Shown: positions 1 through 64,000 of the stretch, piece after piece
Layout of the letters: every line of letters begins with the position of its first letter
Numbering within the stretch: position 1 is the stretch's first letter
Origin: Acidimicrobiales bacterium
GTDB lineage: Bacteria > Actinomycetota > Acidimicrobiia > Acidimicrobiales > Iamiaceae
Direction of reading: 5' to 3'
Length of the DNA: 64,000 bases
Assembly (NCBI GenBank): GCA_035547835.1
Contig: DASZTW010000005.1
Coordinates: 1 to 64,000, forward strand
Translations under genes and position numbers: made by a program
Notes under the pieces: generated by a model
What the model saw: the letters and a program-made list of their open reading frames with translations, nothing else
Databases searched by the model: none
Told to the model about the DNA's origin: nothing

Positions 1-14
1 CGCTCAACGAAGGC

Positions 15-30
15 GGGGGCGCTCGCCCCC
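15..30. other. Perfect 7-bp hairpin downstream of cas2
   Basis: GGGGGCG and CGCCCCC are separated by two bases. The element lies 120 bases past the end of cas2. It could be a factor-independent terminator for the cas operon, or the stem of the last repeat of a CRISPR array that continues left of the window. I could not find a second copy within the window, so neither reading is proven. Confidence 0.35.
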
Positions 31-151
31 GCGACACGGCTATCGGCTCTCTGCGTGGCGGAACGCGGCCAGCGGCATGGCCCCGTGGGCACCGCGACCA
101 CAGAGAGTGGCTACGAGCCTTCAGATTTCAAGGATCACCGGAGGTTCGCAA

Positions 152-448
152 TCAGAGGATCCAGGGCTCGCCCAGCTCGCGGTACAAGGGTCTTTTCCGG
201 CCGATGTGCCTTCGTGACTCAGCTAGACGACCGGGAAAGCGGTACACGAGCACGCTGTCGAGCGCTGGATCAATGACATCATGAATCTCCCCCATCAGCC
301 GCTCGTACCGGTCGGGGCTGAGCCGGCATTCGAAGACCGACAGCTGCACCCTGGTCCCGTACGAGCAGCACACCTCAGCGATGCGCCGGAGCCGCGCACC
401 ACCTGGACCGGCAGTGTCAGCGATGTCGTACGCGATCAATACGTCCAC
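152..448 (-). CDS. cas2: CRISPR-associated endonuclease Cas2
   Basis: A 98-residue protein that starts with a ferredoxin-fold beta strand, VDVLIAYDIADT, whose Asp (near residue 8) is the conserved Cas2 acidic residue. The length is normal for Cas2. With Cas1 it forms the complex that inserts new spacers; Cas2 acts mainly as the structural dimer that bridges Cas1 dimers. The GTG start at 448 lies one base after the cas1 stop, so the two genes are almost certainly co-translated. It is the last gene of the seven-gene cas operon, and the array probably lies beyond it, outside the window. Confidence 0.95.
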   Translation of the reverse strand: MDVLIAYDIADTAGPGGARLRRIAEVCCSYGTRVQLSVFECRLSPDRYERLMGEIHDVIDPALDSVLVYRFPGRLAESRRHIGRKRPLYRELGEPWIL

Positions 449-449
449 G

Positions 450-1469
450 TCACGCCGGGATCACGAACGGCGGGTACGTCGGAAGATCGCCTCGCAGATG
501 ACGAGCCAGGAGGGTCGCCTGCACACTTGGCAGCGCCCAACGCTCGACAGCGCGTCCTACAACGGGATGAGCTAGCTCAACTTGCTTGGCCTGCTCCCAA
601 CGCCGGAGGAACTTGGCGCGCCCCTCGTCGGCAAGATAACAAGCGCCGCCCGGGGTCCACACAAAATCGCCCGCGCCGATCTCCCGCCGTCTCAACATGC
701 CGACCACGAATCTGTCGGTCAGCGGCCGCATCTCCTCGGCGAGGTCGAGTGCGAGCGACGGCCGACCAGAGCGCACGCGGTGGAGGAAGCCCACCTGGTG
801 ATCAAGCCCGATCGCTTCGAGGGCACCGACCAGTTCGGTCACCACCAGCGCGTACGCGAAACCGAGAAGAGCATTGACAGGGTCCCGGGGCGGCCGACGG
901 CTCCGGCTCGCGAAACGCCATGGCGTGTCGGACAAGACTGTGCCGAGCGCCGTGAAGTAGACGCGAGCAGCGTCGCCTTCGATCCCTCGGACATGATCGG
1001 CCGTCGGCGCGGTCGACAGCCTCCCAAGCCGCTCGGCGATCAGATCAGCGCGATCGCCGATGCGACGCCTCGCCGAGCTCGATGGAGCATCGCGGGCCCA
1101 CCGCATCATCACGCGGCGGCTGTTCTGCAACTTGCCGGCAATGAACAGCTTCGTCAGCCGCAACGCCGCGGCATCGTCGGTCGCGGCGCAGACCTGCGCA
1201 ACCCGGAGGTGGACGTTGCCCGACGCGGGCGGGCCGACCGTGAAGCGCAGTCGCCCATTGCGCCGAAGTACCGCCACCCGGACATGGTGGTCGACGCACG
1301 CCGCAAGCGCGTCCATCGTCGCGTGCACCGCGCCGAGCATCACCACTGAATCGATGCCCTCAAGTGGCACGCGCTCCTTGTCAGCACCCCGGCGAACGAT
1401 CAGCGAGCGCCCCGATCGCGCGATCGATGTCTCGTGCCCCGCCACGTAGACCGAGCTCAAGTACCGCAC
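450..1469 (-). CDS. cas1: CRISPR-associated endonuclease/integrase Cas1
   Basis: A 339-residue Cas1, the metal-dependent integrase that inserts spacers. The N-terminal beta domain begins VRYLSSVYVAG. The helical domain carries the expected metal ligands: Glu164 (RGIEGDAARVYF), His230 (GFLH) and the acidic patch Asp242/Glu245 (LALDLAEEMRP). The start chosen is the GTG at 1469, which aligns with the usual Cas1 N-terminus and overlaps the end of cas4 by 13 bases. The reading frame stays open to 1553, but that part is only the cas4 sequence read out of frame. In type I-G systems Cas4 and Cas1 are usually one fused protein; here they are in different frames, so they are separate or would need a frameshift to join. 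Confidence 0.95.
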   Translation of the reverse strand: MRYLSSVYVAGHETSIARSGRSLIVRRGADKERVPLEGIDSVVMLGAVHATMDALAACVDHHVRVAVLRRNGRLRFTVGPPASGNVHLRVAQVCAATDDAAALRLTKLFIAGKLQNSRRVMMRWARDAPSSSARRRIGDRADLIAERLGRLSTAPTADHVRGIEGDAARVYFTALGTVLSDTPWRFASRSRRPPRDPVNALLGFAYALVVTELVGALEAIGLDHQVGFLHRVRSGRPSLALDLAEEMRPLTDRFVVGMLRRREIGAGDFVWTPGGACYLADEGRAKFLRRWEQAKQVELAHPVVGRAVERWALPSVQATLLARHLRGDLPTYPPFVIPA

Positions 1470-2083
1470 GCCAAGACCTCCATGTCGACGTACGCAGCGA
1501 CGTCGACCGCACAGGCGACAGTGTGGGGTAGGCAGATCGGTTCGAGTTGGCAAGCGCCGCAGCGTTCATCATCGGGGGGTGGCGGCAACCGACCATCCAC
1601 CACGTCGCGGCGAATCGCCTCGATGACCGCGATCGTCGTCCGACGAAGCGTCGTGTCGAAGGTCACCGGCACGCGGCGGCGAGGCCCTCCGTACCAGACC
1701 GCGCCAAGGTTGACCACAACTCCGGTCATCTCCTCGAGACACAGTGCCTGTGCGCAGAGCTGCAGGTCCGCCGCGCGGCGATGCCGGATGCCGCTCTTGT
1801 ACTCCACCGGGAACACCCGGTCCCCCGGGCCCACTTCAACGGCATCCGCTCGACCGCTGAGCCCCAGCACTTCGGACCAGAGCGGGATCGACCGAAGCGT
1901 GAGGTGCCCACGCTCCTGCCGATGTGGGGCATGATCGACACGGCGGTGGAACCGCGTACCCGCGGCTGTCGCACGATTCTCCGCCCAGACGCCGTCAACG
2001 TGGATCAGTGCGCACTGCCGGGGGCAGTACTCGTAGTGCTCGATCGCCGAGATCGGCACGACCACCTCGGCCTCGACGGTCAC
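1457..2083 (-). CDS. cas4: CRISPR-associated exonuclease Cas4 (unfused)
   Basis: A 208-residue RecB-like Cas4, which trims prespacers and selects them by PAM before Cas1-Cas2 integration. An iron-sulfur cluster site is visible: Cys residues in EYCPRQC near the N-terminus and a C-terminal group CGACQLEPIC. Nuclease motifs are the Asp in GRADAVEV, the Glu and Lys in PVEYKSG, and the Gln in DLQLCAQALCLE. The GTG start at 2083 overlaps the stop of the preceding cas gene as GTGA; the longer open frame upstream reads through that gene and is not coding. About 24 residues follow the last cluster cysteine, roughly the length of linker expected in Cas4-Cas1 fusions. Confidence 0.93.
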   Translation of the reverse strand: MTVEAEVVVPISAIEHYEYCPRQCALIHVDGVWAENRATAAGTRFHRRVDHAPHRQERGHLTLRSIPLWSEVLGLSGRADAVEVGPGDRVFPVEYKSGIRHRRAADLQLCAQALCLEEMTGVVVNLGAVWYGGPRRRVPVTFDTTLRRTTIAVIEAIRRDVVDGRLPPPPDDERCGACQLEPICLPHTVACAVDVAAYVDMEVLACGT

Positions 2084-2913
2084 CGGATCCGCCGCGACGC
2101 GAATGCCCGAGTCGGGTCGGCGCCCTCGACCCGGAGGCTGACGCTTTCCCACGCTGCGCTGATCCCGAGCCGCGAGGCATGCCGATCGTCGCGGGCGACG
2201 TCCAGGATGGCGTCGATGGCATCGCGATCCAACGCTGCCGTCCAGGCGATCCACGAGAATGGCCCATTCGACGGATTCGCGCGAGTGACGGCGGTGGGGT
2301 GTCGCAGCCGTTCGTGACCGCACACTGGATAGAACCACATGCCAAGGAAGGCCAGAACCTCCACACATGGCGTGACACACTTCTCGGCCTCATCAGCTGA
2401 TGACGCCACGCGGCGGAAGTCGAAACCGAGCCCATTCGACCTTCGCCGCGGTGCCACGCCTCGAAGTGTCATGTCGACCTCTCGCGCCGCATCCTCGATC
2501 TTGCCCGCAACGAGCTCGACACGATGGCAGAGGAAACGACCAGGGCCCGGCGCAGCGACAAATAGGCGGCTGGGGGTCAGCTTTTCCAGGTCCGCCGCAT
2601 CAGTCCCGATCGAAGTCACGGTCCAGGCATCCCCCCCAGACCGACTGGCTCTCGCGGCGCTGCGCCACTGCTCAACCCCGTCTTGTCGAGTGAGGTTCGC
2701 GATCGGCAACCCCTCTATCCACTCCGGCGTCGGCCATGCATCGGCCAGTGCCTCCGCAGGATCGACATCGCCGTCGAGCGCGAGCACCGCAACCGGCTCG
2801 GCATCGTCGGTCCAGCGCAACGTCATGCCAGGTACGGCCACCGTTGCCCCGAGGGCCGCGAGCCAACCGTTGAGCCACTCGGCCGGCAAGCCGGGGCAGA
2901 TCCGCTCAGCCAC
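2080..2913 (-). CDS. csb3: Putative Cascade subunit, Csb3 / small Cas8-like
   Basis: A 277-residue protein of the cas operon without a motif I can name. It lies between cas3 and cas4, overlapping both by 1 and 4 bases, and starts with GTG at 2913. Actinobacterial type I-U/I-G loci carry a protein called Csb3 (Balac_1303-like) instead of the larger Csx17, and the position and size fit that family. It would then serve as the large-subunit equivalent that recognises the PAM or the target. Visible features are several Trp residues in the N-terminal half and a segment VEVLAFLGMWFYPVCG near residue 185. The assignment rests on context more than on sequence, so the functional part is inference. Confidence 0.6.
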   Translation of the reverse strand: MAERICPGLPAEWLNGWLAALGATVAVPGMTLRWTDDAEPVAVLALDGDVDPAEALADAWPTPEWIEGLPIANLTRQDGVEQWRSAARASRSGGDAWTVTSIGTDAADLEKLTPSRLFVAAPGPGRFLCHRVELVAGKIEDAAREVDMTLRGVAPRRRSNGLGFDFRRVASSADEAEKCVTPCVEVLAFLGMWFYPVCGHERLRHPTAVTRANPSNGPFSWIAWTAALDRDAIDAILDVARDDRHASRLGISAAWESVSLRVEGADPTRAFASRRIR

Positions 2914-5687
2914 TACAGGACCTCCTGGTCGGGCGCCCAGCCGCCCGCCGAGACGGACTGGTCGGCTTGGCGGACGATCGCCTCAAGGAGCGCCACGCCC
3001 CAAGTTCCGTACCGGTCGGTGAGGGCACGAAAGCGGCGCGGTTGTTGCCAATCGGTGGCTGACAGATCGGCGTCGGCCGATACCTCTGTTCCGTCGAGCT
3101 CGAACGTCACCTTTCCGCCCGCTTGGTCGTCTGCGGGCGGCAGCAGAGGGCGACCCCATCCGTGATGCGTCACGACCAGATGGATCAGGAGATCTCGGTC
3201 CACGCCGGCCCACCCATCAGTGGCCTGCTCCAGCCACTCCTCAACGAGCCGGCCAGACAGCGCCTCGTGCCGCCCACCTTGTGGCCAGCCGGCGGCAACC
3301 CGGTCGCGGCCCCACCATGCGCGCGGTCGATGGGACTTGGCTACAGGGGCCGTGTCCGTCGCACCCGGGGCAAGCCAACGCTGGAACCGCTCGTCGGCCT
3401 TGCCGACATCGTGGAAGCGGGCCGACTGAGCCACGACATCGGCGAGCTGCGCCGGAACGCCGATCGCGGCTGCGACCGCACCCGCTCGACCGCCAACGCC
3501 GCGCCCGTGCTCGTGCAGCAGCACGGCGGTGTCGCTCAGGGACAGCTCGTCGAGCTCATCTGCGAGCGGCTCGAGCGCCGATTCCCGGATCGGGATGCGG
3601 GGGATCTCGTCGACAGGGAGGACGGCATCAGGTTCCAGGCGGTCGAGCAGTTCTGCCCACTCGGTCTCCGACATGCCGTCGGCTTGGGCCGCCCTGAGGC
3701 GCTCGACCAACTCGGCGACGCGCTCGTCCGGCGAGACTTCATCCTCGTCGGGAGGCTCGACGACCGCCCGCACCAGCCCGCCGAGGTCCTCGCCGACCAG
3801 CCTCTTCAGCGCTGCGGCGTCGAGTGGCAGACCCTCGGAGGAGAGCGTCACGTCACAGACAGGTGAGGTGGCGTCGGGAGCCCAGCCGAAGTCGTCGAGC
3901 ATGCCGCCGTCGATGGGCAAGATGACCGTGTCGCCAGGCCGTAGCGCGTCCGGGGCCACGTGCTCGACACGAACGCGGTCTGACGTCAGGCGGGCGACAG
4001 CGCCATCGCCGAGGGCCGTCCTCGCCTCACCGATCGGCAGGTCGATCGTCTCGGCGTCCCGCACCCGGGGCCAGAGCCGGTCACCGTCGCCGGGCACATA
4101 CGCCCGCCAGCACACCGACACGCGGTAGTGCGGACCAGTGAGGCCGGAGAAGTACGGCTCGACTGGCGCCTCGCCGGGCGGCGGGAACGACGTCTTCGAC
4201 CACTGCCACAGCAAGGCGGGCATGATCTCCGGCGCGTCACCGGGCTCGTCGCCAGGCTCACCGAGGATCGCAGCGACACGACCTGGTTGCAGGTCGACCA
4301 CCCCCGACGGGTCACTGGCTTCCTCGAGCTGACGCAGCACGGTCTCTGGCTCCGTGCCGTACACGGGCCAGCCCGTCTCCTCTCCGCGGATCGGCCGCGG
4401 CGGCGCATGCACGTAGGTGGCCTGGGCTCGGTCCCACTTGCCCAAGCGGTTGAGCCTCCCGAGCCGCTGAGTCAGCGCCCGCACGCCGCACGCCTCGGTC
4501 ACCAGCAATTCGAAGTCGACGTCGGCTCCAACCTCCAGCGTCTGTGTTGCGATGACGACGAGGTGTCGCTCCCGTGGCGCGTCTGCGCGTCCCGCGGCCG
4601 CACCGGAACCGGGATCAAGCACTCGCTTGCGGATGGCGACCGCCTCTCGTTCGCGCATCTGGCCAGTGAGAAGCAGAATCTCGGCGTCGATCGACTCCTT
4701 GCGCAACGCCGCGCCCAGGCGTGCGCGCACCTGCCTCGCCACTTTGGGGGTGTTGGCAAAGACCACCATCGACGAGGGCGCGTCACAGTCGAGTAGCAGC
4801 CGCGCCCCGGCGTCACCGAGATGGCCGGCGAGCTCCTTGTCACTGGCTGGGCCATGGACCTCGCATCGCACGTTCTTCTTCGCGGTCAGTCGCCGGTGCA
4901 CCTCCGGGTTCGCGCGATCAGTCTCGTCGAGGTCAAATCGATCGCTGACCGCTCCGCCCGTCGCGGTGAGTGACACGACCGTCGGACGGGCACGCAGCGC
5001 AGGAAGCACCGCTTCCGCGGGCGCCTCGCACTCCGCTAACGGGCCGAAGAGCCTCATGAGGTGTTGCGCGAGATGGGCTTCGTCGACCAGCACCAACGAA
5101 TCGGTGCCGGCGAGCGCGGCGTCGATCGGCCGCATCGAACGCGACGAGCCGTACCCGCGAAAGAGCAGGCGCGACCCGTACATGGGAAGCGTCGAGAGGA
5201 TCACGGCCGGCTGGCTGGGATCAGTCGGGCGCCCCGTCGCAGCGCCGCCGCGAAGGCGGACCACCTCGAGTGGCGGCGCGGCGGGATCGGCGGAGAGCGA
5301 CCGAAGTGCGGCCGCGACGCCGCCCAGCGCCTTGATCGCCTGGGTCTCCCGGGGTGCCTCGCCTTCCGGCACCGCCGAAGGGTCCCGCAACAGGTCGCTG
5401 ATCCGCGTCGCATGGTCGTAGGTGGTGTCGACCAGCAGGCGACGATTCACCAACCACCAGATCCGCGTCGGAGCAGTCCGTTCGGCGGGCGGCAGCGGCG
5501 CCTGCGATGCGAGCCACCAGACGGCGATGTCGAGACACGCCGTCTTCCCGAGCCCCGTCGGCACCCCGACCTCTTCGGGCCAGCTGCCACCATCGGCCAG
5601 CCTCGCGGCCAGGCGGCTCTGCCATGGGAATGCAGCGCGGCCGTTGACGGCCGCATAGAAGTCGTCGAACGTCGGAAGGTCAGCCAC
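2913..5687 (-). CDS. cas3: CRISPR-associated helicase-nuclease Cas3 with C-terminal HD domain
   Basis: A 924-residue Cas3 that unwinds and degrades DNA opened by Cascade. Superfamily-2 helicase motifs run in order: Walker A GVPTGLGKT (41-49), DEAH (202-205), TAT (241-243), then TQTLEVGADVDFE and QRLGRLNR in the second RecA domain. The HD nuclease is at the C-terminus: an early histidine pair in LLHEHG, FHDVGK at 758-763 and VTHHGWG further on. HD after the helicase is the arrangement known for type I-G (I-U), in contrast to the N-terminal HD of most Cas3 proteins. The GTG at 5687 was chosen because it overlaps the csb2 stop by 8 bases and the protein then begins just before the conserved PWQ segment. 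Confidence 0.95.
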   Translation of the reverse strand: MADLPTFDDFYAAVNGRAAFPWQSRLAARLADGGSWPEEVGVPTGLGKTACLDIAVWWLASQAPLPPAERTAPTRIWWLVNRRLLVDTTYDHATRISDLLRDPSAVPEGEAPRETQAIKALGGVAAALRSLSADPAAPPLEVVRLRGGAATGRPTDPSQPAVILSTLPMYGSRLLFRGYGSSRSMRPIDAALAGTDSLVLVDEAHLAQHLMRLFGPLAECEAPAEAVLPALRARPTVVSLTATGGAVSDRFDLDETDRANPEVHRRLTAKKNVRCEVHGPASDKELAGHLGDAGARLLLDCDAPSSMVVFANTPKVARQVRARLGAALRKESIDAEILLLTGQMREREAVAIRKRVLDPGSGAAAGRADAPRERHLVVIATQTLEVGADVDFELLVTEACGVRALTQRLGRLNRLGKWDRAQATYVHAPPRPIRGEETGWPVYGTEPETVLRQLEEASDPSGVVDLQPGRVAAILGEPGDEPGDAPEIMPALLWQWSKTSFPPPGEAPVEPYFSGLTGPHYRVSVCWRAYVPGDGDRLWPRVRDAETIDLPIGEARTALGDGAVARLTSDRVRVEHVAPDALRPGDTVILPIDGGMLDDFGWAPDATSPVCDVTLSSEGLPLDAAALKRLVGEDLGGLVRAVVEPPDEDEVSPDERVAELVERLRAAQADGMSETEWAELLDRLEPDAVLPVDEIPRIPIRESALEPLADELDELSLSDTAVLLHEHGRGVGGRAGAVAAAIGVPAQLADVVAQSARFHDVGKADERFQRWLAPGATDTAPVAKSHRPRAWWGRDRVAAGWPQGGRHEALSGRLVEEWLEQATDGWAGVDRDLLIHLVVTHHGWGRPLLPPADDQAGGKVTFELDGTEVSADADLSATDWQQPRRFRALTDRYGTWGVALLEAIVRQADQSVSAGGWAPDQEVL

Positions 5688-7161
5688 CGGACAGCCCCTC
5701 ACCGCGTATCGGCGCGCACAGGCCCAAGCCACGTTGGCGCGCTCCACCCACGACGACAGGTCCTCGAACCGGCTCCGCGAACGTGAGCTCGAGGTGCGCA
5801 TACGGCTTGCCCGGCCGCCCAACCCGATTGACCTCCACCGGGGCCAGGTCCACCCCGCCGGCCAGGATGGGAACTCGGCTCACACGAACCTCGCGGACGG
5901 CTGTCTCGATGCCAGCGTGGCGGCACCAGCCACTGACCTCTGCGTTGTCGAGGTCAGTCGATCGTCGCTCGTACACGGCCGGGAAGGCCGTCGCCCAGAC
6001 CTGGGCGGTCTGCACCCAGCGGCCGGGATTGGTCGCCCAAGGGCGGCGTTCGCCCGCCCACAGGCTGCACGGAACCCGCTGGAAGCCGCGACCGACGAGA
6101 TGGTCCATGCGGTCGAGCACACCACGGCATGCGTCCACCAGCTTGGGATCTGTGCCCGGTGGAAGGCAGAGCGCGAGGCCGTGGATGCGCCCGGTCGCGT
6201 GGGGGGCGCCCACGTTCGGCAGGGCGAGGTAGTAAGCGAGGTGGTACCCAGAGCCCTCCATGCCATGGCCGGTCAGCACCGGCGGCGGCTCGTCGACGTG
6301 ATCTTGGAACAGCCGCAACACGGCCGCCTTGAAGGCCTCGGTGACCGCTGCGACGCGGCGACCGGAGATCGACGCGCCGACAGCGGCTTCCGGATCCGCG
6401 AACCGCACGCACAACAGCGTGGGCTGTGGCGTAGGCGTTGCGCTCTCGCGTTCGCCGGCCGCCTCATAGCGGATGACGTGGCGCAGTGCCGGGAATTGTG
6501 CGCGCTGCACGGACGCGCCGCCGTCCTTACCGACCCACGCCCGATAGTGCGCGTCCATGGCGGCGACGGAGCCCTCGCGCGGGACGCTCACCAACAGCGC
6601 GCCGTCATCGGCCGGGCAAAGCGCCGGCTCCCCATCGGGGGCCGTCGTTGCGACGGTCACTCGAGCAGGTGAGTCGGCGCAGCCGAGATAGCCGACGCGG
6701 GCCGCCCGATAGCGCAACGCCGCAAGGACCGACGGTGGCACGTCGATATCCCATGCATAGGTGACCTCGGGAACGCAGGGTGTCACCTTGAAGCCCGGTC
6801 GCACCTCCATCCCCACCCGGCCGACGTACTCAAGGTGCTGGTTCTTCGACGCCGTGCCGGCATGTTTGACGACATACCTGCTCTGCAGGCGCTGGTGATG
6901 AACTTCGCCAGCACCGTGGCTTGCGTAGATCGCGGGCGCGCCGGCTGTCTCCAAGAAGGCCAGCTCTGCCCCGTCGGTCCCCAACCGCCGGGGAGGTAGG
7001 CCCTCCACCTCGACATCGGTGCCCGCAGCCGCCGTCAGCGCGGCGAGCAAACGCATGGGCGACGGCGGCCATTCGCCCTCGAGTGCCCGCCCCGTTGGCG
7101 CCAGCCCCGAAGGGTCCGCACGATACGTGCCGTGCAGCAACTCGACCGTTATCGCAAGCAT
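5680..7161 (-). CDS. csb2: Type I-G Cascade subunit Csb2 (Cas5-Cas6 fusion family)
   Basis: A 493-residue RAMP protein of the GSU0054/Csb2 family. The N-terminus MLAITVELLHGTYRA is followed by EGEWPPSPMRLLAAL, both typical of the family. The C-terminus has the glycine-rich RAMP loop GGARQRGLGLCAP. Family knowledge places Csb2 as a Cas5-Cas6 fusion that processes the crRNA and caps its 5' end. The ATG at 7161 overlaps the csb1 stop as TGATG. An earlier in-frame position exists but would run into csb1, so this start is preferred. Confidence 0.9.
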   Translation of the reverse strand: MLAITVELLHGTYRADPSGLAPTGRALEGEWPPSPMRLLAALTAAAGTDVEVEGLPPRRLGTDGAELAFLETAGAPAIYASHGAGEVHHQRLQSRYVVKHAGTASKNQHLEYVGRVGMEVRPGFKVTPCVPEVTYAWDIDVPPSVLAALRYRAARVGYLGCADSPARVTVATTAPDGEPALCPADDGALLVSVPREGSVAAMDAHYRAWVGKDGGASVQRAQFPALRHVIRYEAAGERESATPTPQPTLLCVRFADPEAAVGASISGRRVAAVTEAFKAAVLRLFQDHVDEPPPVLTGHGMEGSGYHLAYYLALPNVGAPHATGRIHGLALCLPPGTDPKLVDACRGVLDRMDHLVGRGFQRVPCSLWAGERRPWATNPGRWVQTAQVWATAFPAVYERRSTDLDNAEVSGWCRHAGIETAVREVRVSRVPILAGGVDLAPVEVNRVGRPGKPYAHLELTFAEPVRGPVVVGGARQRGLGLCAPIRGEGLSGG

Positions 7162-8348
7162 CAGTTGAGCGGCCAGGTCGAACGAATGGCAGCGGCGAGG
7201 TTCGGTTTGGGCGTCAGCAGCAGCGGCTCCCGCCCCCAGCCGTCGAGCGGCACACCGGCTTTGCGTGCCTGCTCGACGCACGCCGCCAGCAGGCCCGCCG
7301 CAGCATCGGAGTCTGGGAGCTCAACCGCATCGTCGACCGCAGCACCGAGCCACATCGCTGCAGGAAGCGACGGGCGAAGGTCGGCGACAGAGCGCAACTC
7401 GAACGCGCGACCAAAGGCGCGCACGTGGGCGAACAGGCCCAAGGCCACGAGCAACGCCCGCGCCGCGGCATCGGCTGCGGGATCGGCGTCGCCGCCGAGG
7501 CTGACCCGACGAAGCTGCGCGAACGACACTGTGGCCGTTTGCGTGATGCGAGCGAACGAGACCGCCGCACGTGCCGCATCGCTACCACCGACCAGCACCT
7601 GTCCATGGCCTATCTCAGAGAGCTTCTTCGTCTCGCCGCCGGCGAGCTTGGTCTTGCCGATCTCCCAGTCGACTTGATCGTTCGGATTGAACGTCATTGG
7701 GTCGTCGGAGTTGAGGTTCAGCGGGTCACCCTTGAGACCCTGGGTCCTCGTCTCGCTCGCGGCTGGCGACCAACCGATGATCTCTGAGACCCACGCCCGC
7801 GCGTGCTTCGCGTTCGAGCGCTTCTTGCCAAGGTGCGACTGCCAGAAGCCGAACAGGAGTCCCTGGGGAGTCCATGCCATCAACGATCCTGCATTCCACG
7901 CGGTGGCGTCGAAGATCGCCCGGCCGATATCGGTCTTCAGGAAGTCGACACCGTCGAGCTCGGCATCGCGCAGATACGCATCCGCATTGCGATGCGGGAA
8001 CTGCCAGCTCGAGATGCGGCGAGGGAGGTGGGGCGGCAACTCGCCGACACTCGACAGATCGAGCACGATCTCGGGAACTCCAACCGCGGGAGCAGCTCGC
8101 CGGACAGCGTCCTCCAGCCGGTTCGCCTGCGAGGGCACGTTGTCAAGCACGATGACATCGGTGGGCGCGTCGGCATCGGTCGACTCCCACCGCTTGTCGT
8201 GCTGGTACTCCATGCCAGCGTAGATGGGCGGCTTCACTGGGGCACCGGGCCCCGCCACCGGCTCCAGCTCGGTCACGATCCTGATCCCCGCGTCGAACCC
8301 GTCGTCGCTGCATGCGTCGGCGAGCCGACCTGCATCTATCGTGCCCAT
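7161..8348 (-). CDS. csb1: Type I-G Cascade backbone subunit Csb1 (Cas7)
   Basis: A 395-residue protein of the GSU0053/Csb1 family, the Cas7 equivalent that polymerises along the crRNA. The diagnostic stretches are VLDNVPSQANRLE near residue 70 and HRNADAYLRDAELDG near residue 120, followed by a conserved TDIGRAI. It is the first gene of the cas operon. The ATG at 8348 has a strong GGAGAGGAG ribosome binding site seven bases upstream, which fixes the start. An open frame upstream to about 8825 has no such support and was not used. Confidence 0.93.
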   Translation of the reverse strand: MGTIDAGRLADACSDDGFDAGIRIVTELEPVAGPGAPVKPPIYAGMEYQHDKRWESTDADAPTDVIVLDNVPSQANRLEDAVRRAAPAVGVPEIVLDLSSVGELPPHLPRRISSWQFPHRNADAYLRDAELDGVDFLKTDIGRAIFDATAWNAGSLMAWTPQGLLFGFWQSHLGKKRSNAKHARAWVSEIIGWSPAASETRTQGLKGDPLNLNSDDPMTFNPNDQVDWEIGKTKLAGGETKKLSEIGHGQVLVGGSDAARAAVSFARITQTATVSFAQLRRVSLGGDADPAADAAARALLVALGLFAHVRAFGRAFELRSVADLRPSLPAAMWLGAAVDDAVELPDSDAAAGLLAACVEQARKAGVPLDGWGREPLLLTPKPNLAAAIRSTWPLN

Positions 8349-8643
8349 GATTGCTCCTCTCCGAAGGCCGTCCTCTGCACATATGAGTGGGTCGTGACGG
8401 CCCCGGCCGCTGGAGCAACCCGCCGCTTCTCCGCCCGCGCGCGATGTAACCACACCGCTGAGATCGTCGCCCGGTGGCGCCACACAAGGGGAGAACGTTC
8501 CCGGTCGAATCGGCGCTTGGCCGAGTGACAACAGCCGATCGGCGTCGGCCATGCCGGCCGTCCGCAGGCACCCGAATTCGAGCAGGCGGTCCGCCCTCGT
8601 GCAGCGAGGACAGATCGCGGCGCGTCGCGGCGCGCCGGCCCGG
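8349..8643 (-). other. Intergenic region carrying the cas operon promoter region
   Basis: About 295 bases between csb1 and the SDR gene. Reading towards csb1, a TCATAT sequence lies about 35 bases before the ATG and could serve as a -10 element, but I see no convincing -35. GAACGTTC, an 8-bp palindrome, lies near 8493. I found no repeat units, tRNA or small gene here. Confidence 0.4.
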
Positions 8644-9552
8644 TCAGCCGGCGCCGTAGACGGGGGCGGGCGGGGGCGCGTCGGCGAGCAGCTCGCGCAC
8701 GATGGCGCCCACCTCGGCGGGGTCCCAGCGGGCGCCCTTGTCGACGGTGGGACCGTGCTGGAAGCCGTCGGCCACGCCGATCTTGCCGGCCTCGACCTCG
8801 AAGACGCGGCCGGTGACGCCGGCACTGTCGGGCGACGCCAGCCAGGCCACGAAGGGCGACACGTTGGCGGGGTCCATGGCGTCGAACTCGCCTTCGCCCG
8901 GCTTGGCCATGGTGGCGGCGAAGACGTCCTCGGTCATGCGGGTGCGCGCGGCCGGGGCCAGCGCGTTGGCGGTCACGCCATAGCGTCCGAGCTCGGCTGC
9001 CTGCACGAGTGTGAGCGCCAAGATGCCGCCTTTGGCGGCGGAGTACACGGCTTGGCCGATGCTGCCGAGCAGGCCCGCGCCCGACGACGTGTTGATGATG
9101 CGGGCATCGACCGTCTCGCCGGCCTTCGCCTGGTCGCGCCAGTGGCCGGCCGCGTGGCGAGCCACGCAGAAGTGGCCTTTGAGGTGGACCCGCACGACCG
9201 CGTCGAACTCGTCCTCGGTGGCGTTGGCGAACATGCGGTCGCGCACGATGCCGGCGTTGTTGACCACCACGTCGAGGCGGCCGAACGTGTCGACGGCTTG
9301 GCGCACCAGCCGCTCGGCGCCCGCCCAGTCGGCGACGTCGTCGGCGTTCACGACGGCCTGCGACCCGAGCGTTTCGATCTCGGCGACCACTTCCGCGGCG
9401 GGTCCGGTCGAGCCGCCGGACCCGTCGAGCTCTGCGCCGACGTCGTTGACCACCACGTTCGCGCCTTGGCGGGCGAGCTCGAGCGCGTGCGCCCGGCCGA
9501 GCCCTCGCGCCGCGCCGGTGACGATCGCGACCCGTCCGTCGCAGATGCCCAT
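8644..9552 (-). CDS. Short-chain dehydrogenase/reductase (SDR)
   Basis: A 302-residue classical SDR. The NAD(P)-binding motif TGAARGLG is at residues 12-19, NNAG near 95, and the catalytic Ser and Tyr-Lys pair in NTSSGAG and YSAAKGG. The C-terminal part is about 40 residues longer than a minimal SDR. Sequences of this style occur among hydroxyacyl-CoA/steroid dehydrogenases of actinobacteria, but the substrate cannot be read from the sequence. The ATG at 9552 follows GAGGAG by six bases. A perfect inverted repeat 40 bases upstream (9592-9610) suggests control by a repressor. Confidence 0.88.
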   Translation of the reverse strand: MGICDGRVAIVTGAARGLGRAHALELARQGANVVVNDVGAELDGSGGSTGPAAEVVAEIETLGSQAVVNADDVADWAGAERLVRQAVDTFGRLDVVVNNAGIVRDRMFANATEDEFDAVVRVHLKGHFCVARHAAGHWRDQAKAGETVDARIINTSSGAGLLGSIGQAVYSAAKGGILALTLVQAAELGRYGVTANALAPAARTRMTEDVFAATMAKPGEGEFDAMDPANVSPFVAWLASPDSAGVTGRVFEVEAGKIGVADGFQHGPTVDKGARWDPAEVGAIVRELLADAPPPAPVYGAG

Positions 9553-9591
9553 GGGTGCTCCTCGTGGTCGTGATGGTGAGCCGCCCAACGT

Positions 9592-9610
9592 ACCTGACGC
9601 CCCGTCAGGT
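9592..9610. promoter_or_regulatory. TetR-type operator candidate, 8-bp arms
   Basis: ACCTGACG and CGTCAGGT form perfect arms around three bases. The element sits in the 110-base gap between the divergent SDR (start 9552) and SpoU methyltransferase (start 9663) genes. TGACG/CGTCA dyads of this size are typical of TetR-family repressors of actinobacterial catabolic genes; the SDR is the likelier target. No regulator gene is adjacent. Confidence 0.55.
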
Positions 9611-9662
9611 CCCGAAGCCGACCGAGGCCCGGGATCCGAGCGCGAGCCGCGAAGCTGGAGCC

Positions 9663-10634
9663 ATGCCCCGCGAGCCGCGCCGGATCACGTCGCCCGACGA
9701 CCCGCTCGTGGCCGACTACATCGGTCTGTCCGACGCGCAGCTCCGACGTCGCTTCGAGGACCCCGAGGGCGGGCCGCCCAGCCCGCACGGCCGTTTCATC
9801 GCCGAGGGGCAGCTGGTGCTCGAACAGCTCCTCGTGTCGGTACACCCGATCCGATCGGTGCTGGTGTCGGAGCGCCAGCTCACCCGCGTGCTCCACGCGC
9901 TGGCACAGGCCGGGCGGACCGAGGTGCCGACGTTGGTGGCATCACAAGCGGTGCTCGACGCGGTGGTCGGCTTCCGAATCCACCGCGGCGTGGTGGCGTC
10001 GGCCGACCGGCTCCCCCTGCCCGACCCGTTCGCGACGATCAGCGAGGTGGCCAGCCGGGCGAGGGTGGGCGAGCCCACGACCGACCCTGCCGGCGGCGAC
10101 GGCACGACTCGCCCGCCCGCCGGCGCGTCGCTCGACCACACGCGCCGCCGGCGAGTGCTCGTGCTCGAAGGGCTCAACGACCACGAGAACCTCGGGGTGC
10201 TGTTCCGCAACGCCGCGGCGTTCGGGGTCGACGCCGTGCTGGTCGACCCTCGCTGCGCGGACCCGCTCTACCGCCGCTGCGTGCGCGTGTCGCTCGGCCA
10301 TGCCCTGCGCGTGCCGCACGCCCGCTTCGCCGCAGGCGACTGGCCCGACCGGGCGCTGGCGGCCCTCACGACCGCCGGCTTCGACGTGTTGGCGCTGACC
10401 CCCGACCCGGATGCGCCCGACTTGACCACCCTCGACCGGGCGTCACCGCGGGTGGCGTTGGTGCTCGGCGCCGAAGGCCCAGGGCTGACGCCCACCACGC
10501 TGCAGGCCGCTGCGACCTTGCCGGCGGCGCGACCGGTCCGCATCGCCATGGCCGACGGCGTCGACTCCCTCAACGTCGCCACCGCCGCGGCGGTGGCGCT
10601 CCACTGGCTTCAGGACTCGTCGGAGAACAGGTAG
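9663..10634 (+). CDS. SpoU/TrmH-family RNA 2'-O-methyltransferase
   Basis: A 323-residue SPOUT methyltransferase. The C-terminal half has the three family motifs: NLGVLFRNAAAFG (motif 1), VLGAEGPGLT (motif 2) and DSLNVATAAAVAL (motif 3, at the knot). The N-terminal domain with FIAEGQLVLEQLL resembles the substrate-recruiting domain of such enzymes. It would methylate a ribose in rRNA or tRNA; the target base is not evident. It is one of three SpoU paralogues in the window. The ATG at 9663 is preceded by GGAG. The 3' end overlaps the convergent metalloprotease gene by 25 bases. Confidence 0.9.
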   Translation: MPREPRRITSPDDPLVADYIGLSDAQLRRRFEDPEGGPPSPHGRFIAEGQLVLEQLLVSVHPIRSVLVSERQLTRVLHALAQAGRTEVPTLVASQAVLDAVVGFRIHRGVVASADRLPLPDPFATISEVASRARVGEPTTDPAGGDGTTRPPAGASLDHTRRRRVLVLEGLNDHENLGVLFRNAAAFGVDAVLVDPRCADPLYRRCVRVSLGHALRVPHARFAAGDWPDRALAALTTAGFDVLALTPDPDAPDLTTLDRASPRVALVLGAEGPGLTPTTLQAAATLPAARPVRIAMADGVDSLNVATAAAVALHWLQDSSENR

Positions 10635-12508
10635 CGGCCCTGGGCCCGCTCGAGGTACTCCTCCGACGACGCCAGGCTCTGCGCCAGCACGAGGTCGTCC
10701 CTGGTGAGCAGCGACTGGCTCCACCCGGCAAGCCCGCCCGCATCGGGCTGGCGGCCGAGCAGCTTGACGTACAGCGCGCGGACCCGGCGTTGGCGGTTCT
10801 CGGGCGACTGGTAGATCTGCAGCGCGACCCACTGGCGGCCCTTGGTCACGGCCTGCGACGCCCAGAACTGCTGATCGCTGCTCGACGCGCCGCGCCCGAG
10901 GATCGCCTGGTACAGCAAGCTGACCCATGTGGTGAGGATCCTGCCGGCCTTCGTCTGGAAGTACTCCGGCGACGCGTAGAAGCTGGCGCCCGCTGCGGTG
11001 ATGGTGACCCCGCTGTGGCGCACCAGGTTCTCCCATTTGTCGAGCTCGCTGCGCGACGGCGAGCGGCCGAGCGTGTTCTGGTAGAAGCCGGTGAAGATCC
11101 CGTCGAGCCACTCGGTCGACGTGGTCAACGTGCGGAGGTACTGGCTGGCCGTGACCCCTTGGGCGAACAGGTTGAGCCAGTTCGGCAGCTCCGTCGTGCC
11201 CACCTGCCGGCCCAGGAAGTCGGGGTACGTGGCCCGCACCAGCGCCTCGTAGTCGCTCTGGTGCGTCCAGCCGAGGTCGAGCAGCATGCCGGCGGTGATC
11301 GGCCCGTCGAGGCCCACCGACCGTTCGATCTCACCGCTGCTGAGCGTCGGCGTCATCAAGGCGTCCTTGCTCGACGCCGGGTACGTGCTCTCGTCGAGGT
11401 GCGACCCGCTGCTGCCGCCCTGCCACGGGTACGGGAAGTAGAGCTTGGGGTGCTGGAAGCCACCCATCACCGTGCCCCACGTGCCCGCCCAGTAGATGTT
11501 GCCCGACACCTCCTGGTTGAGCAGTGCCGTGCTGTTGTTCGGATACGACAGCAGCGGCGTGCTCGCGCTGGAGCCCACCCCGACGAACTCGTCGAACACG
11601 GTCGGCGTGTCGGCATGGCAACCCGTGCCGGGTACTTTGCAGCCCTGGGGATCGCCCGTCGCTGTGTCGAAGCTCGACAAGAACCCCAGACCGTGCCCGA
11701 GCTCGTGGGTCACCACCGACTGGAGGTCGATGTTGTTCCCGACTCCCGCCGGGTCCGACCCGTAGTACCAACCTCTGCCGGCGGAACCGAACGCCGAGTT
11801 GAACGTGGCATCGATCTCCGGCAGCGAGGGATCGAAGTCGCGGCCGGCCAGGGCGTCAGCCAGCGCGCTGGGGTAGGCGGGGGCCCCCGGGATGTCGGGC
11901 ACGTAGAAGTTGGTCGGGCCCGCCGCGCCGAGGATGCTGCTGTCGCCGGTCTGGCTGGTCAGATCCTCCCAGTGCACCTGCACGCCGATCTGCACCGGGC
12001 TGTACACCTGGTTCGCCCACGCAGTGGCGGCGCGGATGAATGCATCCTGCGCATCAGTCGGGAAGTTCACGGTGTCGCTCACGGGCATGAAGATGAGCAC
12101 GAACGTCGAGTGGCGCCCGCCGACCACCGTCTGAATCGGCGCCGACGTGGCGTTCGCTCGAAGTGCGGCCTGTTGCTCAGCCCGGAACCGTGCGGTCGGG
12201 ATCTTGCGCGGGAAGGTCGTCGTGGGCTGCGTGCCCGACCCGCTCTCGCGCACCGGCACTTGCAGGCCGTAGCCGAGCGACGTGGGGTTGGCGCCGAAGT
12301 CCGCGGCATCCGGCGGCGACGGCAGCGAGGGCGTCGCGGCGGTGGGCGCGGCGGACGGCGCCGCGGTGACGGCGGGTCGCGACGAGGTGGCCGGTCGGGC
12401 TGCAGTGGCGGGACGGGCCGACGCGGCCGAGGGCGCAGCCACGTACGCGAGCGCGAGCAGCCCCGCAGCGAGCACGCTTGCGCACCGCCGGGCGACGAAT
12501 CGGGACAC
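10610..12508 (-). CDS. Secreted zinc metalloprotease with four C-terminal DUF4214-like repeats
   Basis: A 632-residue exported protein. Residues 1-31 form a signal peptide (Arg-rich start, hydrophobic core, ending SAASA), followed by an Ala/Pro/Thr-rich linker to about residue 70. The peptidase region contains HELGHGLGF at 268-276, a zinc-binding HEXXH motif, and a later Met-turn candidate in LMTPTL. From about residue 430 there are four copies of a unit with the core LGR followed by a Trp some ten residues on (DFLGRQ, NTLGRS, AILGRG, KLLGRQ), resembling DUF4214, often found in secreted or surface-bound proteins. GTG at 12508 is chosen because GAGG lies six bases upstream. The substrate is unknown. 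Confidence 0.82.
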   Translation of the reverse strand: MSRFVARRCASVLAAGLLALAYVAAPSAASARPATAARPATSSRPAVTAAPSAAPTAATPSLPSPPDAADFGANPTSLGYGLQVPVRESGSGTQPTTTFPRKIPTARFRAEQQAALRANATSAPIQTVVGGRHSTFVLIFMPVSDTVNFPTDAQDAFIRAATAWANQVYSPVQIGVQVHWEDLTSQTGDSSILGAAGPTNFYVPDIPGAPAYPSALADALAGRDFDPSLPEIDATFNSAFGSAGRGWYYGSDPAGVGNNIDLQSVVTHELGHGLGFLSSFDTATGDPQGCKVPGTGCHADTPTVFDEFVGVGSSASTPLLSYPNNSTALLNQEVSGNIYWAGTWGTVMGGFQHPKLYFPYPWQGGSSGSHLDESTYPASSKDALMTPTLSSGEIERSVGLDGPITAGMLLDLGWTHQSDYEALVRATYPDFLGRQVGTTELPNWLNLFAQGVTASQYLRTLTTSTEWLDGIFTGFYQNTLGRSPSRSELDKWENLVRHSGVTITAAGASFYASPEYFQTKAGRILTTWVSLLYQAILGRGASSSDQQFWASQAVTKGRQWVALQIYQSPENRQRRVRALYVKLLGRQPDAGGLAGWSQSLLTRDDLVLAQSLASSEEYLERAQGRYLFSDES

Positions 12509-12567
12509 CTTCCACCTCACCTGCTGTGGGCCACCCAGCCGGGCGCCCCCGATCGACGAACGCCGCA

Positions 12568-12573
12568 AGGTTA
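12568..12573 (-). promoter_or_regulatory. -10 element TAACCT upstream of the metalloprotease
   Basis: TAACCTTGC lies about 60 bases before the GTG. The same TAACCT box precedes the thiolase and rpoZ. No good -35 is visible. Confidence 0.35.
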
Positions 12574-12651
12574 TCGGTGCCCGCCGCGTCGCCCGGACCG
12601 GAGTCGGGCCCGGCGGTCATCACCACCGACCCAGCGCCGTGCAGGGATGGG

Positions 12652-13803
12652 TCAGCCGAGGCGCTCGATGATCGTGACGTTGGCCTGTCCGCCGCCCTCG
12701 CACATGGTCTGCAGGCCGTAGCGGCCGCCGGTGCGCTCGAGCTCGTTGAGCAGTGTGGTCATCAGCTTCACACCCGTCGCGCCGAGCGGGTGGCCGAGGG
12801 CGATGGCGCCGCCGTTGACGTTGACCTTGTCGAGGTCGGCGCCGGTCTCCTTCTGCCATGCCAGCACGACCGACGCGAACGCCTCGTTGATCTCGACCAG
12901 GTCGATGTCGTCGAGCTTCATGCCGGCTTTCTCGAGCGCATGGGCGGTGGCGGGGATCGGCGCGGTGAGCATCCACACCGGGTCATCCGCGCGGACCGAC
13001 AAGTGGTGGATGCGCGCCCGGGGGGTGAGACCGTGCGTCTTCAGCCCCTGCTCGCTGACCACGAGCATGGCGGCCGACGCGTCGGAGATCTGGCTCGACA
13101 CGGCGGCGGTCAGGCGGCCGCCCTCGACCAGCGCCGGCAACGAGCGGATCTTGTCGACGTTGGGCTCACGCGGCCCCTCGTCGACCGACAGCCCGTTGAG
13201 CGGCGCGATCTCGTTCTCGAAACGGCCTTCCTCGATGGCCCGCAGCGCCCGCGTGTGCGACTCGATCGCGAAGTCCTCCATGTCCTCGCGCGAGATGTCC
13301 CACTTCTCGGCGATCATCTCGGCGCCGCGAAACTGGCTGATCTCCTGGTCGCCGAAGCGCTTGGCCCAACCCTCCGAACCGGTGAACGGGTCGGCAAACC
13401 CGAACTGCTCACCGACGACCATGGCCGAGCTGATCGGGATGGCCGACATGTTCTGCACCCCGCCGGCCACCACGACGTCGCTGGTGCCGCTCATCACGGC
13501 CTGCGCGGCGAAATGCACCGCCTGCTGGCTCGAACCGCACTGCCGGTCGATCGTGACGCCCGGAACGTGCTGGGGCAGGTCGGCCGCCAGCCAGCACGAA
13601 CGGGCGATGTCACCAGCTTGCGGGCCGATCGTGTCGAGGCAACCGAACACGACGTCCTCGACCGCACCCGGGTCGATGCCCGTGCGGGCCATGAGCGCCT
13701 TCAGGGTGTGGGCGCCGAGATCGGCCGGGTGGACCTGGCTCAGCGACCCGCCGCGGCGGCCCACCGGGGTGCGGACGGTATCGACGATGTAGGCCTCGGC
13801 CAT
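12652..13803 (-). CDS. Acetyl-CoA C-acyltransferase (thiolase)
   Basis: A 383-residue thiolase. The nucleophilic Cys89 lies in DRQCGSSQQAV; the C-terminal catalytic motifs are NEAFASV, GHPLGATG (His) and CEGGGQANV (second Cys). The family either condenses two acyl-CoA units or cleaves 3-ketoacyl-CoA; a biosynthetic or degradative role cannot be decided from the sequence, though the ASS-type loop is more like FadA-type degradative enzymes of actinobacteria. The ATG at 13803 follows GGGAG. A TAACCT box at 13838-13843 is a candidate -10. It is monocistronic, with 164 bases separating it from the Nudix gene. Confidence 0.9.
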   Translation of the reverse strand: MAEAYIVDTVRTPVGRRGGSLSQVHPADLGAHTLKALMARTGIDPGAVEDVVFGCLDTIGPQAGDIARSCWLAADLPQHVPGVTIDRQCGSSQQAVHFAAQAVMSGTSDVVVAGGVQNMSAIPISSAMVVGEQFGFADPFTGSEGWAKRFGDQEISQFRGAEMIAEKWDISREDMEDFAIESHTRALRAIEEGRFENEIAPLNGLSVDEGPREPNVDKIRSLPALVEGGRLTAAVSSQISDASAAMLVVSEQGLKTHGLTPRARIHHLSVRADDPVWMLTAPIPATAHALEKAGMKLDDIDLVEINEAFASVVLAWQKETGADLDKVNVNGGAIALGHPLGATGVKLMTTLLNELERTGGRYGLQTMCEGGGQANVTIIERLG

Positions 13804-13837
13804 GGCGGTGCTCCCTCGCGAGTGACGACGACGCCGC

Positions 13838-13843
13838 AGGTTA
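13838..13843 (-). promoter_or_regulatory. -10 element TAACCT upstream of the thiolase
   Basis: TAACCT lies 34 bases before the ATG of the thiolase, leaving room for a short leader that carries the GGGAG ribosome binding site. The -35 is unclear. Confidence 0.35.
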
Positions 13844-13967
13844 CGTCCGCCATGTCGCCACCAGCGAGCCCGCCACGGGGCACCCCGCCCCGCCCACCAT
13901 CCCGTTCCGCGCGTTGCATTCCCACCGCTGCGGTCACTTTCCACGCGCAGAACGGGTGGTGGTGGGG

Positions 13968-14567
13968 TCAGGGGGTGAGGGTGGCGGCGAGGGCGAAGCC
14001 GCGGCGGGCGAGGCGACGCAGGCCGGTGTCGACGTCGGCCGTCGCCAACTCGGCGGCGGTCACCCACCGGGCGCCGCGTGACTCGTGGTTGATCCGCACC
14101 TCGGCGTCGGGCGGCGCCACCACCAGGAACCGCACGTCGAAGTGCAAGTGAGCCGGCTCGCCTGGGGGCGCGACCTCGTGGATGTCGAGGTCGATCGCCG
14201 GGACCGCCACGCGCAGGCCCTCGATCCCGGACTCCTCGGTGGCTTCGCGGAGCGCCACCGCCGCCGAGTCAGCCTCGCCATCCGCGTGCCCGCCGGGCTG
14301 GAGCCAGCGGCCCAGCTTGGCGTGGAAGAGCAACAGCGCCCGCTCGCCCGACGCGTCGACGACGAACGCCGAGCCGGTGAGGTGACCCGGCAGGCACGAG
14401 CGCACCAGCGCGTCGTCGTGCTCGGCGAGCAGCTCGAGGAACGGGCGCCGCTGGTCGGCCGTCGGCCCGACCGCGTCGAGCACCCGCGCCCGAGCGACGG
14501 CGAGCTCGCTGCCGGGGATCAGCGCCGGATCGCCCGAGGCCAGCAACCTCGCGGCCGGCGGGGTCAT
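13968..14567 (-). CDS. Nudix hydrolase
   Basis: A 199-residue protein with a Nudix box at about 92-114 (GGHADGEAD then REATEESG). The first box glutamate is shifted, as in the GGHADGD subgroup of the family. Members hydrolyse nucleoside diphosphates linked to another group; the substrate is not evident. The ATG at 14567 overlaps the stop of the DNA glycosylase gene as ATGA, so it is the last gene of the arginine operon transcript. A house-cleaning role next to a DNA repair gene is plausible, but this is inference. Confidence 0.85.
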   Translation of the reverse strand: MTPPAARLLASGDPALIPGSELAVARARVLDAVGPTADQRRPFLELLAEHDDALVRSCLPGHLTGSAFVVDASGERALLLFHAKLGRWLQPGGHADGEADSAAVALREATEESGIEGLRVAVPAIDLDIHEVAPPGEPAHLHFDVRFLVVAPPDAEVRINHESRGARWVTAAELATADVDTGLRRLARRGFALAATLTP

Positions 14568-15346
14568 CGGCAGCGGCCCCCCTGCCTGCGCTCCGTGACG
14601 GGCGCGGCGAGCGACCTGGGGCCGCGCGACACGTTCGGGTCGCCCTCGACGAACCACCGCCAGGGATGCTCGCGGCCGGCGCTCAGGCCCACCCGCACGC
14701 TGTTGCCGATCCTGGCCGCGCGCTCGGACCCGGCCGCCCCGGCAACGCCGAGCCCGCGGCTCCCGGCACCACCCCCGACTCCGCCGAGCCCGCCACCCGC
14801 GGCGGTTGCGGCCCGGACGCTCGATCCCGACCCCGCGACCGTCTCATCGTGGAACACCATCAGCGGTGAGGTGGCGGCGGTCAGGTCGGTGCCGTCGAAG
14901 CGGCGGTCGACGCCGAGCGCCTGGCACAACTTCGCGGGCCCGCTGCACAAGTCGCGGTCGCGACGAGCGGCGGGCCCGCGCCGGGCGTGCATGCGGTCCA
15001 CGCCGTCGACTGGCGCCAGCGCCCGCAACAGCACCGCCCCGGCGGTCCCGTCCGGACGGCACACCGCGTTCGCGCACCAGTGCATGCCATAGGAGAAGTA
15101 GACGTACAAGCCGCCCGGCGGGCCGAACATCGTCCGCGTGCGCGGCGTCTCACCCCGATACGCGTGGCTGCCGGGGTCGTCGGCGCCGCAGTACGCCTCG
15201 ACTTCCACGATCCGCCCCACCGTGCGTGCGCCGTCGTCCTCGACCCGCACCAACAACTTGCCCAGGAGGTCGGGCGCCACCTCGCGAGGGTCGCGGTCGT
15301 AGAACACCGCGGGCAACGGCCGCGCTCCCGACCCGCGCGGGCTCAC
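14564..15346 (-). CDS. mpg: 3-methyladenine DNA glycosylase (AAG/MPG family)
   Basis: A 260-residue alkyladenine glycosylase that excises alkylated purines. Conserved parts include LLGKLLVR near residue 28, the catalytic Glu50 in VEVEAY, the intercalating-loop region GGLYVYFSYGMHWC and CSGPAKLCQALG. The normal C-terminal strand (RIGNSVRVGL ... WRWFVEGDPNVSR) is displaced by an insertion of roughly 45 residues rich in Gly, Ala and Ser, so the protein is longer than the usual 200 or so residues. The GTG at 15346 overlaps the argH stop as GTGA. Its location at the end of the arginine operon has no obvious metabolic link. Confidence 0.9.
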   Translation of the reverse strand: MSPRGSGARPLPAVFYDRDPREVAPDLLGKLLVRVEDDGARTVGRIVEVEAYCGADDPGSHAYRGETPRTRTMFGPPGGLYVYFSYGMHWCANAVCRPDGTAGAVLLRALAPVDGVDRMHARRGPAARRDRDLCSGPAKLCQALGVDRRFDGTDLTAATSPLMVFHDETVAGSGSSVRAATAAGGGLGGVGGGAGSRGLGVAGAAGSERAARIGNSVRVGLSAGREHPWRWFVEGDPNVSRGPRSLAAPVTERRQGGRCR

Positions 15347-16787
15347 TGCGACTCGAGGTCGTCGACCCGCTCGCGGTCGATCTCGAGCTGCGTGGCGAAC
15401 CGCACGAACTGCTGCGTGACGGGACCAGGGCCGGCGCCACCCGGGCTCGAGCGCCGCGTGACGGCCACGCCTGGGTCGAGCAGCTGCACCGCTTCGGCGC
15501 CGAACGCGGGGTGCGCGGCCACCAGCTCGGCCAGCGGCACTTTGCGCTCGAGCGAGTCGCGCACCAGGCCGCCGACCACGGCGTGCGCGTCGCGAAACGG
15601 CGTGCCGTTCTCGACGAGGTACTCGGCCAGGTCGGTGGCCACCAGGTACGCGGAGTCGGCGGCGGCCTGCATGGCGTCGGTGTCGAACGTGACGGTGGCC
15701 AGCAACCCGCGCAGCGCACCCAGCGCGAGCAGGATCTGGTCGACCGAGTCGAACAGCGGCTCTTTGTCCTCTTGCAAGTCGCGGTTGTACGCCAGCGGAA
15801 GGCCCTTCAGCGTGGCCAGGAACCCGGTGAGGTTGCCGAGCAGCCGACCCGACTTGCCGCGCGCCAGCTCGGCGATGTCGGGGTTCTTCTTCTGCGGCAT
15901 CATCGACGAGCCGGTCGAGTACGCGTCGGGCAAGTGGACGAACCCGAACTCTTCGCTCGACCACAAGATCAGCTCTTCGCCGAGGCGCGACAGGTGGATG
16001 CCCACCAGCGCGAGGTCGAACAGCGACTCCGCCACGAAGTCGCGGTCGCTCACCGCGTCGAGCGAGTTGGCGAACGGCGCGTCGAAACCGAGCTCGTCGG
16101 CAACGCCCGCCGGGTCGAGCGGGAGCGACGAGCCGGCCAGCGCGCCCGCGCCAAGCGGCGACACGTTGAGCCGCCGAGCAGAGGCCACGATCCGGTCGAG
16201 GTCGCGCGACAACGCCCATGCGTGCGCGAGCAAGTGGTGCGCCAGCAACACCGGTTGCGCGCGCTGGAGGTGCGTGTAGCCGGGGAGGTACGCCTCGCCT
16301 GCTTCCCGGGCGCGGTCGTGCAAGGTGTGCTCGAGCGCGAGGACACGGTCGGCCACCTCGGCGAGGGCCCGGCGGGTGTACAGCCGGAGGTCGGTGGCCA
16401 CCTGGTCGTTGCGGCTGCGCCCGGTGTGGATCTTGGCGCCGGCGGGACCGGCCAGCTCGGTGACGCGCCGCTCGACGGCGGTGTGGATGTCCTCATCCGC
16501 GGGACCGAACGCGAACGACCCGTCGAGCAGCTCGGCTTGCACGGTGTCGAGCGCGGCCAGCACCGCGGCGCTCTCCTCGACCGACAAGATGCCCGCGCGG
16601 TGCAACCCGCGGACGTGGGCCCGCGAGCCGGTGAGGTCGTCGAGCGCCAACCGCTGGTCGTACGGCAAGCTCACCGTGAACGCCAGCAGCTCCTCGGCCG
16701 GTCCGCCCTCGAAGCGGCCGTGCCACAACGTGTTGCCGCCCGCGGGTGCGCCGCCCGGCGCGTCGGCGCCCTCGGCCTCGGTGCCGG

Positions 16788-16791
<4 letters not shown>
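15343..16791 (-). CDS. argH: Argininosuccinate lyase
   Basis: A 482-residue ArgH that splits argininosuccinate into arginine and fumarate, the last step of arginine synthesis. The superfamily signature GSSMMPQKKNP is present with the mobile-loop serine, as are the GRSRNDQVATD and YTHLQRAQP motifs. About 20 extra Ala/Gly-rich residues precede the usual start near NTLWHGRF. GTG at 16791 overlaps the argG stop as GTGA, indicating coupled translation. Confidence 0.97.
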
Positions 16792-17984
<1,193 letters not shown>

Positions 17985-18023
17985 GGACCTACTCCTTCTC
18001 GCGGTCGGGCGCGCCCGACCCAC

Positions 18024-18518
18024 TCACAAGTTCGCCAGCCCCGAGAGCTGGCGCGCCACTGCGGCGCCGCCGGGGTGCTCACGCACCACGACCAACAGGG
18101 TGTCATCTCCCGCCACGGTGCCGAGCACGTCGGGCAGATCGGCGCGGTCGAGGGCCGAGGCCACCACGTGCGCCGAACCCGGCGGGGTGCGCAACACCAC
18201 CAAGTTGCCCGACGCCGACACCTCGTGGACCCACTCGGTGAACATGCGTCGCAAGTGGTCGTCGGGCGCCTTGCGCTCCCACGGCAGCTCCGGGATGGCG
18301 TACACGCTGTCGCCGCCCGGACCGCGCACTTTGATGGCGCCCAGGTCGTCGAGGTCGCGCGACACCGTCGCCTGCGTGGCCGCCACACCTTCGCCTTCCA
18401 GCAGCTCGACCAGCTCGGCCTGGCTCGCGACGGCGTGCTGCTCGAGCAGCTTCTCGACCCGGTGCTGGCGCTGGGTCTTGGTGAGCCGGGCCGGCTCCGC
18501 GTCGCGCTTGGCCGTCAT
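18024..18518 (-). CDS. argR: Arginine repressor ArgR
   Basis: A 164-residue ArgR. An N-terminal winged helix (LTKTQRQHRVEKLL, then TQATVSRDLDDLG as the recognition helix) is followed by the hexamerisation and arginine-binding domain with GTVAGDDTLLVV near the C-terminus. It represses arginine genes when arginine is abundant. As it lies inside the operon, it would repress itself through the palindrome in front of argC (23891-23904). The ATG at 18518 overlaps the argF stop as TGATG. Confidence 0.96.
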   Translation of the reverse strand: MTAKRDAEPARLTKTQRQHRVEKLLEQHAVASQAELVELLEGEGVAATQATVSRDLDDLGAIKVRGPGGDSVYAIPELPWERKAPDDHLRRMFTEWVHEVSASGNLVVLRTPPGSAHVVASALDRADLPDVLGTVAGDDTLLVVVREHPGGAAVARQLSGLANL

Positions 18519-19468
18519 CAGCCCGCCTCCGCCGCCGGACCGGCCGCCGCGCCGACCGTGGTCGACGACGCCGATCTGCTCGACGCCTGCAACAACCAGG
18601 CGAGCGCGCCCCTTGCGGCGTGCATACGGTTGGCGGCCTGGGTGAAGACCCGGCTGCGGGGACCATCGATCAGCGCGGCAGTGACTTCCTCGCCACGGTG
18701 CGCCGGCAGGCAGTGCAGGAACACGGCACCCGGGTCGGCCCGGTCGAGCAGGGCGTCGTCGACGGTGAAGCCTTCGAACTCGCGGCGGCGCTGCTCGGCT
18801 TCGCTCTCCTGGCCCATCGACGTCCACGTGTCGGTGTAGATCGCGTCGGCGCCCTCGACCGCTTCCTCGGGCCGAAGGCCCACTGTGAAGTCGCCGCCGG
18901 CGAGGCGGACCCGGTCGACCATCGCCTCGGGCACCGGATGGCTGGCCGGGGACGCCACCCGCACCGCGATGCCCGTGTACCCGCACACCAGCGCCAGCGA
19001 CTGCAACACGTTGTTCGGGTCGCCCACATAGGCGATCGTGCGGGCCGCCACGTCGCCGAACTCGCCCCGCAACGTCAACAAGTCGGCCAGCGCCTGCAGC
19101 GGGTGGGCCAAGTCGGACAGCAAGTTCACGACCGGCACCGACGAGGCGGCTGCCAACCGCTCCACTTTGTGGTGCTCGAAGACGCGGGCGCCGATCGCGG
19201 CGTGGTACGCGGACAGGGTCCGGGCGATGTCCTCGGCCGACTCGCGGGTGTCGATCCCCACTTCGGCCCCCTGCACGGTCACCGGGTGACCGCCGAGCTG
19301 CACCACCGCCATCTCGGTCGAGTGCCGGGTGCGGGTCGACGGCTTCTCGAACACCAGGCCCACACCTTGGCCGGCCAGCAACTGCGGACGCTCGGGCGAC
19401 TCGGCCAGCGCGACGATCTCGCCGACTTCGGCCGCCGTCAGGTCGTCGATCTCGAGCAAGTGACGCAT
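18518..19468 (-). CDS. argF: Ornithine carbamoyltransferase
   Basis: A 316-residue ArgF that makes citrulline from ornithine and carbamoyl phosphate. The carbamoyl-phosphate site STRTRHS and the ornithine-loop HCLPAHRG are intact, and DLAHPLQALADLLT is the conserved domain-linking helix. A roughly 20-residue Ala/Ser-rich tail is extra. The ATG at 19468 overlaps the argD stop as TGATG. Confidence 0.97.
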   Translation of the reverse strand: MRHLLEIDDLTAAEVGEIVALAESPERPQLLAGQGVGLVFEKPSTRTRHSTEMAVVQLGGHPVTVQGAEVGIDTRESAEDIARTLSAYHAAIGARVFEHHKVERLAAASSVPVVNLLSDLAHPLQALADLLTLRGEFGDVAARTIAYVGDPNNVLQSLALVCGYTGIAVRVASPASHPVPEAMVDRVRLAGGDFTVGLRPEEAVEGADAIYTDTWTSMGQESEAEQRRREFEGFTVDDALLDRADPGAVFLHCLPAHRGEEVTAALIDGPRSRVFTQAANRMHAARGALAWLLQASSRSASSTTVGAAAGPAAEAG

Positions 19469-20745
19469 CACCGTTCCTCCCCGTCTCCCGATCCTGCAGC
19501 GGCGAGCACCACGGCGAGGATGCCGACCGCCTGGTCGATCTCGTCGTCGCTCACCAACAACGACGGCGCGAGGCGCAGCGCGGTGCCGGTCACGCCGTTG
19601 ACGACCAAGCCTGCGGCGAGGCACGCGGCGGCGACTTCACGGGCGTCGAGGCCGCGGAGCTCCGCACCGAGCAACAAGCCCGAACCGCGCACCGCCACCA
19701 CTTGCGGCAGGGCTTCGAGCCGGGCTGTCAGCGCCGCGCCGGCACGCAAGGCGCGCCCGGGCACGTCTTCGGCCTGCATCACTTCGAGCACCGCGCGGGC
19801 GGCCGCCGCGGCGAGCGGCTGGCCCCCGAACGTGGAGCCGTGATCGCCGGGCCGGAAGCTGTCGGCCACGTCGGCCCGCGCCCAGCAGGCACCGATCGGT
19901 ACGCCGTTGCCGAGCGCTTTGGCCATGGTGACCACGTCGGGCTCGACATCGTGGTGCTGGAACCCGAACCAGCGGCCCGTGCGCCCGAGACCGGTCTGCA
20001 CTTCGTCGACCATGAACAGTGCACCGCGCTCCTCGGTGAGCCGACGTGCCCCTCGGAAGTAGTCGCGGCTCGCCGGGTTCACCCCCGCTTCGCCTTGGAT
20101 CGGCTCGAGCAGCAACGCCGCCACGGAATCGTCGATCGCCGCGTCGAGCGCGTCGAGATCGTTCCACGCCACGTGCAAGAACCCGTCGGGCAGCGGCAGG
20201 AACGGCTCTTGCTTGGCGGGCTGGCCGGTGGCTGCCAGCGCCGCCATCGTGCGGCCGTGGAAGCCGTCGTGCGCGGCCACGATCTTGTAGCGGCCCGCCC
20301 AACCACCGTCGCCGGTCGGGACGATGCCGCCCGCGTGGCGGCGCGCCAACTTGATGGCGGCCTCGTTCGCCTCGGCGCCGGAGTTGGCGAAGAACAGCCG
20401 ACCGCCGGCCGGCGAGCCGTCGCCGATCAAGGTGTCGAGCGTCGCAGCCACGTCGAGCACCGGTTGGGTGCCGAACAAGTTCGACACGTGCACCAGCGTG
20501 CGGGCCTGCAAGCTGACCGCTTCTGCCACTGCCGGGTGGGCGTGGCCGAGCGACGTGACCGCGAGGCCGCCGAGGAAGTCGAGGTACTCCTTGCCGTCCG
20601 CGTCCCACAATCGCGAGCCGCTGCCCTTCACGAACTCGACGGGGGGCACGCCGTAGTTCGACATGAGCAACTCGGACCACGGACTCGACGGCTTCGACGG
20701 CTTCGACGCGGTGAGCACGCGACGGCGGCCCGGACGTTCAGCCAT
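19468..20745 (-). CDS. argD: Acetylornithine aminotransferase
   Basis: A 425-residue class III, PLP-dependent aminotransferase. FFANSGAEANEAAIK binds the cofactor phosphate, VDEVQTGLGRTG carries the PLP-ring aspartate, and TMAKALGNGVPIG contains the Schiff-base lysine. The ATG at 20745 overlaps the argB stop by 8 bases. About 25 residues precede the usual ArgD start, so a downstream ATG (MSNYGVPP) is a possible alternative. It converts N-acetylglutamate semialdehyde to N-acetylornithine. Confidence 0.96.
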   Translation of the reverse strand: MAERPGRRRVLTASKPSKPSSPWSELLMSNYGVPPVEFVKGSGSRLWDADGKEYLDFLGGLAVTSLGHAHPAVAEAVSLQARTLVHVSNLFGTQPVLDVAATLDTLIGDGSPAGGRLFFANSGAEANEAAIKLARRHAGGIVPTGDGGWAGRYKIVAAHDGFHGRTMAALAATGQPAKQEPFLPLPDGFLHVAWNDLDALDAAIDDSVAALLLEPIQGEAGVNPASRDYFRGARRLTEERGALFMVDEVQTGLGRTGRWFGFQHHDVEPDVVTMAKALGNGVPIGACWARADVADSFRPGDHGSTFGGQPLAAAAARAVLEVMQAEDVPGRALRAGAALTARLEALPQVVAVRGSGLLLGAELRGLDAREVAAACLAAGLVVNGVTGTALRLAPSLLVSDDEIDQAVGILAVVLAAAGSGDGEER

Positions 20746-21685
20746 TGGTGGCTCCTGGGTGCGGCGCCGTCTCGTCGGCGCAGATCATGGTGCCGACGCC
20801 CGCGTCGGTGAACAGCTCGAGCAGCACGACGTGCGGGCGGCGGCCGTCGAGGATGTGGGCCGAGCCCACACCCGCCTCCACCGCGTCGACGCACGCCCGC
20901 ACTTTGGGGATCATCCCGCCGGCCAACGTGCCGTCGGCCAGCAGCTCGGCGAGTCGGCCGGTCGTGACCGTGGTGATGAGCGACGACGGGTCGTCGCGGT
21001 CGGCGAGCAGGCCGGCGATGTCGGTGAGGTAGATCACTTTCTCGGCTCCGAGCGCGCCGGCGACCGCGCCCGCGACCGTGTCGGCGTTGATGTTGTACGC
21101 CTGGCCTTCGAGGTCGGCACCGATCGTCGACACCACCGGGATGAGGTCCTCGGCCAGCAGCCGCTCGATGATGGCCGGCTGGACGTCGACCACGTCGCCC
21201 ACGAAGCCGAGTCGCGGATCGCGGGCTTCGGCCGTGATGAGCCCGGCGTCCTCACCCGACACGCCGACGGCCACCGGGCCGTGCCGGTTGATGGCCGACA
21301 CGATGTCGCGGTTGACCTTGCCCACGAGCACCATGCGCGCGACATCGAGCGTCTCGGCATCGGTGACCCGCAAGCCGTCGCGGAACTCCGTCTCTTTGCC
21401 GAGCCGCGCCAGCAGGTCGCCGATCTGGGGCCCGCCGCCGTGCACCACCACGGGTCGGATGCCCACCGCGCGCATCAGCACGATGTCCTCGGCGAACCGT
21501 TCGGCCAGCGCGGCGTCGGTCATGGCATTGCCGCCGTACTTGACCACGACGGTGGTGCCACGGAAGCGGTGGATGTACGGCAGCGCCTCGATCAGCACCG
21601 CGGCGCGCTCGTCTGCGCTGGGGGCGGGCGGGGGTGCGGTGGGTCCGGCGGAGCCGGACGAAGCGGGATCGGGAGCGGCGGTCAC
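20738..21685 (-). CDS. argB: Acetylglutamate kinase
   Basis: A 315-residue ArgB that phosphorylates N-acetylglutamate. The VVKYGGNAM start of the kinase core, the VHGGGPQIG loop and the NINADTVAGAVA segment are conserved. About 30 Pro/Ala-rich residues form an N-terminal extension that could resemble the arginine-sensing helix of regulated kinases, though its composition argues against an ordered helix. GTG at 21685 overlaps the argJ stop as GTGA. Confidence 0.97.
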   Translation of the reverse strand: MTAAPDPASSGSAGPTAPPPAPSADERAAVLIEALPYIHRFRGTTVVVKYGGNAMTDAALAERFAEDIVLMRAVGIRPVVVHGGGPQIGDLLARLGKETEFRDGLRVTDAETLDVARMVLVGKVNRDIVSAINRHGPVAVGVSGEDAGLITAEARDPRLGFVGDVVDVQPAIIERLLAEDLIPVVSTIGADLEGQAYNINADTVAGAVAGALGAEKVIYLTDIAGLLADRDDPSSLITTVTTGRLAELLADGTLAGGMIPKVRACVDAVEAGVGSAHILDGRRPHVVLLELFTDAGVGTMICADETAPHPGATNG

Positions 21686-22851
21686 GACGTGCCCATGTTC
21701 TCGTCGATGTACGCGTGGGTGAGGTCGTTGGTGATCACTTCGCCGGTGCCCGACCCGATGCCGAGGTCGACCTCGATCACCAGCTCGCGCTCGGCCATGT
21801 GCCGGGCGACGGAGGCTTCGTCGTGGTCGACCGTGACGCCACCGCTCGCCACCGTGATCCCGCCGTAGCGGACGGCCACCCGATCAGGATCGAACGTCAC
21901 CCCGGCCGAGCCCGCTTCGCTCGCCAGCCGACCCCAGTACGGGTCCTGGCCGTACCACGAGCACTTCACGAGCTGGCTCTCGGCGATGCTCCTCGCGCAC
22001 ACGGCCGCTTCCACGTCGGACGCTGCGCCGGTGACCGTGAGGTGCACGACTTTCGTGGCGCCCTCCGCGTCGCCGGCCATGGCGAGCGCAAGGTCACGGC
22101 ACACAGCGGTGGTGGCGGCGGCGAGGTCGTCGTCGGCCACGGGACCCGCCGCGCCCGACGCCAGCAGGATCACGGTGTCGTTGGTCGACTGGCAGCCGTC
22201 GACGCTGAGGCGGTTGAAGCTGCCGTCGACCGCGGCTTGCAGCACGCGCTGCAACGTGGAGGGTTCGGCGCCGGCGTCGGTGGTGAGCACCGCCAGCATC
22301 GTGGCCATGTTCGGCGCCAGCATGGCCGCGCCTTTGGCCATGCCGCCCACCACGGCCGCGCCGGCGCGGGCCACGGATTCCTTGCGGACGGTGTCGGTGG
22401 TGCGGATGGCCTCGGCGGCATCGGCGCCGGCCTCAGGCGACGCGGCGCGGGCAGCGACCAACGCCGGGATCGCCGCCACGATGGGGTCGATCGGCAGCGG
22501 GATCCCGATCAAGCCCGTCGAGCACACGAGAACCTCATCAGGTGCACAGCCCAACTCGTGGGCCACCTGCTCGCACATCGCCTGCGCGTCGCGCAGCCCT
22601 GGCCCCCCGGTGGCGGCGTTGGCGTTGCCGCTGTTGAGCACCACTGCGGCCGCACGGCCCGACGTGGCCGCCAAGTGGGCACGGGAGGTGACCACCGGCG
22701 CGGCGGTCATGGCGTTCGACGTGAACACGGCAGCTGCGGCCACGGCGTTGCCGTCGGCCGTGGCCACCAGCGCGAGGTCACGGTCACCCGACTCCTTCAC
22801 GCCGCCCGCCACGCCGGCGGCGGTGAACCCCTTCGCGGCGGTGACGCTCAC
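21682..22851 (-). CDS. argJ: Bifunctional ornithine acetyltransferase / N-acetylglutamate synthase
   Basis: A 389-residue ArgJ. It self-cleaves at the ATML site in APNMATMLAVLTTDA, where Thr becomes the nucleophile. It recycles the acetyl group from acetylornithine to glutamate, making the pathway cyclic; with no argA or argE visible this is the expected route. GTG at 22851 overlaps the argC stop as GTGA, and VTAAKGFTAAGV is the normal N-terminus. Whether it also accepts acetyl-CoA cannot be told. Confidence 0.96.
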   Translation of the reverse strand: MSVTAAKGFTAAGVAGGVKESGDRDLALVATADGNAVAAAAVFTSNAMTAAPVVTSRAHLAATSGRAAAVVLNSGNANAATGGPGLRDAQAMCEQVAHELGCAPDEVLVCSTGLIGIPLPIDPIVAAIPALVAARAASPEAGADAAEAIRTTDTVRKESVARAGAAVVGGMAKGAAMLAPNMATMLAVLTTDAGAEPSTLQRVLQAAVDGSFNRLSVDGCQSTNDTVILLASGAAGPVADDDLAAATTAVCRDLALAMAGDAEGATKVVHLTVTGAASDVEAAVCARSIAESQLVKCSWYGQDPYWGRLASEAGSAGVTFDPDRVAVRYGGITVASGGVTVDHDEASVARHMAERELVIEVDLGIGSGTGEVITNDLTHAYIDENMGTS

Positions 22852-23870
22852 GGCATCATCCCGACGGTCGGCAGGCCCATGGTCTCGTCGAGGCCCAACA
22901 ACAAGTTGGCGCACTGCACCGCCCCGCCGGACGCCCCTTTGGTGAGGTTGTCGATCGCGGCCATGGCGATCACGTGACCGGTGCGGTCGTCGAACACGGC
23001 GTTCACTTGTGCAGTGTTGGCGCCGAGGGTGGCCTTGGTGTGCGGCGGCTCGGCGACCGGCACGACGAACGGCTCGTCAGCCCATGCGTCGGCCACGGCT
23101 TGTCGCAACGACTCGGTCGACACCGCAGCACCGTGGGCCGGCCGGGCGTAGCAAGTGGCGAGGATGCCCCGGTTCATCGGCGCGAGGTGAGGCGTGAACA
23201 GCACGGTGGCGCCGAGCTGCTGCTCCATCTCGGGCGTGTGGCGATGGCCGCCCACGCCGTACGCCACGAAGTCCTCGTCGACCGCGCAGAACGCGTTGGT
23301 GGGCTTGGGCGCCCGACCCGCTCCCGACACGCCGCTGGCCGCGTCGACGATGATGCCGGTGGTGTCGACCAGGCCGGCGTGCACCAGCGGCCACAACGCC
23401 AAGATCGCGGCGGTCGGGTAGCAGCCCGGAACTGCCACGTGACCTCTGGCCACGATCTCGTCGCGGTGCAGCTCGGGAAGTCCGTACGCGAAGCGGCTCA
23501 GCAGCTCGGGGGCCGTGTGCGCCTCGCCGTACCAGGTCGGGTAGTCGCCTGCCGAGGCCAACCGGAAGTCGGCCGCGAGGTCGACCACGTGGGCCACCCG
23601 GTCGAGCAGGTCGGGCATCATCGCCTGCGAGGCGCCGTGCGGCAGACCGCAGAACAGGAGGTCGAGTCCTTCGACCATCTCGGGCGCGTACGGCAGGTAC
23701 GTGAGGTCGCCGTAAGCCCCGCGCAAGCTCGGGTAGAGGTCGGCCACTTGTGCGCCGGCTTGCGTGTCGCCCGTGACGGCGACGACCTCGATGCCAGGGT
23801 GCGCGGCCAGCAGGCGCAACAGCTCCGCGCCCGTGAACCCCGACCCACCGATGATGCCGACCTTCGCCAT
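22848..23870 (-). CDS. argC: N-acetyl-gamma-glutamyl-phosphate reductase
   Basis: A 340-residue ArgC, the first gene of the arginine operon. GIIGGSGFTGAELLRLL binds NADPH and the catalytic Cys is in VPGCYPTAA. The ATG at 23870 lies only six bases after a -10 box, so the message may start at the ATG itself. A run of G just before the ATG is too close to act as a normal ribosome binding site. It is preceded by an ArgR palindrome that overlaps its promoter. Confidence 0.97.
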   Translation of the reverse strand: MAKVGIIGGSGFTGAELLRLLAAHPGIEVVAVTGDTQAGAQVADLYPSLRGAYGDLTYLPYAPEMVEGLDLLFCGLPHGASQAMMPDLLDRVAHVVDLAADFRLASAGDYPTWYGEAHTAPELLSRFAYGLPELHRDEIVARGHVAVPGCYPTAAILALWPLVHAGLVDTTGIIVDAASGVSGAGRAPKPTNAFCAVDEDFVAYGVGGHRHTPEMEQQLGATVLFTPHLAPMNRGILATCYARPAHGAAVSTESLRQAVADAWADEPFVVPVAEPPHTKATLGANTAQVNAVFDDRTGHVIAMAAIDNLTKGASGGAVQCANLLLGLDETMGLPTVGMMP

Positions 23871-23876
23871 CCCCCA

Positions 23877-23905
23877 ACAATACGAGGTCCTGCATAATCA
23901 TGCAA
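23877..23905 (-). promoter_or_regulatory. argC promoter (sigma-70 type, probably leaderless)
   Basis: TTGCAT (23905-23900) and TATTGT (23882-23877) are separated by 17 bases. The expected start of transcription is at or next to the A of the argC ATG, six bases further on. The promoter is overlaid by the ArgR box. Confidence 0.65.
23891..23904. promoter_or_regulatory. ArgR operator (ARG box)
   Basis: TGCATAATCATGCA has 5-bp arms TGCAT/ATGCA around AATC. It matches the A/T-rich ARG-box pattern and covers the end of the -35 and half of the spacer of the argC promoter, so bound ArgR would block RNA polymerase. ArgR is encoded in the same operon. Confidence 0.75.
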
Positions 23906-23982
23906 AGCGATTCCGGTGCCGCGGCGACGCCAACCAACGACCGCTCCTGGGCGCGGCCCGGGGCAGCCCCGCCAGCCGCTGG

Positions 23983-23988
23983 TACCGT
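23983..23988 (+). promoter_or_regulatory. -10 box of the GAF kinase gene
   Basis: TACCGT lies nine bases before the ATG at 23998, leaving at most a very short leader. Confidence 0.4.
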
Positions 23989-23997
23989 GCCGCGGAC

Positions 23998-25134
23998 ATG
24001 GCCCTACCACCATCGGACGACGCGCTGGCAGCCGTCAGCGAGGCCTTGCTCGGCATGGCCGGCGACTTGTCCCTCGACGGCGTGCTGCACCAACTCGTGG
24101 CTGCCGCTCGCCGGCTCGGCGGTGCCGACTACGCCGCCCTCGGCACACCCGACGGCGACGGTGGGTTCGCGTGCTGGATCACCGACGGCATGTCCGACGA
24201 GACCATCGACGACATCGGGCCGCTCCCCCGCACCCACGGTGTGCTCGGTGCCATGTTGGAGGAAGCGGCCGCCCACCGCACCGACGACGTGCGTTCCGAC
24301 CCCCGCTTCGGCGGCTGGTGGCCCGAAGCGCATCCGGAGATGCAGCCGTTCCTCGCGGTGCCGATCGTGTTTCGCGGCACGGTGGTCGGCGCCTTCTACC
24401 TCGCCAACGACGAAGGCGGCGCCCGCTTCTCCACTCAGGACCAAGCCAGCGTCGTGGGGCTGGCCCAGCACGCCGCGGTGCTAATCGAGCACGCCCGGCT
24501 CTACGAGCAGAGCCGCGAGCTCACCGTCACCGCGGAACGCAACCGGCTCGCCCGCGAACTGCACGACGCCATGACGCAGACCATGTTCAGCCTGCGCCTC
24601 ACGCTCGAGACCGCGTCGTCGGCCCTCGGCACCGACCCCGAGGCCGCCGCCGCACCCCTCGACGAGGCCCGGCGCCTGGTCGACCTGGCGTTCGACGAGT
24701 TGCGGTCGCTCGTGTTCCAACTCCGGCCCGCCGCGCTCGACGACGACGGGCTGGTGGCCAGCCTCGAACGCTACCTCCACGTGTACCGGCGGGCCCACGG
24801 CCTGCACGCCGCCTTGGTGGCCAACGAGGCGATCGTGCTCTCGCCCGAGACCGAGCGGCAGGTCTTCCGCATCGTGCAAGAAGCGCTCACCAACGTCGTG
24901 CGCCACTCGAGCGCCAGCAACGTCGAGGTCCAGCTGGCGCCCGACGGCCCAGAGCTGCGGGTGCGTGTGGTCGACGACGGGGCCGGGTTCGACCCTGATC
25001 AACCCGGCGTCGCGGCGCGCCACCTCGGCCTGACCTCGATGCGCGAGCGGGCCGAGGCCGTCGGCGGCACGTTGTCGATCCGCTCCGCGCCCGGCCACGG
25101 CACCGGCGTGGAAGCGCGGGTGCCTCGTGGGTGA
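23998..25134 (+). CDS. GAF-domain sensor histidine kinase (NarL-type partner)
   Basis: A 378-residue cytoplasmic kinase. Residues 20-165 form a GAF sensor domain. His189 in RELHDAMTQTMF is the HisKA_3 phosphorylation site, and an HATPase domain follows (N box EALTNVVRHS, G box DDGAGFDP). There is no membrane segment, so it senses an internal signal, possibly a ligand or redox state of the GAF domain; DosS-like kinases have the same order but usually two GAF domains. Its stop overlaps the response regulator start by 8 bases, so the pair is certain. A -10 box nine bases before the ATG suggests a leaderless message. Confidence 0.9.
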   Translation: MALPPSDDALAAVSEALLGMAGDLSLDGVLHQLVAAARRLGGADYAALGTPDGDGGFACWITDGMSDETIDDIGPLPRTHGVLGAMLEEAAAHRTDDVRSDPRFGGWWPEAHPEMQPFLAVPIVFRGTVVGAFYLANDEGGARFSTQDQASVVGLAQHAAVLIEHARLYEQSRELTVTAERNRLARELHDAMTQTMFSLRLTLETASSALGTDPEAAAAPLDEARRLVDLAFDELRSLVFQLRPAALDDDGLVASLERYLHVYRRAHGLHAALVANEAIVLSPETERQVFRIVQEALTNVVRHSSASNVEVQLAPDGPELRVRVVDDGAGFDPDQPGVAARHLGLTSMRERAEAVGGTLSIRSAPGHGTGVEARVPRG

Positions 25135-25786
25135 CGAGGTGAGCGCGGTGATCCGGGTGCTGGTGGTCGACGACCATCCCATCGTGCGCCAAGGCCTGCG
25201 GACGTACCTCGCCACGCGGCCCGGCATCGACGTCGTCGGCGAAGCAGGTGACGCCGACGCCGCGGTCGCGCAAGCCGCCGAGCTGCGCCCTGACGTCGCG
25301 CTGGTCGACCTCGTGCTGCCCGGGGCCGACGGCGTCAGCACGATCGAACGCCTGCACGCGCTGGCGGCGCCGCCACGGGTGCTGGTGCTCACGAGCTTCG
25401 CGGGCCAAGACCGTGTGGTGCCGGCCATGCGCGCCGGGGCGTCGGGTTACCTGCTCAAGGACGCGGCCCCCGCGGAGCTCGAGGCCGCGATCCGCACGGT
25501 CCACCGCGGCGGCGCCGTGCTGGGACCTGGCGTCGCCGAGCCGGTGCTGGCCGAAGTGTCGCGCCCGCACACCGTCGCCGGGCTCGACGAGCTGACCCCG
25601 CGCGAGCGAGAAGTGCTCGGGTTGCTGGGTCGCGGCTTGTCGAACCGCGAGCTCGCGGCCGCGCTGGTGGTGTCAGAGAAGACCGTGAAGACGCATGTGA
25701 GCTCGGTGCTGTCGAAACTCCACTTGGCCGACCGCACGCAAGCTGCGCTGTGGGCGGTCCGCAACGGCCTGACCGGCGACGGCTGA
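25127..25786 (+). CDS. NarL/FixJ-family response regulator
   Basis: A 219-residue regulator. The receiver domain has the acidic pair in VVDDHP, the phosphoacceptor Asp61 in VALVDLVLPG and the conserved Lys in YLLKDA. The C-terminal LuxR-type helix-turn-helix (LTPREREVLGLLGRG ... EKTVKTHVSSVL) binds DNA. It is phosphorylated by the kinase encoded just upstream. A perfect 16-bp palindrome 93 bases after its stop, in front of the next gene, is a candidate binding site. GTG at 25139 is a possible alternative start. Confidence 0.93.
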   Translation: MGDEVSAVIRVLVVDDHPIVRQGLRTYLATRPGIDVVGEAGDADAAVAQAAELRPDVALVDLVLPGADGVSTIERLHALAAPPRVLVLTSFAGQDRVVPAMRAGASGYLLKDAAPAELEAAIRTVHRGGAVLGPGVAEPVLAEVSRPHTVAGLDELTPREREVLGLLGRGLSNRELAAALVVSEKTVKTHVSSVLSKLHLADRTQAALWAVRNGLTGDG

Positions 25787-25878
25787 CCGCCAAGTGCTGA
25801 CGGGGCGACGGTTGAGACCCACCGGCAGCGATGCCGGGGCGGCTCTGCGGCGAGCGCGCCGCCCGGCGCCCGGCGGGT

Positions 25879-25894
25879 GAGGTCCTAGGACCTC
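25879..25894. promoter_or_regulatory. Perfect 16-bp palindrome, operator candidate
   Basis: GAGGTCCTAGGACCTC is a perfect palindrome without a loop, located 66 bases before the SDR start. The core GGTC-CTAG-GACC has the same spacing as NarL-family dyads such as the DosR box, but different bases. It may be the target of the adjacent response regulator. Confidence 0.5.
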
Positions 25895-25946
25895 CGACCG
25901 AGGAAAGTCCCCACCAGCGGCCGATGGCGGGGCGGATGGCGATCCG

Positions 25947-25952
25947 TACCGT
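25947..25952 (+). promoter_or_regulatory. -10 box of the SDR gene (leaderless candidate)
   Basis: TACCGT ends seven bases before the ATG at 25960, so transcription probably starts at the ATG. Confidence 0.45.
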
Positions 25953-25959
25953 TCGACGC

Positions 25960-26700
25960 ATGACCACCAACCCGGAACCCACCGCCACCACCCCGGCTTC
26001 GCACCCCGCCACAGCACTGGTCACCGGCGCATCGCGCGGCCTCGGCCTCGCCTTGGCCCGCCGCCTCGCCGCCGATGGCTGGCACCTGGTGATCGACGGG
26101 CGCGACCCCGCCACCTTGCACGCCGCGGCCACCGAGCTCGCGTCGCACCGCGTCGTGCGCGCCATACCCGGCGACATCACGTCGCCCCGGCATCGCGAGC
26201 ACCTGGCCGCGGCGGCAGGCGAGCTGGGCGGCCTCGACCTCGTCGTCCACAACGCCGGTGCGCTGGGTCCGTCGCCGCTGCCGCCCGTCGACGAAGTCGC
26301 GCTCGACGCGGTCCGCGACGTGCTCGAGGCCAATGTCGTGGCGCCGCTGGCGCTGACCCAGGTGCTGCTCCCCCACCTGCGGTCCGGCGCGGTCGTGGTG
26401 GCGATCACGTCCGACGCAGCCGCCGAGGCGTACGCCGGGTGGGGCACGTACGGCGCGTCAAAAGCCGCCTTCGAGCAACTGTTCGCCGTGCTCGCCGAGG
26501 AGCACCCCGAGCTGCGCGTGTTGCGGATCGACCCCGGCGACCTGCGCACCGACATGCACCAGGCCGCGTTCCCCGGCGAGGACATCTCCGACCGCCCCCT
26601 GCCCGCGGTGCGGGTTCCCGCCATCGTCGACCTCGTCGCCGGTGCGTTCCCGAGCGGGCGCTACCAGGCGGCCCACCACCGACAGGAGGTGCCGGCATGA
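25960..26700 (+). CDS. Short-chain dehydrogenase/reductase
   Basis: A 246-residue SDR with the NAD(P) motif TGASRGLG near residue 24, NAG in VVHNAGALG, and the catalytic Tyr-Lys in YGASKAAFEQ; the Ser is in VAITSDAA. The C-terminal PGDLRTDMHQ is typical of SDRs that act on small carbonyl compounds. The substrate is not known. It overlaps the QueA-like gene as ATGA, so the two are made together, which is unexpected for a tRNA enzyme. Confidence 0.87.
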   Translation: MTTNPEPTATTPASHPATALVTGASRGLGLALARRLAADGWHLVIDGRDPATLHAAATELASHRVVRAIPGDITSPRHREHLAAAAGELGGLDLVVHNAGALGPSPLPPVDEVALDAVRDVLEANVVAPLALTQVLLPHLRSGAVVVAITSDAAAEAYAGWGTYGASKAAFEQLFAVLAEEHPELRVLRIDPGDLRTDMHQAAFPGEDISDRPLPAVRVPAIVDLVAGAFPSGRYQAAHHRQEVPA

Positions 26701-27851
26701 CGGCCCCCACACCCACGCCGACCGCCACCGCCGCGTCGACCGCCCTCCCCGCGACGAGCGCCGAGCCGGGGACGGAGTCCTCCCGCGCGGCCGCCGCGGC
26801 CGGTCGACCCCAGGGCTGGTCGGACGTCGACTTCACGCTCGACCCGGCCCGCATCGCGCCCGCACCCGTGGAAGCCCGTGGCGGCCGGCGGGACGCCACG
26901 CCCATGATGGTCAGCCACCGCGACACCGGCACGATCGTGCATGCGACGGTGTCCGACCTGCCCGACCTGCTCGACGAAGGCGACGCGCTCGTGGTCAACC
27001 GGTCGGCGACGCTCCCCGCGGCCGTGCGGACCACCGACGGTCGCATCGTGCACTTGTCGACCGAGCTGCCCGGCGGTCTGTGGACCGTCGAAGTCCGCCG
27101 CGCGTGCGGCGCCGGCTCCCGGCCCTGGTTCGATGGGCGAGGTGGGGAGACGATCGACCTCGTCGGCGGCGGCAAGGTCGAGCTGCTCAGCACGTACCCC
27201 GTCGACACCCCCGCGCCGCACCGGCTGTGGGTGGCGCACCTCGACCTCGGCGCGCCGCTGACCGAGTACCTCGGTCGCAACGGCCGGCCGATCCGCTACG
27301 GCTGCATCGACGACGCCTGGCCGATCCGCGCGTACCAGACCGTGTTCGGCGAGGTGCCCGGCTCCGCCGAGATGCCGTCAGCCAGCCGACCGTTCACCGC
27401 CGAGCTGGTCGCGCGGTTGCGCGCCCGAGGCGTGCGGTTCGCACCGATCACCTTGCACACCGGCGTGTCGTCGCTCGAGGCCCACGAGCCTCCGTACGCC
27501 GAGCGCTACGAAGTGCCGGCGGCCACCGCCGAAGTGGTGAACGACGCACACTGGGAAGGTCGCCGCGTGGTCGCCGTCGGCACCACCGCCACCCGAGCCC
27601 TCGAGACCACGGCTGACGACCGCGGGGTCGTCCACCCCGGCGGCGGTTGGACCGAGCTGGTGATCACCCCCGAACGGGGCGTGCGGGCCATCGATGGAAT
27701 CATCTCCGGCTGGCACGAACCCGAGGCCTCGCACCTGGCGTTGATGGAGGCGGTGACCGGGCGCGACCTGCTGCAACGCAGCTACGACGCGGCGCTGGCC
27801 GGCCCGTACCTGTGGCACGAGTTCGGCGACCTGCACCTGGTCCTGCCCTGA
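26697..27851 (+). CDS. queA: QueA-family S-adenosylmethionine:tRNA ribosyltransferase-isomerase, divergent
   Basis: A 384-residue member of the QueA family. QueA transfers and isomerises the ribosyl group of S-adenosylmethionine onto preQ1 in tRNA. Family features include DVDFTLDPARIAP at the start of the fold, DALVVNRSATLPA, LHTGVSSLEAHE and the GTTATRALET loop. The signature stretches are looser than in true QueA (for instance SSLEAHEP in place of GTFQPV), and a 45-residue low-complexity N-terminus is present. No other queuosine gene is nearby, so it may be a paralogue with another substrate. Confidence 0.72.
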   Translation: MTAPTPTPTATAASTALPATSAEPGTESSRAAAAAGRPQGWSDVDFTLDPARIAPAPVEARGGRRDATPMMVSHRDTGTIVHATVSDLPDLLDEGDALVVNRSATLPAAVRTTDGRIVHLSTELPGGLWTVEVRRACGAGSRPWFDGRGGETIDLVGGGKVELLSTYPVDTPAPHRLWVAHLDLGAPLTEYLGRNGRPIRYGCIDDAWPIRAYQTVFGEVPGSAEMPSASRPFTAELVARLRARGVRFAPITLHTGVSSLEAHEPPYAERYEVPAATAEVVNDAHWEGRRVVAVGTTATRALETTADDRGVVHPGGGWTELVITPERGVRAIDGIISGWHEPEASHLALMEAVTGRDLLQRSYDAALAGPYLWHEFGDLHLVLP

Positions 27852-27868
27852 CCTCCAGCGGCGGCCAG

Positions 27869-27882
27869 GCCACCGCGGTGGC
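27869..27882. repeat. 14-bp perfect palindrome after queA
   Basis: GCCACCGCGGTGGC lies 17 bases after the queA stop and before ilvD. It has no loop and no T-run, so it could be a protein site or part of a terminator. Confidence 0.3.
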
Positions 27883-27950
27883 TGCGACCGCCGCGGCGCG
27901 TCGCAGCGGGACCGGCGAGATCCGAATCGGCGCTTCGGCGAGTCGGGCCG

Positions 27951-27956
27951 TAGCCT
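27951..27956 (+). promoter_or_regulatory. -10 box of ilvD (leaderless candidate)
   Basis: TAGCCT is followed by six bases and then the ilvD ATG, so the message probably begins at the start codon. Confidence 0.5.
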
Positions 27957-27962
27957 GGATCC

Positions 27963-29825
27963 ATGCCTGAGCTGCGGTCCCGCACCACCACCCACGGACG
28001 CAACATGGCCGGGGCCCGCGCGTTGTGGCGGGCGACGGGCATGACCGACGCTGACTTCGACAAGCCCATCGTCGCCATCGCCAACAGCTACACGCAGTTC
28101 GTGCCCGGCCATGTGCACCTCAAGAACTTGGGCGACATCGTGGCCGAGTCGGTGCGGGCCAACGGCGGGGTCACCAAGGAGTTCCACACCATCGCCGTCG
28201 ACGACGGCATCGCCATGGGCCACGGCGGCATGCTGTACAGCCTCCCGAGCCGCGAGATCATCGCCGACTCGGTCGAGTACATGGTCAACGCCCACTGCGC
28301 CGACGCGCTGGTGTGCATCTCCAACTGCGACAAGATCACGCCCGGCATGCTCAACGCCGCGCTACGGCTCAACATCCCCACCGTGTTCGTGTCCGGCGGG
28401 CCGATGGAGGCGGGCAGAGCCGTGGTGGTCAACGGCGTCGCCCGAGCCGCCACCGACCTCATCACCGCCATCTCCGCCAGCGCGTCGCACGAAGTCGACG
28501 ACGAAGGCCTCGGCGAAGTCGAGCGGTCGGCGTGCCCGACGTGCGGCTCGTGCTCGGGCATGTTCACTGCCAACTCGATGAACTGCCTCACCGAGGCGCT
28601 CGGGTTGTCGCTGCCCGGCAACGGGTCCACGCTCGCCACGCACGAGGCCCGGCGCCAGCTGTTCGTGGAAGCCGGCCGGGTCGTCATGGACCTCACCCGC
28701 CGCTGGTACGAGCACGACGACGCGTCGGCGCTGCCGCGCAACATCGCCAGCAGGCAGGCGTTCGAGAACGCCATGGCGCTCGACGTCGCCATGGGCGGTT
28801 CCACCAACACCGTGCTGCACATCTTGGCGGCGGCCCGCGAAGCCGGGCACGACTTCGACCTGGCGGCGATCGACGCCGTGTCGCAGCGGGTGCCGTGCCT
28901 GTCGAAAGTCGCGCCCAGCTCCGACTACCACATGGAAGACGTGCACCGGGCCGGCGGCATCCCCGCGCTGCTCGGCGAGCTCGACCGGGGCGGCAAGCTC
29001 CACCGCGACGTCCACGCAGTGCACGCACCCGACCTCGACACCTGGCTCGGCCGGTGGGACATCCGCGCCGCCAACCCGACGCCCGAGGCCGTCGAGCTGT
29101 TCTACGCGGCGCCCGGCGGCGTGCGCACCACTGAACCGTTCAGCACCGACAACCGCTGGAAGAGCCTCGACACCGACGCGACCACCGGCTGCATCCGCGA
29201 CATCGACCACGCCTACCTCCCAGAAGGCGGCCTGGTGATCCTGCGGGGCAACTTGGCGCCCGACGGTGCGGTCATCAAGGCGGCGGGGATCGACGAGGAG
29301 CTCTTCCGCTTCAGCGGCCCGGCGCGGGTGGTCGACAGCCAAGAAGCCGCCGTCGACTTGATCCTCGGTGAGCACGTGCGACCCGGCGACGTGATCGTGG
29401 TCCGCTACGAAGGCCCCTCTGGTGGGCCCGGCATGCAGGAGATGCTGTATCCGACCGCGTTCTTGAAGGGCGCCGGCCTCGGCAAGGAGTGCGCGCTGAT
29501 CACCGACGGTCGCTTCTCCGGTGGCACGTCGGGCCTGTCGATCGGGCACGTCTCGCCCGAAGCGGCGGCCGGCGGCCTGATCGGCCTCGTGGAGGAAGGC
29601 GACACGATCGAGATCGACGTGCATGCCCGCACCATGAACTTGGCGGTGAGCGACGACGAGCTCGCCGACCGCCGCCGCAAGATGGAGGCGTCCGAGCACC
29701 CCTGGCAGCCGACCGGCCGCGACCGCGTGGTGAGCCAGGCGCTGCGCGCCTACGCCGCCCTGGCGCTCAGCGCCGACAAGGGCGCCGTGCGCGACCTCTC
29801 ACGCTTGTCGGACCCCGCTCGCTGA
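27963..29825 (+). CDS. ilvD: Dihydroxy-acid dehydratase
   Basis: A 620-residue IlvD, the iron-sulfur enzyme that makes the 2-oxo acids of valine and isoleucine. Cluster ligands are visible in [12 protein letters not shown] and [14 protein letters not shown], and the C-terminal domain has [14 protein letters not shown]. The length is that of the longer IlvD/EDD type. It is monocistronic and shows no upstream ribosome binding site; a -10 box six bases before the ATG points to a leaderless message. Confidence 0.97.
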
Positions 29826-29888
29826 CCACCCCCTGATCGCCCCTTCGACCCCAACTGGGCGGAGAACCGCCGGCCCGGGCAACCACAT

Positions 29889-29926
29889 CCCCACCCACTC
29901 CGGGTGTTGTCGGGTTGGGGGTGGGG
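29889..29926. terminator. Stem-loop between convergent ilvD and pheT
   Basis: CCCCACCC (29889-29896) pairs with GGGTGGGG (29919-29926) across a 22-base loop. It sits between the ilvD stop and the pheT stop and could end transcripts from both sides. There is no T-run on either strand. Confidence 0.35.
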
Positions 29927-29928
29927 GG

Positions 29929-32304
29929 TCAGGCGCGGAGGGTGGCGCCGTGGGTCTGCTCGACGGCGGCTACGAGCTGGTCGCGGGCGGTGGCCAAGTC
30001 GCGGTCGTCGAGCGTGCGGTCCGGGGCTTGCAGCCGGACGCGGTAGGCCAAGCTGCGCCGGCCCTCGCCGACTTGCGCGCCGCGGAACACGTCGAACAGC
30101 TCGACTGACTGCACCAGCTCGCCGGTCGATCGGATGGTGGCAGCCACGGCCAACGCCGACACCTCGTCGGCGACCTCGAACGCCAAGTCGAGGTCGGACG
30201 ACGGGAACTTCGACACCAACCGGTACGTGCGGTCGCCGTGCGGGAGATCCTGCAAGCGGCCCAAATCGACTTCGAGCCACGCCACTCGCTCGGGGATCTC
30301 GAAGGCGTCGAGCACCTCGGGCGCGACTTCGCCCACTGCGCCGATCACCTCTCCCCCGACGGACACCGCGGCGGAGCGGCCTGCGTGCAGCCCCGGCAGG
30401 GGGGTGTTGGCCAAGTCGACCTCGCCGACGGCCAGGGCCTCGGCCAGCACGTGCCACACCTCGACCGCCGCGGGCGCCTCCTGCCCGGACAGCGCGACGG
30501 CCAAGTGCTCGCGCTCGTCGGGCAGCAGCTGACCGGCTGGAGGCGTACCGATGACGTGGCCGATCTCCCACAGGCCCACGCCGGTGTTGCGATGGCTGGT
30601 GTTGTGCGCCACCGCCTTCAGCAGGCCGGGCCGCAAGCTCGTACGCAGGATCGACTCGTCGGCGACCAGTGGGTTGAGGAGCGCGATGCCGTCGTCGGGG
30701 AGGCCGGCGCGGACCAGGTCGCCGGGCGCGAGGAACGACAACGGCATGGCTTCGCTGAGGCCGAGCCCGGCGAGCACCCGGCGGACTTGGCGCCGCTCGA
30801 GCTGCCGCGTGGTCAGCTCGCCGAAGCGGGCCGCGGTCGGCACCGTGGCCGGGATGCGGCTGTAGCCGTAGAGCCGCGCGACTTCTTCGACCACGTCGAT
30901 CTCGGTTTCGGAGTCGTAACGCCACGGCGGGATCTCCACCGTGAGGCCGTCGGCCCCCACCGTGGTGGTGAACCCGATGGGGTCGAGCAGCTCCTTCATC
31001 TGATCGGGTGACAGCTCAGTGCCCAACAGCGCGTTGACGCGATCGGGACGGACCGCGACCGGCGGGCGGTGCGGGAGCGAACCGCGGGCGTCCACCATGC
31101 CCTCGACCACTTCGGCGCCGCAGATCTCCTGTGCGAGCTGGCAGAAGCGGGCGGCCGCCACGTCGATGACCTCGGGATCGGTGCCCTTCTCGAACCGAGC
31201 CGACGCTTCGGTCCGCAGCCCGAGCCGGCGACCGGTCTTGGCGACGGCGATCGGCAAGAACCAGGCGTTCTCCACCAGCACCCGGGTGGTGCCGTCGTGG
31301 ATCTCACACGACGCGCCACCCATGACCCCGGCGATGCCAACGGCTCGGTCGTCACCGTCGCAGATCAACAAGTCGGCGGGGTCGAGCTCGCGCTCCACGT
31401 CGTCGAGCGTGGTGAGGCGCTCGCCGCCGGCCGCCCGCCGCACCCGCAACGTGCCGTTGGCCACCAAGTCGAGGTCGTAAGGGTGGTTGGGCTGGCCGAG
31501 CTCCAACATCACGTAGTTCGAGATGTCGACCAGCGCGTTGATCGGCCGCATCCCGAGCAGGGTCAGGCGGCTGGCCATCCACGCCGGTGACTGGCCCACG
31601 GTGACGTTTCGCAGGATCTTGGCGGTGAAGCGACCGCACCCTTCGGGGTCGACGATCTCGACGTGGACGCCCGCGCCGGCATCGCCCGCGGCGGTCTCGC
31701 GGACCTCGGGCGTGGGCAAGTTGAACGGCACGCCCAAGCGGGCTGCGAGGTCGCGTGCCACACCTGCCACCGACATGGCGTCGGGCCGGTTCGGGTTGAC
31801 CTCGAGGTCGTACAACACGTCGGATCCGATACCCAGCGCGCCGGCGACCGGCTCGCCGGGCTCGACGCCCGCCTGCAGGATGAGGATCCCGGCGCCCTCG
31901 TGGCTGAGGTCGAGCTCCGCGGCCGAGCACAACATCCCGTTCGACCACTCGCCGCGCAGCTTGCGTCGCTCGATCTTCATGCCGCCCGGCATGGTGGTGC
32001 CGAGGGTGGCGAGGGGGACGAGGTCGCCGACGGCCATGTTGAACGCACCGCAGCAGATCTGCAGCGTGGCTTCGCCCTCGGGACGCAGCGCGCGCCCCGG
32101 GTCGACGTCGACCAGCTGGATCTTGTCGGCGTTGGGGTGCGGCCGGAGGCCTTCGACGCGGGCCACGACGATGCCGTCGAGCCCTTCGCCGACCACCCGC
32201 TGCTCTTCGACGGCAAGGCCGAGGTCGCTCAACACCTCGGCGATCTCGTCCGGCGACCCTTCGATCGGCGCGAACTCGCGCAGCCAGGACAGGAGCACCT
32301 TCAT
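29929..32304 (-). CDS. pheT: Phenylalanyl-tRNA synthetase beta subunit
   Basis: A 791-residue PheT. Order of domains: EMAP-like tRNA-binding fold with RPHPNADKIQLVDVD near residue 45, the B3/B4 editing domain, the B5 domains and a C-terminal anticodon-binding domain (VSKFPSSDLDLAFEV). With PheS it forms the alpha2beta2 enzyme. The ATG at 32304 lies 16 bases after the pheS stop, with a GGGAG sequence nine bases upstream. It is the last gene of the infC transcript. Confidence 0.97.
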   Translation of the reverse strand: MKVLLSWLREFAPIEGSPDEIAEVLSDLGLAVEEQRVVGEGLDGIVVARVEGLRPHPNADKIQLVDVDPGRALRPEGEATLQICCGAFNMAVGDLVPLATLGTTMPGGMKIERRKLRGEWSNGMLCSAAELDLSHEGAGILILQAGVEPGEPVAGALGIGSDVLYDLEVNPNRPDAMSVAGVARDLAARLGVPFNLPTPEVRETAAGDAGAGVHVEIVDPEGCGRFTAKILRNVTVGQSPAWMASRLTLLGMRPINALVDISNYVMLELGQPNHPYDLDLVANGTLRVRRAAGGERLTTLDDVERELDPADLLICDGDDRAVGIAGVMGGASCEIHDGTTRVLVENAWFLPIAVAKTGRRLGLRTEASARFEKGTDPEVIDVAAARFCQLAQEICGAEVVEGMVDARGSLPHRPPVAVRPDRVNALLGTELSPDQMKELLDPIGFTTTVGADGLTVEIPPWRYDSETEIDVVEEVARLYGYSRIPATVPTAARFGELTTRQLERRQVRRVLAGLGLSEAMPLSFLAPGDLVRAGLPDDGIALLNPLVADESILRTSLRPGLLKAVAHNTSHRNTGVGLWEIGHVIGTPPAGQLLPDEREHLAVALSGQEAPAAVEVWHVLAEALAVGEVDLANTPLPGLHAGRSAAVSVGGEVIGAVGEVAPEVLDAFEIPERVAWLEVDLGRLQDLPHGDRTYRLVSKFPSSDLDLAFEVADEVSALAVAATIRSTGELVQSVELFDVFRGAQVGEGRRSLAYRVRLQAPDRTLDDRDLATARDQLVAAVEQTHGATLRA

Positions 32305-32320
32305 GAGATCTGCTCCCGCA

Positions 32321-33319
32321 TCAGAACTGCTCCAGGAAGCGGATGTCGTTGGTGAACAGGTCGCGGAGGTCGTCGACGCCGTGACGGGTGATGGCCATGC
32401 GATCGATGCCGAAGCCGAACGCGAAGCCGGAGTACTCATCGGGGTCGATGCCGCAGTTGCGCAACACGTTGGGGTGCACCATGCCGCACCCGCCGAGCTC
32501 GAGGAAGCTGCCGTCGGGCCGGATGATGTCGAACTCGGCAGACGGTTCGGTGAAGGGGAAGTACGACGGCCGCAGCCGCGAGCTGAAGTCGCCGCCGAAG
32601 TACGCCTTGGTGAACGCGTCGATCGTTCCGGCGAGATCGGCGAACGTGATGCCCCGGTCCACGACCAGCCCTTCGATCTGGTGGAAGACGGGCATGTGGG
32701 TGGCGTCGGCCGTGTCGGAGCGGAACACCCGGCCGGGCATCACCGAGTAGATCGGCGGCGCGCTGCCCTCCATCAGCCGGATCTGCACCGGCGACGTGTG
32801 GGTGCGCAGCACGACATCGCCCGGCTCGCCGAGGTCGACGTACAGCGTGTCGTACATGTCGCGGGCCGGGTGCCCCGGTGGGAAGTTGAGGGCCCCGAAG
32901 TTGTGCCACTCGTCTTCGACCTCGGGGCCTTCGGCAACCGTGAACCCGAGCCCGACGAACACGTTCTCGAGGTCCTCCATGGCCTGGGTCACCAAGTGGA
33001 GGTGACCGGCCCGGCGGCGGGTGCGGACCTCGGTGAGGTCGAGACGCTCGGCGTCGATGCGGGCCTGCCGGTCGGCCGCGTCGAGCGATGCACGCCGGTC
33101 GGCCAGCGCGGCTTCGATCGCGCCGACGGCCGCGTTGCGGGCCTGGCCGACCGCCTTGCGCTGCTCCGGCTCGAGGCCGCCCATCTCGCGCTTCACGCGG
33201 GTGAGCTCGGAGCCTTTGCCGAGGTACTCGGCGTCGAGCTCGCGCAGCTCGTCGAGCGTCGTGGCCGCCGCGATGCGTGAGCCGGCCGCGGCTCCGAGCG
33301 CGCGGATCTCGTCGATCAC
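32321..33319 (-). CDS. pheS: Phenylalanyl-tRNA synthetase alpha subunit
   Basis: A 332-residue PheS, the catalytic class II subunit. An N-terminal coiled-coil helix pair (residues 1-90) is followed by the catalytic domain with motif 2 (GRVFRSDTADATHMPVFHQ) and motif 3 (AFGFGIDRMAI). FTEPSAEFDI binds phenylalanine. GTG at 33319 is used; 130 bases separate it from the kinase gene upstream, so it may have its own promoter, but I see no clear element and no T-box leader. Confidence 0.97.
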   Translation of the reverse strand: MIDEIRALGAAAGSRIAAATTLDELRELDAEYLGKGSELTRVKREMGGLEPEQRKAVGQARNAAVGAIEAALADRRASLDAADRQARIDAERLDLTEVRTRRRAGHLHLVTQAMEDLENVFVGLGFTVAEGPEVEDEWHNFGALNFPPGHPARDMYDTLYVDLGEPGDVVLRTHTSPVQIRLMEGSAPPIYSVMPGRVFRSDTADATHMPVFHQIEGLVVDRGITFADLAGTIDAFTKAYFGGDFSSRLRPSYFPFTEPSAEFDIIRPDGSFLELGGCGMVHPNVLRNCGIDPDEYSGFAFGFGIDRMAITRHGVDDLRDLFTNDIRFLEQF

Positions 33320-33449
33320 CGCTTCGCCCCGCCACGGCTCAGGTCATTGAGGCGCATACCGTGCTCGCTTGGTCGGTCCCATGGTGCCGGCAACCCTGTC
33401 GGAGCGTTCCCGGTGGCGTCCAATCGATTTGGGCGGCGCCCGGCGTAGG

Positions 33450-34475
33450 TCAGGACGAAGCCGGCGGCCGGATGGGCAGCTCGAAGCGGAACGTGCTGCC
33501 CCGCCCGACCGTGGATTCGGCGGTGAGCCGCCCCCCGTGCGCTTCGACCAACCCCCTGCTGATCCACAGCCCGAGTCCGGTTCCGCTCGGCTTGTTGTGG
33601 CCCGCCCGGAAGAACCGCTCGAAGATCCGAGGCAGGTCCTCTGCGGGGATCCCCTCGCCGTGGTCGCCGACCGACACCGTCACGTGCCCGTCGGCCACCT
33701 TCCCGCGTACGGCGAGACCCACGGGACTGGCGTACTTCACGGCGTTCTCCACCAGGTTGGTGAGGACCTGTTCGATCTTGTCGGGATCGCACAACACCGG
33801 CGGGAAGTCGTCGGGGAACTCGAACGTGCACGTGAGGTCGGGGTACTCGAGGCGAACTTTGGCCACCACCGACCGGGCCAGCTCGACCAGGTCGACCCGC
33901 TGGCGGTGCAAGGTGAGCCGGCCGGTCTCCAGCCGGCTGATGTCGAGCAGCTCGGTCACCAGGCGGGTGACGCGGTCGGCGTCGTGGTGGACTTGCTCGA
34001 GCATGAACCGCTTCTGGTCGTCGCCGAGGCGACCCCAGCGGTTGAGCAGCAGCGAGGTGTAGCCCTTCACGGCAGTGAGCGGCGACCGGAGCTCGTGGCT
34101 CACGGTGGCGACCACTTCCATGGCATCGGCAGCCTGGCGCTCGCGGCGCAACGACACGATCACGCCATCGGCGTTGCCGTTGTTGGTGGACCGGGCGATC
34201 GCGGCGGCTTGCACCGGGAACGCCTCGTGGCCGGGCGGATGCAGGAGGAACGTGCGCAAGTGCAGCTGGGCGGCGTCGACCGGGCCCCGGGTCCACGCCG
34301 AGCGGCCCGTCGTGGACTGCAACGGCACGACCACGGCGGCCTCGGACCCGATGAGCAGCTCGCGACCCCGGCCCAACAGGTCGACGGCGAGGTCGTTCAC
34401 GTCGACGACCACACCGAGACCGTCGACCACCACCACCGCGTCGGGCAACAAGACGTGCTGCAGCTCGCCGCTCAC
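33450..34475 (-). CDS. PAS-type sensor histidine kinase in the translation operon
   Basis: A 341-residue soluble kinase. Residues 1-105 form a PAS-like sensor (DAVVVVDGLGVVVDVND). His127 in ATVSHELRSPLTAVKGY is the HisKA site, followed by an HATPase domain with NLVENAVKYAS, DHGEGIPAED and GTGLGLWIS. No response regulator gene is adjacent. It starts with GTG at 34475, one base after the trmH stop. A kinase at this place, between trmH and pheS, also occurs in Streptomyces as far as I recall, so the position is probably ancient; its partner is unknown. Confidence 0.9.
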   Translation of the reverse strand: MSGELQHVLLPDAVVVVDGLGVVVDVNDLAVDLLGRGRELLIGSEAAVVVPLQSTTGRSAWTRGPVDAAQLHLRTFLLHPPGHEAFPVQAAAIARSTNNGNADGVIVSLRRERQAADAMEVVATVSHELRSPLTAVKGYTSLLLNRWGRLGDDQKRFMLEQVHHDADRVTRLVTELLDISRLETGRLTLHRQRVDLVELARSVVAKVRLEYPDLTCTFEFPDDFPPVLCDPDKIEQVLTNLVENAVKYASPVGLAVRGKVADGHVTVSVGDHGEGIPAEDLPRIFERFFRAGHNKPSGTGLGLWISRGLVEAHGGRLTAESTVGRGSTFRFELPIRPPASS

Positions 34476-34476
34476 G

Positions 34477-35310
34477 TCAACCGACCAACCCGTCCGGCTC
34501 GCCGCGACCCGCGCGCGCCGCTCGGCGCTGGCGCGCGGCTTCGAAGCACAGAATCGACCCGGCAACCGCCACGTTCAGCGACTCCACATGGCCCTCCATC
34601 GGAAGCGACACGCTACCGGTGGCGTGGGCTCGAAGCTGGTCTGGTACCCCATGGGCCTCGTTGCCGAGCACGAACGCAGTGGGGCCCGTGAAGTCGACCT
34701 GGTCGTAGACGGTCGCGCCGCTCGCCTCGGTGAGCCACACCTGGTGGCCGGCCGCCCGGAGCTGGTCGAGCAAGCGAGCCGTCGGTCCTTGCGCCACCGG
34801 AACCCGGAACACGGAGCCCGCCGACGCCCGCACGCACTTCGGCCCGTACGGGTCGACCGCGTCTCCGCCAAATGCGACCACGCCCACCCCCGAGGCTTCT
34901 GCGAGCCGGACGAGCGTTCCTGCGTTGCCGGGATCGGCGATCGCGTCGAGGACCAGCACCAGATCGGCCTCGTGCAGCGGTGCGGACCCCTCGGGGATGC
35001 GTGCCACCGCCACGATCGGGCGCGGCGTGACCACGTCGACCGCCGTGGCGAGCACGCCGGCATCGACGTCCCACCGCGGGACCCCGGCCGCCCGGACCGC
35101 CTCGACGGCACGCACCGAGGCGGCGTCGCCGGCGAGGACATCGGAGGCGACGAACACCTCCTCCAGGGTGATCCCCGATTCGAGCGCTTCGAGCACGAGG
35201 GTCGGGCCCTCGATGACGAACGCGCCGTCCTCGACACGCCGGCGCCGCCGACGCGAGAGGTGGCGCAGGCGTGCGAGCCGGGGATTGCGCGAGCCGAGGC
35301 GGCGCGCCAC
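34477..35310 (-). CDS. SpoU/TrmH-family RNA 2'-O-methyltransferase
   Basis: A 277-residue SPOUT methyltransferase, usual neighbour of rplT. The N-terminal domain (FVIEGPTLVLEALE) resembles the RNA-binding part of TsnR/RlmB-type enzymes; the catalytic domain has DPGNAGTLVRLAEA, FVLGNEAHGVP and SLNVAVAGSILCFEAA. It would modify 23S rRNA or tRNA. The GTG at 35310 lies 19 bases after the rplT stop. The Arg/Ala-rich tail is extra. Confidence 0.9.
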   Translation of the reverse strand: MARRLGSRNPRLARLRHLSRRRRRRVEDGAFVIEGPTLVLEALESGITLEEVFVASDVLAGDAASVRAVEAVRAAGVPRWDVDAGVLATAVDVVTPRPIVAVARIPEGSAPLHEADLVLVLDAIADPGNAGTLVRLAEASGVGVVAFGGDAVDPYGPKCVRASAGSVFRVPVAQGPTARLLDQLRAAGHQVWLTEASGATVYDQVDFTGPTAFVLGNEAHGVPDQLRAHATGSVSLPMEGHVESLNVAVAGSILCFEAARQRRAARAGRGEPDGLVG

Positions 35311-35329
35311 CGGATCGGTCAGCGGGACC

Positions 35330-35695
35330 TCACGACGCGGCGGGTTGCGCCTCGCTCGCCACCTTCACCAGCGCGGCGAACGCGTTCGGGTCGGTGACGG
35401 CGAGGTCGGCGAGGATCTTGCGGTCGACCTCGACCCCCGCCACGTGCAGCCCGTTGATGAACCGGCTGTAGCTGATCCCGTTGGCCCGGCAGGCCGCGTT
35501 GATGCGCTGGATCCACAGCTTGCGGAACTCGCCCTTGCGGGCGCGACGGTCGCGGAACGCGTACTGCAACGAGTGCATGACCTGCTCGTTCGCGGCACGG
35601 TACGACCGGCTCTTGTTCCCGTAGTAGCCCTTGGCGCGTCCGAGGACGGCCTTGCGGTGCTTCTTGGCGTTGACGGCGCGCTTGACCCTGGCCAT
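35330..35695 (-). CDS. rplT: 50S ribosomal protein L20
   Basis: A 121-residue L20, which starts 50S assembly by binding 23S rRNA. The N-terminus [15 protein letters not shown] and the central [15 protein letters not shown] are fully typical. A canonical AAAGGAG lies five bases before the ATG at 35695. In other bacteria L20 also represses its own operon by binding the infC leader; the leader here contains an attenuator that might be such a target. Confidence 0.98.
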
Positions 35696-35785
35696 CGTTG
35701 TTGCTCCTTTGCGTGCGTGAGGGGAGGTGCCGGCCTGCGCCGACAGGGCCAGCCGGGGCGATCGGTGCGCCCGGCGGCCTTCGGA

Positions 35786-35980
35786 TCAGAGGCCGAGCAG
35801 CTTCTTCATGCGGTCGCGGTCACCGTGGGCGAGCTCGGTGGTCTCTCCCAGGTGGCGCTTGCGCTTCGGGGCCTTCTTCTCGAGGATGTGGTTCAAGTTG
35901 GCCTTGCGGCGCATCAACTTGCCGGATCCGGTCACCTTGATGCGCTTCTTCGCGCCTCGGTGGGTCTTCATCTTTGGCAT
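35786..35980 (-). CDS. rpmI: 50S ribosomal protein L35
   Basis: A 64-residue L35 ([14 protein letters not shown]). Two ATG codons lie two codons apart. The ribosome binding site GGAG touches the first ATG (35986) but is eight bases from the second (35980), so the second is the true start and gives the normal N-terminus. The basic, Lys/Arg-rich sequence is as expected. Confidence 0.97.
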
Positions 35981-36037
35981 GGACATCTCCGTCGTCGCTG
36001 GCCGTCACCGGCCGTTCGTGCCGGCCAGGGCCGGAAA

Positions 36038-36697
36038 TCAGTTGGGGTCGGTGGGGGTCGGCTCTGCGGGACCGGTCGCCTCGTCGGCCGGGACCGCTGG
36101 CTGGTCACCTTCCGGCGCCCGACCGTTGGCCGCCGCCTCGCGTCGCTGGGCGGCGGCGTGGGCAGCCTGTGCCTTGCGGTCGGGGGCCAGCACCATGGTC
36201 ATGTTGCGCCCGTCGAGGCGGGGATAGATCTCGACTCGGCCCACGTGCTCGACCGCCTCGGCGATCCGGTCGAGGATCCGCTGCCCCAGCTCGGGGTGTG
36301 CCACCTCGCGGCCACGGAACATGATGGTGACCTTGACCTTGTGGCCTTCGCCCAGGAACTTCTCGACCTTGCGGGTCTTGGTGTCGAAGTCGCCGCCACC
36401 GATCTTGGGGCGGTACTTCATCTCCTTGACCACCACGTTGGTGGCCTTCTTCCGAGATTCCTTGGCTCGCTGCGCCGCTTCGTACTTGTACTTGCCGTAG
36501 TCCATGATCCGACACACCGGCGGGTTGGCCTGGTCGGCCACCTCGACGAGGTCGAGCTCGAGGCTGCGGGCGATCGTCAGGGCGTCGGGCAGGGGCTTGA
36601 TGCCGATCTGCGATCCGTCGGGCCCTACGAGCCGGACCTCACGGGCACGGATGCGCTCGTTGATCCGGGGTTCACCATTGCTGGGTGGCGGAGCTAT
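36038..36697 (-). CDS. infC: Translation initiation factor IF-3 with non-canonical start
   Basis: About 219 residues. The conserved N-domain begins PRINERIRAREVRL and continues to PPVCRIMDYGKYKYE, then the C-domain with GREVAHPELG, and a Pro/Ala-rich tail of about 35 residues. No ATG, GTG or TTG occurs in frame between the upstream stop (36706-36704) and the GTG at 36541, which would delete the N-domain. The likely start is the ATA at 36697 (equivalent to the isoleucine codon used in related bacteria) or the ATC at 36664, the latter with GGTGA seven bases upstream. IF-3 discourages use of such starts, so this is the classic autoregulation. The family identity is certain; the exact start is not. 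Confidence 0.93.
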   Translation of the reverse strand: MAPPPSNGEPRINERIRAREVRLVGPDGSQIGIKPLPDALTIARSLELDLVEVADQANPPVCRIMDYGKYKYEAAQRAKESRKKATNVVVKEMKYRPKIGGGDFDTKTRKVEKFLGEGHKVKVTIMFRGREVAHPELGQRILDRIAEAVEHVGRVEIYPRLDGRNMTMVLAPDRKAQAAHAAAQRREAAANGRAPEGDQPAVPADEATGPAEPTPTDPN

Positions 36698-36758
36698 GGC
36701 CGGTCACTCTTCATGCGAAACGTCTTCTCCTCGACGTGATGGACAGGGCTGATGGCGC

Positions 36759-36801
36759 CCGAAAACGAAAACACGCGGACGCCGGAAAGCCGACATCCGC
36801 G
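36759..36801 (-). terminator. Intrinsic terminator/attenuator in the infC leader
   Basis: In the minus-strand RNA, CGCGGAUGUCGG pairs with CCGGCGUCCGCG over 12 positions (two G-U pairs) around the loop CUUU, followed directly by the U-rich tail UGUUUUCGUUUU. It is located about 60 bases upstream of the infC start and about 115 bases after the likely transcription start. A second hairpin just before it (36805-36821) may be the competing structure. Confidence 0.8.
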
Positions 36802-36921
36802 AAACCGCGGCCAAGCCGCGGATCCGGTGCATCGACCCGGCGCACTCCTCGATCCGCAGGACCGGGGTGGCCAGGTGGGGGAGCATGGCGCAACCCCACT
36901 TCCCTCATGTTGTGCGCGCCT

Positions 36922-36952
36922 AGGGTAGCAACTCGCCGTCGATTCCCCACAA
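36922..36952 (-). promoter_or_regulatory. Candidate infC operon promoter
   Basis: TTGTGG (36952-36947) and TACCCT (36927-36922) are 19 bases apart, slightly longer than ideal. Transcription would start near 36915 and give a leader of about 220 bases. Confidence 0.35.
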
Positions 36953-37010
36953 GTCTCCGGCGTCGGCGGCGCCACGTTGATCAGCCCGACCCCGAGCGGA
37001 AGCGACCCTC

Positions 37011-37490
37011 ATGAGCTTGTGGACCCCAGGCGGCGAACACCCGGTCGGCGACGACGGCCCCGACGGCGGCGGCGCCGGAGCCGACGCGCCGCCCACCCTC
37101 GACCCCGAATCGCGTGAGCAGGCGGAGGCCATCGCCAAGGAGATGGCCGAGGTCCGCCGCCAGCTCGCCAGCGTGCCGGCGGCCGTCGTGGTGGCCAACC
37201 ACGCGATGGGGCTGTACGAGCTGGCGGCCATCCACCTCGGCTCCGAGCCGCCGAACCTGCCCGAGTCGCGCGTGGCGATCGACGCGTTCGCGGCGCTGCT
37301 CGACGCGGTCGGCGACCAACTCGGCGAGGACGGCGCGGTGCTGCGCGACGCGCTGGCGCAGATCCGTCTCGCCTTCGTGCAGATCTCCGGCGCGGCCGAC
37401 GCCGGTACCGCTGCGAGCGCGCCGTCCGCCGAGGCCCCGGCTGACGGCGAGTCCGAGGCGGGCCAGGAACCCGAGCCCGGCGAAGCCTGA
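37011..37490 (+). CDS. DUF1844-like protein
   Basis: A 159-residue acidic protein. The central part (residues 55-125: NHAMGLYELAAIHL, PPNLPESRVAIDAFAAL, LRDALAQIRLAFVQI) matches the helical DUF1844 pattern as I know it from actinobacteria, where the gene often sits beside infC. The N- and C-terminal 40 residues are low-complexity Gly/Asp/Ala/Glu. No enzyme motif, signal peptide or membrane segment is seen. The ATG at 37011 follows GGAAG. The function is unknown. Confidence 0.7.
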   Translation: MSLWTPGGEHPVGDDGPDGGGAGADAPPTLDPESREQAEAIAKEMAEVRRQLASVPAAVVVANHAMGLYELAAIHLGSEPPNLPESRVAIDAFAALLDAVGDQLGEDGAVLRDALAQIRLAFVQISGAADAGTAASAPSAEAPADGESEAGQEPEPGEA

Positions 37491-37565
37491 GCGGCCGCAG
37501 CGTCCACCGCGCCCGCTCCCTTGGGCCGCCTGACCCGGCCCGATCACCGGCGCCCGGGCTATCCA

Positions 37566-37588
37566 CGAACACTGATGTTCGCTAATAT
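37566..37588 (+). promoter_or_regulatory. Palindrome in the promoter of the CocE-type hydrolase gene
   Basis: CGAACACTGATGTTCG (6-bp arms CGAACA/TGTTCG, 37566-37581) is followed by the -10 box TAATAT (37583-37588). The dyad fills the spacer between -35 and -10, a place where a bound repressor stops transcription. The half-site spacing differs from the LexA box. Confidence 0.5.
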
Positions 37589-37623
37589 GGCGGCGTCCTG
37601 AACGCCTGGGGGGTCTCCGTCCA

Positions 37624-39402
37624 ATGCACCACATGCGTCGCTTCATCGCTGCGGTCACGGCGCTCGTCGCGCTCGGGGCCGCGATCGCCGGCACCACCGC
37701 CCTCGCGCCACCGGCGCCCGCCAGCGCGTCGGCCGAGCGCGCCGCGGCCGGCACCGCCAGCCGCGACGTGCGCTTCACGGCCTCCGACGGCGTGACACTG
37801 CAGACCACCCTCACCGGCGCCGCGCCGCTCGTCCCCCGCCCGACCGTCGTGGAGTTCAGCCCCTATGGCCGCAACTCCGGCACCCTCGCGGTCGGCTCCG
37901 CCTACAACTCGCTGCTGGTCCAGATCCGCGGCACCGGCGACTCCGACGGGCAGTTCGACGCCCTCGGCCCCCGCACCCAGGCCGACGTCGCCGAAGTCCT
38001 GCGCTGGGCGTGCAACCAACCCTGGAGCGACCACAGCCTCGCCCTGAACGGCTTTTCGGCCAGCGCCATCACGATCTACAACTCGCTGCACCTCCAGCTC
38101 CCCTGCGTGAAGGCCGCCGTGCTGCGGTCCGGCACGCTCGAGCTGTACCGCGACCTGCTGGTGCCCGGCGGCATCAGCAACATCGTGCCGGGCGCAGGCG
38201 TCATGGCGCTGATCGGGGCGCCCGCGCTCGCCCAAGCCTCCGATCGTCTCCAGCGCAACCCGGCCTCGGGCCTCGGCGTCGTCGGGGGCCTGCTCGACGC
38301 CGGCGTCTCGGGCGGCTTCTTGCACCCCACCCTCGATTCGTGGTGGCGCCAGCGCGGCTTTCGCGGCGATGTCAACCATCTCCCGATCCTGATGATCGAC
38401 GGCTTCTTCGATGTCGAGTCGCGGGGCGCGTTCCAGGCGTACCAGGCGCTGCGGGGCGACGGCGCGCACCTGCTCGTGGTGGGCGGCCACGACGGCGCAC
38501 CGGTCGGCACCGACGACGGCGTGCCCGAAGCCAACGCCTGGCTCGACCATTACGTGCGCGGTGTCCACAACGGGATCGACACCCAGCCGAACGTGCAGAT
38601 GCTGCTGTCGCAAGGCGACCGCCAGACCTACCTCGACGGTCAGTACACCCGCCTCGACGCCTCGGACTGGCCCGTGCCCGGCACCCAGTGGGCGGCGCTC
38701 TCGCTCGACCCCACCCGCAGCGGCAGCGCCACCTCGCTCAACGACGGGACCCTCACCCTCGGGCGTACCGGCCCGGCCGCCACGCAGGCGTACATCTCGC
38801 TGCCATCGGTGAGCACCAGCACCGACCCGCCCAACGCCGCCATCGTCGGGGCGATGGGGCTCAACGCCCTCACCGCGCAGCTCCCGGTGCTCACCGACAT
38901 GCAGATCTCCGACACGTTGGGCCTCACGTACTCCACGGCGCCGCTGCGCCGCGACGTCACGGCCGCCGGGCCGGCCGCGCTGGACATCCAGCTCGCCTCG
39001 ACCTCACCCGAGACCGGCATCTGGGCGGTCATCTCCGACGTCGGCCCCGATGGCATCGCCCATCCGCTGATGGCGGGAAGGCTGAACTCGTCGTTCCCGG
39101 GCGTCGACGCGAGCAAGTCGCTGCACGACGGCCAAGGCGCCATCGTGGAGCCGTACGGCCGCTACGAGACCAAGCAGCCCGCCACGCCAGGCCAGTTCCG
39201 CCGCTACCAGGTGGAGTTCTGGCCGATCGGCAACGTGTTCCGGGCGGGCCACCGCATCCGGCTCGAGATCGTGGGCGAGTCGGCTGCGTCGCTCCCCACC
39301 CTCCCTGGCGTGAACCTCGTCAAGGTCGGCGCCGGCTCGGGTGCCGTGCTGCGCTTCCCGGTGCTGCCGGGCAGCGACCTGGGCGCCGCGCTCGGCGGCT
39401 GA
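37624..39402 (+). CDS. Secreted CocE/NonD-family alpha/beta hydrolase
   Basis: A 592-residue exported hydrolase. Residues 1-36 form a signal peptide (MHHMRRFIAAVTALVALG core). The alpha/beta domain contains VQIRGTGDSDGQF, the nucleophile serine in LNGFSASAIT, the acid in MIDGFFD and a His in GGHDGAP. The C-terminal jelly-roll (from about residue 400, ending RIRLEIVGES) is the PepX-C domain of cocaine esterase and X-Pro dipeptidyl-peptidases. The nucleophile context GFSAS differs from the usual GxSYxG. It probably cleaves esters or amides outside the cell. A GGGGGG run nine bases before the ATG acts as the ribosome binding site. Confidence 0.85.
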   Translation: MHHMRRFIAAVTALVALGAAIAGTTALAPPAPASASAERAAAGTASRDVRFTASDGVTLQTTLTGAAPLVPRPTVVEFSPYGRNSGTLAVGSAYNSLLVQIRGTGDSDGQFDALGPRTQADVAEVLRWACNQPWSDHSLALNGFSASAITIYNSLHLQLPCVKAAVLRSGTLELYRDLLVPGGISNIVPGAGVMALIGAPALAQASDRLQRNPASGLGVVGGLLDAGVSGGFLHPTLDSWWRQRGFRGDVNHLPILMIDGFFDVESRGAFQAYQALRGDGAHLLVVGGHDGAPVGTDDGVPEANAWLDHYVRGVHNGIDTQPNVQMLLSQGDRQTYLDGQYTRLDASDWPVPGTQWAALSLDPTRSGSATSLNDGTLTLGRTGPAATQAYISLPSVSTSTDPPNAAIVGAMGLNALTAQLPVLTDMQISDTLGLTYSTAPLRRDVTAAGPAALDIQLASTSPETGIWAVISDVGPDGIAHPLMAGRLNSSFPGVDASKSLHDGQGAIVEPYGRYETKQPATPGQFRRYQVEFWPIGNVFRAGHRIRLEIVGESAASLPTLPGVNLVKVGAGSGAVLRFPVLPGSDLGAALGG

Positions 39403-39426
39403 GCGCCCGGGCAGGGCGACACACTC

Positions 39427-39585
39427 AGGACCTGCGCGGACAGGCGTGCGCAGCGTCTCGCCGGCCGATGACGCCCGCGTCGGCGTCCTCGTCCTCGGCT
39501 CACTGGTGGAGGCCGTCGTCCTGCGTCCTGGCCTCGGACGCCCCCGACTCGACGATCCGCCACGCGACCTACCCGCGCAGGTCCT
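39427..39585. repeat. 13-bp inverted repeat flanking a gene-free 133-bp stretch
   Basis: AGGACCTGCGCGG (39427-39439) recurs inverted as CCGCGCAGGTCCT (39573-39585), the second copy reaching the stop codon of the cold-shock-like gene. The element fills the gap between that gene and the convergent CocE gene. It could be a long terminator stem or a small mobile-element remnant; no target duplication was found. Confidence 0.4.
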
Positions 39586-39839
39586 CAGGCGGGTCGCGGC
39601 GAGGAGCCCCTCGCCGGGGCCGGCCGCACGTTGGCGGCCTCCCACTCGCCGAGGTTGCCGGCCACCACGTCGAACGCAACCAGCGCGCCGAGGTTGATCA
39701 CCCGCGAACCATCGGCGATGCGGGTGCAGTGGAAGAACCAGTCGAGCCCATCGCGGTCGGTGACCGTGCCGCGCCCGGCGTGGCCGTCGAACGCGGTGAC
39801 CTCGCCGCGGCGGGACTCGAAGGGGTACGTGGCCGCCAT
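39585..39839 (-). CDS. Cold-shock-domain-like protein
   Basis: An 84-residue protein with a single cold-shock (OB-fold) domain: GEVTAFDGHAGRGTVTD contains the RNP1-like part and WFFHCTRI the RNP2-like part. The usual aromatic RNA-contact KGFGFI is changed to GRGTVT, so nucleic-acid binding may be weaker or different. It ends with a short basic tail. The ATG at 39839 lies 11 bases after the hisG stop, so the two are co-transcribed. Confidence 0.78.
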   Translation of the reverse strand: MAATYPFESRRGEVTAFDGHAGRGTVTDRDGLDWFFHCTRIADGSRVINLGALVAFDVVAGNLGEWEAANVRPAPARGSSPRPA

Positions 39840-39850
39840 GCGGTGACCCC

Positions 39851-40726
39851 TTACGGGACGATCTTGGCGATCGGCAACTCGAGGATGCCCGACGCGCCCG
39901 CGTCGCTCAGCGCCGGGATCAGCGTGTTGATCTCGCGCTTGGCCACCACGGTCTCCACTGCGTAGCCCTCCTCGCCGTACAACTTCGACACCGTGGGCGA
40001 CCGCATCGACGGCAACAGGTCGATCACTTCGGCGAGGTCGGCGTCGCCGACGTTGAGCTTCACCAGCACCCGGCCGCGGGCGTCGAGCGTCCCGAGCAGC
40101 AATGTACGGATCTGGTGCATCGCGTGGCGCTTGACCGGGTCCGCGTACGCGGCCGGGTTGGCGATCAGCTCGGTGTAGGACTGGAGGATCTGGCCGATCT
40201 CGCGCAGCCCGGCCGCCCGCAGCGCGCGGCCGGTCTCGGTGATCTCGACGATGCAGTCGACGATGTCGGGGATCTTCGCCTCGGTGGCGCCGTAGCTGAG
40301 GCGGATGTCGGCCTCGATCCCGTGCTCGGCGAAGAAGCGGCGGGTGACGTCGGGGTACTCGGTGGACACCCGCACGCCGTTGGGCAGGTCCTCGACCCGC
40401 TGCACGGGCGAGTCGCCGGCGACTGCCACCACCATGCGGATCGGGCGGGCGGTGGCCTTGGAGTAGTGCAGCTCGCTGAGCGACTCGACCTTGCTCGAGG
40501 TCTCCTCGATCCAGTCACGTCCGGTCACGCCGAGGTCGAACAGGCCGTCGGCCACGTAACTCGGGATCTCCTGCGGCCGCAGGATGCGCACTTCGTCGAT
40601 GCGCGGATCGTCGACCGTGGCCTTGTAGTCGACCGACGACGACCGGTTGACCTGCAGGTCGGCAGCGGCGAACAGTTCGAGGGTCGCCTTCTCGAGCGAT
40701 CCCTTCGGGAGGACGAGCTTCAGCAC
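39851..40726 (-). CDS. hisG: ATP phosphoribosyltransferase (long form)
   Basis: A 291-residue HisG, first enzyme of histidine synthesis. LKLVLPKGSLEKATLELF starts the catalytic domain, DLGVTGRDWI and LSYGATEAKIPDIVD bind PRPP; the C-terminal regulatory domain from about residue 210 (VLVKLNVGDADL, PTVSKLYGEEGY) marks the long, histidine-inhibited form that does not need HisZ. The GTG at 40726 follows a -10 box by eight bases, suggesting a leaderless message. No other his gene is in the window except by distance, so hisG is separated from the rest of the pathway. Confidence 0.96.
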   Translation of the reverse strand: MLKLVLPKGSLEKATLELFAAADLQVNRSSSVDYKATVDDPRIDEVRILRPQEIPSYVADGLFDLGVTGRDWIEETSSKVESLSELHYSKATARPIRMVVAVAGDSPVQRVEDLPNGVRVSTEYPDVTRRFFAEHGIEADIRLSYGATEAKIPDIVDCIVEITETGRALRAAGLREIGQILQSYTELIANPAAYADPVKRHAMHQIRTLLLGTLDARGRVLVKLNVGDADLAEVIDLLPSMRSPTVSKLYGEEGYAVETVVAKREINTLIPALSDAGASGILELPIAKIVP

Positions 40727-40734
40727 GGGTGTCG

Positions 40735-40740
40735 ACGGTA
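40735..40740 (-). promoter_or_regulatory. -10 box of hisG (leaderless candidate)
   Basis: TACCGT ends eight bases before the GTG at 40726. No ribosome binding site is present between them. Confidence 0.45.
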
Positions 40741-40790
40741 GGCGCGTGGCTGCGCGCTGCCCAACCCGAAATCGGTCGAGGCCGTGCAGC

Positions 40791-41291
40791 TCACGCGTCG
40801 CGGATCGCGTGCAGCGTGGCGACCATCTCGACCGCGGTCTTGGCGCTCTCCTCGCCGACGTTGTGGCCGCCCGGGCCTTCGGAGCGTGCCAACGCCTGGT
40901 CGAGGTTCTCGGTGGTGAGCACGCCGAACACCGCGGGGATGCCGGTGGCGAGCCCCACTTGCTGGAGGCCCTCCGCGCACTGGCCGGCCACGAAGTCGTA
41001 GTGGCTGGTCTCGCCGCGGATCACCGCCCCGAGGCCGATCACCGCGTCGACCCGACCCGACACCGCCCACGTGCGAGCCGTCAGCGGAACCTCGAACGCG
41101 CCCGGTACCCACGTGACGCTCACGTCGGCCTCTGCGACTCCCACCGCCACCAGCGCCCGCTGCGCGCCGTCGAGCAATCGTGAGGTGACGTGGTCGTTGA
41201 AGCGCCCGCACACGATCGCGATGCGCATCCCGGTGCCGTCGAGCTCGGGTTGCTCCCGGTCAGCAGCAGCGACGTCGGTGGCCATCGCCAT
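40791..41291 (-). CDS. ribH: 6,7-dimethyl-8-ribityllumazine synthase
   Basis: A 166-residue RibH that condenses the ribitylaminouracil with dihydroxybutanone phosphate. VCGRFNDHVTSRLL, GAFEVPLT and GAVIRGETSHYDFV are the substrate-binding segments, with the catalytic His in SHYDF. It forms a pentamer or an icosahedral capsid. The ATG at 41291 lies 15 bases after the ribBA stop; MRIAIVC at residue 22 shows that about 20 residues are an N-terminal extension. Confidence 0.96.
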   Translation of the reverse strand: MAMATDVAAADREQPELDGTGMRIAIVCGRFNDHVTSRLLDGAQRALVAVGVAEADVSVTWVPGAFEVPLTARTWAVSGRVDAVIGLGAVIRGETSHYDFVAGQCAEGLQQVGLATGIPAVFGVLTTENLDQALARSEGPGGHNVGEESAKTAVEMVATLHAIRDA

Positions 41292-41306
41292 TGGCTAGCA
41301 CGTCGG

Positions 41307-42632
41307 TCACAGGATCTCGTCGAGACCTTCGATCAGGTGACCCATGCGCTCGCGCTTGGTGCGCAAGTAGCGGATGTTCTCGGGGTTCGGCGCGGTGAGC
41401 GACGGGACCCGACCGGTGATCTGCAGCCCGTAGCCCTCGAGACCCCCGTACTTGGCGGGGTTGTTGGTGATGAGCTGCATGGTGGTGATGCCCAGGTCGT
41501 TCAAGATCTGGGCGCCGATGCCGTACTCGCGCGAGTCGACCGGCAGCCCCAGCTCGAGGTTGGCGTCGACCGTGTCGTGGCCGTGGTCTTGCAACTGGTA
41601 CGCGCGCATCTTGTGGCCGATGCCGATGCCGCGCCCCTCGTGCCCGCGCAGGTAGATCACTGCGCCGAGCCCGCGCTCCGCGATGAGCTGCATGGCCGCC
41701 GCGAGTTGCACGCCGCAGTCGCACCGCAGCGAGCCGAACACGTCGCCGGTGAGGCACTCGGAGTGCACCCGGACCAGCACGTCGTGCTCACCTTGCACCG
41801 CACCGCGCACGAGTGCCAGGTGCTGCTCGCCGTCGAGCAACGACTCGTACACGTAACACGTGAAGTCACCCCACTGGGTGGGGATGCGGGCCTCGGCCAC
41901 CCGCTTCACCAGCTTCTCGTTCTGGCGGCGGTAGCGGATCATCTCGGCGATCGTGATCATCAGCAGGTCGTGCTCTTGGGCGAACGTCTTGAGCTCGGGC
42001 ACCCGCGCCATGCCCATCTTCTTGTCGTCGACGATCTCGCAGATGGCCGCCGCCGGGTACAGGCCGGCCAGGCGGGCGAGGTCGACCGCGGCTTCGGTGT
42101 GACCGGCCCGCTTGAGCACACCGCCGTCGCGTGCGATCAGCGGGTTGATGTGACCGGGCCGGCTCAAGTCGGCGGGGCGGGTGGCGGGGTCGACCATCGA
42201 CTGGATGGTGGCGCAGCGGTCGAACGCGGAGATCCCGGTGCTGGTGCCGTGGCGGTAGTCGACCGTGACCGTGAACGCCGTGCGCTGCGCCTCGGTGTTG
42301 TTCGCCACCATGAGCTGCAGGTCGAGCTCGCGGGCTCGCTCCGCGGTGATCGGTGCGCAGATGTAGCCAGCGGTGTGCTGGAGGAAGAACGCGATCTTCT
42401 CGGGGGTGGCGTGCTCGGCGGCCATGATCAGGTCGCCCTCGTTCTCGCGGTCCTCGTCGTCGACGACCACCACGATCTCGCCGCGCGCGATGGCTGCCAC
42501 CGCGTCGTCGATCGACGCGAAGTCGCTGCCCGTCCGGGCCGCGCCCGAGTCGCCGTCGGCGCCAGACGCGTGGTCGGGGCTGGCGTCGGGCACCTCGCCG
42601 GGGTTCGTGGGCGTGTCAACCGGATCGGTCAT
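41307..42632 (-). CDS. ribBA: Bifunctional 3,4-DHBP synthase / GTP cyclohydrolase II
   Basis: A 441-residue fusion. The N-terminal RibB domain (residues 35-240) has [28 protein letters not shown] and RPGHINPL; the C-terminal RibA domain has the zinc cysteines in [18 protein letters not shown], and [11 protein letters not shown]. They make the two precursors of the lumazine. The ATG at 42632 follows a 50-base leader from a good promoter (42690-42718). The first 40 residues are disordered (Asp/Pro/Ser-rich). Confidence 0.97.
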
Positions 42633-42689
42633 GGTTCCACCACTGGGCTCGTGGTCGTCGGGTCCGTGCACGGCAAGGTGCACCTCCCG

Positions 42690-42718
42690 ATCGTACCAAT
42701 TCTGTAACAGACTGTCAC
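42690..42718 (-). promoter_or_regulatory. ribBA promoter (sigma-70 type)
   Basis: GTGACA (42718-42713) and TACGAT (42695-42690) are separated by exactly 17 bases, the best-matching promoter in the window. Transcription would start near 42683, giving a leader of about 50 bases, too short for an FMN riboswitch. Confidence 0.65.
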
Positions 42719-42722
42719 GTAT

Positions 42723-43298
42723 TTATCTCGGCGTCGTATGCGGGTCCACCAGTCGCTCCACGTACTTGGCCACGACGTCGATCTCGAGGTTCACCGGATC
42801 GCCGGGGACCCTCCCCCCCAAAGTGGTCACCTCGGCCGTGTGCGGGATCACCGCCACCGTGAAGCTGCCGTCGCGGACCTCGACCACCGTGAGGCTGATG
42901 CCGTCGACGGTGATCGATCCCTTCGGCACGAGGTAGCGCAGGATGTCGGGCGGCGCCGCGACCTCGAGATCGGGCGCCGCGACCCGCACCTGGCCGACGC
43001 CGTCGACGTGGCCCTGTACGAGGTGGCCGCCGAGCCGGTCGGCCAAGCGCACCGGACGCTCGAGGTTCACGGGGTCGCCCGGCGCGAGCCCACCCAGCGC
43101 GGTCCGGGCAAGCGTCTCCTCGCTCAAGTCGGCTTCCCACCAGCCGTCACCCCAGGCCACGACGGTGAGGCAGCAACCGTTCACCGCCGTCGAGTCGCCC
43201 AGCGCGACCCCGTCGAGCACTTTGCGGGCGGCCACGCGGAGCCGGCCGCCGTCGAGCGAGACGACCGAGCCCAACTCCTCGACGATGCCGGTGAACAC
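42723..43298 (-). CDS. ribE: Riboflavin synthase alpha chain
   Basis: A 191-residue riboflavin synthase that dismutates two lumazine molecules into riboflavin. It shows the internal duplication: VFTGIVEELG starts the first beta-barrel and GHLVQGHVDGVG the second. The GTG at 43298 is used. It ends 90 bases before ribBA, which has its own promoter. The 156-base gap to ribD upstream shows no FMN riboswitch. Confidence 0.95.
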   Translation of the reverse strand: MFTGIVEELGSVVSLDGGRLRVAARKVLDGVALGDSTAVNGCCLTVVAWGDGWWEADLSEETLARTALGGLAPGDPVNLERPVRLADRLGGHLVQGHVDGVGQVRVAAPDLEVAAPPDILRYLVPKGSITVDGISLTVVEVRDGSFTVAVIPHTAEVTTLGGRVPGDPVNLEIDVVAKYVERLVDPHTTPR

Positions 43299-43454
43299 CG
43301 CGCTGACGGTACCGGCTCCCGGTGTCGATCACCCACTTGCGCAGCCCCGTGACGACGGCCACCGGCCACTCCGTGCAGCCCGAACCCGGCCGGCGACACC
43401 GCAACGCCGGACGGGCGACCGTCGCGCGACCGCCGACGCCCGCAGCAGAACGCC

Positions 43455-44495
43455 TCAGCCGCGCACCGCGTCGATCACCACGCGCACATCGGCGCCGAGC
43501 TGATCCAGCGACGCGACCGAGCCGCGCCAGACGGCGTCGATGGTGGGGGCGCCGGCGCCGATGAACGCCGGACGGGCATCGTCGCCACCGAACAGCGCCG
43601 GAGCGACGTACCAGACGTAGCGGTCGACCAACCCGGCGCGATGGAACCCGGCCGCCACCGTCGGGCCCCCCTCGACCAGCAGTTGGACCACCCCACGGCC
43701 ACCCAGCTCGTCGAGCACCCCGTCGAGGGGCCCCGACAGCTCGACGCAAGGGTGCACCTTGGCGCGTTCAGGGGCGTGGCCGAGCACCACCCGCAACGGG
43801 TCACCGCCCGGCCAGTCGCCGTCGCGGACCGTCAGCGCGGGGTCGTCGACCCGCACGGTGCCCGCACCCACCAGGACCGCGTCGGACTCGGCGCGCAGGC
43901 GGTGCACGTCGGCGCGGGCTTCGGGCCCGGTGATCCACCGGCTGGTGCCATCGGGGGCAGCCGTGCGGCCGTCGAGCGTCGTGGCGACCTTCAGCACCAC
44001 GAAGGGACGGCCGGTGCGGCGGTGCACCAGGTAGGGGGCCAGCTGCTCCTCGACGCGATCGGCGCCGACGCCCACCGTCACGTCGATCCCAGCTGCGCGG
44101 AGCGCGGCGATGCCGGCGCCCGATACCTGCCGATCGGGATCCTCCACCGCCACCACCACCCGCGCCACGTTGGCGGCGACCAGCGCGTCGACACACGGCG
44201 GCGTGCGCCCGTGGTGGCTGCACGGCTCGAGGGTGACGTACACGGTGGCGCCCGCGGGGTCGGCGCCCGCCTCGCGCGCGGCTTGCAGCGCCGCCACTTC
44301 GGCGTGCGAGCCACCGGGTGGCTGCGTGGCGCCGGCGAAGCGCGATCCGCCGCCTGTGACCACCACGGCGCCGACCCAGGGGTTCGGGCTGGTCGTGGCC
44401 CGTACCGTGGCGGCCGCGGCGAGCGCCTCGGCCATGCCGTTTTCGTCGGCCGTCGAGCCACGACTCGACGTGTCGTCGCGCCCCGCGCCGGTCAC
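43455..44495 (-). CDS. ribD: Bifunctional deaminase/reductase RibD
   Basis: About 346 residues. The N-terminal zinc deaminase has SPNPWVGAVVV, GGSHAEVAAL (His, Glu) and EPCSHHGRTPPC (two Cys). The C-terminal reductase has FVVLKVATTLDGR and LVEGGPTVAAGFH for NADPH. It deaminates and then reduces the pyrimidine. Start uncertain: the GTG at 44495 lies after GGTGAG and 14 bases from the mog stop; an ATG at 44522 would overlap mog, and an ATG at 44435 gives the shortest version. Confidence 0.95.
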   Translation of the reverse strand: MTGAGRDDTSSRGSTADENGMAEALAAAATVRATTSPNPWVGAVVVTGGGSRFAGATQPPGGSHAEVAALQAAREAGADPAGATVYVTLEPCSHHGRTPPCVDALVAANVARVVVAVEDPDRQVSGAGIAALRAAGIDVTVGVGADRVEEQLAPYLVHRRTGRPFVVLKVATTLDGRTAAPDGTSRWITGPEARADVHRLRAESDAVLVGAGTVRVDDPALTVRDGDWPGGDPLRVVLGHAPERAKVHPCVELSGPLDGVLDELGGRGVVQLLVEGGPTVAAGFHRAGLVDRYVWYVAPALFGGDDARPAFIGAGAPTIDAVWRGSVASLDQLGADVRVVIDAVRG

Positions 44496-44509
44496 CAGCT
44501 CACCGTTCC

Positions 44510-44983
44510 TCAGTGCGGCCATTCGCCGGACAGGAGCGCCAGCGCGTGGGGGACGATGTCGAGCACCGCCTCGATGCACTCCACCGAACCAGCCGTCGAT
44601 CCGGGCACGTTGCAGATCAACGCTTCGCCGCGGGTGCCGGCGACCGCTCGCGACAGGCGCCCGAGCGGGTTGACCAACCGCATGGCCTCGGCGATCCCAG
44701 GCGCGTCGCGCTCGAGCACCGCGCGGGTGGCCTCGGGCGTGCGGTCGCGAGGCCCGAACCCCGTGCCGCCGGTCGTGACCACCAACCCCGCGAACCCTTC
44801 GGTGGCCGCCAGCAGCGCGGCCGTGACCGGTTCGTCGCCGTCGGCCACCACCAAGTGGTCGACCACGTCGTAACCCGCTTCACCCAGACGAGCCACCAGC
44901 GCGGGACCCGACTTGTCCTCGCGCTCCCCCGCCACGGCGCTGTCGGACACCGTGATCACTTTGGCCGGCCAACGATCGGGCAT
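44510..44983 (-). CDS. mog: Molybdopterin adenylyltransferase-like protein (MoaB/Mog family)
   Basis: A 157-residue MoaB/Mog-family protein, which binds or adenylylates molybdopterin. The signature TTGGTGFGPRDRTPEAT and the loop SDSAVAGEREDKSG are complete. No other molybdenum cofactor gene is nearby, so it may be a family member in a translation/riboflavin operon by chance. The ATG at 44983 lies 9 bases after the rsmB stop. Confidence 0.92.
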   Translation of the reverse strand: MPDRWPAKVITVSDSAVAGEREDKSGPALVARLGEAGYDVVDHLVVADGDEPVTAALLAATEGFAGLVVTTGGTGFGPRDRTPEATRAVLERDAPGIAEAMRLVNPLGRLSRAVAGTRGEALICNVPGSTAGSVECIEAVLDIVPHALALLSGEWPH

Positions 44984-44992
44984 GGCCGGAGC

Positions 44993-46225
44993 CTATTGAC
45001 CGCGGCGCAGGCGCAAGATGAACATCCCGTCGGTGCCCACGGCCTGCGGCAGCAGCAGGGCGCCGCGGCCGTGCGGGCGCCACGGCGCGGCGGGTGGGTC
45101 CAAGGACACGAAGCCGTCGAGCTGTTCGGCGGCGAACTCGTCGATCCCTGTGGTCTCGGCGGCCGACAGCGTGCAGACGCTGTACACGAGCACCCCACCT
45201 GGCCGCACCAGGGGCGCGGCCGCGGCGAGCAGGCGCCGTTGCAGCGCGGCGAGGCGGTCGACCGCCTCGGGGTCGACCCGCCAGCGGGCGTCGGGCCTGC
45301 GGCGCAGGACACCGAGGCCCGCGCAGGGTGCGTCGAGCAGCACGCGGTCGAACGTCGCGGGCGGGAACGGCGGGTGCAAGGCGTCGGCGGTGGCCACCCC
45401 CACCTTGCCGGCCAGATCCAGCCGGGTGGCGTTGGCCGCGACCAGCCGTGCCCGGCTCGCGGTGCGGTCGGTGGCAGCCACCCATGCGCCCCCCGCGGTG
45501 AGGCCGGTGGCCTTGCCGCCGGGCGCGGCGCAGACGTCGACCACCCGGTCCCCGGGCCCCGCATCGATCAGGTCGACGACCCACTGGCTGGCGAGGTCCT
45601 GCACGTAGCCGTCGGCGCGGGTGGTCACTTCCGGCGCCTCGTTCATCTGTGCGAGGGCGGCGAGCGCGTCGGCATCGCCGAGGTCGGCGCGCAGCCGTTC
45701 GACCACGTGGTCGGGATAGCTCAGGCGCGTCGCGTCGTCGGGCCACGGCAGGGCGGCCGGCGGGTCCGTGGCGCGGCGGCGGGCTTCGTCGTCGGCCACG
45801 CGTCGCAGCACTGCGTTGACCAGCCCACGTGCGCGACCGTCGACCAGCCCGACCGTCGCGGAGACCGCCGCGTGCGGCGGGACCCCCATGTGGTGCAGTT
45901 GGTATGCGCCGAGTCGCAGCACGCGGCGCACTTCGGGATCGAGGTCGCGCAGCACGAACCGGTCGACCAGCCAGTCGCACGCCCGTCGCATGCGCGTGGT
46001 GCCGTACACCAGCTCGGTCACGAGCGCCCGGTCGCGGCGGTCGAGCTTCGAGCGGCCCAGCAGCGGCGGGAGCACGAGGTTCGCGTAGGCGTCCTCTTCC
46101 TCGATGCGGGCCAGCGCAGTGAGCGCCACGCGGCGCGCGTCGTCCCGGCGAGCCGGTTTCGGTGCGGGCCGGGGGATCGACGGTCGGCGAGGTCGGGGCG
46201 GACGGCCACCGCGGCGCTCAGCCAC
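44993..46225 (-). CDS. rsmB: 16S rRNA (cytosine-5) methyltransferase RsmB
   Basis: A 410-residue RsmB/Sun protein. Residues 30-160 form a NusB-like RNA-binding domain (RRVALTALARIEEEDAY); the methyltransferase domain has VVDVCAAPGGKATGL for SAM, LLDAPCAGLG with the resolving Cys and YSVCTLS with the catalytic Cys. The GTG at 46225 overlaps the fmt stop by 8 bases. fmt-rsmB is a widespread gene pair. Confidence 0.95.
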   Translation of the reverse strand: MAERRGGRPPRPRRPSIPRPAPKPARRDDARRVALTALARIEEEDAYANLVLPPLLGRSKLDRRDRALVTELVYGTTRMRRACDWLVDRFVLRDLDPEVRRVLRLGAYQLHHMGVPPHAAVSATVGLVDGRARGLVNAVLRRVADDEARRRATDPPAALPWPDDATRLSYPDHVVERLRADLGDADALAALAQMNEAPEVTTRADGYVQDLASQWVVDLIDAGPGDRVVDVCAAPGGKATGLTAGGAWVAATDRTASRARLVAANATRLDLAGKVGVATADALHPPFPPATFDRVLLDAPCAGLGVLRRRPDARWRVDPEAVDRLAALQRRLLAAAAPLVRPGGVLVYSVCTLSAAETTGIDEFAAEQLDGFVSLDPPAAPWRPHGRGALLLPQAVGTDGMFILRLRRGQ

Positions 46226-47108
46226 CCAGCACGACCTCGCCGGGATGGCCGCGTCGCCAATCGGCCGCGGCCATCGGGCGCTTCCCTTCGGGCTGCACCT
46301 CCACGAGCTCCAGAGAACCGTCGCCGCACGCGACGACCGTGCCGTCCACGGTTCCGGGTGGACGGGTCGGCCCGCCTCCCCCGCTGGTCGGTCGGGCAGC
46401 GAGGACTTTCAAGCGGCGCCCGCCGGCGGTCGTCCAGGCGTTGCCCACCCGCACCACACGATCGACCTCGTTGGCCGGTCGGCGCCAGTCGAGGTGGAAG
46501 TCGTCGGCAGTGAGCTTGTCGGCGTACGTGACCTCGCCCCGTTGCGGGGCCGGTGGGGCGAAGCCCTCGGTCAAGCCGTCGAGCAGCAGCGAGATGCCGG
46601 CGTCGACCAGCTCGACGCGGAGCTCTTCGAGCGTCGACCGCGGGCCAATGGGCACCTCGCGGCGGGCGAACACGTCGCCGGCGTCGAGCTCGTCGACCAC
46701 GTCCATCAAGCAGACGCCGGTCACCTCGTCGCCGGCCAGGAGCGCCCGCTCGACCGGCGCCGCGCCGCGCCAGCGCGGCAGCAACGAGAAGTGCAGGTTG
46801 ACCATCGGCAGCGCGGCGAGCACGTGCGGCTTGATCAGCCGACCGAACGCCACGACGACCCCGAGCTCGGCGCCCACGGTGAGCGCTTCATCGACGTCGG
46901 TGGTGCTGGCCAAGCCGAGCGCGGCGGCCGCGGCCTTGACCGGGCTCGGCTCCGCGGCACCGCGGCGCCCCCGGCGCTTGTCCGCGCGGGTGACCACGAG
47001 CGGCACCTCATAGCCCGCTTCGACAAGGGCGTGGAGCGGCGCCACGGCGAGCTCCGGCGTGCCCAGGTACACCAGACGGTGCGGCCGATCGGGCAGCGGA
47101 AGCGTCAC
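46218..47108 (-). CDS. fmt: Methionyl-tRNA formyltransferase
   Basis: A 296-residue Fmt that formylates initiator tRNA with formyl-THF. NLHFSLLPRWRGAAPVERAL carries the catalytic Asn and His, and the Asp is in DVVDELDAGDV. The C-terminal OB-fold recognises the tRNA acceptor stem. GTG at 47108 lies 19 bases after def. The open frame further upstream is def read out of frame. The protein is slightly shorter than average. Confidence 0.96.
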   Translation of the reverse strand: MTLPLPDRPHRLVYLGTPELAVAPLHALVEAGYEVPLVVTRADKRRGRRGAAEPSPVKAAAAALGLASTTDVDEALTVGAELGVVVAFGRLIKPHVLAALPMVNLHFSLLPRWRGAAPVERALLAGDEVTGVCLMDVVDELDAGDVFARREVPIGPRSTLEELRVELVDAGISLLLDGLTEGFAPPAPQRGEVTYADKLTADDFHLDWRRPANEVDRVVRVGNAWTTAGGRRLKVLAARPTSGGGGPTRPPGTVDGTVVACGDGSLELVEVQPEGKRPMAAADWRRGHPGEVVLGG

Positions 47109-47127
47109 CGGCGCGACCGGCGACCGG

Positions 47128-47664
47128 TCAACCGAGGCGCAGCCCGAGCGAGGGCGCGGCCGCAGGGGTTGCGTCGCGCGCCAGCACCAGCTCGCGCAGC
47201 GCGCGGCGCGCCTCCTTGCGCTGGTCGCCGTTGAGGCGGTCGACGAACAGCACACCGTCGAGGTGGTCGAGCTCGTGCTGGAAGCAGCGACCTTCGAGCT
47301 CTTCGGCCTCGATCGACACCGCGTTGCCGTCGAGGTCGTAGCCGACCAGGTGCACCCGGTTGGGCCGCACCAACTCGAACGACAGACCGGGGATCGACAA
47401 GCACCCTTCCTCGTAGGCCCACTCGCCGTCTGCCTCGATGATCTGCGGGTTCACGATCGTGTGCGCGCCGTCTCCGGTGTCGTAGACGAACATCCGCTTT
47501 TGCACTCCCACCTGCGGCGCGGCGAGGCCGAGGCCGGGCGCCTCGTACATCGTGACGATCATGTCGTCGGCCAGCTTGACGAGCGCGCCGTCGATGTCGG
47601 TCACCTCGGCGGCGACCTGCTTCAACACCGGGTCGCCGTACTGGCGAATCTGATGGGGTGCCAT
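47128..47664 (-). CDS. def: Peptide deformylase
   Basis: A 178-residue deformylase that removes the N-formyl group from nascent proteins. The three motifs are GLGLAAPQVG, EEGCLSIPG (metal-ligand Cys) and QHELDHLDG (HEXXH). The ATG at 47664 is chosen: a TTG three codons upstream is in frame but has no ribosome binding site. A GGAGG lies only two bases before the ATG, and TAGCCT eight bases before it, so the message may be leaderless. Its start faces that of the divergent methyltransferase gene only 25 bases away. Confidence 0.96.
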   Translation of the reverse strand: MAPHQIRQYGDPVLKQVAAEVTDIDGALVKLADDMIVTMYEAPGLGLAAPQVGVQKRMFVYDTGDGAHTIVNPQIIEADGEWAYEEGCLSIPGLSFELVRPNRVHLVGYDLDGNAVSIEAEELEGRCFQHELDHLDGVLFVDRLNGDQRKEARRALRELVLARDATPAAAPSLGLRLG

Positions 47665-47672
47665 GACCTCCA

Positions 47673-47682
47673 AGGCTACCGT
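47673..47682. promoter_or_regulatory. Overlapping divergent -10 boxes of def and the RsmC-like gene
   Basis: On the minus strand TAGCCT (47678-47673) lies eight bases before the def ATG; on the plus strand TACCGT (47677-47682) lies seven bases before the methyltransferase GTG. They share the two central bases T-A. Both fit leaderless transcription. Confidence 0.6.
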
Positions 47683-47689
47683 TTGGCCG

Positions 47690-48385
47690 GTGAGGCCCCG
47701 ACCTGCCGACCCCTCCGGAGACCCAGGTGGCCCTCCGCCAGCTGCCGCGGGCAGCCACTACTTCACCGCGTCGCCCACCGCCAGGTCGCGCCGGTCGACG
47801 GTGCGGCTCGTGCTTCCCGACCTTCACGTCGAGCTGGTCACCGATCGTGGCGTGTTCGCAGCCGAACGGGTCGACGCAGGCACCAAGGCGTTGCTCCTCG
47901 ACGGGCCACCGCTGCCGCAAGGAGCCGTCGACCTGGTCGACCTGGGTGCGGGTTACGGCCCGATCGCCGTCACGTTGGCGCGGCGGGCGCCCGGGGCCAC
48001 GGTGTGGGCGGTCGAAGTGAACGAGCGCGCCCGCGAGCTGTGCGTCGAGAACGCCGCCGCGGCGGGGGTGAGCAAGCAAGTGCGGGTGGTGGCGCCCGAC
48101 GAGGTGCCGGCCGACCTCCAGGTGGCGGCGCTGTGGTCGAACCCGCCGATCCGGATCGGCAAGCGAGCGCTCCACGAGCTGCTGACCCAGTGGCTCGGTC
48201 GGCTGGCGCGCGGCGGAACCGCGGCCCTGGTGGTGCAGCGCCACCTGGGCGCCGACTCGCTCGCACGCTGGCTGACGCAGCAGGGCTGGCAGGTCGCCCG
48301 GCGCGCCTCAAAGGGCGGCTACCGGCTGCTCGACGTGAAACCGCGGTCGACCGGGCCCGTGGGCGGGCGAGAATCGAGCACATGA
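47690..48385 (+). CDS. RsmC-like class I SAM-dependent methyltransferase
   Basis: A 231-residue MTS-domain methyltransferase. HYFTASPTARSRRSTV starts the fold, VDLGAGYGPIAVTLAR binds SAM, and SNPPIRIG is the NPP-type catalytic motif of N-methyltransferases. The nearest known function is 16S rRNA G1207 methylation (RsmC), though this is only the second half of an RsmC. The GTG at 47690 is preferred to the ATG at 47663, which overlaps the def start; a -10 box seven bases before the GTG supports it. It overlaps the next gene as ATGA. Confidence 0.85.
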   Translation: MRPRPADPSGDPGGPPPAAAGSHYFTASPTARSRRSTVRLVLPDLHVELVTDRGVFAAERVDAGTKALLLDGPPLPQGAVDLVDLGAGYGPIAVTLARRAPGATVWAVEVNERARELCVENAAAAGVSKQVRVVAPDEVPADLQVAALWSNPPIRIGKRALHELLTQWLGRLARGGTAALVVQRHLGADSLARWLTQQGWQVARRASKGGYRLLDVKPRSTGPVGGRESST

Positions 48386-48945
48386 AGCAACTCGGTTCGA
48401 CCGACCAGAAGCGATTGAACCGCACATGGCGGCGCCGCACTGACCAGCGGGTCGCGCTGGTGCTGGACCGCCTCCAGCAACCGTTCAACGTGGGCTCCAT
48501 CATCCGCACCGCCGCCGTCTTGCGAGTGGAGGACATCTGGGCCGTGTCCGACACGCCCGGGCCCGAGGTGGCGAAAGTCGCCAAGATCGCGCTGGGCACC
48601 GAGCGCTACCTCGACTGGCACCGCGTCCCCACCGCCGGGGCGGCCGCCGAGGCCGCCCGGTCCGCGGGTTACCTGGTGGTCGGCCTCGAGCTGGCCGGCG
48701 GCGCGACACCAGCCCACGAAACGGACCTGTCGGGCCCGGTGTGCCTCGCCATCGGCCACGAGGACCGCGGCTTGTCGCCCGCCGCGCTCGATGCCTGCGA
48801 CCAGGTCGTGTACGTGCCGCAAGTGGGTCGCGTCGGGTCGCTCAACGTGGCGCAGGCGGCCGCGATCGGCATGTACGAAGTGCGGCGGCAGGGTTGGGCG
48901 GCCGGCGCCCAGGTCGGCGCCGCCGAGCCGGTGGAGGAAGCGTGA
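48382..48945 (+). CDS. SpoU/TrmH-family tRNA/rRNA 2'-O-methyltransferase
   Basis: A 187-residue, single-domain SPOUT methyltransferase. Motifs are PFNVGSIIRTAAVL, LAIGHEDRGLSP and SLNVAQAAAIGMYEV. The length and lack of an N-terminal RNA-binding domain resemble TrmH (tRNA Gm18) more than the rRNA enzymes. The ATG at 48382 overlaps the stop of the methyltransferase upstream by 4 bases; its own stop overlaps the PhzF-like gene as TGATG. Confidence 0.9.
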   Translation: MKQLGSTDQKRLNRTWRRRTDQRVALVLDRLQQPFNVGSIIRTAAVLRVEDIWAVSDTPGPEVAKVAKIALGTERYLDWHRVPTAGAAAEAARSAGYLVVGLELAGGATPAHETDLSGPVCLAIGHEDRGLSPAALDACDQVVYVPQVGRVGSLNVAQAAAIGMYEVRRQGWAAGAQVGAAEPVEEA

Positions 48946-49763
48946 TGGGTGTGGTGCTGCGGGTGGTCGACGCCTTCACCGACACCCCCTTCAGGGGAAA
49001 CCCCGCGGCGGTCTGCGTGCTCGACGAGGAACCGCCCCTCGAGTGGATGCGTGCCGTGGCGGCCGAGATGAACCTCGCCGAGACGGCGTTCGCGGTTCGC
49101 CGCGCCGACGGCGACTACGACCTCCGTTGGTTCACCCCTACCGTCGAAGTGCCGCTCTGCGGTCACGCCACGCTCGCCACGGCGCACGTGCTGGCGGTGC
49201 CGGCCCGCTTCCACACCCGGTCCGGAGTGCTCGAGGCCACCCCTTCGGCCGACGGCTGGATCGCCCTCGACTTCCCCGCCACGCGGCCCAGTACCGTGCG
49301 GGCCCCTGCGGGACTCGAAGTGGCCCTCGGGGTGGGTGAGCCCACCGAGGGCATCAGCCGCGGCGAGATCCTCGAGGTGGCCGAGTTCGGCCACGGTGCC
49401 AGCCTGCTGGTCGAGTTGGGCTCAGCCGAGCAAGTGCGCGATCTGGCCCCCGACCTGCGCGAGATCGAGCGCATCGGCGCCCACATGTTGGTGGTCACCG
49501 CGGCCGGTGACATCGATGGCATCGACTGCGTCTCGCGGGTGTTCGCACCTGGTGCCGGCATTCCGGAGGACCCGGTCACCGGGTCGGCCCACTGCGCGCT
49601 GGCGCCGTGGTGGTCCGCGCGGGTGGGGCGGGTCGACCTCGTCGGTGAGCAGGCATCGTTGCGTGGTGGACTGGTCGGCATGCACCTCGACGGCGAGCGC
49701 GTGATCCTGGCCGGCCAAGCGGTGACCGTGTCGGAGATCGACTTCCTGGTCGATCCGCGATGA
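48945..49763 (+). CDS. PhzF-family isomerase
   Basis: A 272-residue PhzF-like protein of the diaminopimelate-epimerase fold. FRGNPAAVCVLDE and NLAETAFAV (the Glu acts as acid-base) are in the first half; CGHATLATAHV and GSAHCALAP in the second. PhzF isomerises a phenazine precursor, but members in operons like this act on unknown substrates; no other phenazine gene is near. It overlaps neighbours on both sides, so it is part of the run 47690-50722. Confidence 0.88.
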   Translation: MGVVLRVVDAFTDTPFRGNPAAVCVLDEEPPLEWMRAVAAEMNLAETAFAVRRADGDYDLRWFTPTVEVPLCGHATLATAHVLAVPARFHTRSGVLEATPSADGWIALDFPATRPSTVRAPAGLEVALGVGEPTEGISRGEILEVAEFGHGASLLVELGSAEQVRDLAPDLREIERIGAHMLVVTAAGDIDGIDCVSRVFAPGAGIPEDPVTGSAHCALAPWWSARVGRVDLVGEQASLRGGLVGMHLDGERVILAGQAVTVSEIDFLVDPR

Positions 49764-50722
49764 CCACCGCACGCCGAGCTGACGACGTACCGGGCCCGGT
49801 TGCAGTCGCGCAGCCCGACGCGCTGACCCTGCCCGTCGACGGCGGTGACCTGCGCGGGGGGATCTGGCGAGCTGCCGACCCGGGCGCGCCGACCGTGGTC
49901 GCCGTCCACGGCATCACGAGCAACCACTTGTCGTGGGCCAAAGTCGCCCGCCTGCTCGCGGGTGACACCGATCGCCCGTGCTCCGTGGCGGCGCCCGACC
50001 TGCGCGGCCGGGTCCTGTCCGCCGGGCTTCCCGGGCCGTGGGGGCTGCGCCGTCACGCCGCCGACGTGCTCGCCGTGCTCGACCACCTCGGCGTCCAGCG
50101 GTGCGTGCTGGTCGGGCACTCGATGGGCGCGTGGGTCGTGGCGCTCGCCGCCGAAACCGCGCCCGAACGGGTCGCCGGTCTCGTGCTGGTCGACGGCGGC
50201 GTGTCGCTCCCGCTGGCGTTCGACCACGGGGCGGACCCCGATCAGGTCATGACCGCGGTGCTCGGCCCGGCGCTCGCCCGCTTGGCCAAGACGTACCCCG
50301 ACCGCGACACCTACCTCGCCGAATGGGCGGCCCACCCTGCCTTCCGCGGCGGGCTCGACCGCGATCAGCGCGCCTGCCTCATGGCCGACCTGGTGGGGTC
50401 CGGCTTCGCGTGGCGCTCCAGCGTGGTGGCCGACGCCATCCGGGCCGACGGCACCGAGCTGGTGGTCGACGACCACGTGCGCGACGCACTGGGGCGAACC
50501 ACGGGCCCGGCCGTGCTGGTGCGCGCCGCGCGTGGGCTGCTCGACGACGACGCAGTCCTGCTCCCGCCTGCCGCGGTCGACCCCCTTCTCGCGGCGCGGG
50601 CGGACACGTCGCTGGTCGACGCCCCGCACACCAACCACTACACGGTGGTCATGGGTGAGCCTGGCGCGGTGACCACGGCCGGCGTGATCCGCGACCTCGT
50701 CCACGCGACCCGGGCGACGTAG
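49760..50722 (+). CDS. Alpha/beta hydrolase
   Basis: A 320-residue alpha/beta hydrolase. The oxyanion-hole segment VVAVHGITSNHLSW, the nucleophile elbow GHSMGAW (Ser near 119) and a C-terminal His in APHTNHYTVV are visible; an Asp acid is expected near LVRAARGLLDDD. No signal peptide is present. The substrate is unknown. The ATG overlaps the phzF-like stop as ATGA. Confidence 0.87.
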   Translation: MTTARRADDVPGPVAVAQPDALTLPVDGGDLRGGIWRAADPGAPTVVAVHGITSNHLSWAKVARLLAGDTDRPCSVAAPDLRGRVLSAGLPGPWGLRRHAADVLAVLDHLGVQRCVLVGHSMGAWVVALAAETAPERVAGLVLVDGGVSLPLAFDHGADPDQVMTAVLGPALARLAKTYPDRDTYLAEWAAHPAFRGGLDRDQRACLMADLVGSGFAWRSSVVADAIRADGTELVVDDHVRDALGRTTGPAVLVRAARGLLDDDAVLLPPAAVDPLLAARADTSLVDAPHTNHYTVVMGEPGAVTTAGVIRDLVHATRAT

Positions 50723-50775
50723 TGGCCGAGGGCCTCCGGCAGGTCACCGCGGCCCGGGGTGCGAACCTGACGCTC

Positions 50776-52074
50776 ATGTCGTTCACGCGTCGACCGCACC
50801 AAACCGCGCTGCGCCGCATCGCGGCCATGTTCGTGACCGCCGCGCTCGCGCTCGCGGCGATGCTCGGCGCCTTGTCCGGCCTTTCGCCGGTCGGACACCC
50901 GCGGGCGGCTGCCGCGGCGACGCGGGCGACGGGCACGACCGCGAAACCCAAGCTCGTGACGATCACGATCCCGGCCCGCCACGGCCACGTCGACTCGAAG
51001 TGGCTGCACTACGCGGGCCCGCCGCGCGCCCAGGTCATGCTGCCTGCCGGTTACGACCCGTCCCGCCGGTACCCGCTGCTCGTCGCCCTGCACGGGCTGA
51101 ACTGCGACTACTACTGGTTCACCGCCACTGGGCTCGTCAAGCAGTTCGAGCATCTGAACGCCATCGTCGTGATGCCCGAAGGCGGCAGCGGCTGGTACAC
51201 CGACTGGTGGAACGGCGGCCAGCGCGGCAACCCGTCGTGGGAGACGTACTTCCTCGACGACGTGCTCCCGACGATCACCTCCCGCTACCCGATCCTCCCC
51301 CAGCGCCGCTACCACGCGCTGATGGGCATCTCGATGGGCGGCTTGGGCGCGGTGTACCTGGCCGGGCGGCTGCCCGGCTTCTTCGGCTCCGTCTCCACCC
51401 TCTCGGGCTTCGTCGACCTCCGCTACTTCTCGCCGATCGCCGAGCCGGCCATGGGGCTGCTCGCGTTCGCACCGCTCAAAGGCGACGATGACCCGCTACC
51501 CGTCGACGGGCCGCCCGGCAGCCCGTACTTCGAGGGCCACAGCCCGGCGCAGCTCGTGGAGAACCTCGCCCACACCCGCATCTTCCAGAGCACCGGCTAC
51601 GGCGCCACCAGCTTGCCGGGCCTGCGCGACATGCTGAACGGCGGCTCGCGCGAGGGCGGGGCAGGCGCGTACGCGGAGTCGCTGGTGATCTACCCGATGA
51701 ACCAGAGCTACCACCGCGCGCTCGAGCAGGCGGGGCTGCACTCGACGTACCGCGAGCAACTCGGCGGCCACGACATCCCGACGTTCGCCGAGGAGATCCG
51801 GGCCATGCTCGCCTGGGGGCCGTTCGCGCCGGTGACCTCCCAGCCCACCAGCTGGCACAACGACACGATCGCCACCCACGGGCAGCTGTGGGATCTCACG
51901 TACCGGTTCGATCGGCCGCCGGCGCGCGTCGCGCGCTTCGAGCGATCCGGTTCCACGCTGACGATCAGCGACGCGGGCTCCGCGGTCACCATCCGCACCG
52001 CCCGTGGCTGCACCGTGCACGCGCGGACCCCGGTCACCATCACCGCGCTCGACACCCGCTGCGCCGCGTCGTGA
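50776..52074 (+). CDS. Secreted esterase of the esterase D / antigen 85-like type
   Basis: A 432-residue exported protein. MSFTRRPHQTALRRIAAMF starts a signal peptide with a hydrophobic core to about residue 50. The alpha/beta domain has LLVALHGLNCDYYWF, the nucleophile in MGISMGGLGAV and the catalytic His in QLGGHDIPTF. The C-terminal 80 residues (TYRFDRPPARVARF and a beta-rich tail) resemble a carbohydrate-binding or jelly-roll region. A GTG at 50722, overlapping the previous stop as TAGTG, is an alternative start that would lengthen the N-terminus by 18 residues. The substrate is unknown. Confidence 0.83.
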   Translation: MSFTRRPHQTALRRIAAMFVTAALALAAMLGALSGLSPVGHPRAAAAATRATGTTAKPKLVTITIPARHGHVDSKWLHYAGPPRAQVMLPAGYDPSRRYPLLVALHGLNCDYYWFTATGLVKQFEHLNAIVVMPEGGSGWYTDWWNGGQRGNPSWETYFLDDVLPTITSRYPILPQRRYHALMGISMGGLGAVYLAGRLPGFFGSVSTLSGFVDLRYFSPIAEPAMGLLAFAPLKGDDDPLPVDGPPGSPYFEGHSPAQLVENLAHTRIFQSTGYGATSLPGLRDMLNGGSREGGAGAYAESLVIYPMNQSYHRALEQAGLHSTYREQLGGHDIPTFAEEIRAMLAWGPFAPVTSQPTSWHNDTIATHGQLWDLTYRFDRPPARVARFERSGSTLTISDAGSAVTIRTARGCTVHARTPVTITALDTRCAAS

Positions 52075-52385
52075 ACGACGCCGGAAGGAAGGTCAGGTTC
52101 GGCGACGGCGAACCCGGAGGTGCTCGGGGCAGGAGATGAAGGTCGGCGGCAGCCACCGCCCAACAGCCCGATCCGTCGGGCTCGGCATGCCAGTGGACCG
52201 GATCGTGCTCGCGCAACCGGGCGTACTGCTCGACGGGGTGGCCACCCGCGAACGACGCCCGTCACGCGAGATCGATGCTGGCGATCACGATCGGACGGCC
52301 GGTTGCCCGCGCCTGCAGCCGACGGTACGCGGCGAGCCCGCCCTGTCAGTGGGTCGCGCTCCGGCGCCACCACCACCCCGCCCGG
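52075..52385. other. Gene-free convergent intergenic region
   Basis: About 311 bases between the esterase and the convergent phosphotransferase gene. Apart from a short hairpin (52165-52182) I see no RNA gene, repeat or plausible small gene. Short open frames here have no support. Confidence 0.5.
52165..52182. terminator. 7-bp GC-rich hairpin, possible terminator
   Basis: AGCCCGA and TCGGGCT form a perfect stem around the tetraloop TCCG, about 90 bases after the esterase stop. There is no T-run, as is common in high-GC terminators. Confidence 0.4.
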
Positions 52386-53429
52386 TCACTGGGCGGCGCG
52401 CCACTGCGCCAACGCCCACTCCGGCAGCGACGGGCCTTTGGGCGAATCGGGTTCTGGGCCACTGGCTCCACCTCCGGCACGGCGCTGCAGGGCGCGGTGG
52501 CCGAGCCCGATGATCGCCAGCTTGAACGCGGCCAACACCACGTAGAACGTGACCTGCTCGACCGGTCGCCCGGACTGCGCCGCGTACCTCTCGGTGAGCT
52601 CACCGGCGGTCAGGAACCCCGGCAGATCGGCGCAGGCCTGGCTGGGGTGGATCAGCGGACGATCGCGGCTGCCCCAGTACAGCAACGTGTAACCGACATC
52701 GGCGAGCGGGTCGCCGAGCGTGGCCATCTCCCAGTCGAACACCCCGATGATGCGCGCCCGGTCGGCGACGTCGACCATCAAGTTGCCCAACCGGTAGTCG
52801 CCGTGCACGATCGTCGACGGCGGTGAAGCCGGCAGCGACTTCTCCAGCACGGCGGCCAGCTCTTCGATCGCCGGCTCGCGGTCGCCGTCGACCGACCGGC
52901 GGTACTGGTCGACCCAACGCCGGACCTGGCGCTCCAGGTAGCCGGTGCGCTTGGCCACGCCGCCGAGGCCGACGGCGTCCGGGTCAACGGCGTGCAGGTC
53001 GGCCAGCACGTCGGCGATGCTCGTGCTCAAGCGCCGCCCGTCCACCTCCGACAGACCGGCGAGCGCGGAGGGATCGTGCGGCACCACGCCGTGCAACCGC
53101 TCCATGACGTAGAACGGCGCGCCGAGCACCTCCGGGTCGTCGCAGATGCCGAACGGGCGTGGGGTCGGTACCCGAGTGGACGCCAGCGCGGCCAGGAACG
53201 TGTGCTCGCGCTGCATGTCGTTGGCAGAAGGCAAGAACGCGCCGACCGGCGGCCGGCGCAGGACCAAGTCGCGATCCCCCATCCGCACGCCGACGGTGAG
53301 GTTCGAGTGCCCCCCGCTGATGAGTTCGAGCTCGGCGGGCGCGTCGGGGATGTCGTCGACGTTGGCGCGCAGCCAGGCTGCGAGCGCGCCAGCATCGGCC
53401 ACCGCGACGGTCGCGTCGTTGACCGTCAC
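52386..53429 (-). CDS. Aminoglycoside-phosphotransferase-like (APH) kinase
   Basis: A 347-residue APH-fold kinase, close in type to the ACAD10/11-linked phosphotransferases. SGGHSNLTVGV is the nucleotide loop, VHGDYRLGNLMVD holds the catalytic Asp and Asn, and GVFDWEMATLGDPLADVGY the metal-binding Asp. Members phosphorylate hydroxy-acyl-CoAs, choline or sugars; real aminoglycoside resistance is unlikely. The GTG at 53429 overlaps an 11-codon open frame that may be its leader peptide. Confidence 0.87.
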   Translation of the reverse strand: MTVNDATVAVADAGALAAWLRANVDDIPDAPAELELISGGHSNLTVGVRMGDRDLVLRRPPVGAFLPSANDMQREHTFLAALASTRVPTPRPFGICDDPEVLGAPFYVMERLHGVVPHDPSALAGLSEVDGRRLSTSIADVLADLHAVDPDAVGLGGVAKRTGYLERQVRRWVDQYRRSVDGDREPAIEELAAVLEKSLPASPPSTIVHGDYRLGNLMVDVADRARIIGVFDWEMATLGDPLADVGYTLLYWGSRDRPLIHPSQACADLPGFLTAGELTERYAAQSGRPVEQVTFYVVLAAFKLAIIGLGHRALQRRAGGGASGPEPDSPKGPSLPEWALAQWRAAQ

Positions 53430-53461
53430 CGCGGCGGTCTCGGGGAGACGACGTTGCGCAT
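53426..53461 (-). CDS. Possible 11-codon leader peptide of the APH-type gene
   Basis: ATG at 53461 begins MRNVVSPRPPR and its stop (GTGA) overlaps the GTG start of the APH-type kinase. A -10 box TACAGT lies eight bases before the ATG, so the peptide would be translated from a leaderless message and pass ribosomes to the kinase gene. Too short for codon evidence. Confidence 0.4.
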   Translation of the reverse strand: MRNVVSPRPPR

Positions 53462-53469
53462 GAGGCGCG

Positions 53470-53475
53470 ACTGTA
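53470..53475 (-). promoter_or_regulatory. -10 box upstream of the leader peptide
   Basis: TACAGT at 53475-53470, followed by eight bases and the leader ATG. No convincing -35. Confidence 0.4.
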
Positions 53476-53495
53476 CGGCGCTGTCGCCCGGTCGC

Positions 53496-55415
53496 TCAGA
53501 TGCGGGGCGGGTTGACCTCGATGCGCAGCCGGCCGGGCGGGCGGGCCACCGCGGCCAAGGTGTCGCACAACGCTCGATGGTCCGGGGCGCGCAGCAACCA
53601 GGCGCCGTCGTCGGGACCGAGCAGCTCCACGGCCGCCGAATCGACGCTGCCGGCCAGCGCGGCAGCGGCCCGCTCGGCGAACGCCGGAGCGGCCGGGCCC
53701 GACACCAGTGCCAGCGCCGCCGCGGGCGGAAAGCGCAACGCGGCCCGCAGCCCTGCTTCGGTCTCCGCCAACCGGTCAGGGTCGGCGTGCAGCGCGGCGC
53801 GGATCGCGACGTGGTCGGGGATGCGCGTCTGCACCAGCAGGCGGCCGGGTCGTCCGGCCGGGTCACGGCCAGCGCCGCCTCGCCCACCCACGAGCCGAGC
53901 CCCGCGCACGAGCAACGCCAGCGCCTGCTCTGCGGCGCGGTAGCGCGGCGCGGTCAGTTCCTGGTCGAAGTCGACGTAGGCCACCACTTCGGCGAACTCC
54001 ACCCGGTGCAGCACGGCCTCCGTGCCCACCACGACCCGAGCCGTGACGGGATCACCCGTGTCCGAGTCGGCGCCGGTGAGCTCCACGACCGGCTCCCCCG
54101 CCAGCGCCTCGAGCTCCTCACGCAACCGGGTGACACCGGGTCGCAGGACCTTGAAGCGGGTGGCGCCGCAGCTCGCGCACACTTCGGGACGGGCGGTACC
54201 GCACCGGGTGCACCGGAAGCGGCCATCGTCGTCGGCGACCACTGCCGCGCCGCAGTGCTCGCACCGCGCGAGGTCGCCGCACACGGCGCAGGCTGACAAG
54301 CGCGAGCGGCCGGTGCGGTTCAACATGCACACGACCCGCGCCCCGCTGGCGACGGCTTCGGCGAGACGAGGCGAGATCAGCGAACGGGCGATGGTGGGAT
54401 CGTCGCTGCGCCGGTCGACGACGTCGACCACCGGCCAACCTGCTCGCTCCGTGGCGCGGCCTGGTGCCAGGACCGTGCCGGCTCGTCGGGCTTCGAGCGA
54501 CGGACAGGGCGACACCAACAAGCACGGCGCGCCGGCGCGCCGCGCCCGTTCGACCACGACGTCGCGCGCGTGCCAGGTGGGCGCACGCTCCTCCTGCAAC
54601 GTCTCGTCGTGCTCGTCGAGCACGACCGCGAGCGCCAGGTCCGGGGCCGGGGCCCAGGCCGCGGCGCGGGCGCCGACCACCACGCAACCGCCCGCGGCCG
54701 CCCGGGCCCACTCACCGCCTGCGGCCGCGCCGGGCCGGTCGTGGGCGACGATCGCCACGGGGAGGCCACCTCGCCGGAGACGCAGCCCGAGATGACGCGC
54801 TGCGGCGACATCGGGGCCGACGATCAGCGCCGTGGGCCGACGGCCCGCACCGCCCGGCTCTCGGCCGCCGATCGACAGCGCACGGCTCGCCGCTTCGACC
54901 ACCAGCGGATACGGGTCGCTTGCCGGCGGCCAGCGCACCACCGCCGGGCGCGGCCCCCCGGCTCCACCGGCGACGGACAGCGCGTCGGCCACCAACCCGT
55001 CGGCCGGGCCACCTGGCGCGACCAGTGGCGCCACCGGTCCCGGCGGTGGGGGCAACGACCGGACCGCGACAGGTGGCGACGCGGTGCGCAAGAACGTCGC
55101 CCGCCGCCCGGCCCAGCGCCAGGCAGCCCAGCCAGCGAGCTCGACGAGCTCCGCGGGCGGACCCCACCCGCGGACCTTGGTGATCGGCCGCAAGCGGAGG
55201 CCAGCAGGTGGGTCCACACCGACGGCCGTGATCCACCCGCCGACGGGACGCCCGTTGAGGACCAGCCGGACCTGGGTCCCGACGCGCACCTGGCCCCGGA
55301 GGTCACCCGGGACCAGGTAGTCGAACTCCTTGTTGATGGCCGGCACGTCGGGCAGGACCCGGACGGCCAGCGGCTGCTCCTCGTCCGGCGGCGAGGACTC
55401 GGCCTGTTCGCTCAG
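53496..55415 (-). CDS. priA: Primosomal protein N' (PriA), ATPase-deficient type
   Basis: About 639 residues. The N-terminal DNA 3'-end-binding domain reads [20 protein letters not shown]. The zinc region has four CxxC-type pairs ([28 protein letters not shown]). The Walker A motif and DEAH box of helicases are missing; LDEHDE stands at the DEAH position. Actinobacterial PriA proteins are known for this. No ATG or GTG precedes the conserved N-domain; the frame is compatible with a CTG at 55415 that overlaps the metK stop as CTGA. A GTG inside the domain ([10 protein letters not shown]) would cut it. The identity is certain; the start is not. Confidence 0.88.
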
Positions 55416-56605
55416 AGCCCGAGCGCGGATCGCACGTCGTCGACCCGCGTGGTCTGCTCCCAGCTGAACTCCTTGTCGGGACGACCGAAGTGGCCGTACG
55501 CCGCGGTCTTCTTGTAGATCGGCCGTCGCAGCTCGAGGTCGCGCAAGATCGCCGCCGGCCGCAGGTCGAACACGTCCCGCACGGCTGCGGTGATCTTGGC
55601 GGGGTCGACCGTCTCGGTGCCGAACGTGTCGACCATGACCGACACGGGGTGGGCGACTCCGATGGCGTACGCGACCTGCACCTCGGCGCGCTTGGCGGCG
55701 CCGGCAGCCACGAGGTTCTTGGCAACCCAGCGGGTGGCGTACGCCGCCGATCGGTCGACCTTCGACGGGTCCTTGCCCGAGAACGCCCCGCCACCGTGGC
55801 GGGCCGCGCCGCCGTACGTGTCGACGATGATCTTGCGGCCGGTGAGCCCGCAGTCGGCGTGGGGGCCGCCGAGCTCGAACACGCCGGTGGGGTTCACGTA
55901 GACGTCGAAGTCGTCGTCGGCGAACTGCGGCGGCAGCAACGGACGGATCACGTGCTCGGTCAAGTCGGGCTTGATCATGGTCTCGGCGTCGATGCCCGGG
56001 TCGTGTTGGGTCGAGATGAGCACCGTCTTGAGGGCGGTCGGCACGCCGTCGACGTAGTCGAGGGTGACCTGGGTCTTCCCGTCCGGCCGCAGGTACGGGA
56101 GGATGCCGGCCTTGCGGACTTCGGCGAGACGCTCGGCGAGGCGGTGCGCCAGCCAGATCGGCAGCGGCATGAGGTCGTCGGTCTCGTCGCAGGCGTAACC
56201 GAACATCATCCCCTGGTCGCCGGCGCCCTGGCTGTTGAGCAGGTCCTCGCCGGATTGGCCCGAGCGGGTCTCGAAGGCCGTGTCGACACCTTGGGCGATG
56301 TCGGGCGACTGCGGGTCGATCGAGGTCAGCACGCCACACGTGTTGCCGTCGAAGCCGACCGACTCACGGTCATAGCCGATGGTCTTGATGGCCTCGCGCA
56401 CGATCGACGGGATCTCCACATATGCAGTGGTGGTGATCTCGCCCGCGACCATGGCCAGGCCGGTGGTCACCAGCGTCTCGCACGCGACCCTGGCCTGCGG
56501 GTCCTGTTCGAGGATCGCGTCGAGGATCGAATCCGAGATCTGGTCGGCCATCTTGTCGGGATGGCCCTCGGTGACCGATTCCGAGGTGAAGGTCCAGCTG
56601 GTCAC
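55412..56605 (-). CDS. metK: S-adenosylmethionine synthetase
   Basis: A 397-residue MetK that makes SAM from methionine and ATP. Conserved parts include [19 protein letters not shown] near the N-terminus, [16 protein letters not shown] (methionine/ATP loop) and [19 protein letters not shown]. The start GTG at 56605 overlaps the coaBC stop as TAGTG. It is the third gene of rpoZ-coaBC-metK-priA. Confidence 0.98.
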
Positions 56606-57849
56606 TACTGACTCCTGAGGTTGTCGGTGGATCCGGCCGCGGGAGCACGTGCTTCCACCACCAGATCCAAGATCGTGCGGGCCACAGACCGCTTGTCCGC
56701 CAGCGGCACATCATGGCGCGCGCCGCTCGCAGTGAGCACGACGACTGCGTTGGTGTCGTGCTCGAAGCCCACCTGTGGTGCGCTCACATCATTCGCCACG
56801 ATGAAGTCCGCACCCTTGCGCGCCAGCTTGTCGGCGGCGTTGGCGACCAGATCGGTGGTCTCGGCAGCGAAGCCGACGAGGGTCTGCCCGGGCTGCTTCG
56901 CCTGCCCGAGCGCCGCCAGGATGTCGGGCGTCGGTTCGAGACGGATCTCTGGGACGCCGTCGGCCTTCTTGAGCTTGTCGGGGTGCACGGCGACGGGCCG
57001 GAAGTCGGCCACTGCGGCCGCCATCACGATCACATCGGCCGCTGCGGACCGGGCCACGACCGCGTCGTGCATCTCCTGGGCGGTCTCGACCCGCACGACC
57101 TCGACTTCGGGGGGCTGCCCGGCGAACGGTGCCGTCGTGACGAGGACGACCTTGGCGCCTCGATGCGCTGCTTCGGCCGCCACCGCGTGCCCCTGCTTGC
57201 CCGACGACCGGTTCCCGAGGAAGCGGACCGGGTCGACGGGCTCTCGGGTGCCGCCCGCCGTGACCAGCACGGAGGCGCCGTCGAGGTCGCGGGGGCCCAC
57301 CACGGCTTCGGCGGCGGCCATGATCGACTCCGGCGACGCGAGCCGCCCCAGGCCGACGTCGCCGCCCGCCAGACGACCGGCTTCGGGGTCGACCACGTGG
57401 ACACCACGGCTGCGCAGCACCGAGAGGTTGTGCTGGACGGCAGGGTGCTCCCACATCTCGGTGTGCATCGCCGGGCAGACCAGTACCGGCGCCCGGGTGG
57501 CGAGCAGCGTGGCGGTGAGCAGATCAGAGGAGATGCCGGCCGTGTACGCACCGAGCAGCCGTGCGGTGGCGGGCGCCACGATCACCAGGTCGGCCGCCTG
57601 GCCGAGCCGGGTGTGCGGAATCGGATCGGCTTCGTCGAACAAGCTCGTCTGCGCCGCCTCCGAGGCCAGCGCAGAGAACGTGGTGGCGCCCACGAACCGC
57701 AGCGCGCCTCTCGTGAGCACCGGTGACACGTGGGCCCCGGCGTCGACGAGGCGACGGCACACCTCGATGGCTTTGTACGCGGCGATGCCGCCGGTGACGC
57801 CGAGCACCACGCGCTTGCCCGACAGCGGGCTCGGCGGAGATGCGGGCAT
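56605..57849 (-). CDS. coaBC: Phosphopantothenoylcysteine synthetase/decarboxylase
   Basis: A 414-residue bifunctional Dfp protein. The N-terminal flavoprotein decarboxylase (CoaC) has [16 protein letters not shown] and [14 protein letters not shown]; the C-terminal synthetase (CoaB) has [19 protein letters not shown] and [10 protein letters not shown]. It makes 4'-phosphopantetheine for coenzyme A. The ATG at 57849 lies 46 bases after rpoZ. No strong ribosome binding site is seen. Confidence 0.97.
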
Positions 57850-57895
57850 GGGGCCAGTCGGGGGACGGCGCGGCGCCGGACCGGGAGGGTCGGGC

Positions 57896-58240
57896 CTACT
57901 CCGCCTCGTCGCCCGACGGGTCGGTGGCGACCACCTCGAGGGCGGGTGCGCCAGCTTCGCCGTCGGCTGCCTCGTCGACCTCGTCAGCGAGCGGCTCGGG
58001 CTCGCCCGGCACGATCTTGTCGGCAGCGATCTCCTCGAACGCTATCGACAGCGGCTTGCGCGCCGAGCTCGTGACCTGCGGCGGGACGACCGACCCGAGG
58101 CCCTCACCGAGCTGCCCGAAGTACGAGTTGATCTGACGGGCGCGCTTGGACGCCAGCGTGACCAAGTGGAACTTGGACCCGGCGCGCTCGAGGAGATCCT
58201 CGACGCGGGGGTTCATCATCGTGTCGTGCTCCCAGGCCAT
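57896..58240 (-). CDS. rpoZ: DNA-directed RNA polymerase omega subunit
   Basis: A 114-residue omega subunit that helps assemble RNA polymerase. MMNPRVEDLLERAGSKFHLV and SKRARQINSYFG are typical. The C-terminal 45 residues are acidic and variable, as in actinobacteria. ATG at 58240 is used; ATG at 58222 or 58219, the former nine bases after GGGAG, is an alternative. A TAACCT box at 58312-58317 is a candidate -10. Confidence 0.95.
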   Translation of the reverse strand: MAWEHDTMMNPRVEDLLERAGSKFHLVTLASKRARQINSYFGQLGEGLGSVVPPQVTSSARKPLSIAFEEIAADKIVPGEPEPLADEVDEAADGEAGAPALEVVATDPSGDEAE

Positions 58241-58311
58241 CTCACCGCTCGTTCACTCGGGGGAACTTGCACCCGTACCAGCGCGCCGACGGCGTCCGGA
58301 CGGGACAGGCA

Positions 58312-58317
58312 AGGTTA
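58312..58317 (-). promoter_or_regulatory. -10 element TAACCT upstream of rpoZ
   Basis: TAACCTTGC lies about 70 bases before the rpoZ ATG, matching the boxes of the metalloprotease and thiolase genes. Confidence 0.4.
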
Positions 58318-58402
58318 CCAACCCGACCCCCGCGAGGACGACTTCCGCGCAGCGAGATGACGTCCCACCCGCCCGGATCGTCTGGCGCGGGCAGCCAGGA
58401 CC

Positions 58403-58455
58403 GTGCGATTCGGAGGATCTTGGCGAGCATTCAGCCACTTCTGCACGAATCGCAC
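58403..58455. repeat. 10-bp inverted repeat after the MFS gene
   Basis: GTGCGATTCG (58403-58412) and CGAATCGCAC (58446-58455) enclose 33 bases, in the 278-base gap between the MFS gene and rpoZ. It could be an operator pair or a terminator. Confidence 0.4.
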
Positions 58456-58518
58456 CGAAATGGCGGCGCTCGGGCCGTGACGCGCCGGGCGTCCGCCGCC
58501 GCGCCACTCCTTCCCGGA

Positions 58519-59781
58519 TCAGCTCGCGCCGCTGGCCTCGACGACTTCGGAGAGCTCGGGCTCGGCCACCGGACGCGGTGCCTCGTCGACGTGGAGCCGC
58601 CGCACGGTCCACCAACCCCACACGCCGGCCGAGATCGTGGCCACACCGCCCAGGACGAGCGGCGCTCGGGCGTTGATCAAGTCGGCAACCCACCCGAGGA
58701 TCGGCCCGCCGATCGGCGTCGTGCCGATCAGCAGCACGCTCTGCAGCGCAAGCACCCGTCCGTGCATGGCGGGATCGGCCCGCACCTGCACGATGGCGGT
58801 GGTGGCCGTCATGTAGATCAGGCTGGCGACCCCGAGCACGAACACGACCGGGAACGCCGTGGCGATGTTGGGCACCGCGGACAGCACCAACATCGTCGAG
58901 CCGAGCGCGAGCGAGCCGACCACGATCACCCGGACGCTGACCCGGTTGCGGTGCGCCGCGACCAGGGCGCTCACGAGCGCCCCCAGCCCGTACACCGAGT
59001 ACACCAACGTGAACGTGCCGTCGCCGCCGCCCAGCGAGTGCTCCACGAGCAAGGGCAGCACGACGCTGAAGTTGTAGCCCAGCAGCCCGATCACGCCGAG
59101 CATGGCGAACGGGATCCACAAGTCGGGCACTTGGGAGACGTAGCGGATGCCGGCCCGGACCTGCCCCTTCCCCCTCGGGGTCACCGGCACGGTCCGCAGC
59201 TCCGCGGGTCGCATCATGAACAGGGCCACGAGGACGGCCACGTACGACGTCGCGTCGAGGGTGAAGCTCCAGCCGTAACCCACCGTCACGACCAGCAGGC
59301 CGGCCAGCGCCGGGCCGAAGATGCGCGACGCATTGACCAGCGCGCTGTACAGCAGCACCGCGTTCGGGATCTCGTCCGACGCCACCATCTCGGTCACGAA
59401 CGACCGTCGCACCGGGTTGTCGAACGCCAGCAACACCCCGCCCGCAGCGGCGGTGACGAACAGCCAGGTCAGCGGTGGGTTTCGCTGGAACGCCAGCGCG
59501 CCGAGCGCGAACGACTGGCACATCTCGAGCGCCTGGGTGGTCTTCAGCAGCCGCAGCTTGTTCGAGCGGTCGGCGATGGCGCCGGCCCACGCGGACAGCA
59601 ACAGGATCGGGCCGTACTGGCAGGCGGCCACGGCGCCGACCGCCACGCCGCTGCCGGTGAGGTGGAGCACCAGCAGCGTGAGCGCGACGATCGTCAGCCA
59701 GTTGCCGGTGTTCGAGATGAGCTGACCGATGAAGAACAACCGGAAGTTCCGCGTGTGGAGCGACGAGAACGTGCGCCCCAT
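58519..59781 (-). CDS. MFS transporter (MFS_3/EntS-like)
   Basis: A 420-residue major-facilitator protein with about 12 membrane segments. FSSLHTRNFRLFFIGQLISN is the family start, and ADRSNKLRLLKTTQ lies in the loop between segments 2 and 3 (the charge-conserved motif A region). The MFS_3 subgroup exports siderophores, drugs or lipids; the substrate is unknown. The C-terminal 25 residues are hydrophilic. It breaks the usual mihF-rpoZ synteny. A partial palindrome 60 bases upstream may be an operator. Confidence 0.88.
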   Translation of the reverse strand: MGRTFSSLHTRNFRLFFIGQLISNTGNWLTIVALTLLVLHLTGSGVAVGAVAACQYGPILLLSAWAGAIADRSNKLRLLKTTQALEMCQSFALGALAFQRNPPLTWLFVTAAAGGVLLAFDNPVRRSFVTEMVASDEIPNAVLLYSALVNASRIFGPALAGLLVVTVGYGWSFTLDATSYVAVLVALFMMRPAELRTVPVTPRGKGQVRAGIRYVSQVPDLWIPFAMLGVIGLLGYNFSVVLPLLVEHSLGGGDGTFTLVYSVYGLGALVSALVAAHRNRVSVRVIVVGSLALGSTMLVLSAVPNIATAFPVVFVLGVASLIYMTATTAIVQVRADPAMHGRVLALQSVLLIGTTPIGGPILGWVADLINARAPLVLGGVATISAGVWGWWTVRRLHVDEAPRPVAEPELSEVVEASGAS

Positions 59782-59840
59782 GGCCGTCTTGACCCGGTTC
59801 GTCTGGTTCGCCTCGTCCGTGTCCGCTCCAATCCTTCACC

Positions 59841-59853
59841 AGGTAAACTATCT
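59841..59853. promoter_or_regulatory. Partial palindrome upstream of the MFS gene
   Basis: AGGTAAACTATCT has the symmetric pattern AG-TA-TA-CT and is A/T-rich in a GC-rich gap, 60 bases before the MFS ATG. It may be an operator; the TAGTTT on the reverse strand could be a -10 box. Confidence 0.3.
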
Positions 59854-59899
59854 GCCGGGACCGCGAACCGCACCGTCCATTTCCCGATTCCCGTCCTGC

Positions 59900-59940
59900 T
59901 GTGAGCACCTCGCCACCGGTGAGGTGGTCAAGTGCTCACA
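59900..59940. terminator. Stem-loop at the 3' end of the CMP kinase gene
   Basis: TGTGAGCAC and GTGCTCACA are perfect 9-bp arms, 23 bases apart, with an inner CACCTC/GAGGTG stem that competes with the outer one. The 3' arm includes the stop codon of the CMP kinase gene. No T-run follows, so terminator is a guess. Confidence 0.4.
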
Positions 59941-60478
59941 CCTCGGGATTGGGGGCGGAGGGGGCGGCGGCGACGATGGCGGCGACGAGGTCGGCAGCGG
60001 GGCGGGTGGACGAGTCGAGGACGAGGTCGTAGATGTCGAGCACGGCCAAGTCGATGCCGTAGTACGTCGCATACCGCTGGCGTTCGGACGCTTCGCGCGC
60101 CCGGTTGACCGCCAGCGCGTCGGCCGGGTCCTGCGAGTCGCGGGCCCCCACCCGCTCCGCGCGGACCTGCTCGTCACAGTTGATCCACACCTTCACCGCG
60201 GCCAAGTCGTCCTGACGGGCGATCCAGCCGGCCAGGCGCGACTCGAGCACGACATCGCCGGCCCGCGCCCGTTCGGCCAACCGCTCGTCGAGGGTCACGT
60301 CGATGGACGAATCGCGCTGCGCGAGCTCGCCGAAGGCGTGCAACCCGAGACCGTGCTCTTTGGCCATGGCCCGAAACACGGTGCCGCCGTCGAGGTGCTC
60401 GAGGCCCAGCTCGGCCGCCACCGCCTTCGCCACGGTGCTCGTGCCGGACCCGGGAAGGCCCGAGATGGTGATCAACAC
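59936..60478 (-). CDS. cmk: Archaeal-type (d)CMP kinase
   Basis: A 180-residue P-loop kinase of the small, archaeal cytidylate kinase type: GLPGSGTSTVAKA at 7-19, GGTVFRAMAKEHG as the nucleotide-binding stretch and DPADALAVNRAREASERQRY as the lid region. It lacks the long NMP-binding insert of bacterial Cmk. It phosphorylates CMP or dCMP. In actinobacteria the place after mihF is normally held by guanylate kinase; here it is not. GTG at 60478. Confidence 0.85.
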   Translation of the reverse strand: MLITISGLPGSGTSTVAKAVAAELGLEHLDGGTVFRAMAKEHGLGLHAFGELAQRDSSIDVTLDERLAERARAGDVVLESRLAGWIARQDDLAAVKVWINCDEQVRAERVGARDSQDPADALAVNRAREASERQRYATYYGIDLAVLDIYDLVLDSSTRPAADLVAAIVAAAPSAPNPEV

Positions 60479-60525
60479 GCGCGCGTCCGCCCTGGGGCGA
60501 TCAGGAGGTCAGCCGGCCGGGGCAG

Positions 60526-60849
60526 TCAGTGATCAGGCGGGAACTCGTCGAGCAGGTTGCTGACCTGCTGGTTGCCGAGGCCCCGCACACGGCGGTTCTC
60601 GGCGATCCCGAGCTTCTCCATCGTGCGGCGCGCCTTGACCTTGCCGACGCCGGGCAACGATTCGAGCACGGCCAGCACTTTCATCTTGCCGACGTGGTCG
60701 TCGCTGTCGGCCTTGCCGAAGAGCTCACGCAAGCTGAGCGACCCCATCTTGAGCCGTTCCTTCAGCTCGGCACGGGCCCGGCGGGCTGCAGCGGCCTTCT
60801 CCAGAGCGGCGGCACGCTGTTCGGGGGTGAGGGAGGGCGGCTGAGGCAT
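60526..60849 (-). CDS. mihF: Actinobacterial integration host factor (mIHF)
   Basis: A 107-residue nucleoid protein. AAALEKAAAARRARAELKER is the N-terminal helix, and LPGVGKVKARRTMEKLGI the helix-hairpin-like DNA-binding part, followed by RRVRGLGNQQ. It bends DNA and affects replication and nucleoid shape. A -10 box six bases before the ATG and no ribosome binding site point to a leaderless message. Confidence 0.95.
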   Translation of the reverse strand: MPQPPSLTPEQRAAALEKAAAARRARAELKERLKMGSLSLRELFGKADSDDHVGKMKVLAVLESLPGVGKVKARRTMEKLGIAENRRVRGLGNQQVSNLLDEFPPDH

Positions 60850-60855
60850 GGTGGC

Positions 60856-60861
60856 ACCCTA
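60856..60861 (-). promoter_or_regulatory. -10 box of mihF (leaderless candidate)
   Basis: TAGGGT (60861-60856) is followed by six bases and the ATG at 60849. Confidence 0.5.
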
Positions 60862-60932
60862 CCCCGCCCTCCTTCGCACGTCCGGGGCACTCACGATCCG
60901 GCTCGGCCAGCGCGACGCACCTCGGCGCCAAC

Positions 60933-60959
60933 CCCCGGCCGCTTCCGACCGAGCCGGGG
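60933..60959 (-). terminator. Hairpin after pyrF
   Basis: CCCCGGC and GCCGGGG form a 7-bp stem with a 13-base loop, immediately after the pyrF stop and before the mihF promoter. No T-run follows. Confidence 0.45.
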
Positions 60960-60961
60960 TG

Positions 60962-61723
60962 TCAGGCCCGGGTCAGCGCCGCGGTCACTTCGGCGTGCAC
61001 CGCGGTGGCCGCGGCTACGGGGTCGGCCGCGCGGGTGACGGCCCGGCCCAAGATGATCACGCTGGCGCCGGCCCCGATCGCTTCGGTGGGCGTGCCGGGG
61101 CGACCTTGGTCGTGGTCGTCGACCCCCGCCGGGCGGATCCCCGGCACCATCGTCACGAAGGCCGGTGCGAGCTGGCGCACGGCCGCCACGTCGTGTGCGC
61201 CGCACACCACGCCGTCGCAGCCCGCTTCGATCGCTGCGCCGACGCGCGTGGCCATCGCGTCGGCCGGCGCCTCGGGCTCGCTGGTCAAGATGGTGACCGC
61301 CAAGGCGACCGGTTCGGGCATGCCCGCGTCGGTGGCGCCCTGCTTGAACCCCTCGACCCCCGCCCGCAACATGTCGACCCCGCCTTGCGCGTGGAAGTTG
61401 AGGTACTTGGCGCCGAGGGCGCCGGTCACGCGGGCCGCCCGGCCGACGGTGGTCGGGATGTCGTGGTACTTGAGATCGGCGAACACGTCGTATCCGAGAT
61501 CGGCCATGGCGGTCACGGCGTCCGGCCCGACCGCACTGAACAGCTCGAGGCCCACTTTCGCCACCGAGAACCACGGGCGCAGGTCGCGGGCCATGCGGAT
61601 GGCGACGACGAGGTCGTCGACGTCGAGCGCGATGGCCAACCGGGCGCGCGCCGGATCGTCGGACAGCGCCGCGGGATCGGGGGCGTCGGAAGCGGCGGTG
61701 GGCCAAGAGGTCGGCTCAGACAT
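60962..61723 (-). CDS. pyrF: Orotidine 5'-phosphate decarboxylase
   Basis: A 253-residue PyrF that makes UMP. ADLKYHDIPTTV is the catalytic Lys-Asp motif, and IALDVDD and VPGIRPAG form the phosphate site. It is of the type found in E. coli and Bacillus, about 20 residues longer at the N-terminus. The ATG at 61723 overlaps the pyrD stop by 8 bases. Confidence 0.96.
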   Translation of the reverse strand: MSEPTSWPTAASDAPDPAALSDDPARARLAIALDVDDLVVAIRMARDLRPWFSVAKVGLELFSAVGPDAVTAMADLGYDVFADLKYHDIPTTVGRAARVTGALGAKYLNFHAQGGVDMLRAGVEGFKQGATDAGMPEPVALAVTILTSEPEAPADAMATRVGAAIEAGCDGVVCGAHDVAAVRQLAPAFVTMVPGIRPAGVDDHDQGRPGTPTEAIGAGASVIILGRAVTRAADPVAAATAVHAEVTAALTRA

Positions 61724-62699
61724 GGGCAGCTCCGATCAGCTCGGTGATCGACGATACGCCGTCGCGGCGACACCATCGCTCCAGTGAGGTCAACACGTCG
61801 TGGGGTGCGGTCGGTCGGGCGAAGGTGGCGGTGCCGACCTGCACGGCCGACGCGCCGGCCAACAACAACTCGACCGCGTCGTCGGCCGTGGCGATCCCTC
61901 CGACGCCGACGATCGGCAGGTCGCCAAGCGCGGCATGCACGTCGTGCACCGCCCGCACTGCGACCGGGTGGATGGCGGGTCCCGACAATCCGCCGCCACC
62001 GTTGCCGAGCCGGGCGGTCCGGGTGTGCGGGTCGATCGACAAGCCGAGCAGCGTGTTCACCAACGTCACCGCAGCCGCGCCGGCGCCCGCCACCGCGCCG
62101 GCGACGTCGACCAGGCGATCGGTGTTGGGGCTGAGCTTGGCCCACGTGGGGCGGCCGTGGGCGGCCGAGGCGGCCACCACTTCCGCGGCGGCGGCCGGGT
62201 CGTGCGCGAACAAGTGGCGTCCGGCCTCGGTGTTCGGGCACGACAGGTTGACTTCGACCGCCACCACCTCGCCCGGCGCGCTCGACAGGAGCCGGGCGGC
62301 GGCTTCGTACTCCTCGACGCTGCGCCCCCAGATCGACGCGACGATCCGGGTGCACCCCGCTGCCAGCAGATCGGGCAACTCGTGGGCGAGCCACGACTCG
62401 ACGCCCGGCCCTTGCAGGCCCACGCTGTTGAGCATGCCGCCGGGGGTCTCGTGCACCCGCGGGGCGGCATTGCCCTCCCAGGGAAACGCCGCCAACGACT
62501 TCACGACCACCCCGCCGAGAGCCGACAAGTCGAAGAAGTGCCGCAGCTCCGCGCCGTGCCCTGCGGTACCCGACGCCGTCATCACCGGGTTCGGGAACCG
62601 CACCCCGCCGACGGTCGTCGACAGGTCGACGGCGGCCGGCGCGTGCCGTGAAGGTCGCCTCAACCGACGCCAGTTCCCTGGGGTGTGTGGCGCTGCCAT
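61716..62699 (-). CDS. pyrD: Dihydroorotate dehydrogenase, class 1B type
   Basis: A 327-residue PyrD, FMN enzyme that oxidises dihydroorotate. The catalytic base is the Cys in NLSCPNTEAG, which marks class 1 rather than the membrane class 2 with Ser; GMLNSVGLQGPG and GLSGPAIHPVAVRAV agree with class 1B. Class 1B usually works with PyrK, but no pyrK lies beside it: carB ends 9 bases upstream and pyrF overlaps downstream. The ATG at 62699. Confidence 0.94.
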   Translation of the reverse strand: MAAPHTPGNWRRLRRPSRHAPAAVDLSTTVGGVRFPNPVMTASGTAGHGAELRHFFDLSALGGVVVKSLAAFPWEGNAAPRVHETPGGMLNSVGLQGPGVESWLAHELPDLLAAGCTRIVASIWGRSVEEYEAAARLLSSAPGEVVAVEVNLSCPNTEAGRHLFAHDPAAAAEVVAASAAHGRPTWAKLSPNTDRLVDVAGAVAGAGAAAVTLVNTLLGLSIDPHTRTARLGNGGGGLSGPAIHPVAVRAVHDVHAALGDLPIVGVGGIATADDAVELLLAGASAVQVGTATFARPTAPHDVLTSLERWCRRDGVSSITELIGAAHV

Positions 62700-62708
62700 C
62701 CGCTCGCC

Positions 62709-64000
62709 TCACACCGGGCCAGAGGACCGGCGACGGCGGGCGGAGGTCGAAGACGGCGGGGTCGCTGCGGCCTCCGGTTCCGGTGGGGTGCGGCGCAGAT
62801 CCGCTCCGCCCATCCGGTGGTATTCCTGCAACGAGCGGACTTGGAGCGGATGCTCCGCCCAGTCGGCCATCCCGGTGGCCGCGGCGAGGCCGGCCGCGGC
62901 AGTGGTGAGGCAGGGGATCCCGGCCACCCCGGCGGCGGATCGGATGTGGTCGCCGTCGGCCCGCGGCCCGCGGCCGCGCGGCGAGTTCACGACCAACTGC
63001 ACCTCACCCGACGAGATGAGCTGCACCGCGTCGGATCCCTCCGGCTCGCCGATCTTGGCGACCCGGGTCGACACCGGAACGCCGTGCGCTTCGAGGTGGT
63101 CGGCCGTGCCCGACGTGGCGGCGATCTTGAAGCCGAGGTCGGCGAACCGGCGTGCCGCCGCCACCCCTTGGGCCTTGTCGCGATCGGCAAGCGACAAGAA
63201 CACGGTGCCCGACTCGGGCAGCCGGTCGCCGGCGCCGATCTGGCTCTTGGCGAACGCCAGGCCGAACGTGGCGTCGATCCCCATGACCTCACCGGTGGAG
63301 CGCATCTCGGGACCGAGCACCCGGTCGACGTCGGGGAAGCGGTTGAACGGCAGCACGGCTTCTTTCACGGCGACGTGCCCGGTGACCGGCGCACGCACCA
63401 TGCCCTCGCCCCGCAGCTCGCCGAGCGTGGCGCCGACCATCACCCGGGTGGCGATCTTCACCAACGGCACACCGGTGGCCTTGGCCACGAACGGCACGGT
63501 GCGGCTGGCCCGCGGGTTCGCCTCGATGACGAACACCTCGGCTGCGGTCTGACCCGGCTCGCCGCCCTCGACGGGCATCTCCTTCACCGCGTACTGGACG
63601 TTGATGAGCCCGACCACCTCGAGCGCGTGGGCGATGCGCCGGGTGTAGTCCTCGATGACCGCCACCGTGTCGGGACTGAGCGAGTACGGCGGCAACGCGC
63701 ACGCCGAGTCGCCCGAGTGGACACCGGCTTCCTCGACGTGTTCCATGACGCCGCCGATGATGATCTCGCCGGTGTGGTCACGGATGGCGTCGACGTCGAC
63801 CTCGGTGGCGTCCTCCAAGAAACGGTCGATCAGCACCGGTCGCTGCGACGACAGGCCCTCGCGGCCCAGCCCGCCGAAGCTGGCGAGCTCCTCCATCGCC
63901 CGGGCCAGCTGCGCGTCGTCGTAGACGATCTCCATGGCCCGACCGCCGAGCACGTAGCTGGGCCGCACGAGCGCCGGGTAGCCGATGCCCGCGACGATGG
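62709..64000 (-). CDS. carB: Carbamoyl-phosphate synthase large subunit, C-terminal part
   Basis: The 3' portion, open to the window edge. The second ATP-grasp domain is represented by YPALVRPSYVLGGRAM and NPRASRTVPFVAKATG; the C-terminal allosteric domain has GFKIAATSGTADHL and VQLVVNSPRGRG. It supplies carbamoyl phosphate to both the pyrimidine genes next to it and the arginine operon (argF). The 5' end lies outside the window. A Pro/Arg-rich tail precedes the stop. Confidence 0.96.
   Translation of the reverse strand, partial: IVAGIGYPALVRPSYVLGGRAMEIVYDDAQLARAMEELASFGGLGREGLSSQRPVLIDRFLEDATEVDVDAIRDHTGEIIIGGVMEHVEEAGVHSGDSACALPPYSLSPDTVAVIEDYTRRIAHALEVVGLINVQYAVKEMPVEGGEPGQTAAEVFVIEANPRASRTVPFVAKATGVPLVKIATRVMVGATLGELRGEGMVRAPVTGHVAVKEAVLPFNRFPDVDRVLGPEMRSTGEVMGIDATFGLAFAKSQIGAGDRLPESGTVFLSLADRDKAQGVAAARRFADLGFKIAATSGTADHLEAHGVPVSTRVAKIGEPEGSDAVQLISSGEVQLVVNSPRGRGPRADGDHIRSAAGVAGIPCLTTAAAGLAAATGMADWAEHPLQVRSLQEYHRMGGADLRRTPPEPEAAATPPSSTSARRRRSSGPV

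Follow-up and report, generated by a model that had tools for sequence, protein, structure and literature searches.

The window, by which we mean the whole stretch of 64,000 nucleotides that was analysed, contains the gene for a peptide deformylase (def) on the minus strand and, divergent from it, the gene for a methyltransferase on the plus strand (Table 1). The earlier note had tied def to a methyltransferase of ribosomal RNA type. A divergent methyltransferase of the MTS fold is indeed recognised by Pfam, but the rRNA type is not borne out, as the protein shows little resemblance to RsmC, PrmC and others, with every score well short of the NCBIfam cut-offs. We considered RsmC (16S rRNA G1207) in particular and rejected it, since NF007023 gave 23.6 bits against a cut-off of 295, leaving the MTS domain as the only assignment. 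The gene for a SpoU-family RNA methylase follows and is likely to be carried on the same transcript. Downstream of def, Pfam identified an RsmB/F-type gene besides the formyltransferase. No tRNA genes were found in the window with ARAGORN.

Table 1. Genes and predicted promoter elements around the divergent def and methyltransferase starts (positions in the window).
Feature	Position	Strand	Evidence
def, peptide deformylase	47128..47664	-	Pfam PF01327, E 3.6e-49; NCBIfam TIGR00079, above cut-off
MTS-domain (class I) methyltransferase	47690..48385	+	Pfam PF05175, E 8.9e-24; below every NCBIfam cut-off
SpoU-family RNA methylase	48382..48945	+	Pfam PF00588, E 9.2e-34; ATGA overlap with methyltransferase stop
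fmt-type formyltransferase (provisional start), downstream of def	46218..47129	-	Pfam PF00551 and PF02911
TA dinucleotide common to both -10 boxes	47677..47678		sequence; 24/37 divergent relatives
def -10 box TAGCCT, CGG before it on the same strand (CGN-type extended -10)	47673..47678	-	sequence; a TANNNT 6-9 bases before def in 60/60 loci
Methyltransferase -10 box TACCGT	47677..47682	+	sequence; in-frame RTG 6-8 bases on in 24/24 shared-core loci
def start codon ATG, predicted leaderless 5' end	47662..47664	-	8-base gap to -10
Methyltransferase start codon GTG, predicted leaderless 5' end	47690..47692	+	7-base gap; position conserved

The start codons of the two genes face away from each other with 25 bases between them. 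Two candidate -10 elements lie in this space on opposite strands, TAGCCT at 8 bases from the def ATG and TACCGT at 7 bases from the methyltransferase GTG, and they have the bases TA in common, so that both TANNNT boxes are contained in a core of 10 bp, AGGCTACCGT (47673-47682). The earlier note had described two outward-facing start codons 25 bases apart, two boxes with a common TA, and gaps of 7-8 bases from box to start, and each of these readings proved exact in the sequence. A GGAGG string is present 2 bases 5' of the def ATG, which is closer than the usual Shine-Dalgarno site, although it may still act as one and counts against a leaderless def. No promoter of the TTGACA/TATAAT type was detected in a scan of positions 47500-47850.

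A TANNNT motif about 12 bp before the start codon is reported to mark leaderless genes (PMC3160421), and the main promoter of M. tuberculosis is described as TANNNT, often preceded by CGN and without a -35 motif (PMC3898074). According to work on mycobacteria, an RTG at +1 is sufficient for leaderless translation (PMC4633059). The first T of TANNNT lies 14 bp from the start of def and 13 bp from that of the methyltransferase, in keeping with the first of these descriptions. Bidirectional promoters that arise through symmetry of the -10 element are likewise a known kind (PMC12825309, PMC10268837), with start sites reported to be commonly 18, and also 10 and 23, bp apart (PMC12825309). By its geometry, the layout with a shared TA corresponds to the 23-bp class of that report; the mapping is by arithmetic, as the usual distance from box to start in this register would place the two start sites 23 bp apart. 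The first bases of the two start codons, taken as a proxy for the start sites, are 26 bp apart in the window, 3 above that value. The gaps of 7-8 bases exceed the optimum for a transcript start exactly at the codon by 1-2 bases, which counts against such a start, and they fit predicted transcript starts at the codon or 1-2 bases before it.

The arrangement was compared among relatives by taking one def locus per genome from the same family and order, with the window's own genome among them; 60 of 61 genomes contributed a locus, and the remaining one had no def match. Three loci (L013, L014, L025) were replaced by others from the same places (L063, L062, L064), and L001 was omitted for overlap. 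With the def -10 box chosen as the TANNNT closest to a gap of 7.5 within the range 4-11, a TANNNT was present 6-9 bases 5' of def in all 60 loci. Of the 60 loci, 37 proved to have a divergent methyltransferase; the group without one was defined by tblastn over about 0.6-1.5 kb of upstream DNA and may include contig ends. The shared-TA core, ANNNTANNNT, was present in 24 of the 37 loci with a divergent methyltransferase, compared to 1 of the 23 without (Fisher p 2e-6, relatedness uncorrected). The symmetric A is accordingly lost where no divergent partner was found, being present in 1/23, and def loci without a divergent gene keep only the def half of the core, at the same distance to the start.

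In every one of the 24 shared-core loci, an in-frame RTG of the methyltransferase (GTG or ATG) was located 6-8 bases from the box opposite to that of def, with 23-26 bases between the two start codons. These loci are spread over 8 family codes, 17 of them falling in the window's own family, and the most frequent core, read along def, is ACGGTAGCCT. The TA, both end positions and the GG before the TA are identical in 24/24, compared to a variable column such as that three bases after the def box (8 C, 6 G, 5 A and 5 T). Because loci were assigned to this group by the TA and the end positions, finding these invariant adds no independent evidence; what we take to be independent, within this comparison of sequences, is the link of the core to the presence of the divergent gene and to the start codon of that gene. 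Shine-Dalgarno-like strings occurred in the last 14 bases before the start in 4/24 loci for def, the GGAGG of the window included, and in 0/24 for the methyltransferase.

The TA was not shared in the other 13 divergent loci. In 10 of these, a separate methyltransferase TANNNT was found 6-9 bases before a candidate start, and therefore both genes look leaderless whether or not the TA is shared; in the remaining 3 (L050, L055, L062) no methyltransferase TANNNT was found. When the state was placed on a tree of def proteins, no fewer than 11 changes of the shared label were needed across the 60 loci, and 9 when the 37 divergent loci were taken by themselves. On the best tree the shared and separate states switch repeatedly, and the well-supported branches alone force one change; the tree, a quick reconstruction in which 2 of 57 inner branches were starred, lacks the strength to separate gain from loss.

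We also examined the shared-TA layout elsewhere in the genome of the window. The loose pattern CAYN{6,9}ANNNTANNNTN{6,9}RTG gave 10 forward matches compared to 7 in a backward control, from which about 0.1 matches per 64 kb are expected by chance, and the letters alone are therefore not rare. Matches were then judged by a coding rule, which asked, on both sides, for 80 or more codons (60 at a contig end) and for codon-position G+C bias. Two divergent coding starts were found at 7 of the 10 matches and at 1 of 11 matches to an AT-core control (Fisher p 0.0075). It is the position at two divergent coding starts, together with conservation in relatives, and not the letters, that goes beyond chance. 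In each of the six pairs other than def, Pfam names at least one partner, and these include an enoyl-CoA hydratase with an AMP-binding enzyme, a UvrD helicase with a bacterial PH protein, an ABC1 kinase, a CoA transferase, a glycosyltransferase and a [2Fe-2S] protein. The 18-bp register (TANNNTA) was tried as an alternative and rejected for this genome, with 4 matches compared to 13 in the backward control; in contrast to the preference for 18 bp elsewhere, coding divergent starts lay at 2/4 of these matches, compared to 7/10 for the shared TA.

When 298 genomes of the order were scanned with the tighter pattern CATN{6,9}AGGNTACCGTN{6,8}RTG, 83 matches were obtained in 74 genomes, compared to 15 in the backward control. 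Fourteen of the 83 were def loci already in the sample, and 51 of the 69 newly checked passed the coding rule on both sides (def, 19/23; others, 32/46). Five genomes with a family code in common (L208, L210, L211, L213, L214) have a shared-TA core from which two tRNA synthetases, of class I E/Q type and class II, diverge, and a Pup ligase with a small divergent gene was seen on one core in a further set (L212, L230, L231, L244, L248, L249). GroES, a translation GTPase and a seryl-tRNA synthetase were single order-wide cases with the core. At two order-wide def loci (L260, L266), TACCGT and a nearby RTG are kept, yet the divergent frame runs to only 12-14 codons; a frame error, a small peptide or a relic are each possible explanations.

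In the public genome collection, the def pair was present among the matches listed in records titled Acidimicrobiales and Candidatus Microthrix. When 80 listed of at least 117 matches of a similar pattern were divided by phylum, as assigned from record titles, frames of 80 codons or more lay on both sides in 32 of 37 Actinomycetota records compared to 7 of 43 others (p 2e-10). The most frequent named pair among the matches listed was murB with a DUF2505 protein. This divergent pair was seen with one and the same core, AGGNTACCGT, and with spacing of the leaderless type in Pseudonocardiaceae-type genera and in mycobacteria (L125, L120, L149, L162 and similar). In two Dormiibacterota records (L106, L135) the core is flanked on both sides by open frames whose composition looks coding, a hint that the layout may extend beyond Actinomycetota. 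The raw count of the pattern in 149 genomes of the phylum gave no excess over the backward control in many of them; background matches dominate such counts, which are therefore uninformative phylum-wide, and only matches checked for coding on both sides separate. Elsewhere in the phylum, certain genomes had far more matches to the loose pattern than to its backward control (G179, 19 to 1; G169, 22 to 4; G143, 10 to 1).

Taken from comparative sequence, AGGCTACCGT is very probably one bidirectional promoter core in the shared-TA register, giving two leaderless mRNAs. A minimal bidirectional leaderless promoter was the central proposal of the earlier note, and it is the best supported comparatively, given the TA-sharing core with fixed gaps of 6-8 bases in 24 of 37 divergent loci and the near absence of the symmetric A from loci lacking a partner. 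Two readings deny this. The methyltransferase may start at the ATG at 47663, which is in frame, open and overlaps the def start, or may be transcribed from further upstream, in which case the promoter here would serve def alone. A start at the relative position of this ATG was available in only 4 of 24 comparable loci, however, compared to an RTG beside the opposite box in all 24, and that RTG is the sole candidate within the range examined in 18/24; we regard this reading as very improbable. The strong conservation of the pseudo-symmetric core ANGNTANCNT could instead indicate the binding site of a regulator recognising a dyad, with the resemblance to -10 elements being secondary. Such a regulator appears very improbable to us when def loci without a divergent gene keep the def half only, at an unchanged distance to the start, when each half has a fixed gap to a start codon, and when the core also occurs before unrelated genes such as those for tRNA synthetases, Pup ligase, groES and murB.

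A third reading accepts both promoters and denies only that they are functionally coupled. Compaction of the genome may have brought two leaderless promoters to overlap, with the shared TA being tolerated and having no regulatory consequence. The promoters are kept apart in 13/37 divergent loci and the def tree carries 9 changes between shared and separate among these loci, from which it follows that either state works, and E. coli bidirectional promoters are reported to have low basal activity that minimises interference (PMC12825309). Overlap is nevertheless restricted to a single register, as 24 loci share the TA and none of the 10 further loci with a located methyltransferase box overlaps in another register, and that register is met again at gene pairs unrelated to this one. 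We hold overlap by compaction to be a serious possibility, falling somewhat short of an even chance.

With the core acting as a bidirectional promoter, RNA polymerase carrying the housekeeping sigma factor would bind it in either orientation, and a single TA could serve both promoters because TA is its own reverse complement. In one orientation TAGCCT would be used and def transcribed, and in the other TACCGT would be used for the methyltransferase operon. The inner hexamer bases of one strand would coincide with the extended -10 triplet of the other promoter, so that no separate -35 element may be needed. On the opposite strand, the CGG extension of the def box reads as the CCG within TACCGT, and 10 bp would therefore encode two extended boxes. 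Transcription of both genes would begin no more than 1-2 bases from the start codon, and the mRNAs would be translated as leaderless messages. Two polymerases reportedly cannot occupy a bidirectional promoter together (PMC12825309); we infer for this locus the actual start sites, the occupancy by polymerase, mutual exclusion of polymerases, the choice of direction and the coupling.

A stronger proposal, which we put forward tentatively, is that in the actinobacteria of this order the shared-TA register may be a selected module, in which 10 bp hold two interlocking extended -10 promoters, the hexamer of each doubling as the extension triplet of the other, and leaderless RTG codons flanking them at a fixed distance. 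A single polymerase would have to take one direction or the other at any time, and the outputs of translation and housekeeping genes paired in this way would therefore be tied together.

The arrangement resembles the symmetric -10 bidirectional promoters of Warman, Grainger and colleagues in using one -10 region for both strands. Unlike the bidirectional promoters of E. coli and Salmonella, for which 18 bp is reported as the commonest spacing (PMC12825309, PMC10268837), both products here are predicted to be leaderless mRNAs, and conservation at one locus extends over 8 family codes. It resembles actinobacterial leaderless genes in having TANNNT about 12 bp before an RTG, with an optional CGN and, across most shared-core loci though not before def in the window, no Shine-Dalgarno-like string, but two such genes stand back to back on one TA here. 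Closely juxtaposed divergent promoters are described as common in M. tuberculosis, and prpD/Rv1129c offers a divergent pair whose mRNAs are both leaderless (PMC3898074), as is predicted here. Both ingredients, bidirectional -10 elements and actinobacterial leaderless genes, are known. Their conserved fusion on a shared TA, with leaderless mRNAs in both directions, was not recognised in any paper returned by a literature search made mostly among openly accessible papers.

If the module exists as proposed, it would tie the output of def to that of RNA methylases, and would act similarly on two tRNA synthetases, Pup ligase, groES and murB. The rule RTG, 6-9 bases, ANNNTANNNT, 6-9 bases, RTG would predict bidirectional double-leaderless promoters in actinobacteria from the genome alone, mycobacteria (murB/DUF2505) included. 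Whether opposing polymerases on one core fix the ratio of the two outputs now becomes a testable question at conserved housekeeping genes.
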